Positions 1-64,000 of a stretch of DNA of 64,000 bases are shown here, piece by piece. The position numbers and the translations under genes are program-made. Within the stretch, counting starts at the first letter, position 1; every line of letters starts with the position of its first letter. Origin of the DNA: Shewanella woodyi ATCC 51908 (GTDB lineage: Bacteria > Pseudomonadota > Gammaproteobacteria > Enterobacterales > Shewanellaceae). The stretch covers positions 1,736,001 to 1,800,000 of the forward strand of contig NC_010506.1 in assembly GCF_000019525.1 (NCBI RefSeq), given 5' to 3'. The notes under the pieces were generated by a model. The model worked only from the letters and a program-made list of their open reading frames with translations. It made no database searches and was not told where the DNA came from.

Positions 1-229
1 ATTTTACTGAGAAAAGTGTTTTCTATAATCGCTATCAAACTAACGGTTTAAGGGATTTTTCTAGATAAAACAGCTTTAAATATCAGCGACAGTCTGGATT
101 TGATGACCATGTGAGTCATGTTCATCATTAACTGTAGCTAATTTCATCTTTCAAATACTGTGATTGTGATCAAATGCGCTGTAGAATACCGCGCAACCCT
201 ACTATAAGTATTTACAGCTGGAGTAAGCA
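1..229 (+). promoter_or_regulatory. Upstream region of glyA
   Basis: This leader ends in a good Shine-Dalgarno (GGAG at about 221) before the glyA start. A CRP-like half-conserved site, TGTGA-N6-TCAAA, lies at 159-174. A short inverted repeat ATGAC-N7-GTCAT lies at 103-119. In enteric bacteria glyA is controlled by MetR and PurR, but I see no convincing match to either operator here. The 5' end of the region is cut by the window edge, so a promoter position cannot be fixed. Confidence 0.3.
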
Positions 230-1486
230 ATGCTGAAAAAAGATATGAATATCGCGGACTTTGATCCACAACTGTTTCAAGCGATTCAAGATGAGACTCG
301 TCGTCAAGAAGAGCACATCGAACTTATCGCTTCAGAAAATTACACCAGTCCACGTGTTCTGGAAGCTCAAGGTTCTCAGCTGACTAACAAGTACGCCGAA
401 GGCTACCCTGGTAAGCGTTACTACGGCGGTTGTGAGCATGTTGATATTGCTGAAGAGTTAGCGATTTCTCGTGCTAAAGAGCTGTTTGGTGCTACCTATG
501 CTAACGTTCAACCACACTCTGGTTCACAAGCAAACGCAGCTGTATTTATGGCGCTGCTTGAAGGCGGTGATACAGTACTAGGCATGAGCCTAGCTCATGG
601 TGGTCACCTGACTCACGGCTCACACGTTAGCTTCTCTGGTAAGCTTTATAACTCTGTTCAATATGGTATTGACGAAACAACAGGTAAGATCGATTACGCT
701 GAAGTTGAGCGTCTTGCTGTTGAGCATAAGCCAAAGATGATTATCGCAGGTTTCAGTGCTTACTCAGGTATCATTGATTGGGGCAAGTTCCGTGAGATTG
801 CAGACAAAGTAGGTGCTTACCTGTTTGTTGATATGGCTCACGTAGCGGGTCTAATCGCAGCGGGTATCTATCCAAATCCGCTTCCACATGCCCATGTTGT
901 GACAACCACAACTCATAAGACACTTGCAGGCCCTCGTGGTGGTCTAATTCTTTCTGCAATTGATGATGAAGCTATCTACAAGAAGCTGAACTCTGCCGTT
1001 TTCCCTGGTGGCCAAGGTGGTCCTTTAATGCATGTTATCGCTGCTAAAGCGGTTGCATTTAAAGAGGCGTTAGAGCCTGAGTTCACCGCTTACCAAGAGC
1101 AGGTTGTAGTTAATGCGCAGGCGATGGCTAAAACCTTTATCGAACGTGGCTATGATGTTGTGTCGGGCGGTACAGATAACCATCTGTTCTTGCTTGATTT
1201 AATCAGCAAAGATATCACAGGTAAAGATGCTGATGCAGCGCTAGGTCTTGCTAACATTACTGTTAACAAAAACTCAGTACCAAACGATCCGCGCTCACCA
1301 TTTGTGACCTCAGGTCTGCGTATCGGTTCTCCAGCAATCACTCGCCGTGGCTTTAAAGAAGCGCAAGCGGTTGAACTGACTAATTGGATGTGTGATGTGC
1401 TAGATGACATTACTAACGAAGGAACAATTGAGCGTGTTAAGAACCAGGTTCTTGAATTGTGCGCTAAGTTCCCTGTTTACGGTTAA
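230..1486 (+). CDS. glyA: Serine hydroxymethyltransferase
   Basis: Cytosolic PLP enzyme that interconverts serine plus tetrahydrofolate with glycine plus 5,10-methylene-tetrahydrofolate, the main supply of one-carbon units. The 418-residue length and the start [12 protein letters not shown] match the enterobacterial enzyme almost residue for residue. The PLP lysine sits in [14 protein letters not shown] at about residue 230, and the substrate-binding segment [16 protein letters not shown] is near the N-terminus. The start is supported by GGAG eight to nine bases upstream. It is a single-gene unit followed by a strong terminator at 1516-1541. In many gammaproteobacteria glyA stands directly before nrdR, as here. 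The identification is very secure. Confidence 0.98.
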
Positions 1487-1515
1487 CCTTAAGGGTTAAA
1501 TCAGGTAAACTTCGG

Positions 1516-1541
1516 TGGCCGCTTTTATAGCGGCCATTTTT
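1516..1541 (+). terminator. Rho-independent terminator after glyA
   Basis: Perfect 7-bp GC-rich stem, TGGCCGC (1516-1522) with GCGGCCA (1530-1536), a 7-base loop and a T-run. It separates glyA from the nrdR-rib operon. Confidence 0.9.
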
Positions 1542-1635
1542 GTATCTGACGATTGTGATTGAGTCTTGGCTGACTTACCTTTAGAGTTTAGACTCTAACC
1601 GATCGTTTTTATTCTATTTTTCCGCTGGAGGCTCA

Positions 1636-2085
1636 ATGCATTGTCCATTTTGCAGCGCAACTGATACTAAGGTGATCGATTCCCGTTTGGTGGCCGATGG
1701 TCATCAAGTCAGACGTCGTCGCGAGTGTGCTGAGTGTCATGAAAGATTTACTACCTTTGAAGGCGCTGAACTCGTTATGCCTCGGGTGGTAAAACAAGAT
1801 GGTAGTCGTCAGCCTTTCGATGAAGAGAAGTTACGTGGCGGCATGCTTAGGGCTGTCGAGAAGCGTCCGGTTTCGATGGATCAAATCGAACAAGCTTTGA
1901 CTAAAATTAAGTCAACGCTGCGTGGAACCGGAGAGCGAGAGATCAAGTCAGAGATGATAGGTAACTTGATGATGGAGCAGTTGGTGAATCTCGATAAGGT
2001 TGCCTATATCCGTTTTGCCTCTGTCTATCGTGCTTTTGAAGATGTTTCAGAGTTTGGCGATGCGATCGCTAAACTACAGAAATAG
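1636..2085 (+). CDS. nrdR: Transcriptional repressor NrdR
   Basis: Represses ribonucleotide reductase operons by binding NrdR boxes when loaded with dATP/ATP. The 149-residue protein begins with a zinc ribbon with cysteines at 3, 6, 31 and 34 (HCPFC and ECAEC), followed by basic DNA-binding residues (VRRRREC) and an ATP-cone domain over roughly residues 49-139. The start is preceded by GGAGG seven bases upstream. It is the first gene of the riboflavin operon, with ribD starting 23 bases after its stop, the usual arrangement in gammaproteobacteria. No NrdR box was noticed in this window, so the targets lie elsewhere. Confidence 0.97.
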
Positions 2086-2108
2086 CAGGCTCAATTGAAG
2101 GTTACTCC

Positions 2109-3248
2109 ATGAACTGGTCTGTAGAAGATATTGAGATGATGAGCCGCGCCATCAAACTGGCGCGCCAAGGTTTATATACCACGCAGCCAAACCCGTGTGT
2201 GGGTTGTGTGGTCACCAAAGATGGACAGATCCTCGGCGAAGGTTTCCATATCAAAGCGGGTGGCCCCCATGCTGAAGTGCATGCTCTGGCAATGGCAAAT
2301 AGTGATTCCAATTTAGGGGCCAAAGGCGCAACAGCCTATGTTACCCTTGAGCCATGCAGCCATTATGGTCGTACACCACCCTGTGCTGAAGCCCTTATTC
2401 ACAATAAGCTTGCTCGCGTTGTCGTTGCAGTTGAAGATCCCAATCCTCAGGTCTGTGGACGTGGTATTGCCATGCTCAGGGATGCTGGTATTCAAGTTGA
2501 TGTTGGTTTACTTCAAGATGAAGCCTATAAGATCAATCCCGGCTTTATGAAGCGTATGGAGACTGGTCTACCTTGGGTGACGGTTAAACTGGCTTCGAGC
2601 TTAGATGGCAAAACGGCATTAGCCAATGGCGCTTCAAAATGGATCACAGGTCCAGAGGCTCGCCGTGATGTACAAAGACTTCGTGCCCGTCACTGCGCCT
2701 TGGTGACAGGTGTTGAGACCATCTTGGCTGATAATCCATCACTTAATGTTCGCCATAGCGAGTTGGGTTCATTAGCCGATAGGCATAGCGAAAGCGATCT
2801 ACATCAACCACTTCGCGTCGTATTAGATAGCCGTGCTCGGGTGACATCAGACTTAGCCCTATTTGCGATTGAGTCGCCCATTCTTCTGGTCTCTTGTGAT
2901 GATTATCCAGCTATAGAGCAGCAAAGCTGGCCGTCACATGTTAAGCAGGTAAAGTTGAACTGTGATGAGTCTGGGCGTGTGGATCTCAATGAGCTGTTTA
3001 AATATTTAGGAAAGCAGTGTAACTCAGTGCTTATTGAAGCGGGGGCAACTTTGGCAGGGAGTGTTATTGCCAAGGGCCATGGTGATGAGTTGGTGCTTTA
3101 TCAGGCGCTGAAAATGTTAGGTTCAAGTGGACGTAATCTAATCACACTTCCTGAGTATACAGCCATGTCACAGATACCGGCTATCAAGCTTGTCGATGAA
3201 CGTAAAGTCGGGGCTGATACCCGCTTAACTTTAGATATAAGGTCATAA
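2109..3248 (+). CDS. ribD: Bifunctional riboflavin deaminase/reductase RibD
   Basis: Second and third steps of riboflavin synthesis: deamination of the pyrimidine made from GTP, then NADPH reduction of its ribosyl side chain. The N-terminal cytidine-deaminase-like domain has the zinc site H54-A-E56 and the paired cysteines of PCSHYGRTPPC (C83, C92). The C-terminal reductase domain begins near residue 150 with TVKLASSLDGKTA and contains the usual WITGPEARRDVQRLRA segment. Length 379 is close to the E. coli protein (367). It lies between nrdR and ribE with only three bases to ribE, so co-transcription is expected. Confidence 0.97.
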   Translation: MNWSVEDIEMMSRAIKLARQGLYTTQPNPCVGCVVTKDGQILGEGFHIKAGGPHAEVHALAMANSDSNLGAKGATAYVTLEPCSHYGRTPPCAEALIHNKLARVVVAVEDPNPQVCGRGIAMLRDAGIQVDVGLLQDEAYKINPGFMKRMETGLPWVTVKLASSLDGKTALANGASKWITGPEARRDVQRLRARHCALVTGVETILADNPSLNVRHSELGSLADRHSESDLHQPLRVVLDSRARVTSDLALFAIESPILLVSCDDYPAIEQQSWPSHVKQVKLNCDESGRVDLNELFKYLGKQCNSVLIEAGATLAGSVIAKGHGDELVLYQALKMLGSSGRNLITLPEYTAMSQIPAIKLVDERKVGADTRLTLDIRS

Positions 3249-3251
3249 TTC

Positions 3252-3914
3252 ATGTTTACCGGGATCATTGAATCAGTAGGTACACTGCGCAAAATTGAAC
3301 GTCGTGGTGATGATATTCGCCTTACCGTAGCCAGTGGAAAGTTAGACTTAGGTGATGTTCGCCTCGGTGACAGTATTGCCACTAATGGCGTGTGTCTGAC
3401 CGTTGTTGAGTGCATGAGTGATGGCTATGTGGCCGACATCTCAGCTGAAACGGTGAGTTTAACTGGTTTTGCTCACTATCAAGTTGGACGAAAGGTTAAC
3501 CTTGAGAAAGCGGTAACGCCAACGACTCGTCTTGGTGGACATATGGTCAGCGGTCATGTCGATGGTATCGCATCGGTTGATGACAGACAGCTTCGCGGTA
3601 AAGCGATTGAGTTCTGGTTAACCGCGCCAGCCGAGTTAGCTAGGTATATCGCTCATAAAGGCTCTATCACTATCGATGGGGTCAGTTTGACCGTCAATGA
3701 AGTACAAGATAACCGCTTTAGATTGACCATAGTGCCCCATACTGCTGGTGAAACCACCTTAGTGGATATGAAGGCCGGTGATACGGTAAACCTTGAGGTT
3801 GATCTTATTGCCCGTCATCTGGAGCGTTTAATGAGTTATGCCGGCGATAAAGCACAAACACCTGAGTCGAACGTGACCATGGATCTGCTCGCTCGTTCAG
3901 GTTTTTTACGCTAG
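3252..3914 (+). CDS. ribE: Riboflavin synthase alpha subunit
   Basis: Dismutates two molecules of 6,7-dimethyl-8-ribityllumazine into riboflavin and the pyrimidine precursor. Called ribC in E. coli and ribE in most other bacteria. The protein starts with the invariant MFTGIIE and contains two lumazine-binding barrels in tandem (about 1-95 and 96-200), seen as the repeated patterns SIATNGVCLTV and SITIDGVSLTV. Length 220 is typical. It sits three bases after ribD and 71 bases before ribBX. No FMN riboswitch was recognised in that short gap. Confidence 0.96.
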   Translation: MFTGIIESVGTLRKIERRGDDIRLTVASGKLDLGDVRLGDSIATNGVCLTVVECMSDGYVADISAETVSLTGFAHYQVGRKVNLEKAVTPTTRLGGHMVSGHVDGIASVDDRQLRGKAIEFWLTAPAELARYIAHKGSITIDGVSLTVNEVQDNRFRLTIVPHTAGETTLVDMKAGDTVNLEVDLIARHLERLMSYAGDKAQTPESNVTMDLLARSGFLR

Positions 3915-3985
3915 AAGATGGCGGTAAACTTAATACCGATTTACTTTAGTAAAATTACATTAGAATTAAACATTAAGGCCTTACA

Positions 3986-5089
3986 ATGTCGTTACACAGT
4001 ATAGAAGAGATCATCGAAGATATTCGCCTCGGTAAAATGGTTATCTTGATGGACGATGAAGATAGAGAGAATGAAGGCGATCTGATCATGGCGGCAGATA
4101 TGGTTACCGCTGAAGCGATTAACTTTATGGCCAAGTTTGGTCGTGGTTTAATTTGTCAGACCTTAACTCAGGCGCGCTGTCAGCAGTTAAACCTGCCCTT
4201 GATGGTGAGTGACAATAATGCGCAGTTCTCTACCAATTTCACGGTTTCTATTGAAGCCGCAGAGGGGGTAACCACTGGTATTTCGGCGCAAGATCGCGCT
4301 GTGACAGTACTTGCGGCAGTAGGTAAAGATGCCAAGCCAAGTGATATTGTTCAGCCAGGTCACATCTTTCCATTAATGGCGAAAGAGGGCGGGGTACTTA
4401 TCCGCGCAGGTCACACTGAAGCGGGTTGTGATTTAGCCCGTCTTGCTGGTTTTGAAGCCTCGTCGGTTATCGTTGAGATCCTCAATGATGATGGCACAAT
4501 GGCTCGTCGTCCTGATCTGGAGATCTTCGCTAAAGAGCATGGTCTTAAGATGGGCACGATTGCAGACCTTATTGAGTATCGTAATACCAAAGAGACCAAT
4601 GTGGTTCGTGAAGCTCAATGTAAGTTGCCAACCCGTTTTGGTGAGTTCGATATGTTGACCTTCAGAGACACTATCGATAACCAACTTCACTATGTATTGA
4701 TTAAAGGCGAAGTGAAAGAGGATGGCTTAGTTCGAGTACATCTGCAAAACACCTTTAATGATCTACTTCACTCTGAGCGTGATCAAGAGCGCAGCTGGCC
4801 ACTTGAGAAGGCGATGAAACGTATTGCTGATGAAGGTGGTGTACTAGTACTTCTTGGTCACCAAGAGCACAGCAGTGATATTCTAGCCAAAGTGAAAGCC
4901 TTTGAACTTGAAGATAAAGGTCAAGCGGTTGCGGCGGCTAAGTGGAAAGGAACCTCTAGCCAAGTGGGTGTGGGTTCTCAAATTTTAGCGAGTGTGGGCG
5001 TGACTAAGATGCGTCTGTTGAGCTCACCGAAGCGCTACCACTCTCTTTCAGGTTTCGGTTTAGAAGTGACAGAGTACATTTCTGAATAG
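3986..5089 (+). CDS. ribBX: RibBX: DHBP synthase with degenerate GTP cyclohydrolase II-like domain
   Basis: The N-terminal half (to about residue 200) is an intact 3,4-dihydroxy-2-butanone 4-phosphate synthase that supplies the four-carbon unit of riboflavin; the acidic loop [10 protein letters not shown] and the RAGHTEAG segment are present. The C-terminal half aligns with RibA by position but lacks the zinc-binding cysteine cluster: where RibA has a HSEC...CDCG pattern this protein has [10 protein letters not shown], and the later RQEGRGIG motif reads GHQEHSSD. It should therefore not make the GTP cyclohydrolase II reaction. This layout is the RibBX variant known from proteobacteria; automatic pipelines often label it ribBA. 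A real ribA must lie elsewhere. It is in the rib operon, 109 bases before ribH. Confidence 0.9.
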
Positions 5090-5198
5090 AATTATATAAA
5101 TTTATAAATAATTGCATGGGGAACCAGCGGCAGGCTGTGCTATCATACTGCCTCTTCCGTGCCCGTGCCGGTAAAATTAGCTAATTTAGGTAAGATAA

Positions 5199-5681
5199 AT
5201 GAACGTAGTTCAAGGTAATATCGAGTCGAAAAATGCAAAGGTTGCTATCGTAGTATCACGTTTTAACAGCTTTGTTGTTGAAAGTTTACTTGAAGGTGCG
5301 GTCGATACACTGAAACGCTTTGGTCAGGTTGCTGATGAGAACATCACAGTAATACGTGTACCTGGAGCGGTAGAGTTACCCTTGGCTGCACGTCGTGTTG
5401 CTGCTAGCGGTAAATTTGATGGCATAATTGCACTAGGTGCAGTTATCCGTGGCGGTACGCCACACTTTGATTTTGTTGCAGGTGAATGTAACAAAGGTCT
5501 AGCTCAGGTTGCACTTGAGTTCGATCTTCCTGTTTCATTTGGCGTTTTGACTACCGATACCATAGAGCAAGCGATTGAACGCTCAGGTACTAAAGCGGGT
5601 AACAAGGGCGGTGAAGCTGCACTTGGTCTGCTTGAAATGGTCAACGTGCTGCAAGAACTAGAACAGCAGTTGCAAGATTAG
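5199..5681 (+). CDS. ribH: 6,7-dimethyl-8-ribityllumazine synthase
   Basis: Condenses the ribityl pyrimidine with DHBP to give the direct precursor of riboflavin; forms hollow icosahedral or decameric assemblies. The 160-residue protein has the family segments [29 protein letters not shown], and [17 protein letters not shown] with the catalytic histidine in TPHFD. A separate promoter in the 109-base gap before it is possible but not clear. Eight bases separate it from nusB. Secure. Confidence 0.97.
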
Positions 5682-5689
5682 GAATAGAG

Positions 5690-6094
5690 ATGAAGCCTTC
5701 TGAGCGCCGCAAGGCCCGCCGTTTAGCCGTTCAAGCCATTTACTCTTGGCAGTTAAGTGGAAATAACATTGCTGATGTTGAGCATGAGTTTCTAACTGAG
5801 CAGAAGATTGATGGTATCGATGTAACTTACTTCCGTGAGCTACTATCGGGAACAGCGACAAAACAGGCTCAAATAGACGAGTTGATCACACCTCATATTG
5901 AGCGTCCTTATGATGAGGTCTCTCCTATAGAGAAAGCTGTGTTAAGACTGGCAACTTATGAGCTTACATTCCGTAAGGATGTACCTTATAAAGTGGCAAT
6001 TAATGAGGCTATCGAACTAGCGAAAGCGTTCGGTGCCGAAGATGGCCATAAGTTCGTAAATGGTATTCTCGACAAGATTGTAGGTCGTAAGTAA
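5690..6094 (+). CDS. nusB: Transcription antitermination factor NusB
   Basis: Binds boxA RNA with NusE (S10) in ribosomal RNA antitermination complexes. All-helical protein of 134 residues with the N-terminal arginine-rich [18 protein letters not shown] and the C-terminal signature [30 protein letters not shown]. The coupling ribH-nusB is one of the most conserved gene pairs in proteobacteria. It is followed by a strong terminator, so the rib operon probably ends here. Confidence 0.97.
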
Positions 6095-6103
6095 TACAAC
6101 AGG

Positions 6104-6129
6104 CGGCATCTTTGGATGCCGTTTTTTTT
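6104..6129 (+). terminator. Rho-independent terminator after nusB
   Basis: Stem CGGCATC (6104-6110) pairs with GATGCCG (6115-6121) across a four-base loop, followed by a run of eight T residues. It marks the end of the nrdR-rib-nusB transcript. Confidence 0.92.
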
Positions 6130-6227
6130 GTCTTTCTTCCTCTATTTCAGTACTCAGGTAGCAGCAAATTTCATCTATACTTGGTCTTATTTTAGCTTTA
6201 TTATCCAGCTAACGAGAGCTTATTCCT

Positions 6228-7187
6228 GTGAAAGAATTTCAATTAATCGAACACTTTTTTGCCAAGCAAGCTCAGTCACGCCGTGACGTTGAGCTAGGTA
6301 TTGGTGACGACTGTGCTTTAGTGACACCCGCACTCAATAAATCCATCGCAATCTCCTGTGACACCTTAGTCGAGAATGTTCACTTCTATCCCGATATTCC
6401 TCCAAAAGCCTTAGGTTATAAATCACTGGCGGTTAATCTGTCTGATCTTGCTTCTATGGGCGCAGAGCCTGCTTGGATGACGTTAGCGCTGACATTGCCA
6501 GAAGTGGATGAGCAGTGGTTAACCAGTTACAGTGCTGGTCTATTTGAAGCTGCTGAGTATTACAATATTGCCCTTGTTGGCGGTGACACAACTCTTGGGC
6601 CGCGCTCCATCACAATTACAGTTAATGGGCAGGTACAAGCGGGCACAGGTTTAACACGAAGTGGTGCCAGAATTGGTGATTGGATCTACGTCACTGGCAC
6701 GCTAGGCGATTCGGCTTTGGGGCTAGATCTTATTCGTGGTAACAGGGCGTCGAGTCCTGAAGATGCAGATTTTTTGATTAATCGTCACTACTACCCAACG
6801 CCACGAGTACTTGCAGGTCAAGCCCTTCGTACGCTGGCTTCAAGTGCTATCGATCTTTCCGATGGGTTACTGAGCGATATTCAGCATCTACTAAAACAGT
6901 CTGGTATTGGAGCCACTATCGATGTGGATCTCTTGCCACTGTCTGCTTCTCTTAAAAACTCTGTAACAGAGGAGGAAGCACTGAGTTATGCATTAACGGG
7001 GGGGGAAGATTATGAGCTGCTCTTTAGTGTTCCAGAAGCACAAAAAGGGGCACTTGAAATAGCTCTCGCAAATACCGGTGTTTCATTTGCTCAGATAGGC
7101 CAGATAAGCACAGGTGATAAGTTGAAACTACTTCGTGATGGTCAGCCTTACACCCCTATTAATATTGGATTTGAACATTTTTCCTGA
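6228..7187 (+). CDS. thiL: Thiamine-monophosphate kinase
   Basis: ATP-dependent phosphorylation of thiamine monophosphate to the active cofactor thiamine diphosphate. Belongs to the PurM/AIR-synthetase fold. The N-terminal LGIGDDCALV, the DTLVENVHF segment, SLAVNLSDLASMGAEP and the GGDTTLGP motif are all there; length 319 is normal. The start is GTG. The stop overlaps the start of pgpA by one base (TGATG), so the two are translationally coupled. The pair stands behind nusB in many gammaproteobacteria. Confidence 0.96.
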   Translation: MKEFQLIEHFFAKQAQSRRDVELGIGDDCALVTPALNKSIAISCDTLVENVHFYPDIPPKALGYKSLAVNLSDLASMGAEPAWMTLALTLPEVDEQWLTSYSAGLFEAAEYYNIALVGGDTTLGPRSITITVNGQVQAGTGLTRSGARIGDWIYVTGTLGDSALGLDLIRGNRASSPEDADFLINRHYYPTPRVLAGQALRTLASSAIDLSDGLLSDIQHLLKQSGIGATIDVDLLPLSASLKNSVTEEEALSYALTGGEDYELLFSVPEAQKGALEIALANTGVSFAQIGQISTGDKLKLLRDGQPYTPINIGFEHFS

Positions 7188-7681
7188 TGAACTTTCTTTC
7201 TAAAGATGAAGCCCTTAGTCGCTTATCCCTGACTAATCCTATCCATTTCTTAGCCTTAGGCTTTGGCTCTGGCATGATGGCAAAGGCTCCTGGCACCTTT
7301 GGTACCTTGGCGGCTATTCCTCTCTATCTATTAATGGCTCCACTAAGTATTCAGTGGTACTTAGGCTTAACTCTGCTAAGTGTGATTGCCGGTTTCTATA
7401 TCTGTGATAAAGCCGCTAAAGATATGGGAGTGCACGATCACGGTGCCATCGTATGGGATGAAGTAGCGGGTTTGCTGATCACTATGATTGCAGCTCCTGC
7501 CGGTTGGCTTTGGTTAGTTATCGGTTTTGCCCTGTTCCGCTTTTTTGACATTATTAAGCCATGGCCGATCCGTTGGCTGGATGCCAAGGTCAAAGGTGGG
7601 TTTGGGATCATGATAGATGATGTGCTTGCTGGCATCTTCTCCTTAGCTTGTTTACAGGGATTAGCTTACTTTTTTGCTTAA
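7187..7681 (+). CDS. pgpA: Phosphatidylglycerophosphatase A
   Basis: Inner-membrane phosphatase that makes phosphatidylglycerol from phosphatidylglycerol phosphate. The 164-residue protein has the family opening NPIHFLALGFGSGMMAKAPGTFGTLAAIP, the acidic motif HDHGAIVWDEVAG and the C-terminal GIMIDDVLAG, with about four hydrophobic segments. It overlaps thiL by one base. The terminator at 7707-7733 follows. Confidence 0.96.
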   Translation: MNFLSKDEALSRLSLTNPIHFLALGFGSGMMAKAPGTFGTLAAIPLYLLMAPLSIQWYLGLTLLSVIAGFYICDKAAKDMGVHDHGAIVWDEVAGLLITMIAAPAGWLWLVIGFALFRFFDIIKPWPIRWLDAKVKGGFGIMIDDVLAGIFSLACLQGLAYFFA

Positions 7682-7706
7682 TGCCTTAAAAGCTGCTGTA
7701 CTTTTT

Positions 7707-7733
7707 AGGGCCCTATAGAGGGCCCTTTATTTA
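7707..7733 (+). terminator. Rho-independent terminator after pgpA
   Basis: Stem AGGGCCC (7707-7713) with GGGCCCT (7720-7726), six-base loop, followed by a T-rich tail. Confidence 0.88.
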
Positions 7734-8141
7734 TACTTACTGATATTAGTACTATTCGTTTTCTCTCTTCCCCTCTTCCGCTTTAGTGCCTTTTTTGCTA
7801 TTTATTTCACTTGTTCATTTTTTTTGCAATTATGTTAAAATATTTATCGCCCAGTTGATTTAACTGGTTTTTACTGTCTTTTTGGTTTTATGCTCTAAAT
7901 CTTGGGTTGGGGAGGTGGCACTTTTCAGTTGTTATGTTGATTTTGGCTCGTCTTAACAAATTATCTTGTGTTGGTTTGGCTGCGAGGCTCGCAAAGTTAG
8001 GTGAGTTTATCGCTATTTTCCGAAGTATGTAGTTGGCTGGTTTTACCATTGGTATCAATAGCGAAACTATTTTCTACGCAAGTAGTCCGCATCTGTGAAC
8101 AGCAGAATGTGAAAATAACAATAAATTAAAATGGTTATATA
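7734..8141 (+). other. Non-coding stretch before the coiled-coil membrane gene
   Basis: No coding sequence or RNA gene was recognised. A second terminator-like hairpin is visible: CCAGTT (7851-7856) pairs with AACTGG (7862-7867), followed by five T residues at 7868-7872. The rest is a GT-rich stretch of unclear role that should contain the promoter of the gene at 8142. No clear Shine-Dalgarno is seen before that start. Confidence 0.4.
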
Positions 8142-9635
8142 ATGTATTACGACAGAGAAAATGTGCATTTTTACTCCCGCTTTTTAATCCGTTTAGCTTG
8201 GACTGTGGAAGTTATCGCAGTATTAATTGGCTTTACGATCTCAATTTTAATGGCTGTTTCAGCTTTTAAATCTATCTCTAACTTTGAAAATACAGATCTG
8301 ATTGATAGTACCTCATCCATTGTTGTTGCAGGGTTACCTTTCCTGCTGGTTGCTGTGGTTGAGCTATGTAAAATCCCCCTCGTTTTTACCTTTATGAATG
8401 TGAAAAGCGTGCTTTGGCGCTCTATTTTTCTCTTCTTTGTGTTTTTTCTGAGTTTGATCACCTTTGAAACCATGTTGAATGGTTTTGAGCGTAACTTCTC
8501 AAACCTCAGTCGAGCCATCGACAATAGAAAAAATGAGATAGTGAATGTTGATACTCAAATAGAGCTGATTGAAAAGCGTAGGGATCATGTGCAGAAGTTT
8601 ACTGAGGAGGAGCTGAATGCTGAGTTAGCTGCTCAAACAGAGCTTCTTGATACTGAACTTTCAGAAAACCTTTTTCAAGTTGAATTGGCTAAAAATAAGC
8701 AGTTAGCTTCAATCGATCATGGCTTTGAAGCTGGCCTTAGACAAGAGATAGATCGCTTGATGGCCATACGTGATGGTTACTATCGAGACTGGACTAAAGA
8801 GAAAGGCGTCATTGAAGATAGGTTTACCGCCACGATTGTTGGTAATGTGACTGGCAGTAAGGATGAGCGTACTCGCTTATTGGCTGAGTTAAATGCATTG
8901 AAAGCTGAGATGAAATCTGAAATGGACGATTCTAACTTCTTTACCGAAGCGGCTGTTGAGAAGAAGTATCGTGCACTTATCAGTGAAAAGGAGCGTCAAC
9001 TAGGCACGATCACAACGGGCTATTTAGGTGGAAGCGCTCTTGAGAAACAGTCTCTTATGGAGAACCAACTTCGTCAGCAGATTGAGTTTGTGAACAGTAA
9101 ATACCAGCGCAGAGTCAATGATGTAAATGAGCGTATTGATGCGAAAAAGAAAGAGATTGGCGATCGTTATGCTAAAAATTCTCGGGTTAGAAACGCCATC
9201 ATTAACCGCGCTAAAAATGAGAAAAATAACTTCTTTAGTATGACAGAGACTGCGAAAGGTGAAGTGGCGCTCTATGAAGAGGGTAAGCGTATTGAGCTTG
9301 AGGATATCTCTCAACGTGTATTTAAATACGATGAACAGATCTTCGAGTTACGTAACGAGCAACGTTTGCTAAATACACAGATAAGTCACCTGATTAACCA
9401 AAACCAAGTCTATCGTCTAGCCATGTACGCTTATGGTAAAAAAGATGCCAGTGAGGTCGATCGTCATATGGTGGGTGTGGTGGCACTGTTCTGGTTTGGC
9501 TCATTAGCCTTAATTGCTGCAGTAACTGGTGTGATGTTAGCACTGGCAAGTTTTTATCTAAGACGCTTTGCGGTTGAGATGGATGAGAAGCAAAGAAAAC
9601 AGCCTCAACTGTTTGAGACTCCTGAAGATATTTAA
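8142..9635 (+). CDS. Unrecognised membrane protein with long coiled coil
   Basis: I do not recognise the family. The 497-residue protein has three N-terminal membrane segments (about 17-42, 59-84 and 88-112), then about 320 residues of charged heptad-like helix rich in Glu, Lys, Arg and Gln (about 118-440), and one C-terminal membrane segment (about 446-473) with a short charged tail. There is no signal peptide, no ATPase motif and no cysteine cluster. The layout suggests an inner-membrane protein whose helical domain spans a long distance or oligomerises, with both ends anchored. It stands alone between the pgpA terminator and a terminator at 9670-9705. The start has no evident ribosome-binding site, but the next in-frame ATG lies inside the first membrane segment. 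Confidence 0.75.
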   Translation: MYYDRENVHFYSRFLIRLAWTVEVIAVLIGFTISILMAVSAFKSISNFENTDLIDSTSSIVVAGLPFLLVAVVELCKIPLVFTFMNVKSVLWRSIFLFFVFFLSLITFETMLNGFERNFSNLSRAIDNRKNEIVNVDTQIELIEKRRDHVQKFTEEELNAELAAQTELLDTELSENLFQVELAKNKQLASIDHGFEAGLRQEIDRLMAIRDGYYRDWTKEKGVIEDRFTATIVGNVTGSKDERTRLLAELNALKAEMKSEMDDSNFFTEAAVEKKYRALISEKERQLGTITTGYLGGSALEKQSLMENQLRQQIEFVNSKYQRRVNDVNERIDAKKKEIGDRYAKNSRVRNAIINRAKNEKNNFFSMTETAKGEVALYEEGKRIELEDISQRVFKYDEQIFELRNEQRLLNTQISHLINQNQVYRLAMYAYGKKDASEVDRHMVGVVALFWFGSLALIAAVTGVMLALASFYLRRFAVEMDEKQRKQPQLFETPEDI

Positions 9636-9669
9636 TACTGATTGGTGTAATACTGCTTAATCGTGAGTT

Positions 9670-9705
9670 AAAAGAGCCAGAAGGTTAACCTCTGGCTCTT
9701 TTATT
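9670..9705 (+). terminator. Strong intrinsic terminator after the coiled-coil gene
   Basis: Perfect 12-bp stem, AAAAGAGCCAGA (9670-9681) with TCTGGCTCTTTT (9691-9702), nine-base loop and T-rich tail. The A-run on the left makes it usable on both strands. The MITE-like element begins two bases later. Confidence 0.92.
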
Positions 9706-9706
9706 T

Positions 9707-9972
9707 ATACCAATCAGTATAAGAAGTTGATCTACTCAGAGTGTCTTTTGGCAAACTAATTCAAGGCGAATGGATGATAGAATGGTTGTTCCCTTATGAG
9801 TACATTCAACGCAGAAGTAGGCAGCCAAAAACACTCCCTACAGGCGAGTTTTAGCGGTTCTGATGCTGTGTTAACGAGCTAAACCGTAGAATAACTATGC
9901 TCTTCACTCGTTGCCTTGCCTCAGGACCGCTAAACTCTCGCTGAGCGATCAAATCTTTATACTGATTGGTAT
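9707..9972. mobile_element. MITE-like element with 16-bp terminal inverted repeats
   Basis: A 266-bp non-coding segment bounded by perfect inverted repeats ATACCAATCAGTATAA (9707-9722) and its complement (9957-9972). A second, inner inverted repeat with the core TTTAGCGGT pairs 9844-9863 with 9921-9941. There is no transposase inside. The right end stops two bases before the stop codon of the aldolase gene, so the insertion replaced the normal 3' flank of that operon. The structure is that of a non-autonomous transposable element; I infer mobility from the repeats only. Confidence 0.75.
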
Positions 9973-9974
9973 TA

Positions 9975-10994
9975 CTAGCGGCTCTTGGCTAGATTAATGG
10001 CCACATCTTCAATCATATCTTCCTGACCACCAACGGTTTTCATCTGCCCCAGTTTTAGTAAAATAGCTTCACTGGGAACACCATATTTTTCTGCAGCCCT
10101 TTTGGCGTGAAGCAAGAAGGAGGAGTAAACTCCTGCATAGCCTAGTACTAAGGAGTCGCGGTCGACTCGGATCGCTTGATCCATCATGGGGACCACTATC
10201 TCCTCAGCCGCCGCCATCAATTTAAACACATCGACATCGGTGCTTGCGCCCATGCGAGTAGCGACAGCGTTAAATACTTCAAGAGGCGTGTTGCCTGCTC
10301 CTGCACCGAGCCCCGCTGCCGAACCATCGATACGTTCAGCACCTGCTTCGACTGCGGTGAGTGAGTTAGCCACACCCAGTGCTAAGTTGTGGTGACCGTG
10401 AAAGCCAATTTGAGTGTCAGGCTTTAAGCCATCACGCAGTACACTGATACGCTCAAACACATCATCTTGCAGCATATATCCAGCTGAATCGGTACAGTAG
10501 ATACAGTTTGCACCGTAACTTTCCATCAACTTGGCTTGCTCTAGCAGGGCTTTTGGTTCAAGCATATGGGCCATCATCAAAAAGCCCACCGTGTCTAAAC
10601 CCAGTTGACGTGAGAGTGAAATATGTTGCTCAGTCACATCCGCTTCTGTGCATTGTGCTGCAACACGTATCGTGCTGACGCCTAACTCGTGAGCCATTCG
10701 AAGGTGATCGACAGTGCCAATTCCTGGCAGCAGCAGGGCTGATATCTTGGCCTGTTTCATTAAAGGGATCACGGTGGAGAGATACTCTTCATCGCTGTGG
10801 GCGGCAAATCCATAATTCACTGAGTTACCGCCCAAACCATCGCCGTGGGTGACCTCTATGAGCGGCACTCCTGCATCATCAAGGGCTGTGGCCAGTTGAG
10901 TCATCTCAGCCAAACTTATTTGATGACGCTTTGCATGCATACCATCCCGTAAACACATATCGTGAAGGATGATTTTTTTATTACTGATATTCAT
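9975..10994 (-). CDS. mhpE: 4-hydroxy-2-oxovalerate aldolase
   Basis: Cleaves 4-hydroxy-2-oxovalerate to pyruvate and acetaldehyde. DRE-TIM metallolyase: the divalent-metal and catalytic motif LRDGMHA is at about residues 15-21, and the metal histidine pair is in [15 protein letters not shown]. The C-terminal communication domain ending in [16 protein letters not shown] is typical of enzymes that channel acetaldehyde to a partner dehydrogenase (MhpF/DmpF), encoded just upstream. Length 339 is standard. It is the last gene of the hydratase-dehydrogenase-aldolase operon. The upper pathway that makes its substrate is encoded 13-22 kb to the right. Confidence 0.96.
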
Positions 10995-11017
10995 GTTTGA
11001 TCCTTTTCGATATCTAT

Positions 11018-11980
11018 TTAGTGGTGGCTATCTTTGACGCTCATGTTTGAGCGTAAGTTACGGGCTAACATCTCACCTGTGCAGAGGGCTGCTGAGGTCA
11101 TAATATCCAGATTACCCGCGTATTCAGGTAAATAGTCCCCAAGGCCTGCGACCTCAAGAAATACCGATACCCGGTTACCATCAAATACAGGACCATTTTT
11201 CAGTCGATAACCAGGAACATACTCTTGAACCTGTTCAATCATAGAGAGCACTGATGCAGTGATCGCTTCAACGTCAGGTTCATCCTGAGTCAAGCAGTGA
11301 ACGGTGTCGCGCATCATAAGTGGTGGTTCAGCGGGGTTCATGACGATAATGGCTTTACCTTGGCGAGCCCCGCCTATCTGCTCGATGGCATCAGCAGTTG
11401 TTCGGGTAAACTCATCAATATTTTTGCGTGTACCCGGGCCTGCTGATTTTGAAGCTATGGTGGCGACTATTTCACCGTAGTCGACGCTTTGAACGCGACT
11501 TATGGCAGCGATAATGGGAATGGTCGCCTGACCACCACAGGTCACCATATTTAAGTTACCCGATATTGAACCATCGTTTATTTGAGTTTGGTTCTCGGTT
11601 TGTGAAAGTAAGCTCTCGAGATTAACTGGCGGAATACAGTAGGGACCAATAGCGGCAGGGGTGAGATCGATAACCTTCACTCCCTTACTTTGCAGTTTGC
11701 GGTTATTCTCTTCATGGACATAAGCTGAGGTGGCATCAAAGGCTATCTGAATATTATCTGCTTCAATATGAGTTAGTAGCTCATCTATACCTAAGTGGGT
11801 GGTTTTTAGCCCGAGCGCCTTAGCGCGTTTAAGACCGTCAGAGTTTTCATCTATTCCCACCATCCAGACTGGATTTAGCGTACTGCTTCTAAGGGCTTTT
11901 ATCATCAGATCTGTGCCGATATTGCCTGAGCCAATCAGGGCGATATTGATTTTTTTATTCACCATTTTATGATTTCTCAT
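11018..11980 (-). CDS. mhpF: Acetaldehyde dehydrogenase (acetylating)
   Basis: Oxidises acetaldehyde to acetyl-CoA with NAD and CoA, in complex with the aldolase, so that the toxic aldehyde is not released. The Rossmann motif [13 protein letters not shown] is at the N-terminus and the catalytic cysteine in [13 protein letters not shown] at about residue 148. The length of 320 fits DmpF/MhpF. The start used here is ATG at 11980; an ATG five codons later (11965) is an equally reasonable choice. The gaps of 23 and 28 bases to its neighbours indicate one operon. Confidence 0.95.
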
Positions 11981-12008
11981 CTTGTAGGTACAAAGTAGGT
12001 TGTCTTAT

Positions 12009-12800
12009 TTAGGTTGTGATAAAGCGATAACTGGCGGTGCCAATTCCCTCGATTTCAACACTCATATCATCATCCGCCTGACAGGGGAGCATGGCTGCAA
12101 GTGAGCCCGATAAGATAATGTCGCCTGCATTGAGACTGATGCCATAATCGCCCAATGTGTTGGCAAGCCAGGCAACACAATTTAATGGAGAGCCTAGTGC
12201 TGCAGAGCCTTGTCCTGTGGCGACCACCTCTCCTCGGTTTTTTATCACCATTTGGCAGTTTTCAAAATCCACATCCTGAGGTGATACACGCTCATCACCC
12301 ATGACAAAGATGCCGCAAGAGGCATTATCTGCAACAGTGTCTTCTATCTTGATTTTCCAATCTTTGACTCGAGAATCTACAATCTCAAAGCAGGCCGCGA
12401 CACTTTCGGTGGCATCGATGACATCTTGTGGTGTCACATTTGGCCCTTTAAGATCGGCCTTTAAGATAAAGGCGATCTCTCCTTCGGATTTGGCTTGAAT
12501 GAGAGGTGAATTGAAGGGGATCTCACTGCCTGACTCAAACATCATGGCATCGGTGAGAAAGCCAAAATCGGGTTGATGAACTCCTAGCATCTCTTGAACC
12601 ACTTTACTGGTGAGTCCTATTTTTTTACCGACAACGCGCTCGCCATCATTGAGCCTATGCTGTAGAAAACACTGTGAGACTTGATAAGCATCATCTAAGG
12701 TCAGTTGTGGCTCACGTTCGGTGAGCGGTGGTAACATCTCTTGATTACGTAATGCCCGGTATAACTCCAATCCTAGCTGCTCTATTTCTGCTGGCTTCAT
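12009..12800 (-). CDS. 2-oxopent-4-enoate hydratase (MhpD/DmpE family)
   Basis: Adds water to 2-hydroxypenta-2,4-dienoate (2-oxopent-4-enoate) to give 4-hydroxy-2-oxovalerate, the substrate of the aldolase in the same operon. Fumarylacetoacetase-like fold: GKKIGLTSKVVQEMLGV, the acidic metal ligands in AKSEGEIAFIL, and ENCQMVIKNRGEVVATGQGSAALGSPLN are present. I chose the ATG at 12800 because AAGGA stands seven bases before it; the upstream ATG at 12824 has no ribosome site. The 263-residue product is of normal size. The homologous gene at 30443-31228 is more likely the decarboxylase of the same pathway; the two assignments rest on operon context and could be swapped. Confidence 0.85.
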   Translation of the reverse strand: MKPAEIEQLGLELYRALRNQEMLPPLTEREPQLTLDDAYQVSQCFLQHRLNDGERVVGKKIGLTSKVVQEMLGVHQPDFGFLTDAMMFESGSEIPFNSPLIQAKSEGEIAFILKADLKGPNVTPQDVIDATESVAACFEIVDSRVKDWKIKIEDTVADNASCGIFVMGDERVSPQDVDFENCQMVIKNRGEVVATGQGSAALGSPLNCVAWLANTLGDYGISLNAGDIILSGSLAAMLPCQADDDMSVEIEGIGTASYRFITT

Positions 12801-12878
12801 CCTATTTTCCTTCAATGGGGGCATCTTTTATTAGTATCATCTTAGCTCTTTGTAAGAAAAGGAGAGATGATTACCTAC

Positions 12879-12902
12879 AGGTTAAGCTAATAAACTTAAC
12901 CT
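12879..12902. promoter_or_regulatory. Perfect inverted repeat, candidate operator
   Basis: AGGTTAAG (12879-12886) and CTTAACCT (12895-12902) form a perfect 8-bp dyad with an 8-base spacer. It lies between the divergent hydratase and lysR genes, 79 bases from the hydratase start, a position suited to a regulator of the catabolic operon. The binding protein is unknown. Confidence 0.5.
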
Positions 12903-12963
12903 TGATAAAGCCACTCTACTTGATTATGTTCTATAACAATAATTGAATAATATTCTTAAAATA

Positions 12964-12978
12964 ATTCATTTTTTGAAT
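12964..12978. promoter_or_regulatory. LysR-type T-N11-A site before lysR
   Basis: ATTCATTTTTTGAAT, a dyad that fits the T-N11-A rule of LysR-type regulators, lies 54 bases before the lysR start and between the divergent promoters. A copy with 14 of 15 bases identical lies on the other strand at 35037-35051, before the kynurenine operon. Confidence 0.55.
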
Positions 12979-13032
12979 GAGTTTACTTAAGTTTTACTGA
13001 TTTAGTTTTGACAGATAGGCAGCGAGAACATA

Positions 13033-13959
13033 ATGGATATCACTAAAACCCAACTTAATATCAATCACCTGAAGATGATATGCACTATCGCTAAGTCTGA
13101 GACGGTTAAAGAGGCTGCTGAGTCTCTGTTTATCACCCAACCGGCACTCACTAACCGTATTCGAGAAGCCGAACGCCGCCTTAATACCAGTTTGTTTGTT
13201 CGCAGAGGACGTAAGCTCATTATCTCCAATGCTGGAAAGCGCCTGCTGCATTCTGCTAAGAAAATTTTAGAGGAGTTGGGACGAGCAGAATATGATATCG
13301 CGCGATTATCCGATGGTGTCGAGCAAGTGTTGAGGATAGGGCTGCCCCATTATGCTTCATTTAAATGGTTACCTGCAGTCACTAGTTACTTTGCTAAGGA
13401 GCTGCCAAATATTGAGCTGGAGATCACCGCTGCTGCTGCGAAACGTCCATTGAATGCGCTGTTTAATGGGGATGTAGATATCGCTATGATCTCAAGCTCT
13501 CAGCAGAAACTCTCACTAGATGAGAACCTCTACGAGTCCAGTTTTCTGTTGCAAGATGAGCTGATGGCTTGTCTCTCAAAAGATCATAAGAAGGCTGAAC
13601 GAAATCATCTAGTTGCAGAAGATTTTATTGATGAAACCTATATCACTAACTCGACCATTCCGGAGAAGGACAGGGAGTATGAACTCTTCTTTCAGCCGGA
13701 AAATGTTTTGCCAAGAAAGGTTCTGCAAGTTGGATTTAATGAAGCCATCCTTGAGCTCACCAAGGTCAACCTAGGTGTGACTATTATGTCGAAACATCTG
13801 GTCAGCCCCTATTTAGAAAATGGCATGATTAGAACGGTGCCGTTAGGGGAGCAGGGATTAAAAATTTACTGGCACCTTGTGTACCTCAAACAGGGAAAAA
13901 TAGCTAAACCTGCTAAGGTGCTAACCACGATTTTAAAGCAGTATGCTAATGAGAGTTAA
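13033..13959 (+). CDS. LysR family transcriptional regulator
   Basis: DNA-binding regulator of 308 residues. The N-terminal winged helix-turn-helix (about 9-68) reads LKMICTIAKSETVKEAAESLFITQPALTNRIREAERRL in pieces typical of the family; the rest is the periplasmic-binding-protein-like effector domain. It is transcribed away from the hydratase-mhpF-mhpE operon, the classical layout for a LysR activator of a catabolic operon. A T-N11-A dyad is present in the shared promoter region. The effector is not known; a pathway intermediate of tryptophan or 3-hydroxyanthranilate breakdown is the natural guess. Confidence 0.9.
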   Translation: MDITKTQLNINHLKMICTIAKSETVKEAAESLFITQPALTNRIREAERRLNTSLFVRRGRKLIISNAGKRLLHSAKKILEELGRAEYDIARLSDGVEQVLRIGLPHYASFKWLPAVTSYFAKELPNIELEITAAAAKRPLNALFNGDVDIAMISSSQQKLSLDENLYESSFLLQDELMACLSKDHKKAERNHLVAEDFIDETYITNSTIPEKDREYELFFQPENVLPRKVLQVGFNEAILELTKVNLGVTIMSKHLVSPYLENGMIRTVPLGEQGLKIYWHLVYLKQGKIAKPAKVLTTILKQYANES

Positions 13960-14239
13960 CTAACCTTCAAGTTTAAGTGGTTATTCATTTCTTCTTACTC
14001 CGATTAAAATAAATTCTTATTTTACAGTTAATTAAAACTCATTTTCATTAATAGATTCTTAATTTTGAGAAGAGATGGATTAGCTGGTTTACAAGGCCTT
14101 TTTGTTTAGATTTTAGCCTCTGTTGCATAATTGTTACTCATGGTTTATACAGGTTGTTCACTTTATCTCCAGGGTAGGAGAGTAGTTAAAGTTAATAAAA
14201 AATATTTATAACAATAAATACAGGAAAGGAAATCTTACT

Positions 14240-17200
14240 ATGTCCCACCTACGTATGAAATTACTCTGTATATCAGTGACAATGGCGATGGGTTCTGTGC
14301 ATGCTGCAGAGCTTAGCGTGGACACGCAAAATCAACCTGTGCTCAAGAGCAGTTTAGCGAGTAAAGGAAAGTTAAATAAAACAAGCACTGCCACGGGCAA
14401 TAATGTTTATATTGTCGAATTTACCGCTCCCCCTTTAGCAACCTATAACGGTGGTATTAGAGGCTATAAAGCAACCAGTAATAAAATGACCGGTGCAAAT
14501 AAGCTTAATACTAAGAGCAAAGAGAGTAAGGCTTACCGTAAATACCTTAAAAAGAATCAGCAGAAATTTGTTGCTGATTTAGGTGCGCAAAACAAGGTCA
14601 AATTTGACTATCAATATGTGTTTAATGGTGTTGCACTTGAGATGTCAGCTGCCGAAGCTAAAGAGCTTGAGTCTAACCCTGATGTTAAACGCGTTTATCT
14701 GGAGCATATCGAAACCCCAGATACAGATTCTGGGCCTAAATGGATTAATGCTGACTCTATCTGGGGTGGCACGCCGAATAATGTTCCTCACTCTCAAGGT
14801 GAAGGGATAGTCGTTGCTGTGCTAGATACCGGGATCAACCATGGTAACGCTTCATTTTCGGATGTTGGCGGCGATGGTTACGACCATACTAACCCGCTGG
14901 GCTCTGGTAACTACTTGCCTGGAAGCTATTGTGATACCCAAGATGCCAGTTTCTGTAACGATAAACTAATAGGTGCTTGGTCATTTGTTCCCTTAGATAG
15001 TAATTACCCAGTTCCTGAAGATAGCGACGGACATGGCTCTCATACAGCCAGTACAGTTGCGGGTAATGTTAACCCTATCGCTTCTGTTGATGCACCCACA
15101 ACATCGTTAACTCGTAATGTTTCTGGTGTCGCTCCCCATGCTAATATTATCGCTTATGATGTATGTACCGCAGGCTGTCCTGGCTCTGCACTTTTGGCAG
15201 CAATTAACCAAGTTGTGGTTGATGCGGCTAATCTTCCCGATGGCATACATGCATTGAACTACTCTATTTCTGGTGGAAGCAGCCCCTATACCGATGCGGT
15301 TGAGATAGGCTTTTTGAATGCAACAGCAGCGGGTATCTATGTTGCAGCATCTGCGGGTAACAGTGGCCCAGGTGCATCGACTTTAGGTCATCAATCACCT
15401 TGGGTATCAACCACAGGTGCGAGTACTCATAATCGAAGCTTAGTGAATACACTGCTCGATATGGACAGTGATCAGGGACCACTAGCTGATATCTCTAGTG
15501 TTGGTTTTACAGCGGGCTATGGACCTGCATCGATTGTCTATGCTGGCGATCATCCGACAGCCAATGGCAGTCAAAATGATAGTAATCCAGCTCAATGTCT
15601 TGATCCTTTCCCAGCAGGGCACTTTAATGGCGAGATAGTGGTGTGTGATCGAGGCGCTATTGCTCGTACGGCTAAAGGTCAAAATGTTTTAGCAGGTGGC
15701 GCAGGTGGATTTGTATTAGCAAACCTAGCATCTAATGGAGAGAGTGTTTCAGGTGATGCACACTATTTACCTGCACTGCACTTAGGTGTGACTGCAGCCG
15801 ACACGCTTAAAGCTTGGTTAGCGTCAAACACCAATACTGTTGCGTCCATCTCTGGTTATGAGGTGGTACTGGATGACAGTTTAGGTGATATTATGGCTGG
15901 CTTTAGTTCACGTGGACCTAATACCGCACTGGATATTATCAAGCCTGATCTTACCGCCCCTGGAGTGGATATTCTGGCGGCATTGAGTACTTCAGATCTA
16001 TCGCAACCTGATGTGTATGGATTCTTAAGTGGAACCTCTATGTCTAGCCCGCATAACGCAGGCGCCGGTGCCATTGTCTCTGCAGCGCAGCCTGCATGGT
16101 CACCCTATGCAGTTAGATCTGCCATGATGATGACAAGTGTTAATACCAGTGTTCTGAAAGAGGATGGTGTAACACCTGCAGATCCTTTTGACATGGGAGC
16201 TGGGCGTATTGACCTTGCTCGCGCAATAGAAGTTGATCTGATATTGGATGAAACACCACTTAATTTCTGGAATGCGAACCCTGAAACCGGTGGCGATCCT
16301 AAGACATTAAACATCGCAAGTATGCAAGATGGTAAATGTGTGGGGAGCTGTGAGTGGACTCGTACCTTCACAAATACAGCGAAACATACGGTCCATGTTG
16401 ATTTGAGTACCAGTGGTGGAGACGCGAGTTACTCTGTGTCGCCTTCTAGATTAAAGATTAAGGGTGGAAAAACGGGTAGCTTTACCGTCAGCGTAGATAG
16501 TAGTTTGGCCAGTGGCTGGGACTTTGGTCAGGTAGATATTGCTCGTCGAGGCGATGGGCCTGACATGCATATGCCGATTGCGATCAATGCCGTTACGAGT
16601 ACAGATGCAGCAGTGTTTACTAAAACCGTGGATAAAGCCGATGCCAGTAATGGTGACACTTTGACTTATGGTATTAACATCACCAATGGTCAATTAGGTG
16701 GTAATATTGACTTAAGCGATTCGCTACCTGCTGGAGTCACTGCAATAGCGGGTTCTGAAACTGCGACAATTGTTGATGGTACCAGTATCTCAGCCTTTAG
16801 CTTAAACGGTAACAGCGCCAGTTGGACGGGTACTCTTGATATTGGCTCAATAGCAGTGACGCCTTCGGCATCACCTTTTGGATTGTTTCCTTTGGCTAAT
16901 CTAGGTATTTCTCCATTAGGCTGTCCATCAGATTGTGATGATGGTGCCTTTAGCTTCAATGTGCCAGCGTTCCAATATAATGGCCAAATGTATACCCAGA
17001 TGACCATGTCGGTGAACGGAACATTGGAGGTAGGCTCAGCGAGTGGTAATGCTGCTTCTGCATCAATTAATAAGCTACCTAATGCCACTCCGCCTAATAA
17101 CTTGTTGGCTCCTTTCTGGTCTGACTTGAATATGAACGATGGCGGTAACATGTATGTAGGTGTCCTCAATGCTGGTCCAAATCAGTTCACTGTCTACGAG

Positions 17201-17569
17201 TGGAACAGTCTTCCTCTCTATGGAAGCAGTAACGCTGAGCAGTACACATTCCAAGTATGGGTGTTAAATGGAAGTGCTGGAGGGATCTGGTTTACCTATG
17301 GTGGGTTAGGAGATCTTTCTTATGCTTCTGTGGGAGCAGAGAATGAAGATGGCAGTACAGGTTCATCTTATTATTTCTCAGGTGATGGTTCAGGTATAGC
17401 GCCAGGAGCCGATCTGGCTGTGAGCTCGGTACAGGGCGGTTCTGCTCACTTTACTTTCCAAGCAGAAGTGACAGGCTGTAGCGCTGGTGAGGGGATTGTT
17501 AATCAGGCTGACATTTATGCCGATGATAATGCTCATGAGAAAGCGATTGCAGTGACTAGGTGTAACTAG
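14240..17569 (+). CDS. Secreted subtilisin-like (S8) serine protease with PA and C-terminal domains
   Basis: Exported endopeptidase, 1109 residues. A signal peptide (about 1-23, cut after VHA) precedes an I9-type propeptide (about 55-157, ending VKRVYLEH). The catalytic triad is D196 (AVLDTGIN), H265 (DGHGSHTA) and S600 (SGTSMSSPH); the oxyanion asparagine is in SAGNSGPG. A protease-associated (PA) domain is inserted between the histidine and serine segments (about 420-540). The C-terminus holds a Fn3-like/DUF11-like segment (about 790-850) and further beta-rich modules without a recognised sorting signal. Such enzymes are common in marine Shewanella and probably digest external protein, which would feed the amino-acid catabolism encoded nearby. 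Single gene with AAAGGA before the start and a terminator at 17602. Confidence 0.93.
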   Translation: MSHLRMKLLCISVTMAMGSVHAAELSVDTQNQPVLKSSLASKGKLNKTSTATGNNVYIVEFTAPPLATYNGGIRGYKATSNKMTGANKLNTKSKESKAYRKYLKKNQQKFVADLGAQNKVKFDYQYVFNGVALEMSAAEAKELESNPDVKRVYLEHIETPDTDSGPKWINADSIWGGTPNNVPHSQGEGIVVAVLDTGINHGNASFSDVGGDGYDHTNPLGSGNYLPGSYCDTQDASFCNDKLIGAWSFVPLDSNYPVPEDSDGHGSHTASTVAGNVNPIASVDAPTTSLTRNVSGVAPHANIIAYDVCTAGCPGSALLAAINQVVVDAANLPDGIHALNYSISGGSSPYTDAVEIGFLNATAAGIYVAASAGNSGPGASTLGHQSPWVSTTGASTHNRSLVNTLLDMDSDQGPLADISSVGFTAGYGPASIVYAGDHPTANGSQNDSNPAQCLDPFPAGHFNGEIVVCDRGAIARTAKGQNVLAGGAGGFVLANLASNGESVSGDAHYLPALHLGVTAADTLKAWLASNTNTVASISGYEVVLDDSLGDIMAGFSSRGPNTALDIIKPDLTAPGVDILAALSTSDLSQPDVYGFLSGTSMSSPHNAGAGAIVSAAQPAWSPYAVRSAMMMTSVNTSVLKEDGVTPADPFDMGAGRIDLARAIEVDLILDETPLNFWNANPETGGDPKTLNIASMQDGKCVGSCEWTRTFTNTAKHTVHVDLSTSGGDASYSVSPSRLKIKGGKTGSFTVSVDSSLASGWDFGQVDIARRGDGPDMHMPIAINAVTSTDAAVFTKTVDKADASNGDTLTYGINITNGQLGGNIDLSDSLPAGVTAIAGSETATIVDGTSISAFSLNGNSASWTGTLDIGSIAVTPSASPFGLFPLANLGISPLGCPSDCDDGAFSFNVPAFQYNGQMYTQMTMSVNGTLEVGSASGNAASASINKLPNATPPNNLLAPFWSDLNMNDGGNMYVGVLNAGPNQFTVYEWNSLPLYGSSNAEQYTFQVWVLNGSAGGIWFTYGGLGDLSYASVGAENEDGSTGSSYYFSGDGSGIAPGADLAVSSVQGGSAHFTFQAEVTGCSAGEGIVNQADIYADDNAHEKAIAVTRCN

Positions 17570-17601
17570 CAACTCGATGGGATAACCAGTTACTATTTGA
17601 T

Positions 17602-17626
17602 AAAAGGGCTCTTAGAGCCCTTTTTT
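17602..17626. terminator. Bidirectional terminator between the protease and the convergent operon
   Basis: Stem AAAAGGGCTC (17602-17611) with GAGCCCTTTT (17615-17624) and a three-base loop, followed by T residues on the + strand. It touches the stop codon of the convergent small membrane (pseudo)gene and can serve both directions. Confidence 0.9.
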
Positions 17627-18016
17627 ATATCTCTTCAGTCTTTGTTGAGAAAGTTTTACGATAATGGAAGAGCGACCATATGAACATTAATGGTGCTAAT
17701 ATTAACGCCATCATATTTTCATTTAGAGTAAACTGGCCATGGATAAGCTCAGATATGGTATAGATAAGCTCAATTACCCAACTCCACATTGATACAACAA
17801 AAGCCCCCTTTTGATACATAAACAGCCCGCCATAGAGACGTGCCAACCCTAGAGCTAAAACAGGATCCCAACAAGTCTGGGATAGGCGCCGCCTGCACTA
17901 TCAATATCGAATTGAGGAAGCGCACTGAGCAGTAACGCGGGGTGTGTTTGGAATAAGATAAACATAGTGACATCGACGACAAAAAAGAAAAACAGCGCGT
18001 ACTTAAGGGGTTTCAT
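17625..18016 (-). pseudogene. Frameshifted small membrane protein gene
   Basis: Read from ATG at 18016, the first 50 residues (MKPLKYALFFFFVVDVTMF..., membrane segment, ending AYPRLVG) run into a TAG at 17857-17855. The next frame continues without interruption from GDPVLALGLARLYGG to TKTEEI at 17625. A single lost base in or near the GTTGGGATCC stretch (about 17866-17875) joins the two into a protein of about 130 residues with three or four membrane segments. The family is not recognised. Either this is a recent pseudogene or a sequencing error. It is the last gene of the HAD-LysE-DUF1697 unit. Confidence 0.7.
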
Positions 18017-18091
18017 GGGGGCTCTCCAGAGGAAACGTTGTTTAGCTCTTGCTTAAGTTAACTGCTTTATCTGGCTTTGCAATCAGGCTTA

Positions 18092-18607
18092 CTATTTGTC
18101 CATCATTTCGTTGAGTTTATTAATTGTATTTAGGTTTCGCCCTGTTGCCCTAACGCCTAAGCAAGACTCAATATTGGCAACCAGTTTAGAGCGACCGATA
18201 CCATCAGGGGCATGTAGATAGAAGATTTTATCGAGCAGTTCAAAGCGTTCAGTTTGAGATGCTAAAGCTAATATTTTTGTCGTATCAGCTTTAGGACTAT
18301 CTTTACAAAAGTAGAAATGGATAAACTTATTTTCACCCTTTTGAAAGGGGCAGTTTGAGATAGCAAGTTTAAACTCATCTTTAGTAAGAACAAGGGTTTC
18401 AGGAGTAAAGCCAAAGTGTGTTTGAATTAATTCACAGATCTTTTTCTCTGGGTGCTCATGGCCAGTCAAGAGTAGATTGCCGCTTTGAATGTAGGTGGTG
18501 ACGTTATTAAAGCCATTATTTTCCAAAAGCGCCTTAAGTTCCTTCATTGGCAGTAAGTTTTTTCCACCAACATTGACTCCTCTAAGTAAGATGGTATATC
18601 TGTTCAT
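18092..18607 (-). CDS. DUF1697 family protein
   Basis: Conserved cytoplasmic protein of unknown function, 171 residues. The family signature is clear: YTILLRGVNVGGKNLLPMKELK at the N-terminus, then NVTTYIQSGNLLL, and a C-terminal GRSKLVANIESCLGVRATGRNLNTINKL. No catalytic role has been assigned to the family. It follows the LysE-type gene by 20 bases, so it belongs to the same operon, but no functional link is evident. Confidence 0.93.
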   Translation of the reverse strand: MNRYTILLRGVNVGGKNLLPMKELKALLENNGFNNVTTYIQSGNLLLTGHEHPEKKICELIQTHFGFTPETLVLTKDEFKLAISNCPFQKGENKFIHFYFCKDSPKADTTKILALASQTERFELLDKIFYLHAPDGIGRSKLVANIESCLGVRATGRNLNTINKLNEMMDK

Positions 18608-18627
18608 AAATGTCTAGATCCCTTTGA

Positions 18628-19248
18628 TTAACTAAGTTGAATGATTATTTCGTTGATAACTGGTACCACAGACAAAACCAGTAACCCAGACATTGAATAG
18701 TTAAACCACCTCATATTTTGTTCGCTCTTGAGTAGCTTTTTTAGCATAGAGCCAAACAATAACCAGATCCCAACACAGGGAAAAGAGACCAAAAGAAAGG
18801 TCAGCGCTATGGTCAAGTTTTGACTATAGAAGTTTGACTCAAGAGTGGTGAATGCCGCAATAGCCCCTGTAGAAACGACCCAAGCTTTTGCATTGACCCA
18901 CTGAAACAGTGCGCCTTTCATAAATGAGAGTGGTTTAGGTTGAGAGTTGGTTGTATTGGTATCCATTACCCCAGCTGACTTTGCAATGAGCCATGCTAAA
19001 TAGAGCAGATAAAGAGTGCCTATGCATCTTATGATGAAGTGTAGCTGTGGAAATAGCTCAAACAGTTGTGCAAACCCAAAGCCAACCAAGAGTAACATGA
19101 CTGTAAAACCAACACAGATCCCGCTGAGCAAAGGCAAACTTTTTTTAATGCCAAAGTTTACCCCTGAGGTCATCACTAAAATGTTATTAGGCCCTGGAGT
19201 CACTGAAGATGAGATGGCAAAAAGCATCACAGCGATCAAGTATTCCAT
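18628..19248 (-). CDS. LysE/RhtB family amino-acid exporter
   Basis: Inner-membrane exporter of about six membrane segments, 206 residues. The family motif SSVTPGPNNILVMTSGVNFG is at the N-terminus and FMKGALFQWVNAKAWVVSTGAIAAF in the middle. Substrates of this family are amino acids or derivatives such as homoserine lactone, lysine or threonine; the sequence does not say which. Its start overlaps the stop of the HAD gene by one base, so the two are translationally coupled. Confidence 0.93.
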   Translation of the reverse strand: MEYLIAVMLFAISSSVTPGPNNILVMTSGVNFGIKKSLPLLSGICVGFTVMLLLVGFGFAQLFELFPQLHFIIRCIGTLYLLYLAWLIAKSAGVMDTNTTNSQPKPLSFMKGALFQWVNAKAWVVSTGAIAAFTTLESNFYSQNLTIALTFLLVSFPCVGIWLLFGSMLKKLLKSEQNMRWFNYSMSGLLVLSVVPVINEIIIQLS

Positions 19249-19724
19249 TAAACTTGCTCCTGAATGTATAACTCTTTGAGAGAGTGGATCTGTTTTAAGC
19301 TTTTCTCATTTTTTAATCTATTTGGGTTAAACCAGATTGCATTTAATCCGGCTTGTTGCGCTGGAATTACATCCTTACTAATCGTATCGCCAACCATAAT
19401 GGCTTGGCATGGTGTTAGGCCTAACTTTCTGATGATTCGTGTATAAAATTCTGTTGAGTCTTTTGAGATGCCTAAGTTTGCCTTACAAAAATAACCTGAG
19501 ATATATTGAGCTAAATCCACACGTTCAAATGCCTGCCTGATGTCAGTCTCTGATGAGTCATCGGCGCCAGTGGCGATATAGATTTGGCTCTGTTTGGAGA
19601 GATAGCTTAGGGTCTCTTGCGCACCCTCTATGGTTTCAACCTGCTCCCAGTCGCACATTTTTCCTTGAGTATGTGGGAAGTCGACCATCAGAGTATCACC
19701 CCAATCAAATAGATAAACTTGCAC
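19248..19724 (-). CDS. HAD family hydrolase
   Basis: Probable phosphatase of the haloacid dehalogenase superfamily, 158 residues. Motif I is LFDWGDTL, where the second acidic residue of the usual DxD is glycine; motif II threonine is in IYIATGADDS; motif IV is IMVGDTISKDVIPAQQAGLNAIWFN. The cap is short. The start is GTG, preceded by AAGGCGG. It is the first gene of a - strand operon with the LysE-type exporter and DUF1697 protein. The substrate is unknown, and the glycine in motif I leaves open whether it is an efficient phosphatase. Confidence 0.88.
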   Translation of the reverse strand: MQVYLFDWGDTLMVDFPHTQGKMCDWEQVETIEGAQETLSYLSKQSQIYIATGADDSSETDIRQAFERVDLAQYISGYFCKANLGISKDSTEFYTRIIRKLGLTPCQAIMVGDTISKDVIPAQQAGLNAIWFNPNRLKNEKSLKQIHSLKELYIQEQV

Positions 19725-19750
19725 TGTACCGCCTTGAAATAATTATAAAA

Positions 19751-19782
19751 AAGGAGCGATATGAAATCGCCCCATTTTTAGT
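19751..19782 (-). terminator. Terminator between the polyproline lipoprotein and the HAD operon
   Basis: On the - strand GGGGCGAT (19773-19766) pairs with ATCGCTCC (19760-19753) with one G-T pair, five-base loop, followed by TTTTTT. It ends the lipoprotein transcript. The stretch 19780-19865 before it contains several imperfect copies of a TTAGAAAG/TAGCTAG motif of no evident role. Confidence 0.75.
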
Positions 19783-19869
19783 TAGAAAGTTTAGCTAGAA
19801 AGCCTAGCTAGACAAAGTTAAGTTAGAAAGCGCTAAACTAAATAGGGCTAAACTTAGTTAGAGTAGCGT

Positions 19870-21396
19870 CTAAGAAGGGCAAGGCTCCCAGTTAATACCA
19901 TCTGTACTGCATTCATAAACTCTAGTGTTATCCTCTTGCAGGGTTGCCCTTGTCCAGTTGTCATGACTGTCTTTGTCGACTTGGATATTGTCGAACCACA
20001 TGCGTTTACGCCATAGCTCGGTATCGACTAATACCTCATCATCCCAACCTCTTGGTAGTAGGGACAGATGTTCGATAAGCTCGGCAGCGTTTAACTGTTC
20101 AGCTTTATCTTTGAAGTCTACCCAGTCAGGGAGGGAGTTAAATTCAGCCTGTGCTTCTCTGAAGAAAAAACGGGCAAAATAGCTCTTCCCCTCTTCTATA
20201 AAAGAGATTTTGTGATTACGTGAATATGGCGTACTAGCAATATGTACACAGCCATCGATAGTGTCAGAGTTGTCTTTGCTTGATGATGTGTTGCTCAGTT
20301 CAAAGGTAATGCCGCCTTGTTTAAAGCTAACCTTTTCAAATGAAGAGCAGCGGTAAGTCCCATCGGTATTATAGTAGGCATCTTCACGCGTGCTGAACTG
20401 ACCTGCTAATGTTTGATCACCCCAAGGGGCATCAACACGGACTAAGTCAGTAAGCACAATATCAATACCTGACAGATCTGCAGTGAGTTTCACCTCTTCC
20501 AAATCGTAACCTGTTGCAGTAGAGATATATGTTGAACGGTACCAAGCCTGCTCGAAGCTAAAATCGTTATCTTTATCGCTATCTTGGTAGATAACCACAC
20601 GGATCTCACGAGCATCAGGAAACTCTGCCTCTAACTTGCCTTTATGGGCGTAGGAGGCTTTAAGCCCTGTGACAATGGCCTGAGCAATATCATAGGCTTC
20701 ACTATCTGCATCTGCGATAAAGTCAGCATAAATTTGCGCCTCAGAGAGGTTGTAATGATAAACAAGATTGTTCATCACCTCGCTGAGCTCCTGCACAAGC
20801 TCTGCTCGAAGCTGTGTATCTTGCTTCAAGTTCTCACAGCTTAAATTGGGGGTGTTAGTTTCTTTTAATTTTTCAGCTACCTGCTCCCAGAGCACTGTGG
20901 TCAAAGGGGAGATATTTTTAATATCATCATCGTTCAATGGTGTGATAGAGGGGGGGATCGACATTTGATAGGCTTCGGTTACCTCACCTAAGTCTTCATC
21001 AATAGCCCCAACAGGCACATCGACATACAAGGTGGCGTAAGGTACACAGTCGGCTTGCTCTTGAGTGAACTCAAATGCATAGTCTCCAGCAGCACCCGAT
21101 AGGGTAGAAGGCTCACTACCTGTATCAAAAGTGCCATTGCCATTGATATCCAACCAGACCGTCGCGCCAGAGACATAACCATCTATTACCTTGCCCGACA
21201 TTCCCACTGTTTCCGGTGGTGGTGGTGGTGGTGGTGGTGGTGGTGGTGGTGGTGGTGGTGGTGGTGGTGGTGGTGGTGGTGGCGGTGCTATCTCTACTTT
21301 CTCTTCAGGAGTGCTTGAACCACCGCCTCCTCCACAGGCTGCAAGTGCTAAAGCCAGCAAGACGCTGGTTAGCCATTGTTTCCAAAGCTTGTTCAT
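19870..21396 (-). CDS. Lipoprotein with polyproline tract
   Basis: Probable outer-membrane or periplasmic lipoprotein of 508 residues. The signal peptide ends in the lipobox ALAAC followed by a run of glycines. Next come acidic residues, a run of 24 prolines, and then a segment GKVIDGYVSGATVWLDINGNGTFDTGSEP that resembles the repeated beta-sandwich found in many Shewanella and Vibrio surface proteins. The remaining 400 residues contain no motif I recognise. The proline run acts as a stiff spacer from the membrane. It is encoded by a pure triplet repeat and so is likely variable in length. Divergent from the fibronectin-III gene. Confidence 0.85.
   Translation of the reverse strand: MNKLWKQWLTSVLLALALAACGGGGGSSTPEEKVEIAPPPPPPPPPPPPPPPPPPPPPPPPETVGMSGKVIDGYVSGATVWLDINGNGTFDTGSEPSTLSGAAGDYAFEFTQEQADCVPYATLYVDVPVGAIDEDLGEVTEAYQMSIPPSITPLNDDDIKNISPLTTVLWEQVAEKLKETNTPNLSCENLKQDTQLRAELVQELSEVMNNLVYHYNLSEAQIYADFIADADSEAYDIAQAIVTGLKASYAHKGKLEAEFPDAREIRVVIYQDSDKDNDFSFEQAWYRSTYISTATGYDLEEVKLTADLSGIDIVLTDLVRVDAPWGDQTLAGQFSTREDAYYNTDGTYRCSSFEKVSFKQGGITFELSNTSSSKDNSDTIDGCVHIASTPYSRNHKISFIEEGKSYFARFFFREAQAEFNSLPDWVDFKDKAEQLNAAELIEHLSLLPRGWDDEVLVDTELWRKRMWFDNIQVDKDSHDNWTRATLQEDNTRVYECSTDGINWEPCPS
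21214..21285. repeat. Triplet repeat (GGT/ACC) of 24 units coding polyproline
   Basis: Twenty-two perfect GGT units from 21215 to 21280 continue as GGC and GGT; on the coding strand they read as 24 proline codons (mostly CCA) in the lipoprotein gene. Gain or loss of units keeps the reading frame, so strand slippage would change spacer length and not switch the gene off. Confidence 0.95.
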
Positions 21397-21749
21397 GTAA
21401 TATCCTTTTTACATTTCTAGGGCTCATAAATAGCCCTAATAACAAGTGCTATTAGCAATATACTTGTATGTTTATTATTAATATACCGATTTGAAAATCG
21501 GTTGAAGTATAAGTGGGATTGTTTTTTTAAAGTCATCACCACAATGAATTCATTCTACCTATGAGGAAAATGAAAACAAGATTAAATTTACCTATTGTTA
21601 ACAAAGGTAACTTGGCCTATTTAACAACTTCTCCCTGTTTTTACCCAGCTTCCCCAGTTTTTCCCTTAGAAGTGCTTCATGCTTTATCCATTATGAATAT
21701 ACCTTGGAACTTCATTTTAAGAAGCAAGATATAAGCAAGGAGTAATAGC
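21397..21749. other. Divergent promoter region with two small hairpins
   Basis: Non-coding gap between the polyproline lipoprotein (-) and the fibronectin-III gene (+). Two dyads are visible: AGGGCT-N7-AGCCCT at 21419-21437 and CCGATT-N4-AATCGG at 21487-21502. AAGGAG stands before the + start. No known operator was recognised. Confidence 0.4.
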
Positions 21750-22967
21750 ATGAGGGATATGTTCACTCGTAACCGTTGGCAAAGGGCTGTGGTATCAAAA
21801 CTCAGTATTTTGATAGGAAGATGGATTGAATTAAGGGGGGCTGCACTCGTCTCATCGATATTATTGCTATTTTTTTGTGGCGGTGCCAATGCAGCGGGCG
21901 GTATTGGCTCTGTATGGGCAACGGCCAGTGACGATAGCTCAATATCGATAACCTGGAGCGTACCTAGTGGTGATTATGATCACGTAGGCAGTAACTATAA
22001 AGTGTGTTATCGAAAGACGCCGACGGTTAATGTTTGTGGTGTAGGTCCATATTATGAGGCTTCCAACAGCTATCACGCGACGGGATTGAGCTCTGGCACT
22101 GAATATAAGTTTAAGGTGTGGTGCTACTGTAAGAAGAGAAACTGGCGGGGAAAATGGAAAGATGCCAAATGGCGCAAGATAGGTACCTATAAGCAATCAA
22201 CCTCTCCAGAGCCTGAGCCCGATGTGTTGGTAAGTAGCATCTCTGTGGTAGATGTTGCACCGGGGGCATCTAAATTCGAGGCATCTATTGATGTTGAGGT
22301 GACTTACACAAATCCAGCGGCATTTGAGTTTGTTCGAGTCTGCTATAAGAAGCTAGGGAATATGAGTTCGATGAACTCTATCTGCTCGAAAAGAGATCAG
22401 CCACCAATCTCATGGACTAGCTCTGATCATGGCCGCGGATGGCTTGATATTGCTCCAGCCCCTTCAGGAACAATATTTTCTTTCGGAAGTTTAAAGCAAT
22501 GCCGTCAATATAAGGTGGTGTCATATGCTTTTTATGACGGTGTCGATACTGGTCTGAAATTAGGTGAAACCAATGTCCACACACCAGGTGATTGTAAAGC
22601 CAATAAGATGGCCGTGGTGATCGTCGATGACTATAGCGAAACGATATTGCATGAGTATGCGCAGATGATGTCCCACTACTATGATGAACATCTATTTCAG
22701 CATTTAGCGATGCAATATGATCAGGAACTTTTTACTGCTCAAAAGTTGATGATGGAAGAGCAGCGAGTCGATATTGTGCAACCTAAAGCCCTGATAGAAT
22801 ATCTGGTTAGCAGTGACTCTCAAGTGTGGGATCGTTGGCAGCAAGAGCGAAGCTTAGTTGAGCAAAGATTAACACTCGATGCCTATATGCAAGACAAGTA
22901 TCCAGAGTTATACAGCGATATTCTCGATGACTTGAAAGAGCCAGAGCAACAAAGAGAGAAGCGTTAA
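21750..22967 (+). CDS. Exported fibronectin type III domain protein
   Basis: Unrecognised protein of 405 residues. A late hydrophobic segment (about 29-50, LVSSILLLFFCGGANAAG) looks like an export signal with an unusually long basic N-terminal region; a shorter start downstream cannot be excluded. One fibronectin-III domain follows (about 52-150, with SVWATASDDSSISITWSVP and GLSSGTEYKFKVWCYC), then a second, more divergent beta-domain (about 160-285). The last 110 residues (VIVDDYSETILHEY onward) are predicted helical and rich in Gln, Glu and Met. The domains contain several cysteines that could form disulfides. AAGGAG precedes the ATG. A role in surface binding is possible but not shown. Confidence 0.75.
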   Translation: MRDMFTRNRWQRAVVSKLSILIGRWIELRGAALVSSILLLFFCGGANAAGGIGSVWATASDDSSISITWSVPSGDYDHVGSNYKVCYRKTPTVNVCGVGPYYEASNSYHATGLSSGTEYKFKVWCYCKKRNWRGKWKDAKWRKIGTYKQSTSPEPEPDVLVSSISVVDVAPGASKFEASIDVEVTYTNPAAFEFVRVCYKKLGNMSSMNSICSKRDQPPISWTSSDHGRGWLDIAPAPSGTIFSFGSLKQCRQYKVVSYAFYDGVDTGLKLGETNVHTPGDCKANKMAVVIVDDYSETILHEYAQMMSHYYDEHLFQHLAMQYDQELFTAQKLMMEEQRVDIVQPKALIEYLVSSDSQVWDRWQQERSLVEQRLTLDAYMQDKYPELYSDILDDLKEPEQQREKR

Positions 22968-23004
22968 CTTATCCGATGTTAGATAGAGACTGAGTTAGGG
23001 GTAG

Positions 23005-23036
23005 AAAAGCCATCAATATCTATTGATGGCTTTTTT
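23005..23036. terminator. Bidirectional terminator between convergent genes
   Basis: Perfect 14-bp stem AAAAGCCATCAATA (23005-23018) with TATTGATGGCTTTT (23021-23034), two-base loop and flanking A and T runs. It serves the fibronectin-III gene and the convergent lipoprotein gene. Confidence 0.9.
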
Positions 23037-23117
23037 CATTTGAATACAAGGTTAAAGCTAACAACCATTGAGAGGAGAAAGAGTGAAAAGTCACACTCAC
23101 TTCTATAATGATCTTAA

Positions 23118-23657
23118 TTAACGTGAAGTTTTGTTCGTTGTTTTGTCGCAGTCATAAGCACAAGTTATTGCTGCTTTAGGCTTTTTATCTTTGCCGTGCT
23201 CTAATTGACGCTCAGCATCTTGCACCGATATTTTTTGGAAGAATACTTCCATAATGATGTTAAGTCTCTCTTCGGCATCGCCAAATTTATCAAAGCCACC
23301 GTACCTCACTGAATCAAAATCAAGGTGAGCGACCTTGGTTCCTTTGCTATCAGTAACGTCTAAGTTGACGTAACGCATATAAGTGGCCATATCCCACCAC
23401 CAGTTAGCGTTGAACTCAAACATCACTTGATCGTCATCTAATTGAGCTGTGGGGCTAGCTGTTTCCTTAGAGACTTTATAACCATTATCAAGCATCCAAC
23501 CAGTAACAATATTTCTAACTTGTTCAGTCTGTTTTGAATCGTTTGTCATCACGATCTCTTTATCAAAGTTTGAATCCATCTGCTTCAACTCTGTTAAACC
23601 ATTGCTTGAGCAACCTGTAGCAGCAAGCAAAAACAAACCTAGTAATACCTTTTTCAT
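23118..23657 (-). CDS. Small lipoprotein of unknown function
   Basis: A 179-residue lipoprotein: signal MKKVLLGLFLLAATG with the lipid-modified cysteine at 16 (ATGCSS). The mature part begins NGLTELKQMDSNFDKEIVM and contains an aromatic stretch FNANWWWDMATYMRYVNLDV. The C-terminus is basic. I do not recognise a functional family. It is monocistronic and convergent with the fibronectin-III gene. Confidence 0.8.
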   Translation of the reverse strand: MKKVLLGLFLLAATGCSSNGLTELKQMDSNFDKEIVMTNDSKQTEQVRNIVTGWMLDNGYKVSKETASPTAQLDDDQVMFEFNANWWWDMATYMRYVNLDVTDSKGTKVAHLDFDSVRYGGFDKFGDAEERLNIIMEVFFQKISVQDAERQLEHGKDKKPKAAITCAYDCDKTTNKTSR

Positions 23658-23821
23658 TTTATTCCTTTTGTATGAATCAAGGGCTGTATACGACTAAGTA
23701 CACAGTCATCTATCGAAAGTTGCGAATGATGATAACAGCTGGCTGGCAGTACACAATCAATTTGATGAGTTTACTCGAAAAACATTGATTTTTATCAAAT
23801 AATTATAAGTAGTTAGTTCTT

Positions 23822-24040
23822 GAAATGAAGAGTGGTGGCATTCTCTGTTTTTGGTTCATTTGACTCTTTGGTATTGGATGAGTGTTGATGGTCTGAACTT
23901 CGTTGTGAGCTATCCACCACGGAGACGTAGATTCTTCGAATGAAGAATGACTACATTTCTCTGTTTTAGCTTTTGGCTGATCTGGTATTGGAAGGGTTAT
24001 TGATTTTCAATTTTACATTGTGAACTATCGCCTACAACGG
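23822..24040. repeat. Diverged tandem duplication, about 100 bp per copy
   Basis: Copy 1 (23822-23921) and copy 2 (23938-24040) align end to end: both begin GAA(A)TGAAGA, share TTCTCTGTTTT, GGTATTGGA and TTGTGA-CTATC blocks, and end in CCACGG or CAACGG. A small palindrome ATTCTTC-N4-GAAGAAT lies at their junction (23931-23948). Identity is roughly 70 percent by eye. No open reading frame is conserved between them. Confidence 0.65.
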
Positions 24041-24235
24041 ACTGTATACAGATATTTTTTTATGACTATTAGACTGCTTCTAACAGCTAACGTCGTGGAA
24101 TTCCATTCCCTTCTAGCAATAAAGAGTAGGGCAAGGAGGACTGCTCGTCCTTATCCTCCTTGCATCCTCCATAACGCCCCGATGAAGTTACATGCATTGA
24201 ATAGGGGCTTCATACTTCAATAAAAATCGCCTAAC

Positions 24236-24268
24236 GGCTCAAATGTTACGTCCATGTAACTCTGAGCC
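24236..24268. repeat. Strong hairpin in the non-coding region
   Basis: GGCTCA pairs with TGAGCC and inside it GTTAC pairs with GTAAC, around a six-base loop (GTCCAT), with a short bulge between the two stems. There is no T-run, so it does not look like an intrinsic terminator. Confidence 0.6.
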
Positions 24269-24722
24269 TAAATCATCATCCATGATGGTTCTACGGTATT
24301 TTTAATTACGTATCTCAGCAACTTCCAACGGGTAGTTGTTGTAGCCTGCAACTGTATTTGGTTTAACTTAGGTTATGAATATGAGAGTTATCTTGCTGAA
24401 ACTGATACATCTTGATGCAAACTACTCTTTTTGAATGATATTTATTGCTGGATATTGAATACCATACTGTAAGTAAGGTATTGTACCCTCAATCAAGGAA
24501 ATGCTGGCAAGTATCTATTATATAAGTGAAAACTGAATAATAGAATGCAGCCAATCAGGGATGAATTAGTAAACCGTTGTGTTGACGCTTAAGGCATCAA
24601 AACACCAACTCTCTCCCCTAGATTCTCTCCAAGAGCATTTCCTAAAAGCATGTATTTATTTGAATCAGAAATGGGTGACTGAGTAAATTTATCGCAAAAT
24701 TTTCTCAGCCAGTTTTTATTTA

Positions 24723-25574
24723 ATGATTAATCGAGCGTTAAATAGTTTGGAAAATATGTCGACTGTAATAGAAATAGATTTCTCTAAACGGTTAGAGATA
24801 AAAATAGATAATAAGCAACCTGTTGGTTTAGAAGATTTGTCTCTGTCTCTTTTGTCATTCAATAAACAATTCCATAAATTTGTCGAGTCAGAAACTGATG
24901 CTTTGACGGATATAGGTTCCGAGTTGTTGATCAAAGAAGTACGAAAAGGCTCTATTATCGTTGAACTAGTGTCTCAATCTGCTCCTATAGTGCCGTTACT
25001 TTGGGATGGTGGTTCATTAGCTCAATGGGCATCAGTTGTTCAAAATACATGTAATTGGCTTTTGGGAAAAAGTGATAATTCGCCTAAAAACTTAACAAAA
25101 CAAGATTTGCAAGAATGGAATAAAATCGTTGAACCAATTGCCAAAGACAACGGTTCACAAATGAACATTAATGTTTCTGATGGCGGTAAGGTTATCAATC
25201 AATTTATCCTCAGCTCTAATGAAGCGGCAGCGATACAAAATCGGATAGGACGGCTAGTTGAAGATATTGATACACCAGTAGAAAATAGGCATTTAAAAAA
25301 GGTTATGTACTGGTATCAAACAAAGTTTGATCGAAATTCTGATACTGGTAATAAAGCAATTATCGATGATATTTCAAAGTCTGCACTTAAAGTTATTTTC
25401 GAAAACAATGCCCTAAAAGAAGAAATGCTGCACCCAGATCCATCTTTGGGTAAACCTTGGCAAGAATTAGCTTTTATCGTTGATGTTGAGGTTCAGACCG
25501 TCAGAGGTAAACCAAAAATGTACAATGTATTGAATTATTATCCTGAATATACTTTCGATCCTGATGAACCATAA
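24723..25574 (+). CDS. Unrecognised AT-rich gene
   Basis: A 283-residue protein of no family known to me, without signal peptide or membrane segment. The N-terminal part (VIEIDFSKRLEIKIDNKQPVGLEDLSLSLLSF) reads as alternating beta strands and a helix; a segment ELLIKEVRKGSIIVELVSQSAPIVPLL is hydrophobic with a tryptophan-rich follow-up (LWDGGSLAQWASVVQNTCNWLL). The second half is mixed and ends in a short acidic tail. The start at 24723 has a poor ribosome site; an ATG at 24756 (MSTVIEIDF) is an alternative. Base composition is clearly more AT-rich than the neighbours and it stands alone next to a gene-less region, both signs of acquisition by transfer. Confidence 0.75.
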   Translation: MINRALNSLENMSTVIEIDFSKRLEIKIDNKQPVGLEDLSLSLLSFNKQFHKFVESETDALTDIGSELLIKEVRKGSIIVELVSQSAPIVPLLWDGGSLAQWASVVQNTCNWLLGKSDNSPKNLTKQDLQEWNKIVEPIAKDNGSQMNINVSDGGKVINQFILSSNEAAAIQNRIGRLVEDIDTPVENRHLKKVMYWYQTKFDRNSDTGNKAIIDDISKSALKVIFENNALKEEMLHPDPSLGKPWQELAFIVDVEVQTVRGKPKMYNVLNYYPEYTFDPDEP

Positions 25575-25904
25575 TTATTCAATAAATGTGAATAAGGTAA
25601 GTATATGGGACTTCATTCAATGTATAGTTGAAATCTACAAAATTGTTCCTTATTGAAAGTCTTCGCTTATCAGGGGGGAGCAATTAACAAGTATTTGTGT
25701 TAATTAGCCTAAATCGAAGAGATTAACACTCAGGTGTAGGTGCGGCTGAGGGCGTTGGTGGCAAGGATGCCACCGTCGAGCTTACAGGGAGTGTACTTGT
25801 AGCGTCCCTCAGCAGTAGCTGCACAAAGGCCTGCTGCAAGCAATAAACACCAATCAAGGTGAGTCCTTCAAAAAACCATCAAACACCAATTCAGCTCAAA
25901 TATA
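25575..25904. other. Gap with REP-like palindromic element
   Basis: Non-coding gap between the AT-rich gene and the end of the kynurenine operon. Its only visible structure is the nested palindrome at 25740-25824. The base composition of that block (GC-rich) differs sharply from its surroundings. Confidence 0.5.
25740..25824. repeat. Nested palindromic (REP/MITE-like) element
   Basis: The inner hairpin is perfect: GGTGGCA (25757-25763) with TGCCACC (25768-25774). The outer arms also pair: GTGC..CTGAGGGCG at 25740-25754 with CGTCCCTCAG...GCAC at 25803-25824. There is no coding potential. The compact, GC-rich, doubly folded form is typical of repeated extragenic elements; copy number cannot be judged from one window. 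Confidence 0.6.
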
Positions 25905-25939
25905 AAAATAAAATGAAAACCACCTTCATTTAAAGGTGG
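25905..25939 (-). terminator. Terminator of the kynurenine operon
   Basis: On the - strand CCACCTT (25939-25933) pairs with AAGGTGG (25926-25920) around a six-base loop, followed by TTTTCATTTTATTTTT. It begins at the stop codon of the last gene. Confidence 0.85.
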
Positions 25940-26914
25940 CTAACCCATCTGTTTGAGCACTTCCTCAAACAACCATCTCCCCTCAATACCTAAATCCAAA
26001 ATAACATCGAAATGGTTTCGACCTGCAATTTCGCTAAAGGTAATATCAAACCCTTGATCCTCAAGTTGAGCCAACATGGCCAAACTTTGGCGCTTAAACT
26101 CACTGGTTTCATTATCACCAAAGGCGATAATCACTGGGCAGTGATGCTGAGTGGCATGGCGCAAAGGACTGTTAGCTTCGACCTCCTGCTCAGTTAGCTG
26201 CAGCGGATCATTAATCGTTGTGTGCAGCAGAGGCGCAATATCATAGATGCCACTGACGGCGCAGATGCCTTTGATAAAGGGCTTTTCAGGAGCAAATGTA
26301 ACAGGGCTATTAGCTAAGTCATTATTACTTAGATGGTTACTGGTCAAATAGCCTTGCCAATTGGTTTGTAACATCATCAAACACAGATGAGCGCCGGCTG
26401 AGCTGCCCGATAGGTATACCTCATCGGCATCGAAACCGAGTTCATCGGCATGAGATACGAGCCACGCAAGGGCGCGGCGGTTCTGCTCTACGATTTCGGT
26501 TAAACTCGCCTTAGGTGCCAAGCTGTAATTGATAACGGCGAAGTAGTGGCCCGCTTGCTGAAATGCGCGAGCGGCAAATGCAGACTCCTCCTTGGTGAGC
26601 TCCTGCCAGTAGCCGCCATGAATGTATACATGTAGCTTTTTGCCTCTTGCACTGTGATGAGTCGGAAGAAATAGATCGAGTACTTCATCCTTACCTGTGT
26701 TATCGCTGTCAGCGTATTTAAGGTCTCTTAAGACTGAGTTTTCACTAACTGCTTGCTCGATAACGGTTTGGCTTTGATCTATATACTGCTGAATATAGAT
26801 CATGATGTCATCGACACAGCTACTGGGAGAATACTCTATTTCAAGAGCCTCTTTTTCGAGAGGTGCCTTGTCAAAAGGAGCTATCTCAAGCTTATCCCTA
26901 TCTGTAGCAGACAT
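25940..26914 (-). CDS. Probable kynurenine formamidase (alpha/beta hydrolase type)
   Basis: Second step of tryptophan breakdown: hydrolysis of N-formylkynurenine to kynurenine and formate. The protein (324 residues) is an alpha/beta hydrolase with the oxyanion motif HGGYW at 99-103, the nucleophile S172 in GSSAG, a likely acid in FGDNETSE and the histidine in GRNHFDV. HGGYW is characteristic of the eukaryote-like formamidases (AFMID/Bna7) and differs from the metal-dependent bacterial KynB, so I give no kynB symbol. It directly follows the tryptophan dioxygenase gene (TAA then ATG without a gap) and is the last gene of the operon. The first 60 residues are longer than usual. Confidence 0.85.
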   Translation of the reverse strand: MSATDRDKLEIAPFDKAPLEKEALEIEYSPSSCVDDIMIYIQQYIDQSQTVIEQAVSENSVLRDLKYADSDNTGKDEVLDLFLPTHHSARGKKLHVYIHGGYWQELTKEESAFAARAFQQAGHYFAVINYSLAPKASLTEIVEQNRRALAWLVSHADELGFDADEVYLSGSSAGAHLCLMMLQTNWQGYLTSNHLSNNDLANSPVTFAPEKPFIKGICAVSGIYDIAPLLHTTINDPLQLTEQEVEANSPLRHATQHHCPVIIAFGDNETSEFKRQSLAMLAQLEDQGFDITFSEIAGRNHFDVILDLGIEGRWLFEEVLKQMG

Positions 26915-27775
26915 TTACAGATGTGTCCTTAGCTCGAACAGTTCAGGGAAAAAGCTGATATCCAAGGCTTTTTTAAGAAAGCTTACACCCGATGAGCCGC
27001 CTGTGCCCATCTTATTGCCTATGATGCGCTGAACGGCATACATATGCTTAAAGCGCCACTGCTGAAAGGCGTCCTCAATATCAATTAACTTCTCTGCCAG
27101 CTCATAAAGCTCAAAATGTTCATCGGCGTTGCGATAGACACTAAGCCAAGCATTGAGTACTGATTCATTGGCTTGATAAGGCTGAGTGAAATCACGATTA
27201 AGGGCGCTGTCATCAATTGGCAATCCCTGCTTATGTAGCACGCGAATGACTTCATCATAGAGGCTAGGGCGCTCGAGGATCCCCTGCAGTTCACTGTGTA
27301 CCTGTTCATTACTCTCATGAACTTGAATAAGATCGGCATTTTTATTGCCCAGTAGGAACTCAATCTTACGATAACCGTAGGATTGAAAGCCGGAGGAGCG
27401 GCCCAATGCATCCCTAAATTTTAGGTAGTCAACAGGGGTTAAGGTCGACAGTATGTTCCAGGATTGAGTCAGCTGGTTTAAGATCTGTTTGACTCGGGAG
27501 ATCACCTTAAAGGCGTGGCTAAAATCCCCCTGTTGAACATTATGGATCATAGTGTCTAGCTCGTTGCCAGCCAATTTTAGCCACAACTCACTGGTTTGAT
27601 GAATGATAATAAACAGCATCTCATCGTGAACCTCTGATTGTGGATGCTGGGCAGATAGTACCTGCTCAAGACAGAGGTAATCACCGTAGGACATATCGTT
27701 GTTAAAGTCGGTATGGATGGAGTCTTCCATCTCTCGGGTATTGCCTTGTTTAGGATTATTATGTGGGCATACCAT
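26915..27775 (-). CDS. kynA: Tryptophan 2,3-dioxygenase
   Basis: Heme enzyme that opens the indole ring of L-tryptophan to N-formylkynurenine, the entry reaction of the pathway. The all-helical 286-residue protein has the family elements MSYGDYLCLEQVLSAQHP, HDEMLFIIIHQTSELWLKL, SGFQSYGYRKIEFLLGNKN, the proximal heme histidine in WRFKHMYAVQRIIG and the substrate loop GTGGSSG. The ATG used lies two bases after the kmo stop; an internal ATG at residue 16 is possible. It lies between kmo and the formamidase gene. Confidence 0.96.
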   Translation of the reverse strand: MVCPHNNPKQGNTREMEDSIHTDFNNDMSYGDYLCLEQVLSAQHPQSEVHDEMLFIIIHQTSELWLKLAGNELDTMIHNVQQGDFSHAFKVISRVKQILNQLTQSWNILSTLTPVDYLKFRDALGRSSGFQSYGYRKIEFLLGNKNADLIQVHESNEQVHSELQGILERPSLYDEVIRVLHKQGLPIDDSALNRDFTQPYQANESVLNAWLSVYRNADEHFELYELAEKLIDIEDAFQQWRFKHMYAVQRIIGNKMGTGGSSGVSFLKKALDISFFPELFELRTHL

Positions 27776-27777
27776 GG

Positions 27778-29148
27778 TTATCTCTCCAGTTTCTCTAATA
27801 CAAGTTTATGCAGTAATTGGTAAACATGGGGGGATTGCCACTCTTGATGAATATTATCCAGTTGCATGATTTCGTCCATGATCTCGTTTTGTATGTCACC
27901 TGTGGTCAGTGCAGATGAGTAAGATAGATGCGGAGAGAAGGTGACCATCGAATACAGAGGAACCCAGAGCTGTGGGTACATTCTATTGAATTCACTTTCA
28001 ATTTTCTTGCGCAATAGGAAGTTACTATCGCCTGATAAATCACTCATTTCAACAAAGTTTCGTTTTGCAAGCTCGATAATGGCATCGCCATTGGGTTTTC
28101 TCTCCGCTTGATAGGCGGTTAAGATCTGTTCCCAATTGTGTTCATGGGTTTGAATTAACTCATTAAGAATACGGCAATCTTCAAAGCCGCAGTTCATCCC
28201 CTGTCCATAGAAGGGCACCATGGCATGGGCTGCATCACCGATAAGTCCCACCTTGTTATTGACCACCCAAGGGTAGATATGAACTAGGCATAGAGGAGAG
28301 GCTGATTTCTGCATAAACTCATCGACTGGATTGTCGAGAAGCGGCAGAGCATCAGCAAAGTTATCTTCAAAAAATTGAGTAACTTTCTCTTTGCTATCAA
28401 GTGATTGAAAAGAGAGTTCCCCTTCGTGATTTAAAAATAGGGTGCAAGTGAAAGAGCCATCATTGTTAGGCAGAGCGATAAGCATAAAGGCTTTTCTTGG
28501 CCAGATATGCAGGGCGTTCTTTTCCAGTTTGTGGCTGCCATCTTGGTTAGGGGCTATGGTCAACTCAATATAGCTCTGTGGCATATATTCAAGGCTGTAA
28601 CTTATCCTCTGTCTCGGCAGCTCTTGGGCTAAGCGCCTGACCTTAGAGAAAGCTCCGTCCGCGCCAAAAAGTAGGTCTGTTTTATGTTGCTTTCTGTCTT
28701 CCTCTTTGTTGGAAAACTCACTGTTTAGAGTATCGAAATCGAGTTGAGTTAGATGATGCTCAAAATGGACATCAATTAAGGGCTCCTCTTCGGCCAGAGA
28801 GATAAGCTGTTCATTGATCCCTGCGCGAGAGACTGACCAAATAGCTTGACCCTCCTTGCCGTAGGGCTGCTTGGTCAGGTTTCCCTCTAGGTCGTGCATC
28901 ACACGGCAATACATGGGGATGGCGTGCTCGCGAATCTTATCGTCGAGTCCCACCGCTTGCAGTGCTAGCCAGCCGCGATCGGAGAGGGCTAAGTTAATCG
29001 ACTTACCTTGATAGATACTGGCTTTACGTGAATCGACTCTGGACTCAAATAGATCGACCTTGTACCCCTGTTTGGCTAACATGACCGAGAGTAGAGCGCC
29101 TACAGGCCCCGCCCCGGCAACTGTGATATTTTTCACCTGCTTATCCAT
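27778..29148 (-). CDS. kmo: Kynurenine 3-monooxygenase
   Basis: FAD- and NADPH-dependent hydroxylation of kynurenine to 3-hydroxykynurenine. The N-terminal dinucleotide fold [26 protein letters not shown] is followed by the family segment [19 protein letters not shown], and the second FAD motif is [25 protein letters not shown] (about 307-331). The 456-residue length agrees with Bna4-type enzymes, and two hydrophobic patches near the C-terminus may give membrane contact. The start overlaps the end of kynU by eight bases. Its presence commits the pathway to 3-hydroxyanthranilate and not anthranilate. Confidence 0.96.
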
Positions 29149-30433
29149 GTTGCCTCCAGTTTTGCGCTAAGACTTTTAAGGTTTGCCCTAACAGATAGAC
29201 ATCTTCGAAGCTGTTATAAAGTGGCGTTGGTGCCAGTCTGATCACATCTGGCTCACGAAAGTCGGCAATGACTCCAGCTTTGGTGAGTGCCTCAAAGAAC
29301 TCTTTATTGGTGCCCACTAGCTTGATTGAGAGCTGACAGCCACGTTGAGTAGGGTCGGTGGGAGTGATGATTTCAAGCTTAATATCGGTAAACTGATTAA
29401 CGATATCGTTGAAGACAAACTCAAGGTAAGCGGTCAGTTTAAGGCTTTTGGCTCTGAGGTTTTCAATCCCCGCCTCGTGGAAGATATCCAGTGAGGATTT
29501 CAGTATCGCCATGCCCATCACTGGCGCGTTACTTATCTGCCAGCCCTCTGCGCCTGTCATCGGCTCAAAGCTATTTTCCATCAAGAAACGTCGCTCTTTA
29601 TTGTGCCCCCACCAGCCGCCGAAACGGTTTATCTTAGTGTTGTTGCCGTGGCGGTCGTTGACAAATATGCCGCCTACGTTGCCTGCGCTGGAGTTGAGGT
29701 ATTTATAGGTACACCAAGCGGCAAAATCCACATCCCAGTCGTGAAGATGCATCGGGACGTTACCCACTGCGTGAGCCAGATCAAAGCCCGCTAATGCACC
29801 AACACCATGGGCGGCTTTAGTGAGTCGTTGCATATCAAAAAGTTGCCCTGTGAAGTAGTTAACGCCACCGAAAAACAGCAGTGCCAACTCATCGGCATTG
29901 TCATTTACCGCGGCAATAATATCCTCTTCACGGATCAGGTATTCACCCTCTCGTGGGGAGATCTCAATAATCGCATCATCAGGGTCGAGTCCATGGTGAC
30001 GCACTTGAGTTTCCAGCAGGTAGCGGTCTGACGGGAACATCTTGGCTTCACTGATTATCTTAAAGCGTTTGGCTGTAGGCTTATAAAAAGAGACAAACAG
30101 CAGGTGCAGGTTAGTTGTGAGCGAGTTCATGCAGACCACTTCCGACTCGTTGGCACCGACTAGTTCTGCTGAGGCTGGGGTTAAGATCTCATGGTAACTG
30201 ACCCAAGGATTGACAGCGTGAAAGTGTCCCTCAACACCCCACTTAGCCCAATCTTCTAGCTCTTGATTGATATGCTCCTTGGCTGTTTTAGGTTGTAACC
30301 CTAATGAGTTACCTGTGAAATAAAGCACCTCTTTGCCATCAATAACAGGGTGATGAAATTGATCGCTATAGTGCGCTAGTGGATCATTCCTGTCTTGCTG
30401 CTGAGCAAATGCGAGTGTATTTTCAAATATCAT
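29141..30433 (-). CDS. kynU: Kynureninase
   Basis: PLP enzyme that splits 3-hydroxykynurenine to 3-hydroxyanthranilate and alanine. The PLP lysine is in [18 protein letters not shown] (about residue 238), the aspartate that binds the pyridine nitrogen in [10 protein letters not shown], and the C-terminal substrate motif is RGCQLSIKL. 430 residues is standard. There is a nine-base gap to the upstream decarboxylase gene and an eight-base overlap with kmo. Confidence 0.96.
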
Positions 30434-30442
30434 GGTGATCCC

Positions 30443-31228
30443 TTATTTGCTAGCTTGGCTGCTGCTGTTGTTAGAAGTACTGAACTGGCAGGGCGATAGG
30501 CCCTCTATCTCAGTGGAGATGGTTTGTCCTGGCTTTAAGGCAACGGCAGCGGTTGCTGCCCCTGCTAAGATTATCTGCCCCGCTTGTAGCGATTCGCCAT
30601 ATTGGGCGACACAGCGAGCGGCTTCGATAAGCGAGTTAAGCGGATGGTCTAAAATATCTTTGCTACTGCCGCGCTCGACCTCAGCATCATTGACTTTGAG
30701 TATCATAGACAGACCGTCAATATTGGTGTCAGGGCTGTGCCAAGGTCCGACGACAAAGCCTGTGCTCGAACAGTTATCGGCTATGACATCACTTAAGGAG
30801 AATTTAAAGTTTTGATAGCGGGAATCGATAACCTCAATTGCCCCCGCAACTGCATCAATAGCGTCATATGCCTCCTCTTTGGTCACTATGCCTGCAAGTG
30901 GCTTTTTCAGGCGAAACGCGATCTCAGGTTCAGCTCTGGGGTGAACATATTTGCTTAAGTCTATGCTGCCGCCATCTTGGATCATCATGGCGTCGGTGAG
31001 TCGTCCCCAGATTAGGTCGTCGACGCCCATCTGAATCATCTTGGCTTTGCTAGTAAATCCCATCTTGTAACCGACCAACTTCTCACCTCTAATTAGCCGT
31101 TGCTCGATACTGATCTTTTGTACCTTATAGGCATCATCGAGGGATAACTGAGTGGTTGAGGAGAGCTGGGCTATGCTGGCTGCATCTGCGGCTGCCTGGT
31201 CGAGTTTTTTGGCTAAATCTATAAGCAT
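30443..31228 (-). CDS. 4-oxalocrotonate decarboxylase
   Basis: Member of the MhpD/DmpH fumarylacetoacetase-like family, 261 residues, expected to remove CO2 from 4-oxalocrotonate to give 2-oxopent-4-enoate. The conserved segments are LVGYKMGFTSKAKMIQMGV, RAEPEIAFRL with the metal-binding glutamates, and IEVIDSRYQNFKFSLSDVIADNCSS. It is homologous to the hydratase at 12009-12800; I assign the decarboxylase role here because the other copy is coupled to the aldolase and dehydrogenase. In related pathways decarboxylase and hydratase form a complex. Confidence 0.85.
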   Translation of the reverse strand: MLIDLAKKLDQAAADAASIAQLSSTTQLSLDDAYKVQKISIEQRLIRGEKLVGYKMGFTSKAKMIQMGVDDLIWGRLTDAMMIQDGGSIDLSKYVHPRAEPEIAFRLKKPLAGIVTKEEAYDAIDAVAGAIEVIDSRYQNFKFSLSDVIADNCSSTGFVVGPWHSPDTNIDGLSMILKVNDAEVERGSSKDILDHPLNSLIEAARCVAQYGESLQAGQIILAGAATAAVALKPGQTISTEIEGLSPCQFSTSNNSSSQASK

Positions 31229-31289
31229 AGGGTTTATCTCTTGTTATTTTTCTGATTTTTAACCGCTAATTTTCGGCGGCGAAATGCTG

Positions 31290-32896
<1,607 letters not shown>

Positions 32897-32908
32897 TTAT
32901 TATTCTTG

Positions 32909-32971
32909 TCGCAACTCGCAACTCGCAACTCGCAACTCGCAACTCGCAACTCGCAACTCGCAACTCGCAAC
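32909..32971. repeat. Nine perfect tandem copies of a heptamer (TCGCAAC)
   Basis: Sixty-three bases consisting of nine identical TCGCAAC units (GTTGCGA on the transcribed strand) between the deaminase and dioxygenase genes of the operon. It starts seven bases after the deaminase stop and ends 34 bases before the dioxygenase start, so it lies in the mRNA between two co-transcribed genes. Confidence 0.97.
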
Positions 32972-32977
32972 TAGGAC

Positions 32978-33406
32978 CTAGAGCGGCTTGTAGGCCACGG
33001 CTTTACACTCAATCAAAAGGTGCGGATGTGGCAGTTGATGTACTGCAACTGTGGTGCGAGTTGGCCCGCTGTAGTCAAAGTATTCTGAATAGACACGGTT
33101 GTAGCCGGCAAAGTCATTCATGTTGACGAGGAAGGTGCTGATTTCGACTAGATCGGTTAAATCGGCATCGACGGATCGCAATAGGTCTCGAATATTGTCA
33201 ATCACTGCGCGAGTTTGAACTTCAATATCTAGATTGGTTGCACCCATCTCATCGACCTCAACACCAGCAAAGCTGTTATCTGGCAATCTTGAGCTTGTGC
33301 CAGAAACATAGATAAAATCGCCAGCACGTTTAAGGTGGGGGAAGCTACCTCTTGGTTTAGCTTTTCCCGCGACGAGTGTTGCTCTTGTTTTATCGTTTGG
33401 CTTCAT
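32978..33406 (-). CDS. 2-aminomuconate deaminase (RidA/YjgF family)
   Basis: Hydrolyses 2-aminomuconate to 4-oxalocrotonate and ammonia in the 3-hydroxyanthranilate meta-pathway. RidA-fold trimer: [18 protein letters not shown] and the C-terminal [23 protein letters not shown] with the family arginine and glutamate. At 142 residues it is longer than ordinary RidA (about 128), as for the NbaF/AmnD-type deaminases. The function is assigned by operon context, since RidA paralogues are hard to separate by sequence alone. Confidence 0.88.
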
Positions 33407-33470
33407 TGGTATCTTTTCTCGTTTTCATGGCCAAGTTGAAGTGGTACCCAACGTTGGCTTTAGTATTAAA

Positions 33471-34937
33471 TTAACTATCAATGTGGATACAGATATTGAC
33501 CGGTTCGCTATAGAAGGCGAGGGAGTGCTTTCCTCCTTCACGACCAATTCCTGATAATTTTACGCCGCCGAAAGGAGCACGAAGATCCCGTAGGAACCAA
33601 GTATTCACCCACACTAGTCCGACATCTAACTGGGGGGAGACGCGGTGGGCGCGGGAGAGGTTTTCACTCCATACCGAAGCGGCGAGGCCATAGTCAGTGT
33701 TATTGACTCTTTCTATCACCTCATCTTCATCATCAAAGGGTGATACATGGCAGATGGGACCGAAGATCTCCTCCTGATTCACTCGTGCATCATCACTGAG
33801 TCCGGTGATGATAGTTGGCTCGATAAAGCAGCCCATATCACGCTCGTCATTAAACTTAGGAACACCGCCACCAGTGACAAATGTGGCGCCTTCATCTTTG
33901 GCGAGTTGATAGTAGGAGAGAACCTTTTGCTGGTGGACTTTAGAGACCAGTGGGCCGATAAATACATCTTTATCTTTTGGGTAGCCGATCTTTATCTGCT
34001 CCGCTTCATGCTTAAGACCTTGGATAAAAGCGTCAAAAAGGGAGTGATGAACATAGACTTTCTCAGTGCAGAGACAAACCTGTCCGCAGTTGGTAAAGCT
34101 AGAGCGAGTTACGCCCTTTATCGCTTTATTAAGATCTGCATCAGCAAAAACGATGGCTGAGTTTTTACCGCCGAGTTCAAATGAGATAGGTTTTACGCGG
34201 TCAGCAACTGACCTCATAATCTGTCTACCTGTGGAGGATGCGCCGGTGAAGGTGATGGCATCGATTCCGTGGTGGCTGGTCAGTGCATCGCCTACGGCAC
34301 GACCTCGTCCTAAAATCAGGTTGAATGCGCCTTTGGGGACACCCACTTCATCCATCACTTGTGCGAGGAGAAAAGCGGTGGATGAGGTCTCCTCTGAGGG
34401 CTTTAATATCACGCTATTACCACACGCCATGGCAGGGGCAATTTTCCAGGTCGCCAATAGTAGAGGTAGGTTCCAAGGAGAGATAACCCCAACCACGCCT
34501 AGAGGTTTATTGACACTGTAGTTGAGTGCTTTATCTCCCGTTGGTGTGTCAGTGATAAAGGTTTCCCCTGAATTAAACTTCGCCAGATCGGCAAAAAACC
34601 GGAAGTTAGCTGTGCCACGGGGAATGTCTATGGTCTTGACTTGAAAAAGGGATTTGCCTGTGTCGGCAATTTCGGCTGCAATAAACTCTTCTTCACGCTC
34701 AGCCATCCTATCGGCGACCTTGTGTAGCAGTGCGCAGCGCTCATTGACTGTCATCTTGCCCCAAGTTGAACGTTGAGCGGATCGTGCGCTTATTACCGCA
34801 TCTTCAATCATCTTTGGTGTTGCTTCACTGATATGGGCAATTGTTTGACCATTGACAGGATTAATATTGTCAAAATGAGTGTCGCTATTAATGAAATGAC
34901 CATCAATGTAGCTGGTTAATATAGGTAACTCAGACAT
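33471..34937 (-). CDS. 2-aminomuconic-6-semialdehyde dehydrogenase
   Basis: NAD-dependent aldehyde dehydrogenase, 488 residues, expected to oxidise 2-aminomuconate semialdehyde to 2-aminomuconate. The Rossmann-site motif FTGASSTGRQI, the general-base glutamate in SFELGGKNS and the catalytic cysteine in NCGQVCLCTEKVYVH are present; PFGGVKLSGIGREGG is the C-terminal signature. The related 2-hydroxymuconate semialdehyde dehydrogenases look very similar, but the context (ACMSD and deaminase genes next door) favours the amino substrate. It is the first gene of the operon, with AAGGG before the start. Confidence 0.93.
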   Translation of the reverse strand: MSELPILTSYIDGHFINSDTHFDNINPVNGQTIAHISEATPKMIEDAVISARSAQRSTWGKMTVNERCALLHKVADRMAEREEEFIAAEIADTGKSLFQVKTIDIPRGTANFRFFADLAKFNSGETFITDTPTGDKALNYSVNKPLGVVGVISPWNLPLLLATWKIAPAMACGNSVILKPSEETSSTAFLLAQVMDEVGVPKGAFNLILGRGRAVGDALTSHHGIDAITFTGASSTGRQIMRSVADRVKPISFELGGKNSAIVFADADLNKAIKGVTRSSFTNCGQVCLCTEKVYVHHSLFDAFIQGLKHEAEQIKIGYPKDKDVFIGPLVSKVHQQKVLSYYQLAKDEGATFVTGGGVPKFNDERDMGCFIEPTIITGLSDDARVNQEEIFGPICHVSPFDDEDEVIERVNNTDYGLAASVWSENLSRAHRVSPQLDVGLVWVNTWFLRDLRAPFGGVKLSGIGREGGKHSLAFYSEPVNICIHIDS

Positions 34938-35200
34938 CTGTCTTGCCCTTAATTCGCAGTCGATATGGATTTGAATATATTTTTAAGGTTATCTGCTTTT
35001 AAAAAATAACCATAATTTTATAAATCTTCTATTTAGATACAAAAAATGAATGCTTTGTGATTAGGCTATAGGTTTACAGGCTTTATGGGGACAGTGTTTG
35101 AGTGTTTTTGAGTCTGATAATTATGACCACCTTTGTTACGCATTTGTTGTTTTGCTGAAGATAAAAAGCTGGGCAGTGCGATTTTTGTCCGTATGATGAA
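34938..35200 (-). promoter_or_regulatory. Promoter region of the kynurenine operon
   Basis: AT-rich region upstream of the first operon gene. It contains the LysR-type site copy (35037-35051) about 100 bases before the start. A GGTTAT/ATAACC dyad (34987-35011, 13-base spacer) lies between that site and the gene. A precise -35/-10 pair is not evident to me. Confidence 0.45.
35037..35051 (-). promoter_or_regulatory. Second copy of the LysR-type site
   Basis: Read on the - strand, ATTCATTTTTTGTAT differs at one base from the site at 12964-12978 before lysR. It lies 100-114 bases before the start of the kynurenine operon, a usual position for a LysR-type recognition site. Confidence 0.5.
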
Positions 35201-35467
35201 TATACCCAAACAACTTCAAGATGCAGGATTCAGCATGTCGAGAAGTTACAGAGTTCAAGGCATGAAATAGTAGGACTAGTTATTCTAATTCAATATTTCA
35301 TAACACTGAAAAATGTTGCTTCTCGCCATGCCCTTCGGGAGTTACCGTAGAATTGCTGCACTGCGTTAGTGATATCAACAAGGGAATAACCATTATCCTC
35401 AATCACTGCCTTGTTCAGCTATCCTACGGGAGCTCTGAAACGATCATCTTGAGGTAGCTTGGGTATA
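35201..35467. mobile_element. MITE-like element with 23-bp imperfect terminal inverted repeats
   Basis: A 267-bp non-coding element. The left end TATACCCAA...TCAAGATG (35201-35223) and the complement of the right end (35445-35467) agree at 20 of 23 positions. Inside, AACAAGG and CCTTGTT arms (about 35379-35416) make a further dyad. The ends are rich in TA, and a TA target duplication is possible. It lies between the kynurenine operon promoter and the symporter gene. It has no transposase. Size equals that of the element at 9707-9972, but the end repeats are different. Confidence 0.72.
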
Positions 35468-35532
35468 TATACAAAATAACAAAACAATAATAAGCCTTTA
35501 TTTTACATGGCTTTATAATAAGGTTGTTAAGT

Positions 35533-36882
35533 ATGAGTGTACGTGGACAGTTTTCATCTAAGCTTGGTTTTGTACTCGCGGCGGCAGGGTCTGCTGTGGG
35601 ACTGGGGAACATTTGGGGTTTCCCTACTCAGGTTGCTAGTAATGGTGGTGCCGCTTTTGTTCTAGTCTATTTGATATTAACGTTTTTATTAGCCTACCCC
35701 ATCTTAATGGCTGAGTTAGTAATAGGGCGTTATTCTCAGTCGAACATGGTTAATGCGCTTCAGGGAATATCTCAAGGTCCTGTGAGTAAATTAAGTGGAA
35801 AACTATCTGGTTACTGGGCACTAACAGTTGTTTGTTTAATTTTAAGTTTTTACTCCATCGTTGCGGGGTGGATGTTGGCTTATGCACTAGCGTCTATCAC
35901 TGACCTATTAGGCTTAGAACAAACATCGCTTTGGCTTACGGCATTTTCAACACCGAGAAACTTAATATTTTGCTTTATCTTCTCTTTATTAACAGTAGGG
36001 ATTGTTCATAAAGGAGTGAGCGATGGAATAGAGAAGTGGTCGGCTAGATTGATGCCTTTGCTATTAATTTTACTTATTTCTTTGATTATTTTTGTGGCGA
36101 CTCTTGATGGCGCTGCTTTGGGTTGGGAAGTTTATGTTATTCCTGACTTTGCTAAAATATTGCATTCAGATCTATTAATTAGTGCTCTAGGGCAGGCTTT
36201 CTTCTCACTCTCTTTGGGGGTTGGAACCATGCTTATTTATGGATCATATGTCAGTAAAAAAGAGAATATAGTGACCTTAGGGGCTCAAGTCACCTTAGTG
36301 GATATTGGCATCGCAATATTAGCTGGCATGTTAATTATTCCTGCCATGTATGTGGCACAACATAATGGCGTGACTATTTTTACTGAAGCTGGTGAATTAA
36401 TTAATGGTGATAGATTGATATTTACAGTGATCCCAGAGCTATTTACAGCGATGGGAGATCTTGGCAATGTTATCTCTTTTGTTTTTTTCTCATTGATGGC
36501 GATTGCAGCCGTCACCTCATCCATCTCTATGCTTGAAGTGCCTGTTGCTTACACGGTTGAGAACAGCTCACAACCCAGAAGTCGGGTCACTTGGCTGATT
36601 GGTGCCATCATTGTGTTAATAAGCACTAGTATTGTATTTAATTTTGAGTTGCTGTTTGGAGCGGTTATTTCATTTACCACTCAATATAGCCAACCTCTAC
36701 TTGGGTTAGTTTTATCTCTATTTGCAGGCTGGGTGTGGCGACGAGACTCGATATTAAGTGAGTTGAAGCTGGGTTGTCCTGAGATTGAGCATTCATTGTT
36801 TTGGAAAATATGGCCAAGTTATGTCCGTTTTGTTTGTCCTGTGATTATTTTGGTGATGTTTTACCATTCAGTGTTTAATTAG
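35533..36882 (+). CDS. Sodium-dependent transporter, NSS (SNF) family
   Basis: Inner-membrane sodium symporter of the neurotransmitter:sodium symporter/LeuT family, 449 residues and 11-12 membrane segments. Membrane segment 1 has GSAVGLGNIWGFPTQVASNGG with the unwound substrate and sodium site; segment 6 has FFSLSLGVGTMLIYGSY. Bacterial members carry amino acids, including tryptophan (TnaT) and tyrosine. Divergent from the kynurenine operon, so tryptophan uptake is the simplest inference. I use the ATG at 35533; an upstream TTG at 35524 is less likely. Confidence 0.9.
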   Translation: MSVRGQFSSKLGFVLAAAGSAVGLGNIWGFPTQVASNGGAAFVLVYLILTFLLAYPILMAELVIGRYSQSNMVNALQGISQGPVSKLSGKLSGYWALTVVCLILSFYSIVAGWMLAYALASITDLLGLEQTSLWLTAFSTPRNLIFCFIFSLLTVGIVHKGVSDGIEKWSARLMPLLLILLISLIIFVATLDGAALGWEVYVIPDFAKILHSDLLISALGQAFFSLSLGVGTMLIYGSYVSKKENIVTLGAQVTLVDIGIAILAGMLIIPAMYVAQHNGVTIFTEAGELINGDRLIFTVIPELFTAMGDLGNVISFVFFSLMAIAAVTSSISMLEVPVAYTVENSSQPRSRVTWLIGAIIVLISTSIVFNFELLFGAVISFTTQYSQPLLGLVLSLFAGWVWRRDSILSELKLGCPEIEHSLFWKIWPSYVRFVCPVIILVMFYHSVFN

Positions 36883-37103
36883 TTTTATCTTTTTAATTTG
36901 TATTTTTTATATTGTTTAAATGGGCTCATTGTTGTATCAGCATTAAATAGCTGCACTATTAAACTCTAGCGCTATTTAATACTGAGAATGGAATTTAAAA
37001 TCATAACTATTTACCTCACATTTGTCAGTATTAAGCCTTCAACCTAAAACAGAATAGGCTGTGGCAAGTTGTTGCTCAGGTAAAGTGATAGGGAGTTATT
37101 ATA

Positions 37104-39647
37104 ATGAAAATATTCCGCGCTAATTCATTAACGCTTGCGATAGGTATTGCTCTTGGGAGCACCAGTGTGGCTGTTCAGGCTGCCGATGAGGCATCAGCTG
37201 AGCAAGAGGTGGAGACCATTTCAATATTGGGTACTAGGGTCTCGAATCGAACTGCAACAGAGTCTGCGGTTCCCGTTGATATTATCAGTGCCGAAAGCTT
37301 AACTCGTGGAGGTTTTACCGAGCTAGGACAGAGTCTGCAAGCCAGTGTTCCTTCGTTTAATTTCAGTCGAACTCAAGTTTCTGATGGCTCAGATCTATTT
37401 CGTCCCGCCACACTGCGTGGACTACAACCGGATCAGACTCTGGTATTGATAAATGGTAAGCGTCGCCATAATCAAGCGATCTTTGGCCTTAATGGGACTG
37501 TTGGTGCCGGAGCGGCGGGAACGGATATGAATGCCATTCCGCTGATTGCACTTAAAGATGTACAGGTGTTGCGTGACGGTGCAGCGGCGCAATATGGATC
37601 GGACGCCATCGCTGGTGTGATTAACTTATCTCTTAGAGACAGCACTGATGTGACCTCAGGTTATATTCAGGGTGGGAGTACGGGTGAGGGCGATGGTGAC
37701 AACTACTCCCTTGGCTTAAACACAGGTTTTGACCTTGGTGATGATGGCGGCTTTATTAATCTCTCCTTTGAGTACCGTGATGCCGATGGCACTAACCGTG
37801 CTCAAAGGGATATGGGAGGCTCTTCAACAGTACCTAACGGGAGTGCACTCTCCGATGAGGTACGTTGGAGCCAAGGTAATGCTGATTCAGAATTTAAATC
37901 GATGTTCTACAATGCCATGATGTCGGTGGGGGAGTTTGAGCTTTACTCTTTCGGTGGCTATTCAAATCGAACTGCATTAGGCAATGGTTTTTGGCGTAAT
38001 TTTGATGAAGCTGCGAAGGTTGTACCTCAAGTTTATCCCGATGGTTTTCTGCCGCGTATTTTTAATGAGGCGCAAGATACCTCAATTGCCGCTGGTTTAA
38101 GAGGGGATATTAATGATGATTGGCAGTTTGATCTCTCTGCTGTTTATGGTCAGAACCGTTATGATTTTGATTCGAGGAACAGTATCAATGCTTCCTATGC
38201 TGCCGAATATCTTTATAACAATCCTGGTGCAACCGATGCAGAGATAGCCGCTAACTCAGGGCCAACTTCTGGCTATTCAGGTGGTTTCCGCTTCGACCAA
38301 ACCACTTTAAATGTTGATATTAGTGGGATTGTGGATACAGGTTGGGACTCGCCGATATATGTGGCGTTTGGTAGTGAGTACCGCAGTGAAAACTATGAGA
38401 TTGTGGCCGGTGAACTGGCCTCTTACTCCTGTGGTAGCTCAAATGCGAACAACTCTTTTCCCTCTGTGATGGATCCTGAAGTATTTGCTGGTTGTGGTTT
38501 TCAGGCTTACCCAGGTTTAAGGCCCGATGCGGCGGGTGAGGCTGACAGAAGCAGTTATGCCTTCTACCTAGATCTTGAAACTAATTTGCTTGATGACTGG
38601 ATGCTAGGCGCTGCGCTTCGTTTCGAAGACTTCTCAGATTCAGGCAATGATCTCGTCGGTAAGCTGTCATCACGTTTCGATGTCACTGATTCATTTGCAA
38701 TACGTGGCGCAGTCTCTACAGGCTTTAGAGCGCCATCACTGCAGCAAAGTGCTTATACCGCTTATACGACGAACTTGGGACCAGGCGGTGTACTATCTAG
38801 CTCCTTTACTGCAACGGCAGGCTCTGATTTTCCTTCTGCACTTGGGGTAGACAGTTTGAAGCTTGAAACCTCAAAAAACCTAAGTTTAGGTTTTGTGCTT
38901 AATCCCACCGATGATCTTTCTGTGACCTTAGATGCTTATCGAATTGAGATTGAAGATAGAATTACCTTAGGTAGTCTTCTGTCTGCTGAAGATGTAGATT
39001 TTAGTTCTGAAGCGGTTGCAGCCTTAGCTGCGACGGGGGCAGAGCAAGCCAACTACTTCTCTAATTCGGTTAACTCAACCACTCAAGGCGTGGATCTGAT
39101 TGTGACTCATCAGGCTGAGCTATTTGGCGGCGATTTAAATACTACCTTTGCGGGGAACCTTAATGAGACCAAAATTGACAGTGTGAATGCACCTGAGGGG
39201 ATCCCTGAGGATGTTGCACTGGATGACCTACAACGTAGCTTCCTAACCGATGGTCAGCCAAAAGAGCGTGCGACTTTAACGTTTGATTACAGTAAAAATG
39301 ACTGGCAAGCCATGGTTAGGGCTAATTACTTTGGCGAAACCGACGTGACCTACTTTGGTAATGAGCATATTGGCTTACCTGGTTTTCTTTCTCCCACAGG
39401 TTCATTTAAACCGACGAGTACTGTAGAAGCCGCGGTATTGGTGGACATTAACTTAGAGTATCATTTTACAGATTCTTTAAGTGTCTCCGCGGGGGTGAAT
39501 AATATTTTCGATGTGACCCCCGATGAACTTGGCGCCGATGAGCCACTCGATTTTATTACTAATCAGGCATTTCAATACCCTGTAAGGGCGCTGCCATATG
39601 GGTTCGATGGGATCACTTACACAGCCAAGGTTAACTTTACCTTTTAG
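37104..39647 (+). CDS. TonB-dependent outer-membrane receptor
   Basis: Outer-membrane active transporter of 847 residues. Signal peptide (about 1-26, cut after VQA), a TonB box-like ETISILGTR stretch, the plug domain (about 48-165: PVDIISAESL, RPATLRGLQPDQTLVLINGKRRH, VLRDGAAAQYGSDAIAGVINL) and a 22-strand barrel ending in an aromatic residue (KVNFTF). No TonB, ExbB or siderophore genes lie near, so the substrate cannot be read from context. Its place after the symporter and kynurenine operon raises the idea of peptide or aromatic uptake, but this is speculative. Confidence 0.94.
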   Translation: MKIFRANSLTLAIGIALGSTSVAVQAADEASAEQEVETISILGTRVSNRTATESAVPVDIISAESLTRGGFTELGQSLQASVPSFNFSRTQVSDGSDLFRPATLRGLQPDQTLVLINGKRRHNQAIFGLNGTVGAGAAGTDMNAIPLIALKDVQVLRDGAAAQYGSDAIAGVINLSLRDSTDVTSGYIQGGSTGEGDGDNYSLGLNTGFDLGDDGGFINLSFEYRDADGTNRAQRDMGGSSTVPNGSALSDEVRWSQGNADSEFKSMFYNAMMSVGEFELYSFGGYSNRTALGNGFWRNFDEAAKVVPQVYPDGFLPRIFNEAQDTSIAAGLRGDINDDWQFDLSAVYGQNRYDFDSRNSINASYAAEYLYNNPGATDAEIAANSGPTSGYSGGFRFDQTTLNVDISGIVDTGWDSPIYVAFGSEYRSENYEIVAGELASYSCGSSNANNSFPSVMDPEVFAGCGFQAYPGLRPDAAGEADRSSYAFYLDLETNLLDDWMLGAALRFEDFSDSGNDLVGKLSSRFDVTDSFAIRGAVSTGFRAPSLQQSAYTAYTTNLGPGGVLSSSFTATAGSDFPSALGVDSLKLETSKNLSLGFVLNPTDDLSVTLDAYRIEIEDRITLGSLLSAEDVDFSSEAVAALAATGAEQANYFSNSVNSTTQGVDLIVTHQAELFGGDLNTTFAGNLNETKIDSVNAPEGIPEDVALDDLQRSFLTDGQPKERATLTFDYSKNDWQAMVRANYFGETDVTYFGNEHIGLPGFLSPTGSFKPTSTVEAAVLVDINLEYHFTDSLSVSAGVNNIFDVTPDELGADEPLDFITNQAFQYPVRALPYGFDGITYTAKVNFTF

Positions 39648-39682
39648 CCTTTCATGGGTGAGTAACGTTAACTTATAGAACT

Positions 39683-39714
39683 AAAGCCATCGAGTCTCTA
39701 GATGGCTTTTTCAT
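39683..39714 (+). terminator. Terminator after the TonB receptor
   Basis: Perfect 9-bp stem AAAGCCATC (39683-39691) with GATGGCTTT (39701-39709), nine-base loop and T-rich tail. Confidence 0.88.
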
Positions 39715-39852
39715 TTGGTTAATTGGGGTTTTATTAATTAATACTTATTTGACAGCGAGTTATGAGGTTAATATCTGTATTCTAGTTCATAATGTTATGG
39801 TAAAAATAGCTAGTAACATTCAATTTTAATTGATTATAACTGGAGATGGACA

Positions 39853-41061
39853 GTGGATCAGACGACCAGCAAAGTGAAGAGCATGTATGAGCAGTACCCT
39901 TATCCGTCAGGGGACCCGACAATTAGGCCAGGTTTTGATATCAGACTGTTACTTAGTTATGTTGCAAACCAGCGAACCTCTGATAAGCCTCTACAGGTAT
40001 TGGATGCAGGGTGTGGACGTGGCCCTGGCGTTATAGGCGCCGCTTCACTTCAACCGGATGTGATGTTTACCGCTATTGATATCAACTCGGTTGGCCTTGC
40101 AGAGGCCAGTGCTAATGCAAAAGCGCGGGGGCTGACCAATATCAATTTCGTGCAAGCGGATCTGATGACATTAGAGGGGCTGGAAGTGCCAGAAGGGGGA
40201 TTTGATGTGATCTACTCCTCAGGGGTGTTGCATCACTTGGCAGATCCACAGATTGGTTTGAATAATCTCACGAAAATTCTTGCTCCCCATGGTGTTATAT
40301 CACTGATGCTTTATGGCAGTTTTGGGCGACAGGCCCTGTATCGATTAATCGAAGGGATAGATATTCTCAGCCCTAAAGATGATCCCATTGAGAGCCGAAT
40401 CCCCATGGGAAGGTTGCTTGCGAAGGTGGCTGAAGAGACGATTTTTAAAGATAACTACTGGAAAAGTACCTATCGAAACCCCGATGTTGAATTTGTTGAT
40501 ACCTGCTTGAATGTTAATGAAGTCAGTTATGACATAACCTCATTATGGCAACTCATTGAACAAGCTAATATGAAGTTTGTGCGTTGGGTCGAGCCTGATG
40601 TCTGGTCAGTAGAGAAGCGCTTTGATGATCCTGAGCTACTGGAAAGACTACAAGCTTTGAGCGATGTTGAGCAGTATCAGATAATTGAGCGTCTGTTTGA
40701 GGTGCCTAAACTGGATTTTATCATCTGTGGTGCTGATAATTTTGCCAAGCCTAAGCTAACAGAAGCCGAGGTAGATTCCAGTATCTTTGCGGTGAACCCA
40801 GAAACCTCTTTCTCTATCGAAAAGCGCAATCAAAATCAGTCTCAAAGGATTGAAAGTGTCAGCTACAAGGTAAGGCATCGAGAGAGCCAAAATGTGAGCG
40901 ACCCTATCCTTGCTCAGTTAGTCTTGTTACTTGCGGAGCAGACGACCTGTTTTAGTGGTGCAGATTTGGTGAATGTGCTTGCTCAAAGCAGTGTAGATAG
41001 AGAGATTGCTATCGAAGTGATTTTCGATCTGCTTGATGAAGAAGTGATCTTTATTCCATAA
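39853..41061 (+). CDS. SAM-dependent methyltransferase
   Basis: Class I methyltransferase of 402 residues. The SAM motif I is VLDAGCGRGPGVIGAA (about 47-62), the acidic motif II FTAIDINSVGLAEA, and the post-motif FDVIYSSGVLHHLADPQIGL. The N-terminal segment VKSMYEQYPYPSGDPTIR is known from a family of methyltransferases with tetratricopeptide or other partners in proteobacteria. The C-terminal 150 residues are mixed and may be a regulatory or winged-helix-like domain. The start is GTG with GGAGA seven bases upstream; an out-of-frame ATG overlaps it. The substrate is unknown. Confidence 0.85.
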   Translation: MDQTTSKVKSMYEQYPYPSGDPTIRPGFDIRLLLSYVANQRTSDKPLQVLDAGCGRGPGVIGAASLQPDVMFTAIDINSVGLAEASANAKARGLTNINFVQADLMTLEGLEVPEGGFDVIYSSGVLHHLADPQIGLNNLTKILAPHGVISLMLYGSFGRQALYRLIEGIDILSPKDDPIESRIPMGRLLAKVAEETIFKDNYWKSTYRNPDVEFVDTCLNVNEVSYDITSLWQLIEQANMKFVRWVEPDVWSVEKRFDDPELLERLQALSDVEQYQIIERLFEVPKLDFIICGADNFAKPKLTEAEVDSSIFAVNPETSFSIEKRNQNQSQRIESVSYKVRHRESQNVSDPILAQLVLLLAEQTTCFSGADLVNVLAQSSVDREIAIEVIFDLLDEEVIFIP

Positions 41062-41089
41062 GCATCACTGTTGGAATAGACCTGTATCA

Positions 41090-41128
41090 GGCCCATTTTA
41101 TTCAACCAGAGTATGAATAAAATGGGCC
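41090..41128. terminator. Long perfect hairpin between convergent genes
   Basis: GGCCCATTTTATTCA (41090-41104) pairs with its complement at 41114-41128: a perfect 15-bp stem and a nine-base loop. There is no T-run directly after it on either strand, so it may terminate by structure or protect 3' ends of the two convergent transcripts. Confidence 0.65.
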
Positions 41129-41166
41129 ACTGTCTGCTTAAAACATAGTGATTATAGCTAACTTTT

Positions 41167-42249
41167 TTACTCCTCTTTGCTGGCACTCTTTTTACGTTTT
41201 CTTTTTTTCTTGGTGCGATCCGATTTAGGTGCAGTTGCTTTGAAGATACTGATGTTATGGAGCCCTGAGCCTTTCTTCATGGTTTCGCTCATATAGAAGT
41301 CAGCTTGATACTTTTTATCTTTCCATTTATACCAATCTTCGGTTTCAACGCCCTCATATTCGATGATTGTCACTGCCCCACCAGGCATTTTCCCTGCATT
41401 AGAGGTATGTCGCTCTATATGATCATGATTAATCCAAATACCTGGGTTATTCATTTTTACTATCACATCAACCCGTCCACCAGAGGGGACATAGACAACA
41501 TCCGCCCAATAGGGACTGTCTAGTGGTAAGCCATCTTTATGGGTCACTAATACATCATGACCATGCAGATGGTAAGCTGTCTCAATGGTAGCGGCATAGA
41601 GCCTGATCCTGAGCACATCTCCCTCTTTTACTCGTAATGGCTGAGTGCTAGGAAATGACTTACCGTTTATTGAGAAATAATCATTGAGCTCTTGTGGATG
41701 ACCGCCTTTTCCATATTCCATAGCAACTTCAGAGTTCCAACCAGATACCATCATGATCGCTTCTTTGGTGACAGTTTTTTCAATGTCGGTTGGATCTTTA
41801 GGGTCGATAATCATAGGCCCCCACATTCCTCTTAAACCGACATGTTCAGGCACATTCACATGGCAGTGATACCAGAGACTACCGGGCCTATCGACGATAA
41901 AGTCATAGACAAATGATTCCCCTGGTTCTATTGCTTTTTGGGTCACACCGGGAACACCATCCATCTTCCAGCTGTTGGTCTGTAATGTGCCATGCCAGTG
42001 GACAGTATGAGCCAATGTAGAGTTGTTATGCACGGTAATTTTTAACCTATCTCCCTCTTTAGCGCGGATTAATGGACCTGGAACTTGGCCATTAAAAGCC
42101 CACACCTTATTTGAAAATCCGGGAGTGACTTCAGCCACCATTTCATCAATTGTCATCTCAAACTCTAATGTCTGTGCAGCGACAATCTGACTGAAAAGCA
42201 GTAATGAAGATAAAATCCAAACTTTATAGGGTATTAAATTAATTCTCAT
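41167..42249 (-). CDS. Two-domain multicopper oxidase (NcgA/BCO-like)
   Basis: Exported blue copper oxidase, 360 residues with a signal peptide (cut after VAA, about residue 25). Domain 1 holds HTVHWHG (81-87) and YHCH...EH...GM (127-142), which supplies a type 1 copper site (Cys129, His136, Met142). Domain 2 has YHLHGHD and NHDHIERH, where the cysteine of a second type 1 site is replaced by aspartate. This is the two-domain layout with blue copper in domain 1 only. The C-terminal tail is strongly basic (TKKKRKRKKS). The ATG at 42249 is preceded by GGAG at seven bases. It is the last gene of the NirK-cytochrome cluster and overlaps the upstream cytochrome gene. Confidence 0.9.
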   Translation of the reverse strand: MRINLIPYKVWILSSLLLFSQIVAAQTLEFEMTIDEMVAEVTPGFSNKVWAFNGQVPGPLIRAKEGDRLKITVHNNSTLAHTVHWHGTLQTNSWKMDGVPGVTQKAIEPGESFVYDFIVDRPGSLWYHCHVNVPEHVGLRGMWGPMIIDPKDPTDIEKTVTKEAIMMVSGWNSEVAMEYGKGGHPQELNDYFSINGKSFPSTQPLRVKEGDVLRIRLYAATIETAYHLHGHDVLVTHKDGLPLDSPYWADVVYVPSGGRVDVIVKMNNPGIWINHDHIERHTSNAGKMPGGAVTIIEYEGVETEDWYKWKDKKYQADFYMSETMKKGSGLHNISIFKATAPKSDRTKKKRKRKKSASKEE

Positions 42250-42610
42250 CACTTAACTCCTCTTTCTGGCAACAAAGCGTTCTAACATAAACCACAAGCT
42301 CATTAATCTCCTCATCCGTCATATTGGCATCCCAATTCGGCATTAAATTCGACTTACTGACTGCCTTGCCTCCTTTTTTGATTGCGATAAAGATGTCTTC
42401 ATCGGTGCGTGAGATCATCTCCTTAGTGTCAGTGTGATCTTTAGGTAATACATCCATTGTTGCCGCATTGACTCCCCAACCGTCGCCCTCTTTTCCATGA
42501 CATTGAGTGCAATATGCTTGATATAACAGCTCTCCTTTTGTTGATTCTGCAGCCAACTGGCCACTTAGAGCTAGGCTTAGGAGAAGTAAAATACAGTGAA
42601 AGGTTCTCAT
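42239..42610 (-). CDS. Monoheme c-type cytochrome
   Basis: Periplasmic electron carrier of 123 residues with a signal peptide (cut near LAAES) and a class I heme site CTQCH (about 34-38). The distal methionine is probably in NLMPNWDANMTDEEINELV, as in other short cytochromes of this class. It overlaps its upstream neighbour by four bases (ATGA) and the multicopper oxidase gene by several bases, so these genes are translated together. A role as electron donor to the NirK-like or the multicopper protein is inferred from context. Confidence 0.9.
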   Translation of the reverse strand: MRTFHCILLLLSLALSGQLAAESTKGELLYQAYCTQCHGKEGDGWGVNAATMDVLPKDHTDTKEMISRTDEDIFIAIKKGGKAVSKSNLMPNWDANMTDEEINELVVYVRTLCCQKEELSDEN

Positions 42611-43308
42611 TCTGGTTGCTCCGTTATCAGGTTGAGGTAGTTCAATAACTTTTCGATAGAACTCTCATTTAAATGGCGGTTAGGCATGAGTGTTTTAGGA
42701 TCCCACTTTTCTGGATAGCGAATGTAGGATGAGATGAAGGCCGGTTGTAGGCGGTTCATTGAGCTGTATAGTTCAGGGGCTGAAACACCACCATAGCCAT
42801 CTTCACTCTGATGGCATGAACCACAGCCTTTAAATTTGTGAAAGTCTTTCTCACCTAGTGCCCGATTTGCTTTGCCTAAGGTGACACTTTCTAGTGCGAT
42901 AAGATCTGACTTGGGGGTCTGAGCCATTAAATATTCAGTGAGTTGTTTTGCTTGAACTGCATTAACGGCAATATGCTCAGTCAATTTACTCTCATCGATA
43001 GCATCACCATCTTCAGTCACAATGACATTGTCTAAAAAGAAGTGACCACCGGGACGAAGACGCTTTGGGTTAACTAACCAATTCTCTAGCCAGTCTGGAT
43101 TAAACTTATTGCCTGCGTAAAACAGTGTTGGCGCTCTCTCTTTTAGTCGTTGTGAAAGAGTGATATTGCTATTGTCTGAGATAGAGTGACAAGCTGCACA
43201 GGCCTCTTCATAAAGGTTTTTCCCTTCCTCTTGGGCACTTACTAAGGTACTAAACGAAAAGGGTATTAGTATCAAAATAGTGTTTAAAAATAGTGTCTGT
43301 ATTTTCAT
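42607..43308 (-). CDS. Diheme c-type cytochrome
   Basis: Exported cytochrome with two heme sites: CAACH at 37-41 and CGSCH about 135 residues later; the second has a likely methionine ligand in KTLMPNRHLNE. I place the start at the ATG at 43308 because it directly begins a normal signal peptide (MKIQTLFLNTILILIPF, cut after VSA); an ATG further upstream at 43365 would put 19 polar residues in front of it. Mature size about 208 residues. It is the second gene of the operon after the NirK-like gene. Confidence 0.88.
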   Translation of the reverse strand: MKIQTLFLNTILILIPFSFSTLVSAQEEGKNLYEEACAACHSISDNSNITLSQRLKERAPTLFYAGNKFNPDWLENWLVNPKRLRPGGHFFLDNVIVTEDGDAIDESKLTEHIAVNAVQAKQLTEYLMAQTPKSDLIALESVTLGKANRALGEKDFHKFKGCGSCHQSEDGYGGVSAPELYSSMNRLQPAFISSYIRYPEKWDPKTLMPNRHLNESSIEKLLNYLNLITEQPE

Positions 43309-43420
43309 GTTTTTTTCTACGTCGATAGGGCATACATGCCCTATGAATACGATTAAGTTATTCATTAATAGAGTTTAAAAATGTGGCAAGTAATGAGGTC
43401 GTTATTCTGCTGGAAAAGGG

Positions 43421-44365
43421 CTAGTTAATGACTAAATTAGTGCCTTTACCCATTTTAGGATCTGCGTCTGGCTTGTTCATTAGGACAGTGATTGCGCCAT
43501 TTAATGCAGACTTCATTCGATGATCAACAAGGGCATTATTTGTTGGGCGATCGCTAGGGCTAACGATGTCGGCGATAATCGCATGAGCAGGGGCAACATC
43601 AATGGTTTGAATACCATGCCGAATGTTTTTCGGGTGACCGTTATCCCAGACTTTATCCCAAATACCCGCAATAGGATGAAAAGCTGCATTTTCATTTATT
43701 TTAGCGTTAGCAAAATAGATACGTACCCGTTCACCAGGTTTAGATTCAAGTACTTGTGTCGCATTTTGGTCATGTACAGGGTCGTAATGAAACTGTTTTC
43801 CATTAATTAACACACCTTTCCATTTTTCGTTATTGGTGATCTCTGTTGGAGTGGCATTATTTTCAAATAGGTCGCCTTCAACAATGACATATTCGCGATC
43901 AGGTTTCGGAAAATCCTCTGTGTAGCCCTCCTTGGGATCTACAATAATAACGCCATACATTCCTCTAGATATATGCTCTGACATGGATTCAGAACCACAA
44001 TGGTAGATAAATACCCCAGGGTACTTGGCTTCAAATTTAAAATCTTTTCGTTTGCCTGGGCGCACACTTTCAAATTCATCTAACACATCGACTATAGCCG
44101 CGTGAAAGTCCATAGAGTGGGATTGTTTATTGCTCTTTTTATTGAGTAATGAAAAGTCAACAATATCGCCCTCAGTGACGCGCACAACGGGGCCCGGAAT
44201 GGTGCCACCGTAGGTCCACATATTGTGTTTAGTTCCTGCATTATCGACTAACATCTCTTTTTCAATCACAGGGATCTCAACTGTGATGACTTTTGCATTA
44301 GATGCGTAGCTACTTAACAAAGCTAAAGAGATAAATATTCCATATGCAATTTTTGATACTTTCAT
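43421..44365 (-). CDS. nirK: NirK-like copper nitrite reductase
   Basis: Two-domain cupredoxin of 314 residues with a signal peptide (cut after ASNA, about 24). Every copper ligand and catalytic residue of NirK can be placed: type 1 copper H83, C123, H131, M136; type 2 copper H88, H122, H282; catalytic D86 (HSMDFH) and H230 (FHPIAG). It should reduce nitrite to nitric oxide in the periplasm as a trimer. The loop between C123 and H131 (CGSESMSEH) lacks the prolines of classical NirK and is one residue shorter, so it is a divergent branch. First gene of a - strand operon with two cytochromes and a multicopper oxidase. No nor or nos gene lies in the window. Confidence 0.85.
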   Translation of the reverse strand: MKVSKIAYGIFISLALLSSYASNAKVITVEIPVIEKEMLVDNAGTKHNMWTYGGTIPGPVVRVTEGDIVDFSLLNKKSNKQSHSMDFHAAIVDVLDEFESVRPGKRKDFKFEAKYPGVFIYHCGSESMSEHISRGMYGVIIVDPKEGYTEDFPKPDREYVIVEGDLFENNATPTEITNNEKWKGVLINGKQFHYDPVHDQNATQVLESKPGERVRIYFANAKINENAAFHPIAGIWDKVWDNGHPKNIRHGIQTIDVAPAHAIIADIVSPSDRPTNNALVDHRMKSALNGAITVLMNKPDADPKMGKGTNLVIN

Positions 44366-44538
44366 TTCTACTCCTAATTATTTTGGTTTGATTTTTAATT
44401 CAATAATAACTAGAGCATGATTTGTGCCAGATGGTTTTTATTTTCTTTCCCGCATTGGAATAAGGTTTCTATCTGTTGGGTTTCTTATTTTTTAGTGTTT
44501 AATGTCATGTTGACTTTGTTATTTTGATACCTTGTATG

Positions 44539-45039
44539 TCATTCTGACATTGATTTAATTAGATTGGAGGGGCTGAGTTGGTCGTAGCAATACTCAATGA
44601 ACATCATTAAATATAAAAATACTGTCATAATGAAAGCTAGTTTTTCTCTTGTGGGTAGCTGCTTGTATTTCTTTGATGTTTTTGTTGTGGCTAAGATGAA
44701 TAGTACTAGTGAACCAATGTAGAAGAGTAAAGAGAAAGCGACTTCTGTTCCTAAAAGCTCTCCTGCTAACCTGAATAAGATATAGATGATTACTAATCCT
44801 TGACTCTCTTTTATTAATGTCTGGCTGAGCGGTGATAACAGAGGTGATGAGCTTAATTTGTTGGTACAGAAACAATAAAATAAAGTCGTGCTTACAAGTA
44901 ATAGTAAAGGTATTGATTTGTTTGGGGCTAAATATGATATTGTCAACAAGTAACTCGCCATAATGGCATTGGATATATTTGCTTCACTCTTAGTTATTTT
45001 CTTTATTTTACTCTTCAACATGATTATTAATGTTTCCAC
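44539..45039 (-). CDS. Small membrane protein next to the nirK-like cluster
   Basis: Unrecognised inner-membrane protein of about 166 residues with four or five hydrophobic segments separated by short lysine- or serine-rich loops. I chose the GTG at 45039, which has a good ribosome site (GGAG five bases upstream); an ATG six codons later at 45021 (MLKSKIKKITKSEANISN) is the alternative. A longer reading from a TTG at 45120 is not supported. It precedes the nirK-like gene on the same strand with a 173-base gap, so it may have its own promoter. AT-rich. Confidence 0.6.
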   Translation of the reverse strand: METLIIMLKSKIKKITKSEANISNAIMASYLLTISYLAPNKSIPLLLLVSTTLFYCFCTNKLSSSPLLSPLSQTLIKESQGLVIIYILFRLAGELLGTEVAFSLLFYIGSLVLFILATTKTSKKYKQLPTREKLAFIMTVFLYLMMFIEYCYDQLSPSNLIKSMSE

Positions 45040-45264
45040 GAAAACTCCAGAATAATTTGTAGCCATAGATTGCAATAGAGCAAAAGTCACGCCAAACCTT
45101 AATTGATAATGCAATTTCAACTAAGATGATTCTGAATCAGGTGTACAAGCAAATAGCATAATTATCGCTCTTTTTTCATTTCTAAACTAAACTTGAACTG
45201 TCACTTTTTTTAGAGGTGATAACTTTTTATTCGAACGTAGGATTTTGATAAATTGGACTTTTCG

Positions 45265-46071
45265 ATGAAAAATATTCAGCTGATTATCTATGTTTTTATC
45301 TCACTTTTTATCCCATCTTGGCTCTTAGCTGCTGAAATAGGGGTGGAGGTCTATGCTGATGATTCCTATCCTCCCTACTCATATATCGAGAATGGTGAGC
45401 TTAAGGGGATCTACACCGAGATCCTTCAAAAGGCATTCTCAAGGATGGAGGGATATAAGGTTAAGATTAAGCCTGTACCTTGGAAGCGTGGCTTATCATA
45501 TATCGAGAATGGTAAAGGGTTTGCTATCTATCCTCCCTACCATAGAACCAAAGAGAGGCCCTATATGTGGCCCTACTCAATTCCCATCTTGGATGAGAGG
45601 GTGATTGTTGTTTGCCGTGCTGAAGTATTAACCCGCTCTATCAGGCCTATCTGGCCCGATGATTACTTTGGTTTAGTGATTGGTAACAATGCTGGTTTCT
45701 CATCTGGCGGAGATAGATTCTGGGAAGCGGTGAAAGATGGCAAGATCACAGTCAATGAAGCCAATGGCAATGAGAAAAATATCATGATGTTGGGTCTAGG
45801 CAGAACCGATTGTTATATGAATGATAGGATCTCAATCCTGTGGGAGCTGAAACAGCTGAAAGCCAATGGGATGTATGATGAAGGTGGTAAGCATGCCAGA
45901 TTAATGGAGGGCGCAACCATCAGTATTGAGCAAGGTTTTCTCGCCTTTACTGCCACTGGCGCTGATAAGTTTCCTCACATGGATGACTTTATCTTAAAAT
46001 TTAATACCGTTATCTACGCCATGAGACGAAGCGGTGAACTGCAGAAGATCCTTGATGATTTTGTAAGGTGA
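45265..46071 (+). CDS. Periplasmic solute-binding protein, family 3
   Basis: Amino-acid-type extracellular binding protein of 268 residues. The signal peptide MKNIQLIIYVFISLFIPSWLLAA is followed by VEVYADDSYPPYSYIENGELKGIYTEILQKAF, the classical start of the SBP_bac_3 fold; the second lobe begins near VIVVCRAEV. There are no permease or ATPase genes near it, so it may act as a sensor or orphan, as do many family members in Shewanella and Vibrio. I use the ATG at 45265; a TTG at 45253 is less plausible. Divergent from the membrane protein at 44539. Confidence 0.9.
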   Translation: MKNIQLIIYVFISLFIPSWLLAAEIGVEVYADDSYPPYSYIENGELKGIYTEILQKAFSRMEGYKVKIKPVPWKRGLSYIENGKGFAIYPPYHRTKERPYMWPYSIPILDERVIVVCRAEVLTRSIRPIWPDDYFGLVIGNNAGFSSGGDRFWEAVKDGKITVNEANGNEKNIMMLGLGRTDCYMNDRISILWELKQLKANGMYDEGGKHARLMEGATISIEQGFLAFTATGADKFPHMDDFILKFNTVIYAMRRSGELQKILDDFVR

Positions 46072-46120
46072 TACCAATTTAAAAGAAAGGGGGGTTTGGT
46101 TTGTACCTTTGCTTAAAAAC

Positions 46121-46165
46121 AAAAGACACCGCAGGATTGATGACATCGCGCGGTGGCTTTCTTTT
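46121..46165. terminator. Bidirectional terminator between the binding protein and pfaD
   Basis: CACCGC (46127-46132) pairs with GCGGTG (46150-46155), flanked by AAAAGA on the left and CTTTCTTTTC on the right, so both convergent transcripts can end here. Confidence 0.7.
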
Positions 46166-46239
46166 CACTATTACTTATCGCTGACAGCTTAAAGCTACTC
46201 TTTCTATAAGCCGCTCAAGGCTGTCTCTTTATAAGAAGC

Positions 46240-47877
46240 TTAAGCCATTCTCTGACTTGGTTTCCAGCGCAGTAGCTGTGTTGGCAGTTTAACCCCTTGG
46301 GAAGTGAGAGTATTAACACGGTTCAGGTAAGCTGCGCCATACATCAAGTGCTTAGCGACATCGACGGCATTACGGTCTTGATAGTTATCTAAGTAGCTAC
46401 CTTTAGCCCACTGATTAAAGGCGCCCAGTGCTGGACCTGCCCAGATCTGGTAATCCATCTCTCGACCCGCTTCACCTGAGTTTGACCAGCGACTAGAAAG
46501 CCCTAAATACCAGCGGAAAATCAGTGCCATCTTACGCTTAGGGTTGCCCTCGGCGCGCTCAATCTGCTTAGGATCGCGCTCGTTAAAGTGGGCTACTGTG
46601 CCTGCCCAGATCTCATCAAGGCTTGAGCGAAATACCTGCTTCTCCAGCTTTTCACGCTCATCAGACGGGATCGCTTCGATAGACTCATAGCGGGTGTAGA
46701 TCTCATAGAGCTTGTTAGCGCGCATCGGAAACAGGGTTCCACGTTTAACCACTTGCAGTTTTACGCCCATCTCGAACATATCTGCTGCTGGAGCCATGGT
46801 GACATCGGCCATCTCAGTCGTTGCCAGTAGTTTACGGGTATGTTCACTGGCGCCTGCTTCAACACAAGCCTGATTGACAGAGCCTGTAACTATGTAGGCT
46901 GCGCCCATATTGAATGTGGCTAATGCGGCGTCAGGTGTACCAACCCCGCCACCACAACCAACACGTATTGGCGTTTCATACTGGTACTTAGCTTGGATCT
47001 CATCTTTGAGAGCCAAAATAGTGGGCAGTAGAGTAACCAAAGGACGGTTATCGGTATGGCCGCCTGAATCTGCCTCGGCTGTAATATCGTCGGCCATAGG
47101 CACAAGCTGGGCAAGTTCCATCTGCTCAGCTGTGATAGAGCCATCATCCACAAGCTTTTGTAGCATCTTGACTGGCGCTGGCATCATGAACTTTTCAGCC
47201 ACTTCGGTGCGGCTCACCTTAGCAATCACCTTGTTACCGACAACCACATTACCCTGTACGTCACGGCTTAGGCCCGCTGCTCGGTAGTAGACTATTTGGG
47301 GGGTAAGTCCTAAGAAAGCGGATGCTTCAACGGTGCGAACCTTATGTTTAATAAATAGCTCGACGCTACCGCGTTCTAGCGCTGGCTCACTTGGGCTATG
47401 GATAAGGTTGAACATGTAAGGCCCGTTTGGTAGCGCCTTTTGAATGCGATTTATGGCTGCTTCAACGCGGCTTGGGATAAGGCCTGCTGCGCCAAATGAG
47501 CAAAGAATACCTGCTTGACCTAGGGCAATAACCAGCTCTTCAGATGAGATACCGTTCGCCATTGCACCTGCGTAGTAAGCGTACTTAACACCGTGGACGC
47601 GGCGGAAGTTACTGTCACCTAAACTTTCGGTACCAAGTGCAGGAGCAAAAGCACTGACCGGCTGGTTACCGTTGGCTGCTTGCGTAGAGGAACCTTCAGA
47701 GACGACATGGGCTTCTTGAGCTATCCCAATCCCTTTTTCACTGTGGTTAACGACAAAGCAGCCACGACTGAAGTCTTTCAGCTGCTGCTCCATCACATTC
47801 ACATCAAAGTTAATCTTACTATCTGCTACAGCCCACGGCCATGGAGAGAGTTGTTCACTAGTTGTCGTAGGATTCAT
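46240..47877 (-). CDS. pfaD: PUFA synthase subunit PfaD (enoyl reductase)
   Basis: Flavin-dependent enoyl reductase of the anaerobic-type polyunsaturated fatty acid synthase, acting in trans on acyl chains held by PfaA. It belongs to the nitronate monooxygenase-like TIM-barrel family (PfaD): ANGISSEELVIALGQAGILCSFGAAGLIP near residue 110, and the FMN phosphate-binding segment RVGCGGGVGTPDAALATFNMGAAYIVTGSVNQ about residues 300-331. 545 residues agrees with EPA producers. The gene follows pfaC after 369 bases, so it may have its own promoter; the gap holds a palindromic element. Confidence 0.96.
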   Translation of the reverse strand: MNPTTTSEQLSPWPWAVADSKINFDVNVMEQQLKDFSRGCFVVNHSEKGIGIAQEAHVVSEGSSTQAANGNQPVSAFAPALGTESLGDSNFRRVHGVKYAYYAGAMANGISSEELVIALGQAGILCSFGAAGLIPSRVEAAINRIQKALPNGPYMFNLIHSPSEPALERGSVELFIKHKVRTVEASAFLGLTPQIVYYRAAGLSRDVQGNVVVGNKVIAKVSRTEVAEKFMMPAPVKMLQKLVDDGSITAEQMELAQLVPMADDITAEADSGGHTDNRPLVTLLPTILALKDEIQAKYQYETPIRVGCGGGVGTPDAALATFNMGAAYIVTGSVNQACVEAGASEHTRKLLATTEMADVTMAPAADMFEMGVKLQVVKRGTLFPMRANKLYEIYTRYESIEAIPSDEREKLEKQVFRSSLDEIWAGTVAHFNERDPKQIERAEGNPKRKMALIFRWYLGLSSRWSNSGEAGREMDYQIWAGPALGAFNQWAKGSYLDNYQDRNAVDVAKHLMYGAAYLNRVNTLTSQGVKLPTQLLRWKPSQRMA

Positions 47878-48246
47878 TCTTGACCCTTAATAATTTATTT
47901 CCCCGTCACCCTAGACGCTACAGTTTTATTGTCGGCGCTTGTCGTTACCATCATGTATAAAGCATACACTCAGGTCTCTCCAAACTTGACGGCTTCACTG
48001 TAACGCCTATGGTTTAGGGGATATTTAAGTTAGAGGTTTTAAGTCTCAAACTTTTTTGTTATTTTTAGTTCAGTGAGTAGCGTTAATTGCTACTCACTCT
48101 TTTCTTAATTTTGTATATCAGTAAAACTTTTAATGGTTGAGAGCGCTGCTAGTTCGTCTTGATTCTAGGAGAAGGCGCGCAGCCTATGACTATAGGTGAG
48201 CACCTTCGACAACGAAGCGTGGCGACAATAGCAAGTTAATCAGCCA
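47878..48246 (-). other. pfaC-pfaD gap
   Basis: Non-coding gap inside the pfa operon. It contains a palindromic element next to the pfaC stop (48127-48252), a perfect hairpin (48072-48098) and a region that may carry a pfaD promoter (a TTGGAG and TTATAC pair 17 bases apart, near 47998 and 47965, is a weak candidate). No ORF is present. Confidence 0.45.
48072..48098 (+). repeat. Perfect 10-bp hairpin between pfaC and pfaD
   Basis: AGTGAGTAGC (48072-48081) pairs with GCTACTCACT (48089-48098) across a seven-base loop. A T-rich stretch follows on the + strand, the direction opposite to the pfa genes; on the pfa strand the downstream sequence is A-rich. It could therefore stop antisense transcription or fold in the pfa mRNA, but does not look like a pfaC terminator. 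Confidence 0.6.
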
Positions 48247-48252
48247 TTAAAG
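48127..48252. repeat. Imperfect long palindromic element at the 3' end of pfaC
   Basis: The ends are inverted: CTTTTAATGGTTGA (48127-48140) against the complement of TCAGCCATTAAAG (48240-48252). Inside, GCTAGTTCGTC...GAAGGCGC and the complement GCTATTGTCGC...GAAGGTGC pair with gaps, and the apex is CCTAT-N3-ATAGG. The right arm includes the last bases of pfaC, so the element supplies the stop codon. It probably is a repeated intergenic element of this genus; copy number unknown. Confidence 0.55.
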
Positions 48253-51200
48253 AGCTTCTTCGATGGAGATTGCGATATCAAAAACTTCGTAAATACGCAG
48301 CCCATCTTTACTTAGACTCGCATTACCTGTGATCACCTTCTTGCCATTTTCATCTTTGACCGAGGTGATGCTGACATCCATCGACATCTGCTTATTCAGT
48401 GGGTTGATCTGACCGCGATACTTCCACTTGATGTTCGATAATATTTGACCAAACTTTGGATTGTTAAATCCAGCGCCCAAGTCTTTACTGATGGCGTAAG
48501 CTTGCATGGTTTCGATAATTGCTTCAACACCTAAAGAGCCTGGCATTACCGGATCTTGGTGGAAGTGGAACTGGAAGAACCAGTCACTAGGGTCGATAGT
48601 GCGCTCAGCGTACAGGTAGCCTAATCCTTCAGTGCCGCCATTATCGACAATCTCAACCGAGTCGATAAAGTTCAGTTGACCACCTGCAAGACGGTAGTGT
48701 GGTTTACCCGCTGGGGCTGTGAAATGACGACCACTCTTATCGAGTAGGTTAACTTTAGTGTCTGCTGCAATTCCTTTAGCGACGTGCCAAGGTTGTGTCA
48801 CTTTACCGTTATCAAGGCCAAGTTGATCTTTAAGCGCATCACCTTTGAAGTAACCAAATACTGCAGTGCCTCGATAGAATGGCTCACCATCTGTGCTTAG
48901 CTCGAAGCTAAAGCTTTGGATAATGTTGGTGCCAGCCATAACGGTTGACAGTAGACGTGAGTCATTCTTGATAGTTTTACCACGCAGATCGACTTCGCGT
49001 AGTAGCTCACCGCTACCGTCTAAATTACGGAAGAACAGCTCAAGACCTGGGAAGCCAAGTGTGGTCCCCATGTAACCTGAGATGAAACCGTTTGGTTGCA
49101 GGGATATCTCCATCAAAATAGAGTAGGGCATCACAGCATGGTGACTATTTTTATCAAAGTACCAGGCATCGGTTGGCACTTCATATTCAGCGATACATGA
49201 AGATGGCTTCTTAAAGTCGCCGCGCTTGCCGTTGACTTCGATAACGCGTGTGGTGACCTGCAGATCGCCACAGGGAGTACGTGGTGGGATCATGCCGCGG
49301 TAGATTGAGAACTCAGGTCCGAAACAGTTTTCGATGTTACCTGTAGCAAACTCAAACATGTGATACGGCGTAAATGGCACGGTATCGGGTACACGGTTCG
49401 GGTAATCCGGTGTGATTGGCGCTTCAACGTGTGAAATCGGGATCACGCCCTTGTTTGGCGCTTTAGTCAGATCTGGAATTTGGGCCATTAATGGCGCGTT
49501 CGCTGATGCTGGCTGGTAAGCTTTAGGAGAAGAGCTCGCTGCGTGAGCCGACTCTTTATTAAGAGACGCTAGCGGATAGCGAGTACACTCATCTTCCTCT
49601 TTTATCATCACACCTAAGTTTTGGAAGTCCACTACTGGCTTGCCATTTAGGATGATATCGATATTTGCCTTAGCGTATGGACGTGGGCTAAAGCCTATTT
49701 CCGTCACTTCCATACGGTAGGTTAGCGTGCCTGATTGCGGCAGTACCTGTCCGCGACAACGGACCTGCTGTGATGCATTTTCAAGTGGCTGGAAGCGTCC
49801 ATTTTTGGTTTGAGTGTGCATGCCTAAATGCAACATAAAGAACTGCAACAACTGGCCACAGCCTTCAGCCATTAATGAGCCAGCCATCACTTGGTCGCCC
49901 TGGAAATGACATGGGAAGTACCAGTGATCTGGTTCTAACTGCTTATGACCTTCGATTAGTCCAAGTCCCCATGTGCCGCCATTACGCTCAACCTTGCTGA
50001 CCTGCTCAATCATCAGGAACTTTTCTGATGCGAAACACAGTGATGGTTGGGCTGGGCCTGCATGACTTGCACCGAAACAGCCTTCGATATCAGCCGTTAG
50101 CAGTTTATGGATGTCACCATAGCTAAAGCTAGTTTTAGGGCAATCTAAAATCGGGTTAAAGGTCTTCTTCACCGCTAAGCTGCGGGCTTTAATCTCATCT
50201 TCGGTGCGGATAACACCTTTACCGTCGGCAAGCTCCTCATCGGTGAAGAAGCCAGCACAGCCACCATCCATCTTAAGGATCATGGTATCGCCAACAAAAC
50301 ACTCATATGAGAAGAAGAACAGCAAGGTGTCGCCGTTGCGGGCGTAGTTGTTGATCTTAATATCATAACGCAGTGTATCGCCGCCACGTGGCAGATCGCC
50401 TAGGAAGGTGAGGGTACAATCTAATAGGCGGTAAACGCGCTCGCCCTTGTTCTCAAAATCGATACCTAGATAGCTGATGAGCATCAAGTCACACTGACCC
50501 GATTCAACCGCAACAGCCCACGGGATCTGGCCATCAACCAAGTAAGGAGCATCCAGAGGGATGTCATACTCAGTGGTCATTGAGCATTTTTTAAATTCGT
50601 TCATGGTCGCATCTAACTTAGTGACGCGAGACACCAGTAGGTAATCTGTGGTCGGTAGACGTACCCGGCGTGAGTAGCTGTCGATGATGGCGTAATCTGA
50701 GCCAAATACATTGGCGATATCACCTTCAGCGTATTCAACGAGATCGGCATAATTCCAGATACAGGGCTTAAGCTCAGGCGTCGGCGCAGTGTATGGCGGC
50801 ACGTTAGCGTGATCAGGTTTGAGTTCACTCTCTTGAGGTAAAGAGTGAGCAGCCACAGGCGATTTTTTAGCGAGTGTATTGGCGTATGAAACTGGTGCCG
50901 GTATTGCTGTGCTAGCTACCTGCTCTTGTCCAGTGACTTGAGCAAGTTGCTGCTTTAACAGCGCATCAGCCACTTTCATGCCGGCTGAGCGACTCTTTAA
51001 AAATGCTTGGTGAGCTTGTTGGGTCAGCTGCTGGTTTTGCTGAAAAGCGCTTAAGTCACCCGCAGAAACATCGAGAGTTTTGCTTGGCGCTTGTGCTGTT
51101 ATTGTTTTAGCTTGAGACGTCATAGGGTTACCTAATACTGGAGTAGGGTTCACTGAGGCGGCTTTTTCCTGCGTAGGCTCAGTAACTTGCTGTAATGCTG

Positions 51201-54102
51201 TGCGTGTAACCAAAGGCTTTTTGTATTTCACCACAGATGAAGTACTGCTCATGGCTAACTTATCTTGTATCGAGGCTAAGCTTGCTAGTGGAGCCTGTAG
51301 GATATGTTGATAGATATCTCGGCCCCCTAAAGTGACCTGCTTCAATAGCTGGTGCTTAGCATCCGATTTAAGTTCATGACTTAATCGATTAGTAAGGGCA
51401 CTGTTTTCACTTGCCGTTTGGCTGATTAACAGCTGCGATATTTGAGCTTCACTGCTATTGGCGACCAAAAGGCTACCAGCTTGCTGCTTCTGGGACTGAT
51501 TCTGAGTAGAGAGGTTAAGCAGGCCATGAAGTAGACTCGCCATTCCTGCTGCGGCAAAGCTATGACCCACACGCTCATCTGCACTTGTGATAATGGCGTT
51601 AGGGAACAGATCTGTAACAGGGGTATTTCGATGACTACCTGGTGCAATACTGGTTTCAACGACTTTGACTGTGTTGATATCTGCGCCAGCTTGAGTCAGC
51701 AAGTTATCGGTAACCAGATTGGCTTGTGTGGCGTTGCCAAAGGCTAGCGAATTGATAGTGCCGTATGATTTTTCTGGTTTAGCATCATTAGCTACAAGCA
51801 CGATTGCACCTGCACCTTCACCAACATTCCAGCTTCCACTTTCTTGAGCGGTAGAGTGTTGGGCCGCAGTTGCGTCGATAGAGACAGGTTCAACACTGTT
51901 TTTCAGTATCACCTGCTCAAAGCTACCAGAGAGGTCCACTGCTGCAATAACAACGGCATCTAAAGCTTCACTTACCATCATATTTTGCGCGACATCGATA
52001 CAGCGACTTACCGATTGCTCTGCGGCTGAGATGGTAAATGCCGGGCCATGGAAGTCCCACAAAGATGCGATTCGCGAAGCCATGATATTGCCGATAAAGC
52101 TGGTGTACTGGTTGAGCTTCGCCGCATCGAGCACGCTATCCATGGTGATAGCTTCTAATGCTTGATACTCATCTTCATCCAAGGTGACGCCAACAGCGGC
52201 TAGGCTCTCTTTAAGTTGAGTATGCAGGTTAACGCGGCCGCGGAATTGATGCAGTTCAAGCTCGGTTTCCATGGCAACTAACACTGCCACTTTCTGGCCC
52301 GGCTCTAGTTTGGCATCTCGTATCGCTTCATCGGTGACCTTCATCAGCATGAGCTGCTGTGAGATGAGACGGTCATCTTCATTTGGTGGCAGTTTAAAGC
52401 GTAGGAAATCAAGCTCAAAACTGTCGACATAGGCTCCTTTGGGAGCCGCGCTTAAACCAAATTCAGCTAATAGCTCTGAGTGTTGCTCTAGCCCTTTCCA
52501 GCGCTTTTTCGGCAAGGTGATAAAGCCATTGCTGTTTGAGGTAATCGCACTGTTAAGCTGATTAATACTGTTTAGGGGACCAAAGTGAGATGCAAGACCT
52601 GTGATCTTCATCGGCTGTGGTGTCACGGTTGGCTGAGTCTGCTTGACTGCGCCTGTAGCTTGAGCGCCAGCTGCGTCTTTTGGAGGTAAATAGCTCTCTA
52701 ATAACAGGTGAGCGTTACAGCCTCCGAAACCAAATACAGAAACGCCAGCGTGACGTTGAGCATTGCCTGTTTTAGCTGGCCAAGGTTGTACTTGATTTGG
52801 CAAGGTTGATGAGCCAAACAGATGATTAGGCGAGGATATCGCATCGCTAATATTGATACTTGGCGGCAGTGCACCCTCTTTCATGGCGAAAATCATCTTC
52901 ATGATCCCCGGCATGCCCGCAGCGGTTAACAGGTGGCCTAAGTTCGATTTAGCTGAGCCTATCAGCGGCGCCTGATTGCCAGCGAGCTTACCTTCAAAGA
53001 AGGTCTCCATTGAGGTAAGCTCTATTTTATCACCCAGTGGAGTCCCCGTTGCGTGACACTCAATGACCTCGATATCTTTAGGCTCAATGTCGCTGGCGGC
53101 ATAGGCTCGCTCAAACGCTTTAACCTGCCCTTTAGGGTTAGGGCTTAGTACAAACTGCCCCTTACCATCGTTAGATAAGCCAACACCACTCACGACCGCA
53201 TAGATATTATCATCATCACGCTCGGCATCATCTAAACGCTTTAGCACGAGTACGCCAGCACCTTCGCCAGCAAATAGCCCTTTGCTGTTACCATCAAAGG
53301 GGACAGAGATACCGTGATCTGGGTAGGCGTGAAAGATGGAGAAACCCATGTTAATAAAGAAGGGATCAGCCCCTGAGACTGCGCCTGCTAGCATCACATC
53401 GGCTTTGCCTGCACTTAAGTAGTCACAAGCAAGTTTCAGTGAGTAGACTGAGCTTGCACAAGCTGCATCGAGACTGAGCTGTGCGCCGCCTAAACCTAGC
53501 GCGTCTGCCACCACTTTTGAAGCGTTGTGGGCGATGGCGCCGTTAGCGTTATCTAAGGTGGCCTCACCTTGTGCTCGGCTCGTGTGGGCATTGGTTGGGT
53601 TTAGCTTAAAAGCACTTGCTCCGAGCTTATCTTGCAACGCCTTCTCAACGGCGCTGTGATAGATAGGCAGAAACAGATCGTTCGAGCGAGTCGTAGGAAA
53701 CGACAGCGCTCCCATGATGATACCTGTGCGCGCTAACGAAGCGCTACCTAAGTTAATGCCCGCATCCTGGAGTGCTTTTCGGCTGGTATCAAGCGCCCAA
53801 AGAAAGCTGTCATCTAACCCTGTTAAGCTTTCACTTGGAAGTTGATAGCCTGTTGCATCGAAGTGGAAGTTTTCGATGTAGCCGCCTTTATCACAATAAA
53901 AACGGTCAGATTGTCCCTGAACACCTTGGTAGTCGCAGCTGTTAGCCCCGAGCTTTTTATTGGTTAAGGTGGTTCGTGAGTCTCGTTTATCTAGCAGGTT
54001 TTGCCAAAACTCACCTGGTGTCTTAGCATCCGGGTAGAGTGTGGCAAGGCCGACAATGGCAATCTTGCTCTGTTTAGTGCTGTTTGAGTTTGAAGAAGAC
54101 AT
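48247..54102 (-). CDS. pfaC: PUFA synthase subunit PfaC (KS-CLF-DH-DH)
   Basis: Chain-extension and dehydratase subunit of the eicosapentaenoic-type PUFA synthase, 1951 residues. Order of domains: ketosynthase (about 10-470; active cysteine in LDAACASSVYSLK; histidines in ECHATGTPLGD and SNLGHLLTAAG), chain-length factor (about 540-900; the active cysteine position is occupied by Gln in SAAEQSVSRC), and two FabA-like dehydratases with HFQGDQVMAGS and HFHQDPVMPGS. The second has the textbook motif; in the first, Pro is replaced by Gln or Ala at two positions. The region 900-1130 is a flexible linker rich in Ala, Gln and Thr. The start overlaps the pfaB stop by one base (TAATG). Confidence 0.97.
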   Translation of the reverse strand: MSSSNSNSTKQSKIAIVGLATLYPDAKTPGEFWQNLLDKRDSRTTLTNKKLGANSCDYQGVQGQSDRFYCDKGGYIENFHFDATGYQLPSESLTGLDDSFLWALDTSRKALQDAGINLGSASLARTGIIMGALSFPTTRSNDLFLPIYHSAVEKALQDKLGASAFKLNPTNAHTSRAQGEATLDNANGAIAHNASKVVADALGLGGAQLSLDAACASSVYSLKLACDYLSAGKADVMLAGAVSGADPFFINMGFSIFHAYPDHGISVPFDGNSKGLFAGEGAGVLVLKRLDDAERDDDNIYAVVSGVGLSNDGKGQFVLSPNPKGQVKAFERAYAASDIEPKDIEVIECHATGTPLGDKIELTSMETFFEGKLAGNQAPLIGSAKSNLGHLLTAAGMPGIMKMIFAMKEGALPPSINISDAISSPNHLFGSSTLPNQVQPWPAKTGNAQRHAGVSVFGFGGCNAHLLLESYLPPKDAAGAQATGAVKQTQPTVTPQPMKITGLASHFGPLNSINQLNSAITSNSNGFITLPKKRWKGLEQHSELLAEFGLSAAPKGAYVDSFELDFLRFKLPPNEDDRLISQQLMLMKVTDEAIRDAKLEPGQKVAVLVAMETELELHQFRGRVNLHTQLKESLAAVGVTLDEDEYQALEAITMDSVLDAAKLNQYTSFIGNIMASRIASLWDFHGPAFTISAAEQSVSRCIDVAQNMMVSEALDAVVIAAVDLSGSFEQVILKNSVEPVSIDATAAQHSTAQESGSWNVGEGAGAIVLVANDAKPEKSYGTINSLAFGNATQANLVTDNLLTQAGADINTVKVVETSIAPGSHRNTPVTDLFPNAIITSADERVGHSFAAAGMASLLHGLLNLSTQNQSQKQQAGSLLVANSSEAQISQLLISQTASENSALTNRLSHELKSDAKHQLLKQVTLGGRDIYQHILQAPLASLASIQDKLAMSSTSSVVKYKKPLVTRTALQQVTEPTQEKAASVNPTPVLGNPMTSQAKTITAQAPSKTLDVSAGDLSAFQQNQQLTQQAHQAFLKSRSAGMKVADALLKQQLAQVTGQEQVASTAIPAPVSYANTLAKKSPVAAHSLPQESELKPDHANVPPYTAPTPELKPCIWNYADLVEYAEGDIANVFGSDYAIIDSYSRRVRLPTTDYLLVSRVTKLDATMNEFKKCSMTTEYDIPLDAPYLVDGQIPWAVAVESGQCDLMLISYLGIDFENKGERVYRLLDCTLTFLGDLPRGGDTLRYDIKINNYARNGDTLLFFFSYECFVGDTMILKMDGGCAGFFTDEELADGKGVIRTEDEIKARSLAVKKTFNPILDCPKTSFSYGDIHKLLTADIEGCFGASHAGPAQPSLCFASEKFLMIEQVSKVERNGGTWGLGLIEGHKQLEPDHWYFPCHFQGDQVMAGSLMAEGCGQLLQFFMLHLGMHTQTKNGRFQPLENASQQVRCRGQVLPQSGTLTYRMEVTEIGFSPRPYAKANIDIILNGKPVVDFQNLGVMIKEEDECTRYPLASLNKESAHAASSSPKAYQPASANAPLMAQIPDLTKAPNKGVIPISHVEAPITPDYPNRVPDTVPFTPYHMFEFATGNIENCFGPEFSIYRGMIPPRTPCGDLQVTTRVIEVNGKRGDFKKPSSCIAEYEVPTDAWYFDKNSHHAVMPYSILMEISLQPNGFISGYMGTTLGFPGLELFFRNLDGSGELLREVDLRGKTIKNDSRLLSTVMAGTNIIQSFSFELSTDGEPFYRGTAVFGYFKGDALKDQLGLDNGKVTQPWHVAKGIAADTKVNLLDKSGRHFTAPAGKPHYRLAGGQLNFIDSVEIVDNGGTEGLGYLYAERTIDPSDWFFQFHFHQDPVMPGSLGVEAIIETMQAYAISKDLGAGFNNPKFGQILSNIKWKYRGQINPLNKQMSMDVSITSVKDENGKKVITGNASLSKDGLRIYEVFDIAISIEEAL

Positions 54103-56372
54103 TAGACTTCTCCTTGTAAAGTTAGATTCGACATCTGTTTACTCTTGAGCTGAACCGTGTGTGTAGCCTGTAGTTGTGACAGGGCTATCTCACGATTTAA
54201 TCCATTGATCAAAGGCGCGACAGTAAGAGGTACTCGGTGACTGATGAGTTGGCCTAATGCCTTAAGTAGGGTGGTGATATCATCACCGCCTTTGGCATTA
54301 ACTGGCACCGTGCTGCAAGGGTAGTCAGTAGACTCACTCCCGCATTGACGATCCTGTTTAGCGATTTTGTCGATAAGGGTGCAGTTTTGTCTATCTGCGC
54401 CAAGTTCGACAAACAGCTTAGCGCCTTGCTTTTGTGCACTATGAATAAGGGCTGTAAAGTCTAAGGTATTGCAGAAGGTATCGGCGATGGAGCGGGCGAC
54501 AACCTGAGAGTCTATTTTACCTTGAGCATTAGATACAGTGCTATCAGCCGATGCTGCACTGATAAACTTGATATCAATAGGCAGTGAATCTTGCAGAGGC
54601 TGATTGTAGAACTGCTCTACATTGCCATGCTCCTCCATCGCTGGAGCTGTGTGCATTGCCGTGACGCGGTTTGCAGCAATGCCTCGTTTTTTCAACTTAG
54701 CGAGCAGCTCTCGACACTGAGTCTCACAACCAGCAATCACACAGGTATCACCCTGAATAATGGCGAGGTAAGCGTGGGGGAACTCAGGTAATAGCGCTTC
54801 AATGGGCGCTGCTGGCGATCGAACAACAAAGCTGTTCCAGACAATATCTGCATCGTTATTATCAAGCTGCCAAGCCTTACGAACCGCTGTTAGTTTGCCT
54901 GAGATCGCGCTGGTAAATAGCGGGTCAGTTTTGGTTTTTTCAATCAAGGTATGTGGCTCTTTCCACACGCCAAGACTGGCCCACATCGACGCCTCACCCA
55001 TGGAGTAACCTAAGGCAAAGTTGGGTGTGATAGTAAACTCTTTAACCAGCAGTTGAGTCAGTAGGTAGCTGCTACCTACACCAGCAATAGCCAGATCACC
55101 TAAGGCCATGGCTGGTGCCACTTTTGGGTCTAAGTGATAGATGCTGTCGGCTTGGAACATAGACTTCAAGTCTCCCTCACGCTCAAGTTGAGCGTAGAGT
55201 GACGGGAAGTATCCATGCAATTCACTGAACATATCGCTATAAACCGTCCTCACTCCAGGGTAGACAAAGGCAAGGCCATTTTGAGCCGGTGCCCCTAAAG
55301 GCTTAGCGGTAAAGTAGCTACCTGCTGGCGTACGATACTGACCATTCTCACTTATTACACTTGGTAGTTTCTCAGCCATGGCATCAAGCTCTTGAAGCAT
55401 GGCTTCAACTGACGTTGCTTGTAGTGCGATAACCAGTTCGTAGTTTGTGCTTGCTTCGAAGGCAAGCAGGTTATCACGCATCAAATTAAGTAGCGATTCA
55501 GGAGTTGAGGCTGCTAGCAACTGAGTTCTCAGCGCGCCTAGTGAATTAATGAGTTCCACTTGGCTATTTGCTGAGACAACAAGTTGTAACCGCTTAGTAT
55601 TGATAATCGATTTTGGTGCGGTAAAGCCTGTGCCTTGGGAGAGCACGAAGCTGATGCAGCTCTGATTGTTAACGCATTCGCTTGGGCTGTGGGCACTATT
55701 ATCATCGCTGTGGGCACTGTCGCTTTGCCCCTTGACGCTATTTGTTAGGTTAATGGCCACCACGCGTGCTTGATGGTGGCTGGTAAACCAGTAGTGGCTA
55801 TTGGCCTGTTTAGGACCGATTGACTGTGGATCTCTATGGTGTGTGCGAGAAGCAAGATCTTGGATGAGCTTACATACCGCATCAAACTGCTCAGTGCTAT
55901 TAAGCTCTGGCAGATCAAAGCGCTTGCTGACGCTGTCAGGTTTGCGCTTTGCTTGGTTTAGGGCCTTAGCCATAGAGGTTGATGGATCTAAGTGCTCTTG
56001 TATCTGCATCGCAGCAAGCTGCGCATGGGGGTGAATTCGATTTTGCGCCGCCTTGAGTGCATGCATCATCAACAGTGAGCTAGATGGCGTTGAGATCTGT
56101 ACTATCTTACCTTGCTCTATCGATTCGATAGTGGCTGTTAAGTTCGCTTCAAAATCATCGACCTTGATAGAGACAAGCTCTGTTGTCTCTAGCAATTTTG
56201 AGCTGTATAGCTCAGGCATTAACACACAAAGTTGTTCAGCCTGCTCAGATGCAGCATCTACACTCTTGCTTAAATCTAGTGAGGCAGGCAGCACCAAGAG
56301 TGCGATGCGCAGGGGCATCTCACTCTTGATAACTTGCTCACTGACGCTCGCGTTAGCTGTCAGCTGGTCCAT
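54102..56372 (-). CDS. pfaB: PUFA synthase subunit PfaB (acyltransferase)
   Basis: Acyltransferase subunit of the PUFA synthase, 756 residues. The acyltransferase domain lies in the second half (about 360-700), with GLAFVYPGVRTVYSDMFSELHGYFPSL as its start, the nucleophile motif GYSMGEASMW and the histidine in TAMHTAPAMEEHG. The first 350 residues resemble a ketosynthase fragment without catalytic residues. In other species PfaB sequence correlates with whether EPA or DHA is made. It is coupled to both neighbours by one-base TAATG overlaps. Confidence 0.95.
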   Translation of the reverse strand: MDQLTANASVSEQVIKSEMPLRIALLVLPASLDLSKSVDAASEQAEQLCVLMPELYSSKLLETTELVSIKVDDFEANLTATIESIEQGKIVQISTPSSSLLMMHALKAAQNRIHPHAQLAAMQIQEHLDPSTSMAKALNQAKRKPDSVSKRFDLPELNSTEQFDAVCKLIQDLASRTHHRDPQSIGPKQANSHYWFTSHHQARVVAINLTNSVKGQSDSAHSDDNSAHSPSECVNNQSCISFVLSQGTGFTAPKSIINTKRLQLVVSANSQVELINSLGALRTQLLAASTPESLLNLMRDNLLAFEASTNYELVIALQATSVEAMLQELDAMAEKLPSVISENGQYRTPAGSYFTAKPLGAPAQNGLAFVYPGVRTVYSDMFSELHGYFPSLYAQLEREGDLKSMFQADSIYHLDPKVAPAMALGDLAIAGVGSSYLLTQLLVKEFTITPNFALGYSMGEASMWASLGVWKEPHTLIEKTKTDPLFTSAISGKLTAVRKAWQLDNNDADIVWNSFVVRSPAAPIEALLPEFPHAYLAIIQGDTCVIAGCETQCRELLAKLKKRGIAANRVTAMHTAPAMEEHGNVEQFYNQPLQDSLPIDIKFISAASADSTVSNAQGKIDSQVVARSIADTFCNTLDFTALIHSAQKQGAKLFVELGADRQNCTLIDKIAKQDRQCGSESTDYPCSTVPVNAKGGDDITTLLKALGQLISHRVPLTVAPLINGLNREIALSQLQATHTVQLKSKQMSNLTLQGEV

Positions 56373-59300
56373 TAAGACTTTTCTCCACTAATGCGGTTCG
56401 CAGTGCTGTTTTCATTCAAAAAAGCACTATTGAGGTTTTTACTGATGGTGACTTTCGCCCCTTTCATCATGGCGCTAAGCTCACCATTTTCATGGTATAG
56501 CGCGACATTAGCCTCAAGTGAACGAGCACTTGTTTTGACAACTTCAAGTGTTAGCACTGCTTTGTCACCAAATGCCAGCGGCTTATTTGAGACAAACTCG
56601 CCGATAGTAGAAGGTAAGCTTGCCGCACCGTATTTAATCCTTGCCCATACCAGCATCGCCTGCAGCAGTAGATCTTCTGCAAATGGCTGACTACCACCGA
56701 TATGCTGCGTGGCAACAAACTGGCCGCAATCACTGTCATCGACTTGTGGTAACTGACAACTAGCCAGCAGCCCCGCATCATCAAAGTTAAAGACCTGCTT
56801 TATGCCCTGCAGACGTGGCCCATGGAATAGGGTGCCATTGCTGTAGAGCTCTGCGCTATCCGTAATGGCTTCACCAGTTAAATCGATAGACTTAGTGGCA
56901 AAGGTCTCATTAGATACGGCAAGTGTGGCCTTGTACTGCGGACGACCTTGACTGCTGATTAATGCAGCAATTTGGTTGTTGTCAGTAGGCGTCAACTCAA
57001 GGGTTATCTCTTGAGCATTACTGCTGTCGAAGATGATCCCCTTAAGCAGTTTATAGTCGAGTACTTTGACTTGAGCACCAAGCACCTTGCTTGCAGCTTC
57101 TCGCATCCACTGTATTGCACATACTGTGGGGAGCACTGGATTACCGCTAATGCGGTGGTCTTGGATGAAGACCATGTCATTAGGGTTTAATGCTCTAGTT
57201 AGAGAGACTGGTGCTAGCGGGTGTGATGCATAAAACACCTCACCCGCATTAAGCTTTTTTACAGAAGCGTCCTTCTTTGAAGCATCGTCGCCACCTTGCA
57301 TAGAGGTACCGATAAGCAGCTGAGCGCCGGTCTCACTGAGCAGTTGGGTGGCAAATAGCTCCGCCCCTGCCTTTAGTGGGATAACGTACACGCCACGTTC
57401 GGTAAACATCTTCTTAAGTGCGTCTGTCACCATGCCGCCATCCCAAGGGCCCCAGTTAAAGCTCATTACCTTAGCTTGTGGGTTACGTGCAGTGAACTGC
57501 AGTGCTGCCTTGTTGAGGATGTCGTTAGACATAGCGTAATCGCTCTGGCCTGTGTTGCCGTAGAAACCAGCAGCAGATGAGAACATCGCCAGCAGTTTCA
57601 CCTTGCTTGAATCAAGTGCAGCAAGCAGGGCTTTAAGGCCGTTAACTTTAGTGCCGTATACGCGAGCAAGCTCTTCGATTGTTTTATCTTGAATATGCTT
57701 ATCGGCAAGCACGCCAGCACCATGGATAAGGCCAGTTATCTCGCTTGAGCGTCCATTTAATGCTTTTGTAATTGCGGCGGTGTCGGTCACATCCATGCTG
57801 ACATATTCAGCACTTGCGCCAACCTCTGCAAAAGCATTCAGGGCTGTGTTGATCTCAATAGAGCTCTTAACAGTCCAAACTAACGCTTCAACCTGTTTAG
57901 GGGTTGGCTTGCTGCCTGTAGAGATAATATGCGCAATCGCTGCGGGCTTTAGCTCGCTTATTTGCTTACCCGTTGCCCAAGTTGGAATAGCTTGAAGTTC
58001 ACTACGACCTGCTAGGATAAAGTGTGACTGAGTACGCTTAGCAAGGGCTAGGGCACATTCAAAGGTCACACCTTTTGCACCACCCGTCACTAGGATTTTA
58101 TCAATAGAGTTAAGCTCTGCTTTGGCAGTTTTGTTACTTGCCTCTCCCGCAACTAAGGTGCAGCGACTCACGTTGCCCTTGTTATCAATAGATAAACCGA
58201 CTTCAGGAAGCCCTGTAACGCTATCGAATAACTCAGCTGTGATAGCATCGGCAAGATGGGTTGCATCTAGGCTTGTTGCAATGTCGAGTGCACGGCAGAA
58301 GACGCTTGGCCACTCATGGCTCAGTGTCTTAGTTAAACCTGCAAGTGCAGCTTGGTTTAGCTCTGCATTTTCTAGTGCTCTCGCGTCTAAGTAACCAAAA
58401 CCACCGTCGATACGACTAACCGTGATAAAGCTACGACGCTTATCACTTGATGTTGTTAACTTTGGCTGTAGCAACTTAGCCCAAAGGAAGGCTTGGCTAA
58501 CATGAGTGTAGCTGTCATCGCTAAGGTTGACTGCGTTATTAACGCTGTTGCTATCAGCTTCAGGTTGTAGATGGATAAACCCACCAATTTGACCTAGTTG
58601 CTGCTCAATTTGAGCAATAATAGCGCTGATACCTGTTTCATCAAGGCTTGTTGCTTGAAAGCTTGCAACATCACTGTTAAGTGGTGATTGTGCCGCACCC
58701 TTAGGTAAACGCACAACGGCAACCTTAAGGCCTTGTTTAGTTAGTTTCTCTGCGAGTACGCCTGCGTTGTGACCATCATCGTTAATCACTACGGTTGCGT
58801 CTGCGGCGAAACAGTTGTTGATTTGATCCGCCGCTTTAAGCTTTTTTAGCGCTACCTCACTGTGAGGAGGCAGTTCTAGTGAAGAGGTAATTGTCTCTGC
58901 TACTGACTTTACAGCACCTGATACAGCAGCACCTACTGTAGATCGTGAGCCTTCAGCGTCTGTTGTAGAGAGTTTGCTGTTCATGTAGCTTACGATTTCG
59001 CCCAGTGTACGACACTCAGCAAGATCTTCTGGATTTAGCTCAGGAAGGCCTGGAAGCTCATCTTGAACAGTACCTAGAATTTCAACACGCTTGATTGAGT
59101 CGATACCTAGGTCTGCTTCCATATCCATGCTAAGTTCTAGCATCTCAGTTGGGTAGCCAGTCTTCTCAGCAACCACAGACATCATAGTGCCTTGCACTTG
59201 ATCTGCACTTAACGCAGTAGAGAGCGAGCCCTCAGCGGCTTTTAAAGGTGAAGAGTCAGTAGTGCTTGTTGCTGTTGCTTGAGAACCAACAGATGGTAGT

Positions 59301-62300
59301 TTCGAATTCATGTAGCTTACGATTTCGCCCAGTGTACGACACTCAGCAAGATCTTCTGGGTTTAGTTCAGGCAAGCCTGGAAGCTCATCTTGAACAGTAC
59401 CTAAAATCTCAACACGCTTGATAGAGTCGATACCAAGGTCTGCTTCCATATCCATGCTAAGTTCTAGCATCTCAGTTGGGTAGCCAGTCTTATCGGCAAC
59501 CACTGACATCATAGTGGCTTGGACCTTCTCTGCAGAAAGAGCCGCGCTCAGGGCTGTTTCCGCAGAGAGTCCGCTGGTAGCTGGCGCTGCAGCGGCACTT
59601 GTATTAGCCCCTACAGAAGGCAACTTGCTATTCATATAAGTCACGATTTCACCCAGAGTACGACACTCGGCAAGATCTTCTGGGTTTAGTTCAGGCAGGT
59701 CTGGAAGCTCATCTTGAACAGTACCTAAAATCTCAACACGCTTGATAGAGTCGATACCAAGGTCTGCTTCCATATCCATGCTAAGTTCTAGCATCTCAGT
59801 AGGGTAGCCAGTTTTCTCGGCTACAACAGACATCATAGTGCTTTGTACTGTCTCGGCGCTCAGGGTTGTTTCCGCAGAGAGTCCGCTGGTAGCTGGCGCT
59901 GCAGCGGCACTTGTATTAGTCCCTACAGAAGGCAACTTGCTATTCATATAAGTCACGATTTCGCCCAGTGTACGACACTCAGCAAGATCTTCTGGATTTA
60001 GCTCTGGTAGACCAGGTAGTTCATCTTGAACTGTACCCAAGATCTCAACACGCTTGATAGAGTCGATACCCAGGTCGGCTTCCATATCCATCTCAAGCTC
60101 TAGCATCTCAGTTGGGTAACCAGTTTTCTCGGCTACAACAGACATCATAGTGCCTTGTACTTGATCTGCACTTAAACCTGTAGAGAGTGAGCCCTCAGCG
60201 GCTTTTAAAGGTGAAGAGTCAGTAGTGCTTGTTGCTGAACCAACAGATGGTAGTTTCGAATTCATGTAGCTTACGATCTCACCCAGTGTACGACACTCGG
60301 CTAGATCTTCAGGGCTTAGCTCGGGCAGGCCAGGTAGCTCATCTTGAACCGTACCCAAGATCTCAACACGCTTGATAGAATCGATACCAAGGTCGGCTTC
60401 CATATCCATCTCAAGCTCTAACATCTCAGTTGGGTAGCCAGTTTTCTCGGCAACTACAGACATCATAGTGCTTTGTACTTTTTCCGCACTTAAACCTGTA
60501 GAGAGTGAGCCCTCAGCGGCTTTTAAAGTTGAAGAGTCAGTAGTGCTTGTTGCTGTTGCTTGAGAACCAACAGATGGTAGTTTCGAATTCATGTAGCTTA
60601 CGATTTCACCCAGTGTACGGCACTCGGCTAGATCTTCAGGGCTTAGCTCTGGCAGATCTGGTAGTTCATCTTGAACCGTACCTAAGATCTCAACACGCTT
60701 GATAGAGTCGATACCAAGGTCGGCTTCCATATCCATCTCAAGCTCTAACATCTCAGTTGGATAACCAGTTTTTTCGGCAACCACTTCAAGCATGGTCGCT
60801 TGGACTTTTTGTGCGGAGAGTGAGCCTTCAGCGGCTTTTAAAGGTGGAGAGTCAGCGGCGCTTGTATTAGATGTAGCGACAGGCTCAACTCTGCTTTCTA
60901 CTTTTGCTGCTTGAGCAACAGTGACTGCTTGCACAGGTGTTATGGCTGGAGCTACTTGAACTACAGGTGCGGCCATTGGAGCTGGAGTTGCCACTTTCGC
61001 AGGAGCAGCTTGAACTGGTGCACTAACAATAGGAGCCACGGTGCTTGGTGCTGCTTGGATGACAGCTGGTTGAGCAATAGGAGCGACTTGAACTGGTGCT
61101 GGCGTGCCATTGAGTAAATTAAGCGCTGCGATATTGCTACCAGCTTGCATCTCAAGAAATTGAGTGTGGCTTTGCAGTGTTTGAGCTTGAAGCTGGTGGA
61201 ACTGCTCCATTGAGCGTTGTAGGCTCTCTGGAATGGCAACTCCAGAACCTGCAAGCTTCGTCTGCTCTGTCATCAAGGTCGTGAAGGTCTCGCCATATTG
61301 CTGCGGGATCTCAAGGAACTGTTGATGAAGCTCTGCTGCTTGCTGCTGGGCTGCAAAGAAGCTAGTAAGCGCATCGCTGCTAACATTTAGAACCGCTGAA
61401 GGCTCGGTATTAAAGGCTGGTTTGTTTTGAGACACTACTTGACTCTCTTGAACAGAATGGGTTATCACAGGGTTTGCTTGAGCTGTTGATACTTCAACAA
61501 TTTTCTCAACGACTGTTGGGACTTCTACAATTTTTTCCACTTCAACGATCTTTTCAACTTCGACTACTTTTTCAACAACCTTCTCTTCAACGATAGTTGA
61601 GCTAGTGACTGCACCAGTGTGGAGAGATTTTTCCATCTTAGCGCGGGTTGATTTGCTGATATGGTTAACCGCATTAAGGGAGATGCTCATTGGAGAGCGT
61701 TTCTCTGGCGCAGCAATATCAGCTTGGTATGGATCGATATTATCGAGTTTGATACCAGCAACGGCTAACTGGACGGCGGCTTGCTTAAGTTGAAGATCGC
61801 TATCGCCTTTAGGGCTTGGGTTGATAGAGATAGCACACAGCTCATTCATTCTGTCAGCAAGTGTACCTTGTACCAACTTCTGCAATATGTTCTTAGGTCC
61901 AAACTCAACAAAGATACGTGCACCGTCTTTGTACATCGCTTCTAACTCTGCGGTAAAGCGTACCGATTGAAGCATATGTTTCTTGAACGAGGCCTTAATC
62001 TTAGCGCCTGTATTGGCATAAAGTTCACCAGTGGCGTTTGAATATAGTGCGCGAGTCGGCTTGCTGAATTTTGCGCCGTCGATAGCTTTAGCAAAAGGGG
62101 CTTGAGCATGACCCACAAGCTCAGTATGGAAGGCACCCGATACTGGCAAGTTGATCGCCTTATAACCAAGTTCACTAAGGGCTTTAGCGGCTTCGCCAGT
62201 TGATGAGGTTGGGCCTGCAATGACAGATTGTGTCGGCGCATTGTAGTTAGCCACTTTTACGCCATCGAACTTAGCGATAGTCGCTTCAACTGACTCTAGA

Positions 62301-64000
62301 TCGGCAGCAGATTTGGTAATGATGGCGAACATGGCACCAGCGTCGGCCTCAACGCCATTTTTAGCCGGAGCTTTGGTTGCCATGGCATCACCACGGGCAA
62401 AGGCTAGCTTGTAGTAGTCATCCGTTGAGATAGCGCCAGATGCACAAAGTGCGCTTAGTTCACCAAAGCTGTGTCCCGCTACCATATCGGCATTAAAGCC
62501 TGCGGCTGTGAACAGCTCGTACTGACCCATTGAGATGGCACCGATAGCACTTTGTGCATTAGCGGTGTTGGTCAAAATGGCTTCTTGGGCTTTAAGGTCA
62601 TCTTTATTAAAGACAGGCTTTGGGTAAAGTGTCTGTGAAAGCGGCGTTTTATCGTTAGCAGCGAAGACTTTATCGGCGGCTACAAATTGCTGACGCATCT
62701 CAGGGTAGTAACAAGCTAGATCTCGGCCCATATTAAGATATTGAGAACCTTGACCAGCAAATAGTGCCGCGACTTTACCTGTTACAGCGTTTGCACGATA
62801 GCTAGTGCCACCTGGAAGCTGGAAGCCTTCTTGAGCGGCAAGAGTATCTGTAGCAAGTTTAGCAATTGCTTGCTTGATCTGTGTTGCTAGCTCTTCGGCT
62901 GTATTAGCAACTAAACCGATACGCGGAGCGTTGGCATCTAGTTCACGTAGACCGTAATCTTGTGCAGCAGTGGCGATGATAAACTCATCGGTTGTTGCTG
63001 CAGTCGCTAACTTATTTAACTCAGCGATAAGTGCATCTTTTGAGGATGCACTGATTAAGAAGCTTTGAGCCACTTGGCGCTGACGGTATTTAGCTTTTTC
63101 GCTATCTAGGCGACTGTGTTCATTATTGTACTCTTCCAACACGAAGTGGAAGTTAGTGCCACCGAAACCAAAGGAGCTGATACCTGCGCGGCGGGGGGTG
63201 CCGTCAACACGTGGTAACCAAGGGCGTGTTTCAGTGTTGAGATAAAATGGCGAGTTTTCAATATCAAGTTTAGGGCTAGGCTGACTGACATTGATGGTTG
63301 CCGGCAGAACCTTATGGTGCAGTGCAAGGGCGGCTTTAATCAAACCCGCAGTACCAGCGGTTGATTTAGTGTGACCAATTTGAGACTTAACTGAGCCAAG
63401 GGCAATATGCTGTTTAGTGTCGTTGCCATTAGCAAATACAGAACAAAGGCCTGCAAACTCGGCTGCATCACCAGCGGCAGTACCTGTACCATGGGCTTCG
63501 ATTAAGCCTAATGTGTGCGGCGCAAAACCTGCATCATCATAGGCGCGGTTGAGCGCTTTAGCTTGACCTTCAGGACGTGGAGCGTAGATGGACTTAAACT
63601 TACCATCGGATGATGAGCCTATGCCTTTAATGACTGAGTAGATACGATCGCCATCGCGCTCGGCATCTTCAAGACGCTTAAGGGCAATCATGCCGATCCC
63701 TTCACCAATCATCATGCCTTTTGAGTCGATATCAAATGGCTGAATAGTTTCATTAGTGGTAAAGGCTGGTGTCTTTGAGAAACTCATGTACATGGACGGT
63801 GAGTTATCGGTACACACACCACCTGTGATCATCATCTCTGAGCGACCTTCGGTCAGCTCGGTTAACGCCATGCGCATCGCAGCAAGAGAGCCTGCACAGG
63901 CTGCATCGACCACGCAGTTCATACCACCTAAATCGAAGCGGTTGGCGATACGACCCGAAATAACGTTACCCAGTGAACCTGGGAATGAGTTCTCCTCCCA
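56372..64000 (-). CDS. pfaA: PUFA synthase subunit PfaA, N-terminus beyond the window
   Basis: Main multidomain subunit; 2542 residues are visible and the start is missing (frame open to position 64000, reading WEENSFPGSLGNVISGR). Order from the visible start: rest of the ketosynthase (active cysteine in VDAACAGSLAA; IEAHGTGTAAGD; SQIGHTKSTAG), malonyl-CoA acyltransferase (FAGQGSQYLNMGRDL, GHSFGELSALCASG), a linker with VEK-VEV repeats, six acyl carrier domains each with the DSIKR phosphopantetheine serine, a ketoreductase (LVTGGAKGVTFECALAL; SSAAGFYGNTGQSDYAMSN) and a C-terminal hot-dog segment (DHRISGNPVLP) resembling a PKS dehydratase. The phosphopantetheinyl transferase (pfaE) needed to activate it is not in the window. 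Confidence 0.97.
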   Translation of the reverse strand, partial: WEENSFPGSLGNVISGRIANRFDLGGMNCVVDAACAGSLAAMRMALTELTEGRSEMMITGGVCTDNSPSMYMSFSKTPAFTTNETIQPFDIDSKGMMIGEGIGMIALKRLEDAERDGDRIYSVIKGIGSSSDGKFKSIYAPRPEGQAKALNRAYDDAGFAPHTLGLIEAHGTGTAAGDAAEFAGLCSVFANGNDTKQHIALGSVKSQIGHTKSTAGTAGLIKAALALHHKVLPATINVSQPSPKLDIENSPFYLNTETRPWLPRVDGTPRRAGISSFGFGGTNFHFVLEEYNNEHSRLDSEKAKYRQRQVAQSFLISASSKDALIAELNKLATAATTDEFIIATAAQDYGLRELDANAPRIGLVANTAEELATQIKQAIAKLATDTLAAQEGFQLPGGTSYRANAVTGKVAALFAGQGSQYLNMGRDLACYYPEMRQQFVAADKVFAANDKTPLSQTLYPKPVFNKDDLKAQEAILTNTANAQSAIGAISMGQYELFTAAGFNADMVAGHSFGELSALCASGAISTDDYYKLAFARGDAMATKAPAKNGVEADAGAMFAIITKSAADLESVEATIAKFDGVKVANYNAPTQSVIAGPTSSTGEAAKALSELGYKAINLPVSGAFHTELVGHAQAPFAKAIDGAKFSKPTRALYSNATGELYANTGAKIKASFKKHMLQSVRFTAELEAMYKDGARIFVEFGPKNILQKLVQGTLADRMNELCAISINPSPKGDSDLQLKQAAVQLAVAGIKLDNIDPYQADIAAPEKRSPMSISLNAVNHISKSTRAKMEKSLHTGAVTSSTIVEEKVVEKVVEVEKIVEVEKIVEVPTVVEKIVEVSTAQANPVITHSVQESQVVSQNKPAFNTEPSAVLNVSSDALTSFFAAQQQAAELHQQFLEIPQQYGETFTTLMTEQTKLAGSGVAIPESLQRSMEQFHQLQAQTLQSHTQFLEMQAGSNIAALNLLNGTPAPVQVAPIAQPAVIQAAPSTVAPIVSAPVQAAPAKVATPAPMAAPVVQVAPAITPVQAVTVAQAAKVESRVEPVATSNTSAADSPPLKAAEGSLSAQKVQATMLEVVAEKTGYPTEMLELEMDMEADLGIDSIKRVEILGTVQDELPDLPELSPEDLAECRTLGEIVSYMNSKLPSVGSQATATSTTDSSTLKAAEGSLSTGLSAEKVQSTMMSVVAEKTGYPTEMLELEMDMEADLGIDSIKRVEILGTVQDELPGLPELSPEDLAECRTLGEIVSYMNSKLPSVGSATSTTDSSPLKAAEGSLSTGLSADQVQGTMMSVVAEKTGYPTEMLELEMDMEADLGIDSIKRVEILGTVQDELPGLPELNPEDLAECRTLGEIVTYMNSKLPSVGTNTSAAAAPATSGLSAETTLSAETVQSTMMSVVAEKTGYPTEMLELSMDMEADLGIDSIKRVEILGTVQDELPDLPELNPEDLAECRTLGEIVTYMNSKLPSVGANTSAAAAPATSGLSAETALSAALSAEKVQATMMSVVADKTGYPTEMLELSMDMEADLGIDSIKRVEILGTVQDELPGLPELNPEDLAECRTLGEIVSYMNSKLPSVGSQATATSTTDSSPLKAAEGSLSTALSADQVQGTMMSVVAEKTGYPTEMLELSMDMEADLGIDSIKRVEILGTVQDELPGLPELNPEDLAECRTLGEIVSYMNSKLSTTDAEGSRSTVGAAVSGAVKSVAETITSSLELPPHSEVALKKLKAADQINNCFAADATVVINDDGHNAGVLAEKLTKQGLKVAVVRLPKGAAQSPLNSDVASFQATSLDETGISAIIAQIEQQLGQIGGFIHLQPEADSNSVNNAVNLSDDSYTHVSQAFLWAKLLQPKLTTSSDKRRSFITVSRIDGGFGYLDARALENAELNQAALAGLTKTLSHEWPSVFCRALDIATSLDATHLADAITAELFDSVTGLPEVGLSIDNKGNVSRCTLVAGEASNKTAKAELNSIDKILVTGGAKGVTFECALALAKRTQSHFILAGRSELQAIPTWATGKQISELKPAAIAHIISTGSKPTPKQVEALVWTVKSSIEINTALNAFAEVGASAEYVSMDVTDTAAITKALNGRSSEITGLIHGAGVLADKHIQDKTIEELARVYGTKVNGLKALLAALDSSKVKLLAMFSSAAGFYGNTGQSDYAMSNDILNKAALQFTARNPQAKVMSFNWGPWDGGMVTDALKKMFTERGVYVIPLKAGAELFATQLLSETGAQLLIGTSMQGGDDASKKDASVKKLNAGEVFYASHPLAPVSLTRALNPNDMVFIQDHRISGNPVLPTVCAIQWMREAASKVLGAQVKVLDYKLLKGIIFDSSNAQEITLELTPTDNNQIAALISSQGRPQYKATLAVSNETFATKSIDLTGEAITDSAELYSNGTLFHGPRLQGIKQVFNFDDAGLLASCQLPQVDDSDCGQFVATQHIGGSQPFAEDLLLQAMLVWARIKYGAASLPSTIGEFVSNKPLAFGDKAVLTLEVVKTSARSLEANVALYHENGELSAMMKGAKVTISKNLNSAFLNENSTANRISGEKS
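58965..60815 (-). repeat. Six tandem acyl carrier domains in pfaA
   Basis: Six near-identical units of about 105-110 codons, each with GYPTEMLEL, DMEADLGIDSIKRVEIL and LAECRTLGEIV. Differences are few (ELE or ELS before MDME; DLPEL or GLPEL; SPEDL or NPEDL). The linkers fall into two types: one with TSTTDSS-LKAAEGSLST (after units 1, 2 and 5) and one with NTSAAAAPATSGLSAET (after units 3 and 4). Confidence 0.97.
61480..61600 (-). repeat. VEKIVEV-type repeat linker in pfaA
   Basis: Between the acyltransferase and the carrier domains the protein has a short run of VEKVVEV, VEKIVEV and VVEKIVEV units. They form an alternating charged/beta-branched segment, which suggests a stiff or self-associating spacer. 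The rest of this linker is rich in Ala, Pro, Val and Gln. Confidence 0.75.

Follow-up and report, generated by a model that had tools for sequence, protein, structure and literature searches.

We conclude that the marine bacterium Shewanella woodyi ATCC 51908 carries a putative operon that, judged from its sequence, is probably a NirK-first, NorR-controlled module of the ncgABC-nirK type, induced by NO and serving NO and nitrite homeostasis. The operon occupies positions 41167-44365 of the window (the whole stretch of DNA analyzed, 64,000 nucleotides in length), on the minus strand, and encodes four proteins, namely a NirK, two c-type cytochromes (one diheme, one monoheme), and a two-domain multicopper oxidase (MCO) of type C:

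43421..44365, minus strand: nirK-like gene, 314 aa, predicted periplasmic copper nitrite reductase, ncgABC-associated type
42607..43308, minus strand: ncgB-like diheme cytochrome c gene, 233 aa from ATG 43308 (longest open reading frame starts at 43365)
42239..42610, minus strand: ncgC-like monoheme cytochrome c gene, 123 aa, one CXXCH, PF13442 match at 2.7e-12
41167..42249, minus strand: ncgA-like type-C two-domain MCO gene, 360 aa from ATG 42249 (listed open reading frame from GTG 42252)

The four genes are contiguous on one strand and two gene pairs overlap; all four open reading frames are present where a preliminary description of this DNA had placed them. We prefer the starts ATG 43308 (diheme protein) and ATG 42249 (MCO) over the longest open reading frames, based on signal peptides and on the MTB7 orthologues. 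The copper ligands that had been claimed for NirK are all kept: every one of the 83 aligned family members has the type-1 ligands H83, C123, H131, and M136, the type-2 ligands H88, H122, and H282, and the catalytic residues D86 and H230, with site roles assigned from NirK structures. The two cytochromes are likewise as described, with two CXXCH motifs (CAACH and CGSCH) in the reading frame of the diheme protein, which also has a signal peptide and a Pfam cytochrome c match, and a single motif (CTQCH) in that of the monoheme protein. Searches of the PDB with the two cytochromes returned weak matches only. Direct reading of the MCO agrees with the earlier statement that blue copper is confined to domain 1, where Cys130, His137, and Met143 lie; domain 2 has a His-rich motif without the blue-copper Cys. 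Fourteen His/Cys/Met columns of the MCO alignment are kept in 70 or more of its 71 sequences, and we take these columns to be copper sites and the MCO to be of type C. In two proteins (P0214 and P0221) a monoheme-like domain is fused to the MCO.

Comparisons of sequence support the assignment of the operon to a NirK-first form of the ncgABC-nirK module. Among solved structures, NirK scores 331 bits against 4kns and 150 bits against the next solved NirK, and the MCO scores 435 bits against 2zwn and 361 bits against 3g5w, versus 118 bits for the next structure outside the type. We take 4kns to be the NirK, and 3g5w the two-domain MCO, of Nitrosomonas europaea. A canonical denitrifier NirK was considered and is ruled out by the TIGR02376 score (177 bits, under the 296-bit cut-off) and by a separate place in the NirK tree, which sets the S. 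woodyi protein apart from canonical Shewanella NirK (100 SH-aLRT); structure scores and tree both put it nearer to 4kns than to canonical NirK. The canonical proteins, present in 14 other Shewanella genomes, are nevertheless homologous, as the copper nitrite reductase model matches both; they share 29-38% identity with S. woodyi NirK (28% for the second copy in genome G079). The likeness to ncgABC-nirK that had been proposed from the letters alone thus withstood the checks by structure scores and by the NirK tree, and it is seen again in the way the four genes travel together.

This gene association is conserved. In all, 1915 NirK homologues were found, 120 of them among the matches listed. 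The four genes share one strand in 73 of 82 loci, and in the majority of these 82 a diheme homologue adjoins the gene for the monoheme protein. The NirK and MCO trees agree (Mantel r of 0.87 over 69 rows, with 0 of 999 permutations as high; L097 is left out of the MCO comparison as a cross-match). The preliminary description had flagged the leading position of nirK as unlike N. europaea, but it is not unusual: nirK leads in 40 of 80 genome loci, and no other order was found as often. Of 42 NirK-first rows, 41 lie within one supported group in the tree containing 4kns, which held one wrong-strand open reading frame as an outgroup row. A second tree without that row requires 3 changes of the NirK-first order. 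The S. woodyi operon belongs to the NirK-first group, 4kns to the NirK-last group, and 3g5w is placed with the NirK-last MCOs. The order in S. woodyi is nirK-B-C-A rather than ncgA-ncgB-ncgC-nirK, and we regard the arrangement as a variant that is compatible with homology. Within Shewanella, 103 of 129 genomes have NorR and only 3 have this NirK. Recent arrival on a plasmid was rejected, as the nearest matches of a plasmid search (E of 1e-40) were 3 Azospirillum records whose NirK is about 35% identical. The neighbors of the operon are the same in S. woodyi and MTB7, so its arrival is not recent in that lineage. Around the operon of S. salipaludis the neighbors differ from those in S. woodyi and MTB7.

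The sequence before nirK looks like a NO-switched promoter of the NorR/sigma54 layout:

44414..44429, minus strand: sigma54 -24/-12 promoter-like site TGGCACAAATCATGCT, which starts 64 nt ahead of nirK
44504..44514, minus strand: predicted NorR-type GT-N7-AC site GTCAACATGAC, 85 nt upstream of the sigma54 site
44518..44528, minus strand: degenerate middle site ATCAAAATAAC; L021 and L022 have an exact GT-N7-AC at the same relative place
44538..44548, minus strand: predicted NorR-type GT-N7-AC site GTCAGAATGAC, 119 nt upstream of the sigma54 site

Two exact GT-N7-AC sites and one degenerate site therefore lie upstream of the sigma54-like promoter, the farthest overlapping the end of the upstream open reading frame 44539-45120. 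Relatives have a sigma54-like site at a similar place, and the site spacing is kept in L021, L022, and L024, where a GT-N7-AC site stands 83-88 nt upstream of the sigma54 site, and partly in MTB7. The sigma54 motif alone was rejected as evidence (2 in the window versus 0.5 expected). One search pattern was drawn from the S. woodyi site itself, so its single match in the genome (5,935,403 bp) shows uniqueness only. Of 42 regions upstream of NirK-first operons, 24 combine a sigma54 site with at least two GT-N7-AC sites (L024 and L102 are one operon counted twice; left out are L023 and L049, with less than 220 nt upstream, and loci whose contig has no upstream DNA) under a rule that is partly fitted to the data, since its distance and, slightly, its spacing list were widened after the loci had been seen. 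The rule accepts sites 40-130 nt above the sigma54 site, an earlier form (60-130 nt) having missed sites at 53-54. The same layout is found in 1 of 585 other upstream regions of open reading frames and in shuffled sets at a mean of 0.01 (maximum 1), and E. coli norV, the positive control, shows it. Control by NsrR, as in N. europaea, was set aside for S. woodyi: the best NsrR-like site before nirK fits 9 of 14 positions, and 91% of shuffles score as high. Among the literature matches listed, we recognized no description of NorR control of a nirK accompanied by a multicopper oxidase. The NorR/sigma54-type control region is a new element of a known four-gene set.

The distribution of regulators is in keeping with this layout. 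The S. woodyi genome has 19 NF003451 matches, of which 2 exceed the cut-off and represent two NorR; their genes lie away from nirK, one beside quinol norB and one beside nnrS-hmp, and sigma54 plus GT-N7-AC sites also precede these neighbor genes. A divergent norR stands next to nirK in 19 of 40 NirK-first loci; in the flanks covered for S. woodyi, MTB7, and S. salipaludis there is none. NorR in the genome and the promoter layout occur together at 21 NirK-first loci and are both missing at 16, with 1 locus having the layout only and 1 NorR only, a match that is not independent of kinship; the Fisher p-values ignore kinship, and a kinship-aware sign test had no power, as supported branches gave only 3 independent pairs. 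L021 has no NorR at the threshold; it has a sigma54-activator fragment, 43% like NorR2, that runs into the contig end. Residues R75, D96, D99, H111, C113, and D131 of NorR, which we take to be those that sense NO, are invariant in 25 of 25 sequences. In 12 other NirK-first loci the operon is flanked by an Rrf2-family, mostly NsrR-like, regulator. At Rrf2-flanked loci of any gene order, 17 of 17 scanned proteins (the second Rrf2 gene of L055 is left out) pass the Rrf2 cut-off, with NsrR the best model for 12 and RirA for 5, and 0 of 17 reach the NsrR equivalog cut-off. An NsrR-like site above at least 98% of shuffles precedes the operon in 11 of these 17 loci, versus 0 of 19 norR-linked loci.

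We infer from the control region that the operon responds to NO. Some observations speak against this: in S. woodyi norR is unlinked and one of the three sites is inexact, NorR is far more widespread in Shewanella than this NirK, and the N. europaea nirK is stated to respond to nitrite and not to NO (PMC6967387). In the mechanism that we favor, NO would enter the cell and bind NorR, which, on the tandem GT-N7-AC sites, would activate sigma54 RNA polymerase. Transcription of nirK-ncgB-ncgC-ncgA would then send four copper and heme proteins to the periplasm, where NirK may exchange electrons, via the two cytochromes, with an O2-reducing MCO, thus keeping NO and nitrite at tolerable levels. Other predicted NorR targets (quinol NO reductase, NnrS, and Hmp) would handle NO at the membrane and inside the cell. 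As to the net direction of electrons, we lean, only slightly, toward oxidation of NO to nitrite with oxygen present over nitrite reduction. Detoxification, signaling, and respiration had been suggested as roles, and the control region now favors a NO/nitrite response among them. The NO-switched appearance of the promoter suggests that the gene set is a device of general use for handling NO and nitrite.

A more specific reading, which we offer tentatively, is that the four proteins together act as a NO oxidase of the periplasm, in which NirK would run in reverse (NO + H2O -> nitrite + e-) and pass electrons via the two cytochromes to the MCO and on to O2 (overall, 4 NO + O2 + 2 H2O -> 4 nitrite + 4 H+). 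This would explain why a nitrite reductase co-evolves with an oxidase-type copper protein in one operon, why NO- or nitrite-linked regulators are frequent neighbors, and why NO reductases were often not found. If true, a NO-induced detoxifier would have spread through heterotrophs, and the module would supply the missing NO-to-nitrite enzyme of those ammonia oxidizers that carry the cluster. In the literature, the function of ncgABC is described as not fully elucidated (PMC6967387) and the NO-oxidizing step of ammonia oxidation as still unassigned (PMC13170337).

Plain denitrification seems unlikely: NirK would reduce nitrite to NO at low oxygen with the cytochromes as donors, quinol NorB would carry NO to N2O, and the MCO would be an accessory for copper handling or oxygen scavenging. 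The catalytic and copper residues that nitrite reduction needs are all kept in NirK, and a quinol NorB is encoded elsewhere on the S. woodyi chromosome with NorR-type sites before it (a cNorB query matched this protein only). NO-activated nirK is usual in denitrifiers, so NO control is compatible with nitrite respiration. In L041 a quinol norB directly precedes nirK, and in L044 the two are about 3 kb apart; a part of PMC10059138 lists the S. woodyi nirK as a denitrification gene, with napAB and norBC. However, this NirK falls outside the canonical group, and denitrification has no need of a closely co-evolving oxidase-type MCO. Two single-sequence queries of mostly incomplete genomes or MAGs detected NorB in 28 of the 79 that carry the cluster and left 51 without a match; for the NirK-last set the figure is only 4 of 35. 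In the S. woodyi genome the only match to Sec-type NosZ is NirK itself, far under the cut-off. No nor or nos gene was recognized among the open reading frames listed for 36-50 kb, most of them scanned against Pfam, as the preliminary description had also noted.

It is improbable that NO control operates in relatives only and that the layout in S. woodyi is vestigial or serves a different sigma54 activator. The unlinked norR, the one degenerate site, and the further sigma54 activators suggested by the sub-cut-off NF003451 matches would fit such a case, but the similar spacing in relatives, the two NorR above the cut-off, and the similar sites before the norR-neighbor genes argue against it. We give very little credence to a copper or phenolic oxidase operon, in which the MCO would act as laccase or cuprous oxidase, the NirK-like protein would serve copper homeostasis, and nitrogen oxides would play no part. 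The deposition of 2zwn, the closest solved MCO, calls it a two-domain type laccase, and there are sub-cut-off matches to the copper-resistance CopA model; against this, the promoter layout and neighbor regulators indicate NO or nitrite sensing, the nitrite-site Asp and His of NirK are invariant, and the N. europaea homologues are linked to nitrite tolerance. The reading that we prefer remains a NO-induced module for NO and nitrite homeostasis, and we suggest that nirK genes of this clade be counted as denitrification potential only with further evidence.

The closest known system is ncgABC-nirK of N. europaea, which has the same four protein types, the nearest solved NirK, and one of the two nearest solved MCOs; a NO- or nitrite-linked regulator occurs in both. 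S. woodyi is not a nitrifier, and its operon differs in having nirK first and the MCO last, and in having a NorR/sigma54 layout in place of an NsrR site. The tie of the N. europaea homologues to nitrite tolerance comes from accounts in PMC5080386 and PMC6967387 that cite the original work, and a passage of the latter has nirK there responding to nitrite, not to NO or O2. An ncg-nirK cluster is also reported, in part of PMC3603346, for Zetaproteobacteria. This, together with the mention of S. woodyi nirK in PMC10059138, weakens the earlier suggestion of a little-described module as far as absence outside nitrifiers is concerned. The clusters of Nitrobacter and Zetaproteobacteria have a similar gene set and are discussed for NOx consumption or detoxification, and the relevant passages (PMC5080386, PMC3603346) mention neither NorR control nor a sigma54 promoter. 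That the module also occurs in other bacteria, with one or the other of two NO- or nitrite-linked regulators, detaches it from nitrification and links it to NO. The known NorR regulon (norVW, norB, hmp, nnrS, and hcp) is marked by GT-N7-AC sites in tandem, placed 50-125 nt above a sigma54 promoter, as here; a section of PMC1274295 shows this layout for predicted and known targets, and names no copper nitrite reductase operon among them. In S. woodyi norR is present in the genome but not adjacent, and in 19 relatives it stands divergent beside the operon.

We conclude that the four minus-strand genes filling positions 41167 to 44365 of the window, part of a host genome of 5,935,403 bp, are a genuine relative of ncgABC-nirK outside the nitrifiers. 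This likeness, asserted in the preliminary description, is borne out by structure matches, trees, conserved residues, and the shared gene set. To judge from sequence, the cluster belongs to a NirK-first branch and carries a NorR/sigma54-type layout ahead of nirK.

Features of the operon and its surroundings (window positions).
43421-44365, minus strand: nirK, first in transcription order
42607-43308, minus strand: diheme cytochrome c gene, second
42239-42610, minus strand: monoheme cytochrome c gene, third
41167-42249, minus strand: two-domain multicopper oxidase (MCO) gene, fourth
44414-44429: sigma54-like site TGGCACAAATCATGCT, upstream of nirK
44504-44514: GT-N7-AC site, upstream of nirK
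between the two exact GT-N7-AC sites: degenerate GT-N7-AC site
44538-44548: GT-N7-AC site, upstream of nirK
44539-45120, minus strand: small ORF of no assigned family, directly before the nirK promoter
adjoining the operon, plus strand: methyltransferase gene

The two cytochrome genes overlap by 4 nt, the monoheme and MCO genes also overlap, and direct reading of the sequence gives an apparent signal peptide at the start of all four proteins. The small ORF is retained at 47% identity in Shewanella sp. MTB7 and had no match in a Pfam scan. Also adjoining the operon, positions 46240-54102 (minus strand) encode PfaD and a PUFA-synthase-type protein with FabA and ketosynthase domains, as far as seen unrelated to it.

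Among solved structures in the PDB, NirK is closest to 4kns (331 bits; next NirK, 150), which we take to be N. europaea NirK, and scores 177 bits with the canonical NirK model, under its 296-bit cut-off. The best matches of the MCO are 2zwn (435 bits) and 3g5w (361 bits; next, 118), the latter presumably the N. europaea two-domain MCO. All copper ligands had been reported for the NirK-like protein, and indeed its copper and catalytic residues are unchanged in 83 of 83 aligned sequences; 14 MCO columns are conserved in 70 or 71 of 71. Trees against Nitrosomonas and classical NirK, proposed earlier, agree with this placement. A NirK tree with one faulty outgroup row puts S. woodyi NirK together with its counterparts from MTB7, S. 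salipaludis, an Alteromonadaceae MAG, and two other gammaproteobacterial MAGs; they belong to a supported group that comprises 41 NirK-first rows, and 4kns sits on a long branch among NirK-last rows. In the rebuilt tree, a branch with 100 SH-aLRT sets the canonical Shewanella NirKs apart from the rest. In the MCO tree, 3g5w and 2zwn lie within a supported set alongside 28 other NirK-last MCOs. Because of this position and its 77% identity to the MCO of locus L085, 2zwn, solved as a "two-domain type laccase," is probably NcgA from an ncgABC-nirK cluster.

The suggested search across Shewanella found the S. woodyi-type NirK in only 3 of 129 genomes; 14 others matched the query at 29-38% identity, and the S. 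salipaludis assembly holds both kinds. Outside the genus, 1915 homologous proteins were found at E 1e-50 or better (120 listed). Of 126 loci confirmed by genome scan, the best 80 were retained, a sample thereby ordered by resemblance to S. woodyi NirK; adding MTB7 and another copy of the S. salipaludis locus brings it to 82 loci, 73 of which have all four genes on one strand. The NirK-first order pointed out previously is present in S. woodyi but is no oddity, since NirK-diheme-monoheme-MCO occurs in 40 of 80 loci (no MCO was matched in L026 and L070, and in L051 and L054 the MCO match is split in two). MCO-diheme-monoheme-NirK accounts for 29, diheme-monoheme-MCO-NirK for 3, and other or cut orders for 8. 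NirK and MCO trees agree overall (Mantel r 0.868, 69 rows), within NirK-first (0.774, 38 rows), and within NirK-last loci (0.883, 28 rows), each value exceeding all 999 permutations. The homologues P0214 and P0221 carry a monoheme cytochrome c domain ahead of the MCO in a single chain, a natural fusion which suggests that this cytochrome is the electron partner of the MCO. L057 has a second NirK-like gene close to the cluster (3658-4458, minus strand; 35% identity), and in the zetaproteobacterial loci L097 and L099 nirK or cytochrome pairs are doubled around it.

The layout, defined as one sigma54 site plus at least two GT-N7-AC sites at NorR-like spacing, occurs in 24 of 42 NirK-first upstream regions (23 of 41 counting the S. 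salipaludis operon once), versus a mean of 0.01 and a maximum of 1 in shuffled sets and a single case among the upstream regions of 585 other ORFs in these loci. The one control concerned, in L022 (near 11823, plus strand), is an ORF of 346 aa lying downstream of the operon, after which come two norR genes, at 13231 and 15344. Among genomes with NirK-first, third-order, or undetermined loci, 25 of 44 encode a NorR above its family cut-off (L064 left out); the count is 0 of 35 for the remaining loci, which have nirK after the cytochromes. Of the NirK-first loci whose upstream DNA was usable, 21 have both NorR and layout, 1 the layout only (L021), 1 NorR only (L025, with a sigma54 site and one exact GT-N7-AC site), and 16 neither; a kinship-aware test of this association adds no weight, its pairs being too few. 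Residues R75, D96, D99, H111, C113, and D131, for which we presume NO-sensing roles, are unchanged in 25 of 25 NorR sequences; R81 (E. coli position) is not conserved, and the GAFTGA motif reads GAFSGA in 16, GAFTGA in 7, and GSFSGA in 2.

A divergent norR adjoins nirK in 19 of 40 NirK-first loci, an Rrf2-family gene lies next to the operon or close by, on its upstream or its downstream side, in 12 others, and neither was found next to it in 9, several at contig ends. Counting every locus with an Rrf2 neighbor (17), NsrR is the best model for 12 and RirA for 5, and no protein reached the NsrR cut-off. An NsrR-like site beating at least 98% of shuffles is found at 11 of 17 Rrf2-linked versus 0 of 19 norR-linked loci. 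The two neighbors are mutually exclusive except at L063, and the regulator changes at least five times on the NirK tree; the operon therefore looks to have had one regulator repeatedly swapped for the other.

Both S. woodyi norR genes lie away from nirK: one comes after a 762-aa quinol NO reductase gene (norB), and the other is transcribed divergently from nnrS and hmp. Sigma54 and GT-N7-AC sites precede norB and also lie between the second norR and a small ORF ahead of nnrS; thus, the nirK operon is predicted to be a third member of a set that responds to NO.

Gene set, residues, co-evolution, promoter layout, and regulator association are established at the sequence level. The operon would be induced by NO, with a putative electron path among NirK, the cytochromes, and the MCO, and two directions remain for NirK. 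Nitrite reduction is its textbook activity. Oxidation of NO, with O2 via the MCO, would employ all operon parts and is consistent with the NO-sensor layout before nirK, the cytochrome-MCO fusion, and the fact that no NorB was detected in 51 of 79 genomes (20 of 44 in one set, 31 of 35 in the other). However, S. woodyi has NorB, NO-activated nirK is normal in denitrifiers, and NorB can lie close to the operon.

Quinol NorB homologues near the operon (locus positions).
L041, 5419-7557, plus strand: directly upstream of nirK
L044, 12414-14552, minus strand: roughly 3 kb off the end of the operon, by window-type match

Excerpts of published work speak both for and against NO oxidation. In its favor, N. 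europaea NirK has been suggested to oxidize NO (PMC10999283, PMC13170337), N. winogradskyi consumed NO, its nirK-derived NO production not being confirmed (PMC5080386), and transcripts of N. europaea nirK fell 4.2-fold under oxygen limitation, a fall that the same source explains by lower nitrite (PMC6967387). Against it, that source has the gene respond to nitrite, not NO, and since AOB that lack NirK go on making nitrite, NirK has been argued not to be the only route (PMC13170337).

Layouts of this type are described at NorR targets, and the excerpted source names norVW, norB, hmp, hcp, nnrS, and dnrN, the nirK-ncg operon not being among them (PMC1274295). In the part of the literature covered, which does not include the original N. 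europaea work, we found no description of NorR/sigma54 control of an ncgABC-nirK-type operon. Across 25 regions, GT-N7-AC sites lie 53-54 nt above the sigma54 site in 18, 78-80 nt in 19, and 98-101 nt in 8, and in the Shewanella group at 83-88 (4 regions), 97-98 (2), and 118-122 nt (5); at E. coli norV these distances are 66, 90, and 111 nt.
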